From the IMG/VR virus record IMGVR_UViG_3300048041_000018, positions 1 through 21,520 of that record: 21,520 nucleotides of DNA; one strand, written 5' to 3'. The notes under the pieces were generated by a model that saw only the letters and a program-made list of their open reading frames with translations, made no database searches and was not told the DNA's origin. Made by a program: the position numbers and the translations under genes. Below, piece after piece: positions 1 through 21,520 of the stretch (position 1 is its first letter; every line of letters starts with the position of its first letter). Source of the DNA: a virus.

Positions 1-846
1 GCGCACCGCTAGCAGTTCGCGTAGTTCAGCAGGTAAATCTGGATCGTTGACGAGGCGCTTAAGCGTGCTGCCGGTTAAGTCGGGCAACAGCACCCCATGC
101 GCTTCCAGGATAAATCCAAGCATTTTGTCGCGCTGCCCGGTCGTCTGTACTGCACCATCCGTCAGCCGCGCCACGTCGGCGCCGTGGATCTCCTGTGCCC
201 GGGCACAAGCTCGAATAGCAGAGTGCGCAAGCTCTAGGTCCATCAGTACGCCGCGATCATTAATGCGCTGGTCTAAGCACCACAAATCATGCTCCGCGTG
301 TCCGATCTTGTAGTTCCAGCGGGGCAGTTTTTTATACACCTCGCGCATGGCAACGATATCCAGCTTTCCGTACTCGCGAAACCGTTGCCACTCAATCGGG
401 TGCGTTTCGCGTGTCGCGCGGCGCAGCTTGCGGCCCTTCGGCTGGGGCTTGCAGAAAAGCTGAATCCACGCTTTGCCTTCTTTGTCCTTCGCTTTGTCCG
501 TCGGCAAACGCAGTACTTCGCACAGCAGCCCTAGCGCACCGGGCAGACTATGCGCCTGTGCGCAGATCATCGTATCGAAAATGCGGTTTACCGGGATCGT
601 AATGCCGTTGTGGCGCATCACAGTACGGTCGAACGCTGAGTTGTGAATCACGATCTCGTATTGCGAATCGGCCAGTAACGCCAGCAGATCATCAATGTTC
701 TCATCGCCGTCGCGCACGATCACCGGACCGTCACCGACAGCCCATTGCCACATGATGATCTCAGCGCTTTCGGCATAGCGGTGCGTACCGTTCGCTATCG
801 GCACTTCGCAGAACGTTTCTGTATCTAGGTATAGGGGGGTAGCCAT
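1..846 (-). CDS. DNA polymerase, family A (N-terminal part, runs off window)
   Basis: This is the N-terminal 282 codons of a phage family-A DNA polymerase; the polymerase domain lies beyond the left edge. The start is the ATG at 846-844, giving MATPLYLDTETF. The 3'-5' proofreading exonuclease motifs are visible: Exo I D8-T-E10, Exo II HNSAFD at residues 68-73, and Exo III Y159xxxD163 (YGKLD). It would copy phage DNA and proofread in the host cytoplasm. It begins 6 bases after the methyltransferase stop codon, so it is probably the next gene in the same leftward transcript. The neighbouring ssDNA-binding protein and Cas4-like nuclease fit a replication module. The exonuclease assignment is read directly from the motifs. 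The family-A call rests on the overall look of the N-terminus and the company it keeps, because no polymerase motifs A, B or C are in the window. Confidence 0.88.
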   Translation of the reverse strand, partial: MATPLYLDTETFCEVPIANGTHRYAESAEIIMWQWAVGDGPVIVRDGDENIDDLLALLADSQYEIVIHNSAFDRTVMRHNGITIPVNRIFDTMICAQAHSLPGALGLLCEVLRLPTDKAKDKEGKAWIQLFCKPQPKGRKLRRATRETHPIEWQRFREYGKLDIVAMREVYKKLPRWNYKIGHAEHDLWCLDQRINDRGVLMDLELAHSAIRACARAQEIHGADVARLTDGAVQTTGQRDKMLGFILEAHGVLLPDLTGSTLKRLVNDPDLPAELRELLAVR

Positions 847-852
847 ACTAGA

Positions 853-1764
853 TCAGCCCATGGTTCTAGCATCGAGGTACGCTCTTATGAACGCTTCGGC
901 TTGCTGCGGGACAATCGCGTTACCGTAGGCGCGCAGTCGTCCCACTCTTGAGGTAGCCCCATGAGCCAACGGGAATGTGCCGGGTTCAACTGGCCGCCAC
1001 TTTCCATCCCGGCAAGGTAGCCAGTCAGCATCACACCAGTTGCCGATAATCGGGCTGGGACTCCAGCATCCACTAGTTTCGTAGTCCCTGGCAATTTGTA
1101 GCAAATCCTGTTTGTGCCATCCGGGTGCTTGCCGCTGTAACAGTGAGTGCTGCCCGTTAGGTCGTTTACTATCGGAGTCGGCCACCCTACTAAGCCGGTC
1201 TGTCTCGGCACATCTCTCGGATTCGTCCCGTCGCCCCCGCTGTTTCGGTAATCTCTCACAACCGGAGTTGCCCATCCAATAAAGTCGTTGTCGTATGTGC
1301 GGCGCACCGACACCCGCAGCAGGGAAACCGACCGCCCCGCAGGCGTAACCGATTGCTTCCAAGTCAGTTTGTATAAGGTCGAGCCAAGAATGTCTAATTG
1401 CGGCTTCAACCTGCTCACCAAAGATTGCGCTAGGTCGGCACTGGTCGATGAGGTGGAACCAGTCAGGCCAAAGGTGCCGCTCGTCATCAAACCCAGCTCC
1501 CGCGCCTGCCGCGCTGAAAGGTTGACAAGGGCATGAGCCGGCCCAGACGGGGCGCTCATCGGGCCAACCGGCACGACGTAAAGCGAGGGACCAGATCCCG
1601 ATTCCTGCAAAGAAATGACACTGTGTGTATTGTTCGAGTTCATTGGGGGTAATGTCCTGAATTGATCGTTCATCAACTACACCGGGCGCAATGTGCCCGG
1701 CAGCGATTAGATTGCGCAGCCATTGGGCAGCATATGGGTCAATCTCGTTGTAATATGCAGTCAT
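853..1764 (-). CDS. DNA (cytosine-5) methyltransferase, phage Dcm-like
   Basis: This 303-residue protein should transfer methyl groups from SAM to C5 of cytosine in a short DNA site, most likely to protect phage DNA from host restriction. Motifs in order are the SAM-binding FAGIG (52-56), PCQPF with catalytic Cys80, EQV (117-119, where many family members have ENV), [11 protein letters not shown] (153-163, motif VIII with R158-Q-R160) and a C-terminal motif X, YGNAIVP. The ATG at 1764 is chosen because AAAGG lies about 6 bases upstream. An in-frame extension to a TTG at 1797 exists but would run through a hairpin and has no clear ribosome site. A terminator and a second hairpin lie directly upstream, so expression may be throttled. 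Most of the gene (885-1673) is also open in a second frame on the same strand, described separately. The family is confident; the target sequence cannot be read. Confidence 0.93.
885..1673 (-). CDS. Nested overlapping reading frame inside the methyltransferase gene; probable real protein
   Basis: An open frame of 262 codons lies entirely inside the methyltransferase gene on the same strand, shifted by one base. It does not look like a random shadow. It has a Ser/Thr-rich stretch (63-79), [10 protein letters not shown] (97-106), a basic patch, two copies of a GW(A/P)TP motif (133-137 and 163-167, each followed by a V(V/N)xD-like segment) and a distinctive C-terminus with [13 protein letters not shown] (229-241) followed by EWDDC. 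From memory, proteins with W-P-T-P repeats and an LNP...W-L-M-G-L-P ending occur beside or after Dcm-type methyltransferases in many phages; this is recall, not a search. Function is unknown; a role in DNA modification is inferred only from the linkage. The ATG at 1673 is tentative: the upstream GGTG is weak, and internal Met11, Met39 or Met63 are alternatives. There is no obvious catalytic motif. Confidence 0.66.
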
Positions 1765-1777
1765 TATTAGCCTTTCG

Positions 1778-1813
1778 TTTTTCATAGCGTACCGCAAAGC
1801 ACGCTATGAAAAA
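1778..1813 (-). repeat. 13-bp perfect inverted repeat in the methyltransferase leader
   Basis: TTTTTCATAGCGT (1778-1790) and ACGCTATGAAAAA (1801-1813) are perfect reverse complements around a 10-base loop. In the leftward RNA this hairpin starts with the U-run of the terminator just before it and ends next to the AAAGG ribosome site of the methyltransferase. It could be an attenuator partner, a processing site or a translation-control hairpin. The structure is read directly; the role is inference. Confidence 0.75.
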
Positions 1814-1831
1814 CGCCCTGTCGTCAGGGCG
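1809..1831 (-). terminator. Rho-independent terminator (leftward) before the methyltransferase gene
   Basis: On the minus strand CGCCCTG-ACGA-CAGGGCG forms a 7-bp GC-rich stem with a 4-base loop, followed at once by TTTTT. It lies 5 bases after the stop of the small gene at 1837-2040 and would end or thin out the replication-module transcript before the methyltransferase and polymerase genes. On the plus strand no T-run follows the stem. Confidence 0.8.
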
Positions 1832-1836
1832 CGGGT

Positions 1837-2040
1837 TCAATTGAGGATTAGCCCGGCAGGGGGCATAATCAAATCGGGGCCGTCTTTCATTTCGATCTCA
1901 ATCGCGGTGAGCGCGGCGGCGGCGAGCACTTGAGCGCGCGTAGCGTCCTTTTGGCCCGGTTGCATCGGCGGTTCAACTTTCAAACCGATTTCAACCGTAC
2001 CGTCCGGGCGATCTGAAATAGTGATAAGGAGCAAGGCCAT
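1837..2040 (-). CDS. Small phage protein of unknown function (67 aa)
   Basis: This is a 67-residue acidic protein that I do not recognise. It begins with a short hydrophobic strand (MALLLITIS), has a polar and proline-rich middle, then an alanine-rich helix (about 37-48) and a hydrophobic end. Its ATG shares one base with the TAA of the ssDNA-binding protein gene (TAATG), so translation is very likely coupled to that gene. It is the last gene before a leftward terminator. The coupling and position suggest an accessory role in the replication/recombination module. No catalytic motif, membrane segment or metal-binding cluster is visible. Confidence 0.75.
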   Translation of the reverse strand: MALLLITISDRPDGTVEIGLKVEPPMQPGQKDATRAQVLAAAALTAIEIEMKDGPDLIMPPAGLILN

Positions 2041-2576
2041 TAGACTAAATCATCCGCGTCTGCGCCGTCGGCGATTTCATCAAAGTCACCCGCATCCGCC
2101 GCCGTACCCCCGCCGCTGAACGCGTCGCCGTCCTTGAAAAACTGGACGCCTTGCAACTGCGCGTTGATCCGCTTGCCGTACTCGTTGTCTTGCGCCCACA
2201 CGTCGATAATCACGTTAACAAAACAACCGCTGTAAACTACGCCGTCTTGCGCCGTCAGCGGACTGCGGTCGCGGTTGACCACCGTCGGACGAACTTTGTT
2301 GCTGGCGTTGAAAAACAGATTGCCTTCATAGCCCTCATAAGTCGCTTTGGCGTCGCCGTTGTGGATCAGGCCCATGTCGGCAGCGGCCAGTTGCTTTTTC
2401 ATCTGCGGCCACTTCGCGCCCCACTTCGCCTTACCAACTTCTTCGCACACAGCTTCCACAGCTGCCAGGCCTTTATGATCCGTCGGCAAGATAAAGCCGG
2501 CTGCAAATTTTCCGTCTTTGTTCGGCTCGAAGATATCCGGGAATGCGATGCGCACGTTGTTTACGGTAGTTTTCAT
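2040..2576 (-). CDS. Phage ssDNA-binding protein, DUF2815 family
   Basis: This 178-residue protein resembles the DUF2815 family, an OB-fold ssDNA-binding group related to T7 gp2.5. It would coat single-stranded phage DNA and help the polymerase, nuclease and primase at the fork. Visible features are the typical start (TTVNNVRIAFPDIFEP), a central aromatic and basic region (YEGYEGNLFFNASNKVRP), the VVYSGCFVNVIIDVWAQDN segment, and a strongly acidic C-terminal tail (DFDEIADGADADD, about 163-176). Such tails are used by SSBs to bind partner proteins. The ATG at 2576 follows AAAGGGA at a good distance. It sits between the DUF2800 nuclease and a small coupled gene; DUF2800-DUF2815-polymerase order is a known phage replication module. 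Confidence 0.87.
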   Translation of the reverse strand: MKTTVNNVRIAFPDIFEPNKDGKFAAGFILPTDHKGLAAVEAVCEEVGKAKWGAKWPQMKKQLAAADMGLIHNGDAKATYEGYEGNLFFNASNKVRPTVVNRDRSPLTAQDGVVYSGCFVNVIIDVWAQDNEYGKRINAQLQGVQFFKDGDAFSGGGTAADAGDFDEIADGADADDLV

Positions 2577-2588
2577 TTGGTGATCCCT

Positions 2589-3962
2589 TTAAATTAAGTC
2601 GTCGGTAATTACTTCAAATTGTTCTGCGATTGCCAGTTGTAGCGCGGGGCGCTTATCGCTGGCGGGCGCTACGCTTGGCTTGCCTTGCGTCTGGCCGATT
2701 AGCGGTTGCAACTTCGCCCACTTACGCGGGTTAGCGGCGGCAATGACCTTTTCAAGCGCTGGCGGCGTCTTGACCTTGAAGTCGTACATTTGATCGACCT
2801 TTAGCCGCATTGCTTTTAGCGCTGCCTCAGCTTCGTCGACATTAAGCCAACCGCGCGCGCCCTTGCGCCCTTCGACCAGCTTGTACCGGCTATCGCTAAA
2901 GCTACCCGCCAGCAGCCTGCGCTCGACCTCAGCGCGCACCGCTTTGCACCAACCCTCGACCATGTCCAGGGCGTCCATGCACGTCGCCAGGTGCTGGTCG
3001 TCAGAATTAGTGATACGCTCTTCCGCGCTGGCGAGCTGCGGAACGATTGACGGCTTGGCCACTGCAAAACGAACCGGAAAGTCGCCGCTGTCGATAGTCA
3101 CCGCGCCCGGTGCTACGCCGTAGGCGCTGGCTAGTACGCGCTCCACATCTTGCGGACTGATCAGAGTCTCCCCGCGATTCAGGTCAACAAAGTCGTCAGC
3201 CACCGCGCCGAGTACGAAATTTCTATATTCTTCGCAAGACGCCTTCGCTTTACAGAATCGGCATTGCTTTTCACCTGGCGTTGCTTCCAGGCCGTCCGGC
3301 CCCGACATGATCTTGTCGGCAACTTGACGAATCCCAATCACGCGCCGCTGCACTTCTTCCACCGGCAGCACCCATTCATCTTCATGATTGAGGCGTGGCT
3401 GACTGATGCGCATGCGAAGCGTTTTGATATCGCCGAGCACGTCAAACTCTTCCAGCGCTGCGGCGCCGTAGATCAAGAGCTGCTCATTTTCCTCCGCGAA
3501 GACCTGTAGCCCCTTTCCGTATTTCAGGTCGTCAATAATCAGTTCGGTATCGGATACAATCACCGCATCGCTAGTACCGGTCGCCTCCGCCTCGCCGGTA
3601 ATGCTGGTAATGCTCAGCTCCTGTTCGGAGTACAATGCGCCCCCATTGGCGGCCCGGCGCACGCTATCCGCCGAGGACTGGACATACTTGGCCATTTCGG
3701 CGTCAACAGTAAATCTAGCCGGGGGCACTGGAAATCCGTCCGTCCACCAGTCAGCGCCATCCGGCCAAACACCAATAGCGCGGCCAATATAGGCCCCCGC
3801 ATCAACATTCGTGCAAAGACACAAGTCACGCAAGAAGTGCGCCGCCGTGCCTTCATCCGCCGATGCGCTGCTAGTGTCGGGGAATTCTTTTTCACGCCAC
3901 ACCTTTGCATGGCAGCGGAGCCAGGCGGGAGCCCCACTCGGGCTTAGAAAAGCATGCGCCAT
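2589..3962 (-). CDS. Cas4-like PD-(D/E)XK nuclease, DUF2800 family
   Basis: This 457-residue protein matches the phage DUF2800 family of RecB/Cas4-like nucleases, probably a DNA exonuclease in replication or recombination. The N-terminus has SPSGAPAWLRC with Cys17, then EGTAAH (37-42). The nuclease core shows GTSDAVIV (129-136), D144-D145-L-K147 in DDLKYGKG, and the downstream Q161 helix (ENEQLLIYGAAAL). Cys234, Cys237 and Cys243 (CRFCKAKASC), together with Cys17, could hold a 4Fe-4S cluster as in Cas4/AddB proteins; that is inference from spacing. The C-terminal third looks helical, with no motif I recognise. The ATG at 3962 follows a strong GGAGGT. It starts 3 bases after the preceding gene's stop, and its own stop is 12 bases before the ssDNA-binding protein start. 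Confidence 0.88.
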   Translation of the reverse strand: MAHAFLSPSGAPAWLRCHAKVWREKEFPDTSSASADEGTAAHFLRDLCLCTNVDAGAYIGRAIGVWPDGADWWTDGFPVPPARFTVDAEMAKYVQSSADSVRRAANGGALYSEQELSITSITGEAEATGTSDAVIVSDTELIIDDLKYGKGLQVFAEENEQLLIYGAAALEEFDVLGDIKTLRMRISQPRLNHEDEWVLPVEEVQRRVIGIRQVADKIMSGPDGLEATPGEKQCRFCKAKASCEEYRNFVLGAVADDFVDLNRGETLISPQDVERVLASAYGVAPGAVTIDSGDFPVRFAVAKPSIVPQLASAEERITNSDDQHLATCMDALDMVEGWCKAVRAEVERRLLAGSFSDSRYKLVEGRKGARGWLNVDEAEAALKAMRLKVDQMYDFKVKTPPALEKVIAAANPRKWAKLQPLIGQTQGKPSVAPASDKRPALQLAIAEQFEVITDDLI

Positions 3963-3965
3963 GTC

Positions 3966-4424
3966 TTATACCTCCAACGCCAGGAGATCGGCGTACACCG
4001 CGTTTAACTTCGCCCGGTCGTTTACGCTGCCAAAGTCATTTTCGTCGGTCAGCAGAACTGACAACTTGGCGATACCGTGTTGCGCGTTGATCGCTTTAAT
4101 CTGGTCGCGATGCGTACGACTTAAAGAGATCACCAGCTCCCGCACTTCGGCGAACCCAACATCATCCGCTGGGGGGGCTGTATCCACCATTTTCGAAGCC
4201 GGGGGCAAGGTTTGCGAATTAGTAGACTGCTCTTTTGCTTCCGGCTTCGCAGCGCGCGCTCCTTCCAACTTCACGCCGCCCGCAGTTACTTCCGCTGTTT
4301 CGTCTAGGGCTACGCTTCCTGCGCGCGCCCGCAGTTGCAGCCACACGGCGGTAAGTTCTTTAACCGCGCTGGTGTTTGCTTCAAGGGCTGCGGTTTGATC
4401 TGCGATCAGTTTTTCGATGCTCAT
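3966..4424 (-). CDS. Phage protein of unknown function, first gene of the replication module
   Basis: This 152-residue protein begins MSIEKLIADQTAALEANT. The ATG at 4424 is preferred because GAGGA lies about 9 bases upstream. A longer version from 4481 would begin upstream of the leftward -10 box and is rejected. The N-terminal 35 residues form a likely amphipathic helix. A long Ala/Pro/Lys-rich linker follows (about 35-90), then a C-terminal helical domain (about 90-152, FAEVRELVISLSRTHRDQIKAIN). The layout of helix, flexible linker and small folded domain is that of an adaptor or loading factor. I recognise the general type from phage replication modules next to DUF2800 genes but not a named family. 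It is the first gene after the promoter at 4453-4481 and is followed after 3 bases by the nuclease gene. Confidence 0.8.
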   Translation of the reverse strand: MSIEKLIADQTAALEANTSAVKELTAVWLQLRARAGSVALDETAEVTAGGVKLEGARAAKPEAKEQSTNSQTLPPASKMVDTAPPADDVGFAEVRELVISLSRTHRDQIKAINAQHGIAKLSVLLTDENDFGSVNDRAKLNAVYADLLALEV

Positions 4425-4452
4425 TTGTCCGTCCTCTTGGTTAAGCCCATTC

Positions 4453-4481
4453 AATATACACATCGCTACAAGCAAATGCAA
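4453..4481 (-). promoter_or_regulatory. Leftward sigma70-type promoter for the replication module
   Basis: On the minus strand TTGCAT (4481-4476) and TATATT (4458-4453) are separated by 17 bases. This places the start of transcription about 20-25 bases before the ATG at 4424. The -35 box lies within a sequence shared with the promoter at 7340-7369. Confidence 0.72.
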
Positions 4482-4493
4482 GTGTTTTACTTG
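4468..4493. promoter_or_regulatory. Putative operator, copy 1
   Basis: ACAAGCAAATGCAAGT (4468-4483) is repeated exactly at 7356-7371. It overlaps CAAGTGTTTTACTTG (4479-4493), two inverted CAAGT half-sites 5 bases apart. The element covers the -35 box of the leftward promoter, as a repressor site would. The binding protein is not identified; the Cro/YdaS-like protein encoded at 7446 is a candidate. Confidence 0.6.
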
Positions 4494-4915
4494 TGTACTT
4501 TTGATTGCGCCCTGTGCTTACGCATTCGGCACCGCGCTACCGGCTCAGACTTCGGCACGCTGGCGATGAGGTAATCAATGTCGGGGCCGTACTGATCCTC
4601 TGGTTGCGGGGCTGCGGCGAGCATAGAAAACAGTTTTTTCTGATGTGCTGCAACTTCTCTCGACTGTTGAGCAGTAAAGCCTTCGTCTTGCCCCCATGTA
4701 AGCATTTGCGCTGCCAGTTCAACATCATCGCGCCATCCAGCAGGAACAACTAACGAGGATTCCTCTCGGGTTTTATCATCTGGCATTGCGAGGGCATATT
4801 CTGCCGCCTCTTCGATCATTTGCATCTCTCGTTCTACGAAAACCCATTCATCCTTCCAATATAGGCTTACGATTAATTCTAGCGCCTCGCGCATCGCTTC
4901 ATGTTTTGTGGTCAT
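4487..4915 (-). CDS. Early phage protein of unknown function (142 aa)
   Basis: A 142-residue protein beginning MTTKHEAMREALELIVSLYW. The ATG at 4915 overlaps the previous gene's TGA (ATGA), with GGAG-type ribosome sites upstream; an in-frame extension to 5002 would overlap that gene by 90 bases and is rejected. The N-terminal half is helical and acidic. The middle holds VPAGWRDDVELAAQML and LFSMLAAAPQPE, wording I know from the loosely defined small early proteins of many phages of Gram-negative bacteria. No enzyme motif is visible. The C-terminus is basic (RCRMRKHRAQSKVHK), and its last codons overlap operator copy 1, so the end of this gene lies under the control site of the next operon. 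Function is unknown. Confidence 0.8.
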   Translation of the reverse strand: MTTKHEAMREALELIVSLYWKDEWVFVEREMQMIEEAAEYALAMPDDKTREESSLVVPAGWRDDVELAAQMLTWGQDEGFTAQQSREVAAHQKKLFSMLAAAPQPEDQYGPDIDYLIASVPKSEPVARCRMRKHRAQSKVHK

Positions 4916-5436
4916 TCTCCGCGCTCCTGTTCTACCTTGTTTACGATTGGCTTTGCATAAACACCGGATAAATCTGTTAATGGATAGGCAAATCTTCGGC
5001 AAGCGTCAATTGTGGCTTCCGACGCCCGCATCAACTCAACATGCCGGGCCGCAATCAGTCGCTCGATGAATTCTTCGCGCTTTTCGGCTTCGGTATTAAG
5101 CCGGTAAACCTCGGCCTGTGCGTCCGGTGGGAAGGAGTAGAGTGGTACTGTATCTCCACCAAATGCGTGAGTATGCCCGTCAAAATAAAGTATCGTATGC
5201 AGGGGTTCCGCATTGACTTTTAGCCAAATCATACATTTTTCAGATACGTAAGCCACAGGTTCAGGCCCCGGCACGCTGGCACGCGTAGCCTTCCAACTAG
5301 CGAGCGCCGCAAAGGCTTGATCGTATGCATTGTTGTGCCAAACGCGCACGTTCTTCACCTGCCATTCCATCAGGGCTTCTAGCGCTTCCACTAGGTTTTG
5401 ATCGGCCTCAGCCACTTGCTTGATGTAATCAGTCAT
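4912..5436 (-). CDS. Early phage protein of unknown function (174 aa)
   Basis: A 174-residue protein beginning MTDYIKQVAEADQNLVEAL. The ATG at 5436 overlaps the stop of the alanine-rich gene upstream (ATGA); an extension to 5475 is less likely. The first 50 residues form helices (ALEALMEWQVKNVRVWHNN, FAALASWKATR). The middle carries PEPVAYVSEK and a GGDTVPLYSFPPD segment that resembles the G-D-x-P-L-Y-x-x-P motif of common phage accessory proteins, including some annotated as Ea22-like; that relation is an impression. The C-terminal half is helical and charged (NTEAEKREEFIERLIAARHVELMR). It stands in a chain of overlapping early genes, so it is co-translated with its neighbours. No function can be given. 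Confidence 0.8.
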   Translation of the reverse strand: MTDYIKQVAEADQNLVEALEALMEWQVKNVRVWHNNAYDQAFAALASWKATRASVPGPEPVAYVSEKCMIWLKVNAEPLHTILYFDGHTHAFGGDTVPLYSFPPDAQAEVYRLNTEAEKREEFIERLIAARHVELMRASEATIDACRRFAYPLTDLSGVYAKPIVNKVEQERGE

Positions 5437-6107
5437 TTCTCGCCATCCTCTTGCCATGGGGCCAAACCATTGCACATCTTAATAAACATCTCCGATTGCG
5501 CGCGCCTAACAGCAGCATAAGCAACATCAGCAGCATCAGCAGCAGCCTCAGCAGTATCAGCAGCAGCCTCAGCATCCTCAGCAGCACGCGCAGCAGCATC
5601 AGCAGCAGCATACGCAGCAGCATACGCAGCATCAGCAGCAGCATACTCAGCAGCACACGCAGTATACGCAGCATCAGCAGCCTCAGCAGCAGCCGCAGCA
5701 GCAGCCCGAGCAGCAGCCTGAGCAGCCCCAGCAGCATCCCCGGCATCCCTAGCCTCCGCCTGCGTTGCCTGGTTGTTAGCAAACTTTTCAGCCTCATCAT
5801 TGCATGCTTTTACGCGTGGATCGGTGCTCAGATGTTCGACTTGTCGAGCGCACCAAACTGCAAATAACCGGCAATCGCGTTCGATATCAGGCACGGAACG
5901 GAGTGCCCACAGCGCATTATCTAAACCGTTGCTATTACAAATATCAACCAAACTGATTGGCTCTTTATGCGCGAAGATGATGTATGACTCTCGCGCTGCG
6001 TCCCCTCTTGTAAAGGATGCGTTTTGTAGCATGCGCACAACTCGGTTGTAGCCTTCAAAACAAGCGCCAGCATCTCGGAGGGCTTTTAGTGTTGTTGTTG
6101 TGTACAT
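5433..6107 (-). CDS. Early phage protein with a long alanine-rich repeat domain
   Basis: A 224-residue protein beginning MYTTTTLKALRDAGACFEGYN. The ATG at 6107 follows GGGGA and lies 1 base after the previous gene's TGA. Residues 1-120 look like a folded domain (RVVRMLQNASFTRG, ISLVDICNSNGLDNALWALRSVPD, CRLFAVWCARQVEHL). Residues from about 121 to 205 are almost wholly alanine with Asp, Glu, Tyr and Arg at intervals, in units such as AADAAYAAAYAAADAA; this should form one long helix. The tail (SEMFIKMCNGLAPWQEDGEK) is ordinary again. The Ala tract is coded by a GCT/GCA-rich near-repeat at about 5510-5745, which could expand or contract by slippage. The N-terminal fold resembles proteins with such tracts in other phages, but I know no function. 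Confidence 0.82.
   Translation of the reverse strand: MYTTTTLKALRDAGACFEGYNRVVRMLQNASFTRGDAARESYIIFAHKEPISLVDICNSNGLDNALWALRSVPDIERDCRLFAVWCARQVEHLSTDPRVKACNDEAEKFANNQATQAEARDAGDAAGAAQAAARAAAAAAAEAADAAYTACAAEYAAADAAYAAAYAAADAAARAAEDAEAAADTAEAAADAADVAYAAVRRAQSEMFIKMCNGLAPWQEDGEK
5510..5745. repeat. GCA/GCT trinucleotide-rich tract coding for the alanine-rich helix
   Basis: About 235 bases consist mostly of AGC-AGC, CAT-CAG, ATA-CGC and CCT-CAG triplets on the plus strand, read on the minus strand as GCT/GCA/GCG Ala codons with scattered Asp, Tyr and Glu codons. It lies wholly inside the gene at 5433-6107 and stays in frame. The other strand and frames give poly-Leu and poly-Ser open frames that are artefacts. 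Confidence 0.85.
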
Positions 6108-6108
6108 G

Positions 6109-6519
6109 TCATTCCCCTTTCGCAGCGGATTCATACCCCGGACGCATCACCAGCGATTCGCGCCAGTTGACTCCGATCGTGTTGATGTTGAGACATCGGA
6201 GGCTGCATGCCTCGGCGCTCATGCTCGACCACGCACTATGGTCTGGCGTGGGCACCGAGGTATATGCGTGCACCCAGCCATCCGCGTCCATCGCCACCGC
6301 CACAATATCGGACCGCAGAACGTCCCAAGGAATGACGAGCTGGCGGGGCTTGATGCGGTAGCAGCTGCTCGGGTGAATAAAGTGGGTAGACGAGTTGCGT
6401 TTTATCAGCCACACCCCGTCCGGCTGATAAAACTCCACGCTTACCGGATCAGCAACCAGCGCCTCGACAATCTCGCTACGCTGTTCAGGCGTCATGTCTT
6501 TAAATTTGATCGGTCCCAT
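6109..6519 (-). CDS. Early phage protein of unknown function (136 aa)
   Basis: A 136-residue protein beginning MGPIKFKDMTPEQRSEIVEAL. The ATG at 6519 follows AAGGAG 11 bases upstream. The N-terminus is a short helix. A strand-rich segment follows (VSVEFYQPDGVWLIKRN, HPSSCYRIKPRQLVIPWDVL), then IVAVAMDADGWVHAYTSVP and a C-terminal part with two cysteines (CSLRCLNINTIGVNW). The RIKPRQLVIPW segment resembles a phrase (Y-R-I-K-P-x-x-x-x-I-P-W) that recurs in small proteins of many temperate and virulent phages, so a related beta-rich fold is likely. No catalytic site is visible. It starts 8 bases after the gene upstream stops and ends 1 base before the next ATG, as part of one leftward early operon. 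Confidence 0.8.
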   Translation of the reverse strand: MGPIKFKDMTPEQRSEIVEALVADPVSVEFYQPDGVWLIKRNSSTHFIHPSSCYRIKPRQLVIPWDVLRSDIVAVAMDADGWVHAYTSVPTPDHSAWSSMSAEACSLRCLNINTIGVNWRESLVMRPGYESAAKGE

Positions 6520-6527
6520 CGTTTCCG

Positions 6528-6860
6528 CTACTCCTTAAAATGTAAGCTGTTAAGCGCGTAGTACGCCCTAATGTACTCTTGTGTAAGCAGCGGGCTACTG
6601 CGCTCGCCCTCGGCGTTCTGGTACGTCGCGAGCGACGCTGTGTACTTTTCCGAAAACTTCGGAAACTTGCGTGCGTCGCTCGCGAGCTTGCGTTTTCTGG
6701 CAGCGGCTTGCTTTTTGATACGCGGCTTAAACTTAGCTTCCGCAAGTTTGCGTTCCCCCTTCTGTAGGCTTGCATCCTTCGACGCGCGAAACGCGGATAT
6801 CATCTCCGCGAACTCAAATAGCGACATGTCGCTCTGATACCACTTAGGGTCTATCGCCAT
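6528..6860 (-). CDS. Small, strongly basic early phage protein (110 aa)
   Basis: A 110-residue protein beginning MAIDPKWYQSDMSLFEFAEM. The ATG at 6860 follows AGGAG at about 9 bases. The N-terminal 25 residues contain aromatic and hydrophobic residues. Residues 26-75 are very rich in Lys, Arg and Ala (GERKLAEAKFKPRIKKQAAA, RKRKLASDARKFPKFSEKY) and probably form a positively charged helix that binds nucleic acid. The C-terminus (LLTQEYIRAYYALNSLHFKE) is a helix with aromatic residues. I do not recognise the family. It follows a 75-base gap and is 8 bases from the next ATG. A DNA- or RNA-binding role is inferred from charge alone. Confidence 0.74.
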   Translation of the reverse strand: MAIDPKWYQSDMSLFEFAEMISAFRASKDASLQKGERKLAEAKFKPRIKKQAAARKRKLASDARKFPKFSEKYTASLATYQNAEGERSSPLLTQEYIRAYYALNSLHFKE

Positions 6861-6935
6861 TTCCGGTACTCCTTAGTTTGTGCGCAGTGCTGTAAATAAT
6901 GGCCTGGATGGTCCGCCAGGCGTCGGCGGGTAAAA

Positions 6936-7187
6936 TTAAACCAGAACGCCAAGCCTCTGCAGCCCGTCCCGCACTTCCTGCGGGATTGGTATAGGTAGAC
7001 CCATTTTGACGACTGGTTCTGGCAAGTGCTTATCAAGCTCGGGATAATCGGACACCAGCCCACACGCCGAGCAATGCATTTCGTCATTCACTTGGCGCGC
7101 ATTGCGTGGCTCATGCGATTTTTGTTTTTCCGCATTTTTGCCATGCGGACCACCACCTCCCCGACCATGCTGATGTTCTGGCGTCAT
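6936..7187 (-). CDS. Possible small CxxC protein overlapping the first early gene
   Basis: This frame is open from well upstream. The ATG at 7187 gives 83 residues: a Gly/His-rich start (TPEHQHGRGGGGPHGKN), a charged middle, a CSAC pair, then LPEPVVKMGLPIPIPQEVRDGLQRLGVLV. The codon choice and the proline-rich helical end look like real coding. The start is uncertain because no good ribosome site precedes 7187; a GTG or ATG near the CSAC motif is another choice. The first 77 bases overlap the end of the gene at 7111-7302 in a different frame, so it could also be the second half of that gene joined by a +1 shift. A lone CxxC could bind zinc only with a partner. Function is unknown. Confidence 0.45.
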   Translation of the reverse strand: MTPEHQHGRGGGGPHGKNAEKQKSHEPRNARQVNDEMHCSACGLVSDYPELDKHLPEPVVKMGLPIPIPQEVRDGLQRLGVLV

Positions 7188-7302
7188 ACTTCGCAAACAT
7201 CTCATCCGACACAATCCACGCCTTAGCATCCTTGTCAAATACAGCACCGTCGGCCTTAAACTCATCTTTTAGATCATACCCGTGGGTGATTGCGTAGCTC
7301 AT
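7111..7302 (-). CDS. Small early phage protein, DUF5710-like domain (63 aa)
   Basis: A 63-residue protein beginning MSYAITHGYDLKDEFKADGA. The ATG at 7302 follows GGGAGA about 6 bases upstream; an extension to 7359 would run through the promoter and is rejected. The segment (K/D)-D-E-F-K-A-x-G-A-x-F-D-x-x-x-K-A-W-x-V resembles the DUF5710-like unit (lkaaGarWd...kkaWyv) found in phage and plasmid proteins that handle nucleic acids. The last 20 residues (DARTSAWSGRWWSAWQKCGK) look less protein-like and overlap another open frame, so the natural product may end differently. It is the first gene of the leftward early operon, about 30 bases downstream of the predicted start of transcription. Confidence 0.66.
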   Translation of the reverse strand: MSYAITHGYDLKDEFKADGAVFDKDAKAWIVSDEMFAKYDARTSAWSGRWWSAWQKCGKTKIA

Positions 7303-7339
7303 TTTGATTCTCCCGGTGCGTTGTTCGTTTCGATGAGTC

Positions 7340-7369
7340 ATCATACACACCCCCCACAAGCAAATGCAA
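7340..7369 (-). promoter_or_regulatory. Leftward sigma70-type promoter for the early operon
   Basis: On the minus strand TTGCAT (7369-7364) and TATGAT (7345-7340) are 18 bases apart, leading into the gene that starts at 7302. The -35 box is inside the same 16-bp element as in the second leftward promoter. Confidence 0.7.
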
Positions 7370-7397
7370 GTAAATACTTGTACTTTAATTTGCTTGT
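7356..7397. promoter_or_regulatory. Putative operator region, copy 2, with nested inverted repeats
   Basis: ACAAGCAAATGCAAGT (7356-7371) matches 4468-4483 exactly. ACAAGCAAAT (7356-7365) and ATTTGCTTGT (7388-7397) are a perfect 10-bp inverted pair. Between them CAAGTAAATACTTG (7367-7380) is a 6+2+6 palindrome. The site covers the leftward -35 box and lies about 50-90 bases before the Cro/YdaS-like gene. A possible weak rightward promoter is TTGTGG (7394-7399) with TATCCT (7418-7423). The binding protein is inferred, not shown. Confidence 0.62.
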
Positions 7398-7445
7398 GGT
7401 CAACTCCCCTATCGCGCTATCCTTCGGACATCTACAGGAGGATAT

Positions 7446-7679
7446 ATGCACAACCCGAATCTTTCCGGCATTGCTGAGGCCATCGCGCTCGCCGGATCAA
7501 TCTCTGCCGTCGCCCGTGAATTGGGCGTTTCATACCAGGCCGTTCAGCAGTGGGCGCTGCAAGGTTACGTGCCCATTGGCCGGGTCGCAGAGATCGAAGC
7601 CATCTACGGAGTGCCGCGCGCCAGGCTTGCGCCGCCTAAGTACCTGGTGGTGTTGCCCGCGCAATTCGGCGAGGGCTGA
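7446..7679 (+). CDS. Cro/YdaS-like helix-turn-helix regulator
   Basis: A 77-residue protein beginning MHNPNLSGIAEAIALAGSIS. The ATG at 7446 follows AGGAGG about 6 bases upstream. Residues 7-60 have the form of the YdaS/Cro helix-turn-helix family: IAEAIALAGSISAVARELGV, then SYQAVQQWALQGYVPIGRVAEIEAIYGVPRARLAP. Here SAVARELGVSYQAVQQW is the helix-turn-helix, and the V-P-x-x-R-V-x-x-I-E tail is typical. It probably dimerises and binds the operator between 7356 and 7397, and by sequence identity also the one at 4468-4493, to turn down leftward early transcription. It is the first rightward gene, 3 bases before the primase, and so is likely made with it. No CI-type partner repressor is seen next to it, which is unusual for a temperate switch and fits a virulent phage or a simple repressor circuit. 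Confidence 0.85.
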   Translation: MHNPNLSGIAEAIALAGSISAVARELGVSYQAVQQWALQGYVPIGRVAEIEAIYGVPRARLAPPKYLVVLPAQFGEG

Positions 7680-7682
7680 CGC

Positions 7683-9677
7683 ATGGGCGCCGCCGTCAAT
7701 CACATCACTCCCCACCTGGCGGGCATGCATGTTCCGGCCCCGCTCCGCGCTTTACAATCCTGGCTGATCTGGCGCTACGAATCCATCGAGGGCGAAAAGA
7801 AGCCGAGAAAAATCCCGTACTACGCCAACGGCTCCAGGCGTTTCGGTGTCAACGGGGCGTCCCAAGACAGAGCACAGCTCACCACCTTCGAAGCGGCGCT
7901 GCAAGCGGCGATCCGCCGGGGCTATAGCGGCGTGGGCGTGGCGCTGCTAGACGGCGGCAACGTCACCGCATTGGACTTCGATGATTGCGTTACTGCGTCA
8001 GGTATTGCGCCGGAGGTCGAAGCGGCCATCGCGGGCACCTACGCGGAGTACAGCCCGTCCGGCACCGGCATCCGGGCCTTTATCACAGGCGAACTCGGCA
8101 ATCGCAAGTCGCACGGCACTCGCGAGCAGCCTATCGGCTTCGAAACGTTTTCGTCTCGCGGTTTTGTGACGGTTACTGGTAACGCGCTGGATATTACCGA
8201 GCTGACCGCATGCGAGAACGTTATCGCGCCGCCGTCCACTGCACTGATGCAACTCCATGGCACCCGCTTTGCCCGCGCACTCTCGCATGACGGGTATGCC
8301 GCCGAATCGGAACCCATTATCGGTTTGTCTGAGGACCAGATTAACCAGTGCCTGGCCGTACTTGACCCCGAGTGTGGGCACGATGATTGGCTACACATTG
8401 GCATGGCGCTGCACCACGAGACGCTGGGCGATGGCTTTGCCCTTTGGGACGCGTGGTCCGCCTTGTCCGGTAAGTACCCTGGCCGTGAGGCGCTGGAGGC
8501 CCGCTGGACGTCGTTTGGCCAGTCGGGGGGCCGTCCTATTACTGCGCGTGCATTAGTGCGTCAGGCGGCGTCGCACGGCGTAGATCTAGGACTAGACGTC
8601 GCACGTGCTGACGACTTCGAAATCATTCCTGAACCGGCCACTCCCACCGGAGGGCATTTCAAAATCCGTTCTGCGGCGGATTTTATGGCGCAGGTGCGTG
8701 CCGTATCCTGGCTTATCAAAGGCGTGTTGCCCCATGCGCAACTCGGGGTGCTATTTGGGGAATCCGGCTCCGGCAAGTCGTTTTTGGCTTTCGACATGTG
8801 CGCCGCGCTATCCATGGGGCAGGATTGGAACGGGCACAAAGTGCCTCGCGCTATCAGGGTGCTTTATGTAGTGGCGGAGGGCGTGGGGGGCTTCAACTTG
8901 CGGATGCAAGCGTATTGCCATCAATACGCGATACCGCCGTCGGAGCTCAATATAAACATTATCAGCGACGTGACGCCAAATCTCATCGACCCGGCCAGCG
9001 TCAAGGCGCTGGTCGCCGATATCAAAGCCGCAGGCGCCTACGATCTGATCGTCATGGACACTTTCGCTCAAGTGACCCCTGGCGCCAACGAAAATGCAGG
9101 CGAGGACATCGGCCGCGCGCTCGGGCATTGCAAACACATCGGCAAGGCCGCTGGCGGCGCGCTGGTGCTGCTGGTGCACCACTCGGGCAAAGATGCTAGC
9201 AAGGGCGCGCGCGGTTGGTCTGGGCTGCGGGCTGCGGCGGACGTGGAGCTGGAGGTAACGCGCTTTGACAACAACCGTTGCGTTGAGGTCACAAAACTAA
9301 AAGATGGCAGGGACGGTGCGCAGTTTGGTTTCAAGCTGCTAGATGTGGTGCTCGGTGCGGACGAGGACGGCGACGATATAACCAGTTGTATCGTCGAGTA
9401 CGGCGACTTCGCGCCGCCTAAAGCCGCCGCGCCGGATAAAAAGATCGGCGACGTGGGGTCGCTGGTGCTCAATGTACTGCGCGATTTATACGGATTGGGC
9501 GCGGATGGCGTACCGCAGGTGGAATTGATCGAGGCGGCCAGTGCTCAACTCGTGCAGGGTGGGGGCCGCGACAAGCGCGCCTACCGCGTAACTAAGGCGA
9601 TTGAACGCTTAGTGAGTGCGCAATTTTTGCGGATTCAGGACGGATGCGTAATTTTTGCGGATGCGGATTGTGAGTAA
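7683..9677 (+). CDS. Phage primase/helicase: primase-polymerase-like N-terminus, PriCT-2, RepA-like AAA ATPase
   Basis: A 664-residue multidomain replication protein. The N-terminal region (about 20-190) resembles primase-polymerase proteins, with LDFDD (97-101) as candidate metal-binding acids and YSPSGTGIRAF (123-133). A PriCT-2-like segment follows (about 216-285, DDWLHIGMALHHET). The ATPase (about 345-530) has Walker A GESGSGKS (359-366), Walker B LIVMDT (455-460) and a VHHSGK motif (498-503), the layout of RepA-type hexameric helicases (AAA_25). The C-terminal 100 residues look like a winged helix. It should unwind DNA at the fork and may make primers. The GTG-less ATG at 7683 lies 3 bases after the regulator's stop, with GAGGG upstream. 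Its last codons contain AT-rich repeats that run into a repeat block, a frequent arrangement for an origin beside its initiator. Priming activity itself is inferred. Confidence 0.88.
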   Translation: MGAAVNHITPHLAGMHVPAPLRALQSWLIWRYESIEGEKKPRKIPYYANGSRRFGVNGASQDRAQLTTFEAALQAAIRRGYSGVGVALLDGGNVTALDFDDCVTASGIAPEVEAAIAGTYAEYSPSGTGIRAFITGELGNRKSHGTREQPIGFETFSSRGFVTVTGNALDITELTACENVIAPPSTALMQLHGTRFARALSHDGYAAESEPIIGLSEDQINQCLAVLDPECGHDDWLHIGMALHHETLGDGFALWDAWSALSGKYPGREALEARWTSFGQSGGRPITARALVRQAASHGVDLGLDVARADDFEIIPEPATPTGGHFKIRSAADFMAQVRAVSWLIKGVLPHAQLGVLFGESGSGKSFLAFDMCAALSMGQDWNGHKVPRAIRVLYVVAEGVGGFNLRMQAYCHQYAIPPSELNINIISDVTPNLIDPASVKALVADIKAAGAYDLIVMDTFAQVTPGANENAGEDIGRALGHCKHIGKAAGGALVLLVHHSGKDASKGARGWSGLRAAADVELEVTRFDNNRCVEVTKLKDGRDGAQFGFKLLDVVLGADEDGDDITSCIVEYGDFAPPKAAAPDKKIGDVGSLVLNVLRDLYGLGADGVPQVELIEAASAQLVQGGGRDKRAYRVTKAIERLVSAQFLRIQDGCVIFADADCE

Positions 9678-9685
9678 TTTTTCGC
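9622..9685 (+). repeat. Three AT-rich 13-mer-like direct repeats at the end of the primase gene
   Basis: AATTTTTGCGGAT occurs at 9622-9634 and 9650-9662, and a variant starting AATTTTTCGC at 9676-9685, with start-to-start distances of 28 and 26 bases. ATGCGGATT (9661-9669) and AATCCGCAT (9687-9695) form a 9-bp inverted pair. The last repeat spans the primase stop codon. AT-rich repeats beside short GC-rich repeats are typical of replication origins; here that is inference. Confidence 0.65.
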
Positions 9686-9719
9686 TAATCCGCATAAAAA
9701 GCTGCCATGCCTGGAATGT

Positions 9720-9850
9720 GTGCCACGCGTGGCACGGCGTGGCAGGCATTCCCGGTATAATCCTAGCTGACCATGTGTGTGCCACGCCCCGCGCCACGGA
9801 TAGGGATGTCTCTCCTTGGAGAAGACATTCCAGGCGTGGCAGGCACATGG
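9720..9850. repeat. Cluster of five TGCCACGC repeats and nested inverted repeats (candidate origin or late control region)
   Basis: The octamer TGCCACGC is present at 9721-9728 and 9780-9787, and its complement GCGTGGCA at 9727-9734, 9737-9744 and 9834-9841. GTGCCACGCGTGGCAC (9720-9735) is a perfect 16-bp palindrome. The arms 9771-9788 and 9833-9850 pair at 16 of 18 positions, and between them ATGTCTCTCC (9808-9817) and GGAGAAGACAT (9820-9830) form a further stem with a bulge. No protein-coding function is credible here. The block lies between the primase gene and the zinc-ribbon gene. Confidence 0.72.
9756..9761 (+). promoter_or_regulatory. Perfect -10 box TATAAT inside the repeat cluster
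   Basis: TATAAT at 9756-9761 faces the zinc-ribbon and packaging genes. No good -35 box is found 16-18 bases upstream. Instead the TGCCACGC/GCGTGGCA repeats fill 9720-9752, as expected for a promoter that needs an activator or is blocked by a repressor. Confidence 0.5.
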
Positions 9851-9885
9851 CAGCGTAGATACCCAACATTTTTAGGGATTACAAA

Positions 9886-10284
9886 ATGGCAATCTGCAAA
9901 ATCTGCAAAAACGAAAAAGAGATGTACCGAACTTCAAAACCCGGCAACTGGTCGTATGGCGTTTGCCTGGATTGCGGGCGCGCAGAGTACGCACGGCAAA
10001 AGTTGCGCGTCCACCGGGAACGTGCGACGGGAACGGAGAGCACAACCGATACGATCAAATGTGCTAAATGCGGGGAGTCTCGACTTTTGAACTGTTATCC
10101 GCCTAGTTCGGCGGCAAGTGCATCTATCGGATTCATGGCTACCTGTCGCCCGTGCGGCGCCGCGCGCAGCCGGGAAGTGTATAAGCTGCGCAAGGCAGCG
10201 CGCCCGGCTGAAAAGCAGAAAGCGGCAGAGATAGCGTCATATAGCGATTTAGATTCGTCGGAGGACCTAGCAGATATCCTATAG
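9886..10284 (+). CDS. Phage zinc-ribbon protein with four CxxC pairs
   Basis: A 132-residue protein beginning MAICKICKNEKEMYRTSKPG. The ATG at 9886 follows TAGGGA at a fair distance. Cys pairs lie at 4/7, 27/30, 59/62 and 87/90 (CKIC, CLDC, CAKC, CRPC), making two zinc ribbons of four cysteines each, separated by a basic linker (RAEYARQKLRVHRERA). The C-terminus is a charged helix. This is the layout of a nucleic-acid-binding or transcription factor; it is also seen in phage HNH-type proteins, but no H-N-H residues are present. It stands alone between the repeat block and the terminase genes, so it could act on the repeat block or on late promoters, as the zinc-containing Ogr/Delta activators do in P2 and P4. 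The sequence is not visibly Ogr-like; that role is a guess. Confidence 0.78.
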   Translation: MAICKICKNEKEMYRTSKPGNWSYGVCLDCGRAEYARQKLRVHRERATGTESTTDTIKCAKCGESRLLNCYPPSSAASASIGFMATCRPCGAARSREVYKLRKAARPAEKQKAAEIASYSDLDSSEDLADIL

Positions 10285-10424
10285 CGCTACACGCGCATGT
10301 AGAGCCCCCGCCGTGGCAGCAAACCGCATTGCGGGATGCCATAGGCTGATCGCGGGTGTCGGTGGGGGTGCATCAATCGGCGGCCTGCGCTACACTGCGA
10401 ACATTGAGACACGGGGTGAATAGC
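10285..10424. other. Intergenic stretch before the terminase genes
   Basis: This 140-base gap holds no gene. A small hairpin CTACA-CGCGCA-TGTAG (10287-10302) and the palindrome CCGCATTGCGG (10324-10334) are present, but neither is followed by a T-run. CCGTGGCA at 10311-10318 is one base off the octamer in the repeat cluster upstream. TACACT at 10391-10396 is a possible -10 box with only a poor -35 match. GGGGTGA before the next ATG is the ribosome site of the terminase small subunit. Confidence 0.5.
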
Positions 10425-10946
10425 ATGGGCAGACCGTCTAAGCTGACCGACAAACAATGGGCTGAAATTCAACAACGTTTGCTGGCCGGCGAAAAATCAC
10501 GACCACTGGGGCGCGAGTTCGGCGTCAGCGATGTCGCCATCAATAAACGCTTTGGTTCGCAAAACAAACAAATTAAAACCGTTGCAAATCAAATACTTGC
10601 AGCGGAGCAAAATTTAAAGGCTCTTCCTGCGAGTTCGCAAATCACTGCCGTAAGCTTGGCAAACAAACTTCGGGCGGCATCGATGTACCTGGCTGATAGT
10701 GCTATTTCCGGCGCACGTACGGGGGCGCATCTGAAGGCCGTAGCGGGGTTCCATGCCGAAATGGTGACACGGACTAATGCGGGCGCCGATGAGGGCCAGA
10801 AGATGCAGCGCGTGATTGCAGGGCTCACCCAAGTGGCCAACGAGTCGGAGAAAACCGCGCTAAACCTCCTGGCGGCCAACAAGGAGGCTGTCAAAGAGCG
10901 GGATACCGAGCGTGTTATACGCGTGGTAAATTCACCCGATGACTAA
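10425..10946 (+). CDS. terS: Terminase small subunit
   Basis: A 173-residue protein beginning MGRPSKLTDKQWAEIQQRLL. The ATG at 10425 follows GGGGTGA and gives the usual M-G-R-P-S-K-L start; a 23-residue extension upstream is rejected. Residues 1-45 form a helix-turn-helix (QWAEIQQRLLAGEKSRPLGR, EFGVSDVAINKRF) that would bind the packaging site on phage DNA. The rest is helical (NKLRAASMYLADSAISG, AGFHAEMVTR, TQVANESEKTALNLLAANKEA) and should form the oligomer ring and contact the large subunit. Placement directly before the large subunit, overlapping it by 8 bases, supports the call. The C-terminus has charged residues ending in RVIRVVNSPDD. Confidence in the role is high from position and layout, although the sequences of this family are diverse. 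Confidence 0.86.
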   Translation: MGRPSKLTDKQWAEIQQRLLAGEKSRPLGREFGVSDVAINKRFGSQNKQIKTVANQILAAEQNLKALPASSQITAVSLANKLRAASMYLADSAISGARTGAHLKAVAGFHAEMVTRTNAGADEGQKMQRVIAGLTQVANESEKTALNLLAANKEAVKERDTERVIRVVNSPDD

Positions 10947-12210
10947 CAGCGATACAATCCATCTGCAAAAATTTCACGCAGACCAATCCAGAATTTATAA
11001 AAACCGTGCGCGATTCAGCGTGTGGCGTTGTGGGCGACGCTATGGCAAAACGACAGCCTTGGAAAATATCGCGTCGAACTGGGGAGCTCACGGCGATCTG
11101 ACAGGCTGGTTTTCTCCGACGTATAAGCTACTGTTGCCGACCTACAAGCGCATTTTGCAGATGGTGCGGCCACTTGTAAAATCCGCCTCCAAGATTGATG
11201 CCATCATCGAATTGGAGACCGGGGGCGCGATTGAATTTTGGACCCTGAACGACGAGGACGCCGGCCGGTCGCGTAAATATCACCACGTGATTATCGACGA
11301 GGGTTCGCTGGTCAAGCGTGGGCTGCGTGACACCTGGGAGCAGTCGATTGCGCCGACACTGCTGGATTATGGTGGTGACGCAATCATGGCCGGGACGCCG
11401 AAGGGCGTCGATGACGAAAATTTCTTCTATCAGGCATGCACTAATAAAAAATTGGGCTGGAAAGAATTTCACGCTCCAACCTCGGCAAATCCCATGATTA
11501 GTCGGGAGGCGCTCGCAAAGCTACCGTCAGAGGTCCCCCCACTAGTTTATCAGCAAGAGTACCTGGCCGAATTCGTGGATTGGTCCGGCGCGATGTTTTT
11601 CAGCCTGGACGCGATGCTGCAGGACGGCGAGCCGGTCCCATACCCGGAAAAAATCGATACCGCTTATGCCACGCTGGATAGCGCAATTAAAACCGGGTCG
11701 AAGAATGACGGGACGGGGATTACGTTCTGGGGCTACTGCCGATTCCCTACGCCACACCTGATTGTGCTGGATTGGGAGCTGATTCAGATTGAAGGGTCGC
11801 TGCTTGAAGCGTGGTTGCCAAGTCAGTTCGCCCGCTGCGAGGAGTTGGCGGGTATTTGCGGGGCGCGGTATGGCTCCCAGGGCATCCACATCGAAGATAA
11901 GGCGTCAGGTATCATCCTGATTCAGCAGGGTGTCAGACGCGGCTGGAACGTGCACGCAATCGATAGTAAGCTGACCGCCGTGGGTAAAGAGGAGCGCGCC
12001 GTATCGATATCGGGTCACGTGCATCGCGGTGAGGTGAAGATTTCCCGGTACGCATATGATAAACTCACGACGTATAAGGAAATGACACGCAATCATTTTC
12101 TCACGCAAGTGCTAGGCTTTAAAATCGGCGAGAAGGACCAAGCCGACGATTTATTTGATACGTTTACTTACGGCGTGGCCATCGGCCTGGGCGATAGCGA
12201 GGGTTTTTAA
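10939..12210 (+). CDS. terL: Terminase large subunit (packaging ATPase and nuclease)
   Basis: A 423-residue motor protein that pumps phage DNA into the prohead and cuts it. The ATPase has Walker A CGRRYGKT (31-38), Walker B VIIDEG (117-122, catalytic Glu121) and coupling motif AGTPKG (151-156). The nuclease domain has acids at the expected places: D247 (ATLDSAIK), E319-D320 (IHIEDKASG) and D403/D404 (QADDLFDTFTYG). Length is at the short end for the family (about 400-550), but all motifs are present, so it looks complete. It overlaps the small subunit gene by 8 bases and shares one base with the portal start (TAATG). The final residues (GVAIGLGDSEGF) match the usual end of such proteins. The packaging mode (cos or pac) cannot be read from this. 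Confidence 0.95.
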   Translation: MTNSDTIHLQKFHADQSRIYKNRARFSVWRCGRRYGKTTALENIASNWGAHGDLTGWFSPTYKLLLPTYKRILQMVRPLVKSASKIDAIIELETGGAIEFWTLNDEDAGRSRKYHHVIIDEGSLVKRGLRDTWEQSIAPTLLDYGGDAIMAGTPKGVDDENFFYQACTNKKLGWKEFHAPTSANPMISREALAKLPSEVPPLVYQQEYLAEFVDWSGAMFFSLDAMLQDGEPVPYPEKIDTAYATLDSAIKTGSKNDGTGITFWGYCRFPTPHLIVLDWELIQIEGSLLEAWLPSQFARCEELAGICGARYGSQGIHIEDKASGIILIQQGVRRGWNVHAIDSKLTAVGKEERAVSISGHVHRGEVKISRYAYDKLTTYKEMTRNHFLTQVLGFKIGEKDQADDLFDTFTYGVAIGLGDSEGF

Positions 12211-13634
12211 TGAGCACTTTATCAATTACCGGAACAGGCCTCGGGTCACAACTTACCGACTTGATGAACGCCGATACTATTGAGCCAGGTAGCGACCCGT
12301 CGTACCAGATTTGCAAAACCATTTACCTGTATCACCCGCTTGGTGGCAAAATGGTGGACGGTCCGGTTAAATTGGCGCAATCCCAGCCGCGAACGATCAG
12401 TATCCCTAACGGGCCCGAAGAGAAAGTGCGCGAGGCATTTTTGTCCGAATGGGGTCGATTGAAATGCGACGAGCACATTGCTGCCGTCATGACCAACGTC
12501 CGCACTTACGGTATCGGATCCATCATTTTCGGTGCACCGAAAGTTCCGACCGACACCCCGATTGAACTCACGGAATTGCCAGACCTCGATCTATATTTCA
12601 ACGTCTTGGACCCACTGAATACCGCCGGGTCGCTGGTGCTCAATCAGGATCCCAATTCGCCAGACTACCAAAAGGTCCAAGGTGTCGCCGTCGCGGGTCA
12701 GCCGTATCACCGAAGCCGGGCGTGTGTGGTCATGAACGAGAATCCGGTATACATCGCCTTCACTTCGTCGTCATTTGGCTTTGTGGGCCGCTCCGTGTTT
12801 CAGCGTGCCCTATTCCCACTCAAGTCATTTATCCAGTCGATGCTCACCGACGACCTGGTGGCGCTCAAAGCTGGCGCGGTCGTGGCAAAAATGAAACCCG
12901 CTGGGTCAATCGTGAGCAACCTGATGCAGAAAGCCACCGACATCAAGCGGGGTTTGTTGCAACAGGCGCAGACCGGGAACGTCATCTCAATATCCGAAAC
13001 GGAAAGCATTGAGACCCTGGACATGACCAATGTCAATATGGCCATGTCTGAGAGTCGGAAGAACATCCTTGAAAATATCGCCAGCGCTGCGGACATGCCC
13101 GCCAAACTGCTGAACGGCGAAACGTTTGCTGAGGGTTTCGGGGAGGGTACCGAGGATGCTAAAGCGGTGGCGCGATACATCGAAAATCTGCGTGGCACCA
13201 TGTCTGACCTGTATCGATTCTTCGACGTGATCGTTCAGTATCGCGCCTGGAACCCGGCGTTTTACGCAGCGATTCAAGCCGAGTTCCCGGAATATGCCGA
13301 CGTCGATTTTAATACCGCGTTTTACCAGTGGAAAAATTCGTTTACCGCCGAGTGGCCGTCGTTTCTGATTGAACCCGAATCGGAAAAGGTTAAAGTCGAG
13401 GACATCAAATTTAAGGCAATCGTATCGCTGCTTGAAATTTTGTTGCCGCAGTCCGACCCGGATAATAAAGCACGAATCGTTCAGTGGGCCGCCGACAACA
13501 TGAACGAGAATAAACTCATGTTTACGTCGCCGCTGGAAATCGATGCTCAGGCCATGGCTGACTATGAGCCGCCGCAGCCTATGATGGAGCCGTCCGCACC
13601 GGAACCCGAGCCTAAAGGCGAGCGTCCACTATGA
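12210..13634 (+). CDS. Portal protein, DUF1073-like
   Basis: A 474-residue protein that would form the dodecameric portal at one head vertex, through which DNA enters and leaves. Features are an N-terminal region with a conserved YHPLGGKMVDGP segment, the middle (FVGRSVFQRALFPLKSFIQ, then VALKAGAVVAKMK), the helical segment ending SESRKNILENIASAADMPAKLL, and the Gly-rich FAEGFGEGTEDAKAVARYIE. These fit the DUF1073 portal family (Phage_portal_6-like). A helical C-terminal region follows, ending in a Pro/Glu-rich tail (PPQPMMEPSAPEPEPKGERPL). It lies between the terminase large subunit (TAATG overlap) and a Mu-F-like protein (ATGA overlap), the standard order. The position and the A-D-M-P-A-K-L-L-N-G-E motif make the portal call strong. 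Confidence 0.92.
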   Translation: MSTLSITGTGLGSQLTDLMNADTIEPGSDPSYQICKTIYLYHPLGGKMVDGPVKLAQSQPRTISIPNGPEEKVREAFLSEWGRLKCDEHIAAVMTNVRTYGIGSIIFGAPKVPTDTPIELTELPDLDLYFNVLDPLNTAGSLVLNQDPNSPDYQKVQGVAVAGQPYHRSRACVVMNENPVYIAFTSSSFGFVGRSVFQRALFPLKSFIQSMLTDDLVALKAGAVVAKMKPAGSIVSNLMQKATDIKRGLLQQAQTGNVISISETESIETLDMTNVNMAMSESRKNILENIASAADMPAKLLNGETFAEGFGEGTEDAKAVARYIENLRGTMSDLYRFFDVIVQYRAWNPAFYAAIQAEFPEYADVDFNTAFYQWKNSFTAEWPSFLIEPESEKVKVEDIKFKAIVSLLEILLPQSDPDNKARIVQWAADNMNENKLMFTSPLEIDAQAMADYEPPQPMMEPSAPEPEPKGERPL

Positions 13635-14428
13635 CATTTTACGAGATGCTGACCGAAGCGATTCGGGAATTCGAGACGAACGGATATCAGACACCCGAGC
13701 AGCTTGCCGCCTGGGAGTCGAGAATCCGTTCTGCAGCGGGTGGCGCAATGGTGTCCGAGGATCTGGTGACGCGTCGCATGATTGACACGTTCCGCGCAAC
13801 GTTCCGCAAGCAGATCGACAACGGCGGCATTCTCCGCACGCATCCCGGCATAGCGCGATTCACAATTGATCGGGTCAAGCCGTCATTACGCGCCGAGTTG
13901 GATCGACGAATCATGGCCAGCGCCAATCTGATTAAACTGAATCGGCAGGCCGCCATTGAGAAAACGCTTCAACGATTCAGCGGCTGGGCGACCAGCATAC
14001 CTGCAGGTGGTTCGCGTGCGGTCGATAAGCAATACGTAAAAGCCGACGTGCGCAAATCGCTGGCTCAATTGCCGTTTGTCGAGCGCCGGGTAATTATCGA
14101 CCAGGGTCATAAATTTGTATCAAGCCTGAACAACATCCTCGCCGTGGATGGCGGCGCGCTGGCTGGCAAGTGGCACTCACACTGGCGCTCGCCTGGGTAC
14201 GACTATCGCCAGGACCATAAAGATAGGGACCAACGAATTTATTTAATTCGTGGTAATTGGGCACAAGAAAAAGGGCTGGTCAAAGTCGGTCCAGACGGAT
14301 ATACGGATCAAATCACCGCACCGGGTGAAGAGGTATATTGCTCATGCAGCTATGTGTATTTGTACAATTTACGCGATTTGCCCGATACTATGCTGACTAA
14401 ATCCGGGCGCGAGGCGATTAAACGATGA
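13631..14428 (+). CDS. Minor head protein, Mu gpF-like (head morphogenesis)
   Basis: A 265-residue protein beginning MTFYEMLTEAIREFETNGYQ. It overlaps the portal stop by ATGA. The N-terminal 120 residues are helical. The C-terminal half contains H182-S-H-W (about 182-185) and a dense group of charged residues (DYRQDHKDRDQRIYLIRGNW), then EEVYCSCSYVYLYNLRDLP and a short basic end. This matches the head morphogenesis (Mu F / SPP1 gp7-like) proteins, which bind the portal and are packed in small numbers inside the head. Those proteins are encoded right after the portal gene, as here. The H-x-x-x...D-x-x-x-H arrangement and the CSCSY cysteines recall the family's conserved core, which sometimes binds metal. 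Confidence is good on context, moderate on detailed role. Confidence 0.85.
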   Translation: MTFYEMLTEAIREFETNGYQTPEQLAAWESRIRSAAGGAMVSEDLVTRRMIDTFRATFRKQIDNGGILRTHPGIARFTIDRVKPSLRAELDRRIMASANLIKLNRQAAIEKTLQRFSGWATSIPAGGSRAVDKQYVKADVRKSLAQLPFVERRVIIDQGHKFVSSLNNILAVDGGALAGKWHSHWRSPGYDYRQDHKDRDQRIYLIRGNWAQEKGLVKVGPDGYTDQITAPGEEVYCSCSYVYLYNLRDLPDTMLTKSGREAIKR

Positions 14429-15651
14429 ACGAAACTGAAATTGCTATTGCGATTCGTGACGGCGAGCTGCCATCGCCACAGATTCTGGACAACATGGCAC
14501 TGTTCGCCGTGCGCATCACCGGGACCGGCACGGCGTACCGGACTAAATTTGACGAGTACACGTATCGCCCCCCAGAAAATTATCTGAACGATTCGTTCCT
14601 GGCGCGCTGCAATGGCTTACCCGTGATTTTTGAGCATCCTGAAGACGGGTCGCTCACGTCTGACGAATATCATGAGCGAAACGTAGGGTCGATTGTTCTG
14701 CCGTATATCGTCGGCGACGAGGTGTGGGGTGTTGCCCGAATTTACGACGAATCCGCGATTCAGATTATGAGCAATGAGCAAATGAGCACCTCGCCTAGCG
14801 TGGTGTTTCATAATCCTGATGTAAATAGTACAATGCAGCTTGACGACGACACGGAAATTCTGATTGAAGGAAAGCCGTCATTGCTTGACCACCTCGCCAT
14901 TTGTGAAAGTGGTGTGTGGGATAAAGGCCGTTCCCCGGCTGGTGTGAAAGTTGATAAACTCGGAGATCCAAATATGGACGAAGTAAAGAAACCAGACGCA
15001 GAAGGGGCGAACCTTGAAGCGATGGAAAAATCAGAAGATAGCAAGATGGATCAGGTGCTGGCACTGCTGACTAAACTCGTGTCGGCGCAAGCACCAAAGC
15101 CTGATGCGGAAGCGCCGGAAAATCTACCCACCGAACCTATGCCGACCGCTGCCGACACTGATGCCGGTTACATGAGCAAAGCAGACGGCGATGCTCTGCG
15201 CAGCCAAGTGGCCGAACTTGCCGACCGTCAGCCACGTGAGCGCGCCGACGGTGAGGAAGCCGACCTGGCCGACTCCCAGGCTCGCGCCGATAGCGTGGCC
15301 AATTCGTTTGGTGAGCGCGCGCCCGCTCCGCTGATTGGCGAATCGCCGTTCGCATACCGCCAGCGCATGGCCGCTCGATTCAAGAAGCACAGTAAAACCT
15401 ACGCCGACATGAATATTTCCAGCATCACTGACGCTAAGCTGTTTGGTGTGATTGAAGCTCAGATTTATTCCGACGCGCAATCCGCCGCCATGTCGCCGCT
15501 CGATGTGCCGAAACACACCCTGCGTGAAGTCGTGAAAAATGACGCAACCGGGCGCCGTATCACCTCGTTCGTTGGCGACCCGTCCGCGTGCTGGGACCAA
15601 TTCAAATCGCCTAGCCGTCGTCGGCTCGTTGGCATCAATAGGGGGCAATAA
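14425..15651 (+). CDS. Prohead protease fused to scaffold-like region, DUF2213
   Basis: A 408-residue protein beginning MNETEIAIAIRDGELPSPQI; it overlaps the previous stop by ATGA. The N-terminal 170 residues fit DUF2213, a herpes-type serine protease fold: Y40-R-T-K-F-D-E-Y, VIFEHPEDG with His71, and STSPSVVF (121-128) with the likely catalytic Ser near 123-125, then DHLAICESGVWDKG. The middle (about 180-290) is acidic, Ala-rich and probably coiled (NLEAMEKSEDSKMDQVLALL, SKADGDALRSQVAELADRQP), as in scaffold proteins. The C-terminal 110 residues include ESPFAYRQRMAARFKKHSKT and a helical end. One protein probably builds the prohead core and then cleaves it. It is directly upstream of the cement and capsid genes. 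The exact catalytic residues are inferred by position, not tested. Confidence 0.84.
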   Translation: MNETEIAIAIRDGELPSPQILDNMALFAVRITGTGTAYRTKFDEYTYRPPENYLNDSFLARCNGLPVIFEHPEDGSLTSDEYHERNVGSIVLPYIVGDEVWGVARIYDESAIQIMSNEQMSTSPSVVFHNPDVNSTMQLDDDTEILIEGKPSLLDHLAICESGVWDKGRSPAGVKVDKLGDPNMDEVKKPDAEGANLEAMEKSEDSKMDQVLALLTKLVSAQAPKPDAEAPENLPTEPMPTAADTDAGYMSKADGDALRSQVAELADRQPRERADGEEADLADSQARADSVANSFGERAPAPLIGESPFAYRQRMAARFKKHSKTYADMNISSITDAKLFGVIEAQIYSDAQSAAMSPLDVPKHTLREVVKNDATGRRITSFVGDPSACWDQFKSPSRRRLVGINRGQ

Positions 15652-15654
15652 CAC

Positions 15655-16488
15655 ATGGCTAACACCATCGGCATCAACCCGTCGCTCACTACCAACGTAG
15701 TCGGCTCGTTTTCCGTTCAGTCGAACGGCTTCTACCAGGGCGAGATGCTGGACGACCCTGCAGGTCGATTCTCAATCTCGACTGGCGCGCTGGCCACCAC
15801 CGAAACCCTGCCAATGTGGGCAGGTGTCGCTATTTATGAGGCGATTCCGACCGGCGGTGATAGCGTGCTGGGTTCCACTATTGGTCGCGCACTGAGCGCC
15901 GCCAACATCGCCGGGTTCTCGATCCTGAATCAAGGCTCCAACGGCATCACCACCCCGCAATCTAGCGCGCCGATGTTCTCGGCGGGCATGACTGTACCGT
16001 ATGTTCGCTACGGTTCGGAAAATCGCGTTGCGGTGCAGTGCTCGGCGGCATTGGCATCGTTGGATGGCGGCATGTCTAACCAGCTCGTCGGCTGGGATCT
16101 GACTAACCAACAATTGATTCCGTATCAAACCATGGCCGCCACACTGGCCATCACGGGTCTGACTTGGTCGGGTGGCGTGGTGAGCGTGACCACCACCTCA
16201 GCTCACGGCGTGAGCACAGGCGCGTATGTCACCATCGCGGGCGCGGCACCGGCGGGATACAATGGCGTATATCAAGTCACCGTGACCAGCACCACCACGT
16301 TTACTTATCTGCTGGCGACTAACCCAGGTTCTGAAACCACGTTCGGCACCGCTGGCGCAGCCTCGGCCGCATTGCCCGTCAAGGTGTTGCAGATCCTGAC
16401 CGGCAACAGCAAGACCATTATTTACGATTCGGTAAACAATTTTGCAAACTTCACTCCGACCGGCAACGCCGCTCTGATTCTCATCTAA
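15655..16488 (+). CDS. Capsid cement/decoration-like structural protein with inserted beta module
   Basis: A 277-residue protein beginning MANTIGINPSLTTNVVGSFS, 3 bases after the protease gene. It is Gly/Ser/Thr-rich with little charge, as outer capsid proteins are. Residues 1-160 (FYQGEMLDDPAGRF, GSTIGRALSAANIAGFSILN, MTVPYVRYGSENRVAVQCSA) and 240-277 (VKVLQILTGNSKTIIYDSV) look like one structural cement protein of the kind encoded just before DUF2184 capsid genes. Residues 165-231 form a separate module, with WSGGVVSVTTTSAHG, PAGYNGVYQVTVTSTTTFTY and NPGSETTFG. A close copy occurs in the tail sheath protein at the right end. The module seems inserted between PYQTMAATL and ALPVKVLQI. It resembles the short beta domains often annotated as FCCH-like in phage proteins; that name is from memory. 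Confidence 0.74.
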   Translation: MANTIGINPSLTTNVVGSFSVQSNGFYQGEMLDDPAGRFSISTGALATTETLPMWAGVAIYEAIPTGGDSVLGSTIGRALSAANIAGFSILNQGSNGITTPQSSAPMFSAGMTVPYVRYGSENRVAVQCSAALASLDGGMSNQLVGWDLTNQQLIPYQTMAATLAITGLTWSGGVVSVTTTSAHGVSTGAYVTIAGAAPAGYNGVYQVTVTSTTTFTYLLATNPGSETTFGTAGAASAALPVKVLQILTGNSKTIIYDSVNNFANFTPTGNAALILI

Positions 16489-16501
16489 AGGGACATGACT
16501 C

Positions 16502-17524
16502 ATGGCTAACGTAACCCCAAGCTGGGTACAGATGCACCCGTCGTATGTAATGCCGGAAGTGTTGCTGCAGTATCAGCAAGCATCTGGCGCATTCGACACG
16601 CTGGCGACCGGCAACCCCATGGTTCGCCTGGGCGAGGGTGATCTGTACGCTTACATCAAGGCGTTTGATATCCGAACCAAAGTCACTGCCGCGCAAGCCG
16701 CCGGCAACATGCTGCCGAGCGTCACTGTCAACGCCCGCATGATTTCCACCCCGTCGTACCTGCTCCGTGTTCGGGCGGAGTACGATCATCACGACACCGC
16801 GGCTTTCGGGCAATGGGGTGCGTCGCTGGTCGAAGCTCAACGTCTCGGCATGCGTCAGGGTATTTTCCAACAACTGCGCAATTCGCTGCTGTACGGCTTC
16901 AACCCGGCGAATGGCGAGGGTCTGGTTAATACCAACGGCGCAACAGCCGTGTCGTTGCCGCCCGATAGCAACGGTAACACCACCGTGGTGACGTACGACA
17001 ACGGTCAGATGGCGGTGTTCCTGTTGACCCAAATCAGCGCGCTGAAGACCCGTTGCATGCAACTGGGTATGCCTGCTCGAATCACTGTCTGCGGCCCGCA
17101 ACGCACCCTGGGGGCATTCGAGTACCAGAATATCGTGCAGCTGACTCAGTTCCAGCGTGCTGGTGGCGGTACTTTGCCGACAGCAGGCGTCGTCAAGGAC
17201 ATTCTGGATCTGAACGGCGACGAGATCGACTGGGTTTACGATGACACCTTGATTGGCAAGGGCGCGGGCGCGACCGACGCGGTAATTATTAACATCCCGG
17301 AAATCAAGAAGCCGAGCGCACACCGCATCGACACCAACGAGTTCGCCAAGCTGTCACCCGGCCTGGAGGCATGCGCGCTGATGCTGTGCGACATGGCGGC
17401 GCCGCGTGAAATCCCTACCCCACTGGCGGGTGGCGCGGTGGATGTTGTTTCCGAACTGCGTGCTACCTCGGGTTGGGGTGTTCGTCCTGAAGCACTGACA
17501 ATCGTCAGTATGCAATATTCCTGA
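16502..17524 (+). CDS. Major capsid protein, DUF2184-like
   Basis: A 340-residue protein beginning MANVTPSWVQMHPSYVMPEV. The ATG at 16502 follows AAAGGGA. It should form the head shell (HK97 fold). The N-terminal arm is followed by FDIRTKVTAAQAAGNMLPSV, an E-loop-like region, the long helix segment HHDTAAFGQWGASLVEAQRL and IFQQLRNSLLYGFNPANGEG. The A-domain region contains TRCMQLGMPARITVCGP, and the end is WGVRPEALTIVSMQYS. The whole agrees with DUF2184 capsid proteins. It follows protease and cement genes and is followed by a terminator, the usual place for a protein made in large amounts. No obvious N-terminal processing site is seen. On the opposite strand a 280-codon open frame is a coding shadow. 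Confidence 0.9.
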   Translation: MANVTPSWVQMHPSYVMPEVLLQYQQASGAFDTLATGNPMVRLGEGDLYAYIKAFDIRTKVTAAQAAGNMLPSVTVNARMISTPSYLLRVRAEYDHHDTAAFGQWGASLVEAQRLGMRQGIFQQLRNSLLYGFNPANGEGLVNTNGATAVSLPPDSNGNTTVVTYDNGQMAVFLLTQISALKTRCMQLGMPARITVCGPQRTLGAFEYQNIVQLTQFQRAGGGTLPTAGVVKDILDLNGDEIDWVYDDTLIGKGAGATDAVIINIPEIKKPSAHRIDTNEFAKLSPGLEACALMLCDMAAPREIPTPLAGGAVDVVSELRATSGWGVRPEALTIVSMQYS

Positions 17525-17544
17525 CACGGTGCTATGATGTGAGC

Positions 17545-17586
17545 GACCCCGTAAACGTTTAAGGCGGTTACGGGGTCTTGTCATTT
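17545..17586 (+). terminator. Rho-independent terminator after the major capsid gene
   Basis: GACCCCGTAA (17545-17554) and TTACGGGGTC (17568-17577) form a perfect 10-bp stem with a 13-base loop, followed by TTGTCATTT. It starts about 20 bases after the capsid stop. The T-run is interrupted, so it may be a partial terminator or a 3'-end stabiliser. The rest of the gap (17587-17638) has TAGTC-AAAC-GACTA (17599-17612) and a -10-like TATACA (17620-17625) with no clear -35 box. Confidence 0.75.
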
Positions 17587-17638
17587 AACTACCGGTAATA
17601 GTCAAACGACTAGGGCCATTATACACAAGGCGCTCAAC

Positions 17639-18136
17639 ATGAAACTGTACATCGGCAACTGCAGCAAACAGGTCATTAATTTCACGTATCGCTCACCGGA
17701 TCAAGATAAAATTTGCGAGCAGACTATCCCTATCGGCTCGCAGGTCCAGGTTTACAAGGACGCCGATTCAGCAGCGCTGGATTACATCGTTAATCAGCAC
17801 ATCCTGTACGGTCTGACCCGTGTGTCAGACATCGACCGCACCAAGGCGTTTATCGGAGCGTGCTACCAGTTTGACAAGCCGATTGATGTGGAAAAAATCA
17901 TTGTCGCATCAGCCCACAACGATGAAGTGCTGGCGCTGGTCGGCCACGAGTACCGCAAGCAAGCCGCCGTCGCGCTCAGTGACCAACTCAACCAGAACAC
18001 AGGTGGTCAAGTGTCCGGGGTGTCGGTCGAGATCCAAGAAGAAGGCCGAGCCGATTCGGACCGTGACGAATTAATGGTTGAAGAAATCGAAGTGGGCAAT
18101 GCAAAACGGGGTCGCGGTCGCCCGCGCAAGGAGTAA
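17639..18136 (+). CDS. Head-region protein with AT-hook-like C-terminus
   Basis: A 165-residue protein beginning MKLYIGNCSKQVINFTYRSP. The ATG at 17639 follows CAAGG. The N-terminal part looks like a small beta-rich domain (INFTYRSPDQDKICEQTIPI, GSQVQVYKD), then a helical region (AALDYIVNQHILYGL; FDKPIDVEKIIVASAHNDEV), an acidic stretch (VEIQEEGRADSDRDELMVEE) and the basic end KRGRGRPRKE (156-165) with a G160-R-P162 core as in AT hooks. The C-terminus could bind the minor groove of AT-rich DNA or act as a basic tail inside the head. It is the first gene after the capsid terminator and is followed after 2 bases by the next gene. The place is that of a head completion or decoration protein; I do not recognise the family. 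Confidence 0.76.
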   Translation: MKLYIGNCSKQVINFTYRSPDQDKICEQTIPIGSQVQVYKDADSAALDYIVNQHILYGLTRVSDIDRTKAFIGACYQFDKPIDVEKIIVASAHNDEVLALVGHEYRKQAAVALSDQLNQNTGGQVSGVSVEIQEEGRADSDRDELMVEEIEVGNAKRGRGRPRKE

Positions 18137-18138
18137 GC

Positions 18139-18576
18139 ATGCCGACCATCGCCGAGTATTTACAGTTTATCCGCAACGTGATGGGTATTCCGTCCAGCGC
18201 GCTGCCGGACAATTCGCCAGTCATCACCATGTCGTTTGATGTGGCGCTGGAAATTGTGAATCTGACACTGAATCAAATGTCGTCAGTAATTTACGCGCTA
18301 GCCGTGTATAACTTGGCGGGGGACAACCTGATTAATTTTGCACCGGATCAACCCGGGTCTGATTATTTCTCAACGATTCGCACCAGCTTCAATTCCACGG
18401 GGTTTATGGCGGGAGTTGTGGGGGCATCTGCGGATGAATCGACGAGTCAGACGCTAGTTACGCCCGAAGCGATGAAGGGGTTGACACTGGCCGATTTGCA
18501 GAATCTGAAAACCCCTTGGGGACGGCAATATTTGGCGTTTGCGCAGAGCTACGGCACCTTGTGGGGGGTCACATGA
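18139..18576 (+). CDS. Probable head-tail connector/adaptor protein
   Basis: A 145-residue protein beginning MPTIAEYLQFIRNVMGIPSS, 2 bases after the previous gene. It has a helical N-terminus, a middle helix with hydrophobic face (VALEIVNLTLNQMSSVIYAL, AVYNLAGDNLINFAP) and a C-terminus with LADLQNLKTPWGRQYLAFAQSYG. The A-V-Y-N-L-A-x-x-x-L-I-x-F-x-P pattern is what I would expect of the DUF4054-like or gp6-like connector proteins that sit under the portal, although this is a resemblance in layout, not a firm family match. Its stop overlaps the next start (ATGA), so the two are made together. Its position between the capsid gene and the tail genes agrees with a neck protein. Confidence 0.68.
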   Translation: MPTIAEYLQFIRNVMGIPSSALPDNSPVITMSFDVALEIVNLTLNQMSSVIYALAVYNLAGDNLINFAPDQPGSDYFSTIRTSFNSTGFMAGVVGASADESTSQTLVTPEAMKGLTLADLQNLKTPWGRQYLAFAQSYGTLWGVT

Positions 18577-19034
18577 AGCTAGTGCTTGGTGTAATCGATC
18601 AGCCGTACCTTGAATCAAAAGAGAACGGCACCGTGACCAAGCGAGGCACAACCGCTAAGATTCCTACGCGCACCACCGGGGACGTGGCCGAGCGCCTGGA
18701 GGCGACCTATGAAATCATGGGTACGTTCGCAGCCAGCCGAGAACAGGCAATTGCGGACAGCCTCGCCGACACGATGGCTGGCGCGCTGGAAAACTTGCTG
18801 GCGGGAGCGCCGCCAAGCGCCAACGTGTTTGGCACCACCGAGAATTTTATTCAGGAAGAATTTCACAATTTCCTGGACAACCGGGAAATGGATGGCCGCG
18901 CAGGTATTCCGACGAAAGCCGCCCTTCTGGGTAAGAGCAGTCGCAAGAAATCGGGCGAACGCGGCGAACCCCGAGCATCATTCGAGGACACAATGCTGTA
19001 CCGAGATTCCATGGTCGCCGAGGTGCGCAGCTAA
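18573..19034 (+). CDS. Probable neck / tail completion protein
   Basis: A 153-residue protein beginning MKLVLGVIDQPYLESKENGT. The ATG at 18573 shares ATGA with the previous stop and follows GGGGGGT; a 19-residue extension is rejected. The middle TTGDVAERLEATYEIMGTFA is followed by a helical stretch (EQAIADSLADTMAGALENLL) and then AGAPPSANVFGTTENFIQEE. The last 50 residues are basic and Gly-rich (GKSSRKKSGERGEPR). The T-T-G-D-V-A-x-x-L-E-A-x-Y-x-I-M pattern recurs in proteins encoded between connector and tail genes of several myophages, as best I remember. A role in closing the tail end or joining head and tail is inferred from that position. It shares one base with the next gene (TAATG). Confidence 0.7.
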   Translation: MKLVLGVIDQPYLESKENGTVTKRGTTAKIPTRTTGDVAERLEATYEIMGTFAASREQAIADSLADTMAGALENLLAGAPPSANVFGTTENFIQEEFHNFLDNREMDGRAGIPTKAALLGKSSRKKSGERGEPRASFEDTMLYRDSMVAEVRS

Positions 19035-20020
19035 TGGCCACCGTGAGCGAGAGTATCGGCAACCAATCCCAGCTAAATGCAGCGCTGCGCGGTGGCATCG
19101 AGTCGATTGATCGTAATCAAACAATCACATTCACCAAGTATGTGCGCTTAGTATTGCCGCTTGACGGCTTTGTATTTTGGGTGCGGGCGGATCAGGTAAG
19201 CGCCAGTGCCCTGGCTAACGCCGCCGTGCTGAACTCAACCGCGCTAAACGTCCCGCTGACAGTGGTCACGCCTGCGCCTACGATCGTGGTTCAGGGCTCG
19301 CTGCATTACTCCACCGACGTAGTGATGGAAGAAAGCGAGGCATATGACCGCAACACCGTAATTTTCACCGCAGAATCAGATATCGACCCCTTCAACGAAG
19401 TCGGGCCGGAGGTGCTGTACATCGGTGAATTCATGGGCGTGCGTTTTTCATTCTCTCGGCGTGCGCCACTTTACATCCAGGCGGGGATTTATCACTACTC
19501 TGGCGTTGCTATCGTTCCGGCCATGCTCAGCCAAATTGTGGACGACGTAACCACGTTTGACAGTTCGAGCATCATCGTGTCAAACAGTCTACCTATTTGG
19601 ATGAGTCTGAATAAATTCATGCCCATGTACCCGTCGTTTTTATCGACCCAGAACATCACACCACCCTACGCGACGGTTCACATTTCGGAAACGTCGGGCG
19701 TGCAAAGTGCCCCGCTGATTGATTCCGAGTCCAACCATTACCAATTAGCAAAAGATCGCGTTAAAATAACAATGTATGGTCTGCGCAATTTTTCGGCCCT
19801 TGACTTTCTAGACTATGTGAACCAATTCACGCTGGATAGCGAGCAGATGGGGATTACAAACATCCCTGTACCAAAAGATGAAAAGCGCACTCAAGTGGAA
19901 CTTGGTACAATAGCGATTAAGAAGATTATCGAGTTCGATGTTAACTATTATCAGACAGTGTCGCGTAATATCGCGCGACAATTGATTACTTCGGCGATCA
20001 CCGCCGTCTTTGGAGACTGA
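19034..20020 (+). CDS. Structural protein of unknown role between neck and sheath genes
   Basis: A 328-residue protein beginning MATVSESIGNQSQLNAALRG, sharing one base with the previous gene (TAATG). It is a mix of strands and short helices: ITFTKYVRLVLPLDGFVFWV, VVQGSLHYSTDVVMEESEAY, NEVGPEVLYIGEFMGVRFSF, then HYSGVAIVPAMLSQ and SLPIWMSLNKFMPMYP. The C-terminal part has LAKDRVKITMYGLRNFSALD and a long ending helix (IEFDVNYYQTVSRNIARQLI). There is no signal peptide or enzyme motif. Its length, beta-rich make-up and place before the sheath gene suggest a virion protein of the neck or tail, for example a tail terminator or baseplate-associated protein. I do not recognise a named family. Confidence 0.75.
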   Translation: MATVSESIGNQSQLNAALRGGIESIDRNQTITFTKYVRLVLPLDGFVFWVRADQVSASALANAAVLNSTALNVPLTVVTPAPTIVVQGSLHYSTDVVMEESEAYDRNTVIFTAESDIDPFNEVGPEVLYIGEFMGVRFSFSRRAPLYIQAGIYHYSGVAIVPAMLSQIVDDVTTFDSSSIIVSNSLPIWMSLNKFMPMYPSFLSTQNITPPYATVHISETSGVQSAPLIDSESNHYQLAKDRVKITMYGLRNFSALDFLDYVNQFTLDSEQMGITNIPVPKDEKRTQVELGTIAIKKIIEFDVNYYQTVSRNIARQLITSAITAVFGD

Positions 20021-20023
20021 ACC

Positions 20024-20386
20024 ATGCCTCAAAATCCCTTGGCGGCAAACACTGCCATTAACACCAGCAACGCGTATGCCTCGCAACGTCTCGACGCTCA
20101 GAACGAATTACGCGTTGAGCATGGCGGCGTGCTATCGGCGCTCAACATCACTGCTGCGACTGTAGTCAAGGCCACCCCCGGCCGCCTGGTGCGCATTAAT
20201 GTGCTGGTCGCAGGCTCAACTGCTGGATCCGCAAACGATTGTGCCACCACCGGTACTGCTGCGATCGGCAACCAGATTGCAGCCATCCCGGCGTCCGTTG
20301 GACAAGTGGGCCTCGAATGGCCATGCCTGGTTGGTATTGTCGTCACCCCCGGCACCGGCCAGACCCTGACAGTGGCGTACGTTTAA
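20024..20386 (+). CDS. Small virion-like protein (120 aa), beta-rich
   Basis: A 120-residue protein beginning MPQNPLAANTAINTSNAYAS, 3 bases after the previous gene. After a disordered N-terminal arm (1-30), residues 36-120 are low in charge, rich in Gly, Ala, Thr and Val, and alternate strands (ALNITAATVVKATPGRLVRI, GNQIAAIPASVGQVGLEWPC, LVGIVVTPGTGQTLTVAYV). This looks like a single beta-sandwich, such as a decoration, tail-tube or fibre-tip protein. Two cysteines (residues 73 and about 101) are present. It is followed after 14 bases, which include AGGAG, by the sheath gene. The function is not known; a structural role is inferred from composition and context. Confidence 0.72.
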   Translation: MPQNPLAANTAINTSNAYASQRLDAQNELRVEHGGVLSALNITAATVVKATPGRLVRINVLVAGSTAGSANDCATTGTAAIGNQIAAIPASVGQVGLEWPCLVGIVVTPGTGQTLTVAYV

Positions 20387-20400
20387 CAGGAGCCTGATCC

Positions 20401-21520
20401 ATGGCAAACCCGATTGTACAGATTAACGTCAGCGTGACGAATCCGCCCGCGCCGAGCAAGCTGCTCCGCACTGGGGCGATTGCCTCGCAGGGTGGCACGT
20501 CGCTGGCCCCCGGCACATATTCGTTGCTGACCCAGAATAGCGACCTGACGCCGCTGCTGACCGCAGGCAAGGCAATCACCAGTGCGGTATGGTCGGGTGG
20601 CGTGGTGACGGTTACGACCACCGCGCCCCACGGATATCCCAGCGCCGAGACTATCGGCCTGACCGTCGCAGGCATGACACCTGCAGCGTACAACGGTACG
20701 TTCCAGGCAACCATCACCGGCACCAGCACGTTCACCTATCCGCTGGTGAGTAACCCCGGGGCAGCAACCGTGTTCGGACTCGTCACTGACGTGGACGTGG
20801 CGGAATTGATTGCGCAAGTGACGACGTTCTTTGCTCAAGGTAAGTCGGCATCGGTTTACGTGCTGGAATTCGGACCGGGCATCCCAGCTGATGGCGTGAC
20901 CGCGCTCAATACCTACATCAACGCGAACCCCCAGTTTTTCTTCAGTTACCTAGTTCCGCGTGAATGGGATACCGAGCCGACGTTTAAGACGTTCGTCGGT
21001 CAGTTCAACACCCCGTCGGCGTTGGTTAAATTTTTCGTAACTACTACGATCAGCACTTACACAAACTGGACATCGCTGAACAGTTGCGTGTTTGCCCACG
21101 TTGAGGCGCCAGGTTTGCCCGCGACCGAGTTTACTTGCGCGGCGGCATTTTACGTCACGCTGAATTACAACCCGTCTAGCGCGCAACAAGTTAGCCCGCT
21201 GTGCTTCAGCTTTGTGTACGGCGTCACCCCGTACCCGACCGTCGGTAATTCAGCACTGCTCACCACGCTGAAAGCCGCCAATATTAATTATATTGCGACT
21301 GCGGCGGAGGGTGGCTTGACTAACACCATGTTGGTGTGGGGTCACATGCTGGACGGCAACCCGTTTAACTACTGGTACACGATCGCCTGGGCTATCATCA
21401 ATCTTGACGCCAATATTGCAAATGAAGTGATCAACGGCTCAAACAACGTTCTCGCGCCGCTGTATTACAATCAGCCAGGCATCACCCGGCTGGAAAATCG
21501 CGGCGCGAGAACGTTGTTTG
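20401..21520 (+). CDS. Tail sheath protein, DUF3383-like (N-terminal 373 codons, runs off window)
   Basis: The frame is open from the ATG at 20401 (AGGAG 9 bases before) to the right edge. The N-terminus MANPIVQINVSVTNPPAPSK, the segment VYVLEFGPGIPADGVTALNT, PQFFFSYLVPREWDTEPTFK, the C-terminal WGHMLDGNPFNYWYTIAWAI with NLDANIANEVINGSNN, and LYYNQPGITRLENRGARTLF fit the DUF3383 sheath family of myophages. The sheath surrounds the tail tube and contracts at infection. Residues 59-126 (nt 20575-20778) hold a beta module nearly matching residues 165-231 of the cement-like protein (WSGGVV, HG, PAAYNG, TFTYPL, NPGAATVFG). It lies where the family has a variable exposed region. The missing C-terminus is a window effect. 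The call is strong on the C-terminal part and moderate on the naming of the family. Confidence 0.87.
   Translation, partial: MANPIVQINVSVTNPPAPSKLLRTGAIASQGGTSLAPGTYSLLTQNSDLTPLLTAGKAITSAVWSGGVVTVTTTAPHGYPSAETIGLTVAGMTPAAYNGTFQATITGTSTFTYPLVSNPGAATVFGLVTDVDVAELIAQVTTFFAQGKSASVYVLEFGPGIPADGVTALNTYINANPQFFFSYLVPREWDTEPTFKTFVGQFNTPSALVKFFVTTTISTYTNWTSLNSCVFAHVEAPGLPATEFTCAAAFYVTLNYNPSSAQQVSPLCFSFVYGVTPYPTVGNSALLTTLKAANINYIATAAEGGLTNTMLVWGHMLDGNPFNYWYTIAWAIINLDANIANEVINGSNNVLAPLYYNQPGITRLENRGARTLF

Follow-up and report, generated by a model that had tools for sequence, protein, structure and literature searches.

A predicted FCCH-like beta domain inserted in the capsid cement and tail sheath proteins of a contractile-tailed phage

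The window analysed here, a stretch of 21,520 nucleotides from a virus (IMG/VR record IMGVR_UViG_3300048041_000018), encodes two virion proteins that share one module of about 75 residues. How did a head protein and a tail protein come to carry the same module, and what would it do on the phage particle? An earlier note on this DNA had proposed that an exposed domain was inserted into a cement-like protein and a tail sheath protein after moving within the genome, and that it resembles FCCH domains. FCCH stands for the first catalytic cysteine half, a domain of ubiquitin-activating E1 enzymes. In our analysis, the insertion, the host identities and the FCCH likeness hold, whereas a recent move within the genome is not supported.

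The first carrier (15655..16488, plus strand) is a protein of 277 aa encoded just 5' of the major capsid gene. Residues 4–277 match phrog_6268 (E=5.6e-55), and the core of the AlphaFold2 model (mean pLDDT 84.5) matches T1 cement (9kzj_I, Z 14.5), FCWL1 (9kmg_a, Z 14.5), Pam3 (8hdt_G, Z 12.1), TW1 (5wk1_K, Z 10.0) and the E217 decoration protein (8frs_f, Z 9.6). By family, fold and gene position, it is predicted to be a capsid decoration or cement protein, an assignment made from sequence and model. The second carrier (20401..21520, plus strand) is open at the window end, and its N-terminal 373 aa are encoded here. It matches the tail sheath family phrog_205 (E=4.9e-23), and its AlphaFold2 model (pLDDT 87.1) matches the sheaths of Sf14, Bas63, E217 and Mu with Z 18–21, best that of Sf14 (Z 21.3, 3.0 A over 256 residues). 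Sequence family and fold thus predict a contractile tail sheath. No match was found in NCBIfam for the cement or the sheath protein, nor in an alignment of the sheath protein against PDB sequences. PHROG families and fold comparison therefore bear out the proposed hosts.

The surrounding gene order runs from the terminase position (10939) through the portal gene, the MuF-like position, the DUF2213 protein, the cement gene, the major capsid gene and head completion genes to the sheath gene. Myophages of Yersinia, Klebsiella and Pantoea share this order, as does the E. coli prophage Rac-SA53. The portal gene matches Pfam Phage_portal_3 at 52.5 bits. The major capsid protein (16502..17524, plus strand), a landmark outside the module system, was recognised by alignment with relatives so annotated, and is under the Pfam cut-off for Major_capside. 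At the contig end, the last 30 bases (21491–21520) are 87% complementary to positions 21440–21469, about 50 nt upstream. This is a possible fold-back assembly artefact, and the last sheath residues are thus doubtful. Elsewhere in the window, an alanine-rich low-complexity protein (5433–6134, minus strand), opposite which the other strand is also open, contains about 20 overlapping short repeat copies at 5480–5785.

The module spans residues ~161–237 of the cement protein (16135..16365, plus strand) and residues ~57–132 near the sheath N-terminus (20569..20796, plus strand). It lies where it had been placed before but extends slightly wider on both proteins. BLASTP aligns the two copies with 43/83 identities (52%, E=2e-19), so that an earlier count by eye of 37/67 was about right. 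The module is the only similar region between the two proteins, and fold comparison assigns their cores to unrelated folds, in line with the claim that the hosts are otherwise unrelated. A comparison of profiles of the cement-type and the sheath-type modules gives a probability of 99.5 (E=3.4e-23). At the DNA level, a previously noticed exact repeat of 19 bases was found at 16165..16183 in the cement gene and 20590..20608 in the sheath gene (both plus strand), within a longer repeat (16146–16208 and 20571–20633) that is 75% identical. A two-copy match of 19 bases occurred in 0/100 dinucleotide shuffles. BLASTP, profile comparison and shuffles exclude a chance similarity, and the two window copies are homologous: one module does occur in two virion proteins.

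A tblastn search of phages with the 70-aa module alone returned nothing at 1e-3, for which low-complexity masking is the probable cause; phmmer against PDB gave no match, and the module profile gave chance-level matches only. Fold comparison was thus needed. The AlphaFold2 models of both modules have six strands in identical order, and the module is predicted to be a small all-beta, beta-barrel-like domain of the FCCH-like kind. The cement module matches many E1 FCCH structures (Z 10–12, rmsd 1.7–2.0 over 73–77 residues), for instance UBA6 (7pvn; Z 12.0, rmsd 1.8 A over 76 residues, 24% identity) and the isolated mouse FCCH (2v31, Z 10.2). The sheath model independently matches UBA1 (6dc6, E=1.8e-3) in Foldseek. 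Furthermore, baseplate J inserts of two relatives, Klebsiella phage Chronis and Yersinia phage vB_YenM_30.14, pass Pfam E1_FCCH (PF16190) with 57.4 and 54.7 bits, at a cut-off of 29.5. The resemblance to FCCH that had been suggested is therefore confirmed by fold and by Pfam matches in relatives. The window copies themselves score below that cut-off (cement 16.6–17.1 bits, sheath 13.4 bits) and lie in virion proteins without any E1 context; we thus term them FCCH-like and do not file them under PF16190.

Other folds are similar as well. The cement module matches the beta-barrel of the phi92 endosialidase (4HIZ residues 255–338; Z 8.9, rmsd 2.3 over 76 residues, 26% identity), and the module has a profile match to the same structure (E=0.01), whereas the enzyme domain is absent here. 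The corresponding Pfam family End_beta_barrel (PF12195) was matched sub-threshold only, in 4/22 copies (best E=0.01). GenBank labels the cement homologues of Pantoea phage PdC23 (UGC97718.1) and vB_YenM_06.16-1 as "endosialidase". As their core is that of a cement protein, we think that the label was transferred, and that the module's likeness to the phi92 endosialidase alone probably explains this annotation of some cement genes in the family. The module also matches N-terminal domains of tail tube proteins from FCWL1 (9jlf_E, Z 8.5) and T1 (9l0f_G, Z 8.2). The T1 domain, residues 16–94 of gp41, was termed Ig-like by its authors (PMC11945409); gp41 is a siphophage tail tube protein and not a sheath, and the sequence similarity is weak (phrog_584). 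No Ig-like family is among the Pfam matches, and the fold search ranks E1 FCCH and not Ig domains. All 22 copies tested match phrog_9998, PHROG families of virion structural proteins and of tail fibres are hit by many of them, and the same module type occurs in fibre and baseplate J-like proteins of BFVD. Our literature search found no paper on FCCH in phages.

Is the module an insertion? Its presence and absence among relatives answer this question. Cement homologues without the module, with a clean gap, are found in Rac-SA53, pPE4 and QDWS, and sheaths without it in L131–133, L137–138, L145–148, L167, L172 and QDWS. In the module-free homologues of both hosts, the gaps are sharp, in frame and about 75 residues long. 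Among the relatives fetched, lengths are two-peaked in both proteins: the spacing of sheath anchors is 63–66 residues without and 138–147 with the module (one outlier has 218), and the cement tail measures 43–58 residues without and 122–144 with it. The clearest pair is formed by the prophages L132 and L135, which are collinear, 92% identical over 9 kb upstream and 89% over 4.7 kb downstream, with nearly identical cement proteins. Their sheath genes (12971–14050 in L132, 12975–14282 in L135) differ in a segment of 566 bp without and 792 bp with the module; the swap took a longer N-terminal stretch of the sheath, beyond the module itself. Searching relatives for versions with and without the module, as had been advised, thus yielded both for cement and sheath, and the module-free homologues together with the L132/L135 pair substantiate the insertion. 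A different glycine- and serine-rich beta insert (GSGYTSAPTVTFSG... repeats) occupies another site in the module-free sheaths of L012, L145–L148, L167 and L172.

The first module search of the loci found carriers among cement and sheath proteins only, and a more sensitive profile revealed baseplate J. Inserts of ~65 residues are present in baseplate J of Chronis, vB_YenM_30.14, PdC23, QDWS and a Caballeronia prophage, and absent from that of Rac-SA53 and pPE4. The profile of the window-type module matches that of the baseplate J module with a probability of 95.8 (E=6.8e-9), and copies lie at L008:17750–17983, L007:16714–16947, L009:17746–17979, L012:8319–8546 and L174:1444–1671. Judged from these sequences, baseplate J is a third module slot, new in this analysis. 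The window stops inside the sheath gene, and its own baseplate J lies outside. In G205 (C1:38588–38820) and G227 (C1:1196498–1196730), from which L086 and L169 derive, two ORFs of 314 and 197 aa take the place of one baseplate J frame and break inside the module, perhaps through a frameshift or the decay of a prophage.

Copy number varies between phages. In searches of whole records, where slots were assigned by ORF length and position and the profile misses a longer cement insert type described below, we found three copies (cement, sheath and baseplate J) in Yersinia, Klebsiella, Pantoea, Kluyvera, Raoultella and Erwinia phages and two (cement and sheath) in both Serratia prophages. A single copy lies in the sheath of Rac-SA53 types and in baseplate J of QDWS types. 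The same profile searches found no copy in the L131 and L132 phages, and none was detected in any slot of the ~47 kb full records G209 and G210; the module thus seems not to be required.

The overall best explanation, to which we give a probability of about 0.55, is an accessory FCCH-like insert on the virion surface that confers weak adhesion. Its parts differ in strength. That the copies are homologous and that the domain is an accessory one, inserted in surface proteins, is practically certain. Its outward exposure is likely: in the structure predictions, which had been suggested as a check, each host core matches known structures of its kind, cement or sheath, to either side of the insert. 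An adhesive function is tentative, and we hold it at somewhat less than even odds. The FCCH-like domain would occupy the cement and sheath proteins, and in relatives baseplate J, its presence or absence leaving the host core undisturbed. It would project outward from the capsid lattice and the sheath, where its many copies could add weak multivalent contacts to glycans of the cell surface or the environment, and such adhesion would help the phage to reach its host.

We propose adhesion because the module is apparently dispensable and present in several outer proteins, and because it resembles the endosialidase barrel; in K1F, the endosialidase beta-barrel is a binding site for polysialic acid and a hotspot of host discrimination (PMC12632334). 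Furthermore, the similar domain of T1 gp41 extends outside the tail tube (PMC11945409), and adhesion hypotheses exist for the Ig-like domains of virion proteins (PMC9022992). Those promiscuous domains, likewise of small size and beta structure, occur in proteins of the head, tail tube, baseplate and fibres, can often be dispensed with and are thought to aid adsorption (Fraser et al. 2006, reviewed in PMC9022992). The module differs from them in being FCCH-like and in having two fairly close copies (52% identity) in the cement and sheath proteins of one genome.

Several points count against adhesion. No ligand site was found in the module, and the conserved HG, YNG and NPG motifs look more like structural turns than a binding site. 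A fold like that of a sugar-binding barrel does not establish that the module binds sugar, and E1 FCCH domains are not known to bind sugars. The pattern of presence and absence could fit a stabilising or a neutral insert equally well. That the FCCH-like domain in its three slots might coat the contractile phage as one weak adhesin, with a stickiness tuned slot by slot by 0–3 copies, is a speculative extension that we would rather bet against.

The serious main rival to the adhesion reading is stabilisation: the inserts would touch adjacent cement trimers or sheath subunits and make the particle more rigid, and their shared fold would simply be small and well suited to packing. Cement proteins generally have a stabilising role, and the domain is used in three different virion layers. 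For additional sheath domains, both adhesion and stabilisation have been proposed (Evseev et al. 2022, PMC9230969). That text likewise describes a sheath core with extra beta domains away from the tube; it does not mention ubiquitin-type domains, and the passages considered here do not connect domains of the sheath with proteins of the head in one phage. Stabilisation seems somewhat unlikely to us, as very similar phages have a module-free sheath and no copy was detected in whole relatives, so that the module seems not to be needed for assembly. Moreover, fibre-like proteins, which offer no lattice to stabilise, carry the domain type too.

Alternatively, the module might be a nearly neutral promiscuous insert that folds by itself, is tolerated in surface loops and spreads by recombination with little function. 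Repeated gain and loss would fit such an insert: with the module columns removed, presence or absence changed at least two times on the cement tree and at least three times on the sheath tree. The cement slot also accommodates two module types. A second, longer and divergent beta insert is found there in L044, L141–143, L155, L158 and L161, with a weak and uncertain profile similarity to the window type (hhalign probability 21, E=0.001). When the module columns are removed, the window cement core groups with the phages of the long type with moderate support (85/74), whereas the window cement module groups with the Chronis type. This difference suggests, as far as these trees can be read, a replacement of the module within the one slot. 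Near-neutrality is nonetheless unlikely, because both slots are kept across deep divergence, with conserved motifs and in dozens of distinct phages, which would be unexpected for a neutral insert.

A recent copying of the module within the genome, from sheath to cement or back, in the lineage of the window phage would account for the exact 19-base run, which is the longest among the cement and sheath pairs compared; the close relative L004 has two base differences from it. Given both proteins and the codon usage of the window, an identical run of at least 19 bases has P=0.0012, and the codon is shared at 23/42 identical residues where 15.2 are expected (P=0.008); both values take the protein identity as given and thus address codon sharing only. 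However, overall DNA identity between the two modules is just 64%, which leaves room for a short conversion tract at most, and the run may reflect such a tract or codon chance. In the module tree, which has few columns and many open forks, each window module sits with the copies of its own slot: that of the cement protein groups with other cement modules (support 96/89), and that of the sheath is nearest to other sheath modules. Pairs of cement and sheath modules within a genome are no closer than pairs between genomes, and the cement copy of most genomes is equally near to the resident sheath copy and to one from another phage. Cement and sheath copies thus appear to form separate lineages across the family, which makes it unlikely that the module jumped recently from one gene to the other. 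The tree and the pair distances largely refute a recent transposition of the whole module, and we consider recent copying very improbable; an ancient duplication is possible.

Finally, a common ancestral fold, in which cement and sheath share an ancestral core element without any insert, found no support and has next to no probability, as the cores are unrelated folds and module-free homologues of both proteins have flush in-frame gaps, versions that exclude the shared core which the earlier note had named as the case against insertion.

Phages borrow Ig-like domains for display on their surface, and the role of these domains is unsettled. Related copies of one FCCH-like domain in head, sheath and baseplate proteins extend this known habit of decorating particles with promiscuous domains, and connect a common building block of phage virions with a domain that takes its name from the ubiquitin enzymes of eukaryotes. 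Close natural relatives with and without the module provide ready pairs for deciding between adsorption and stability.
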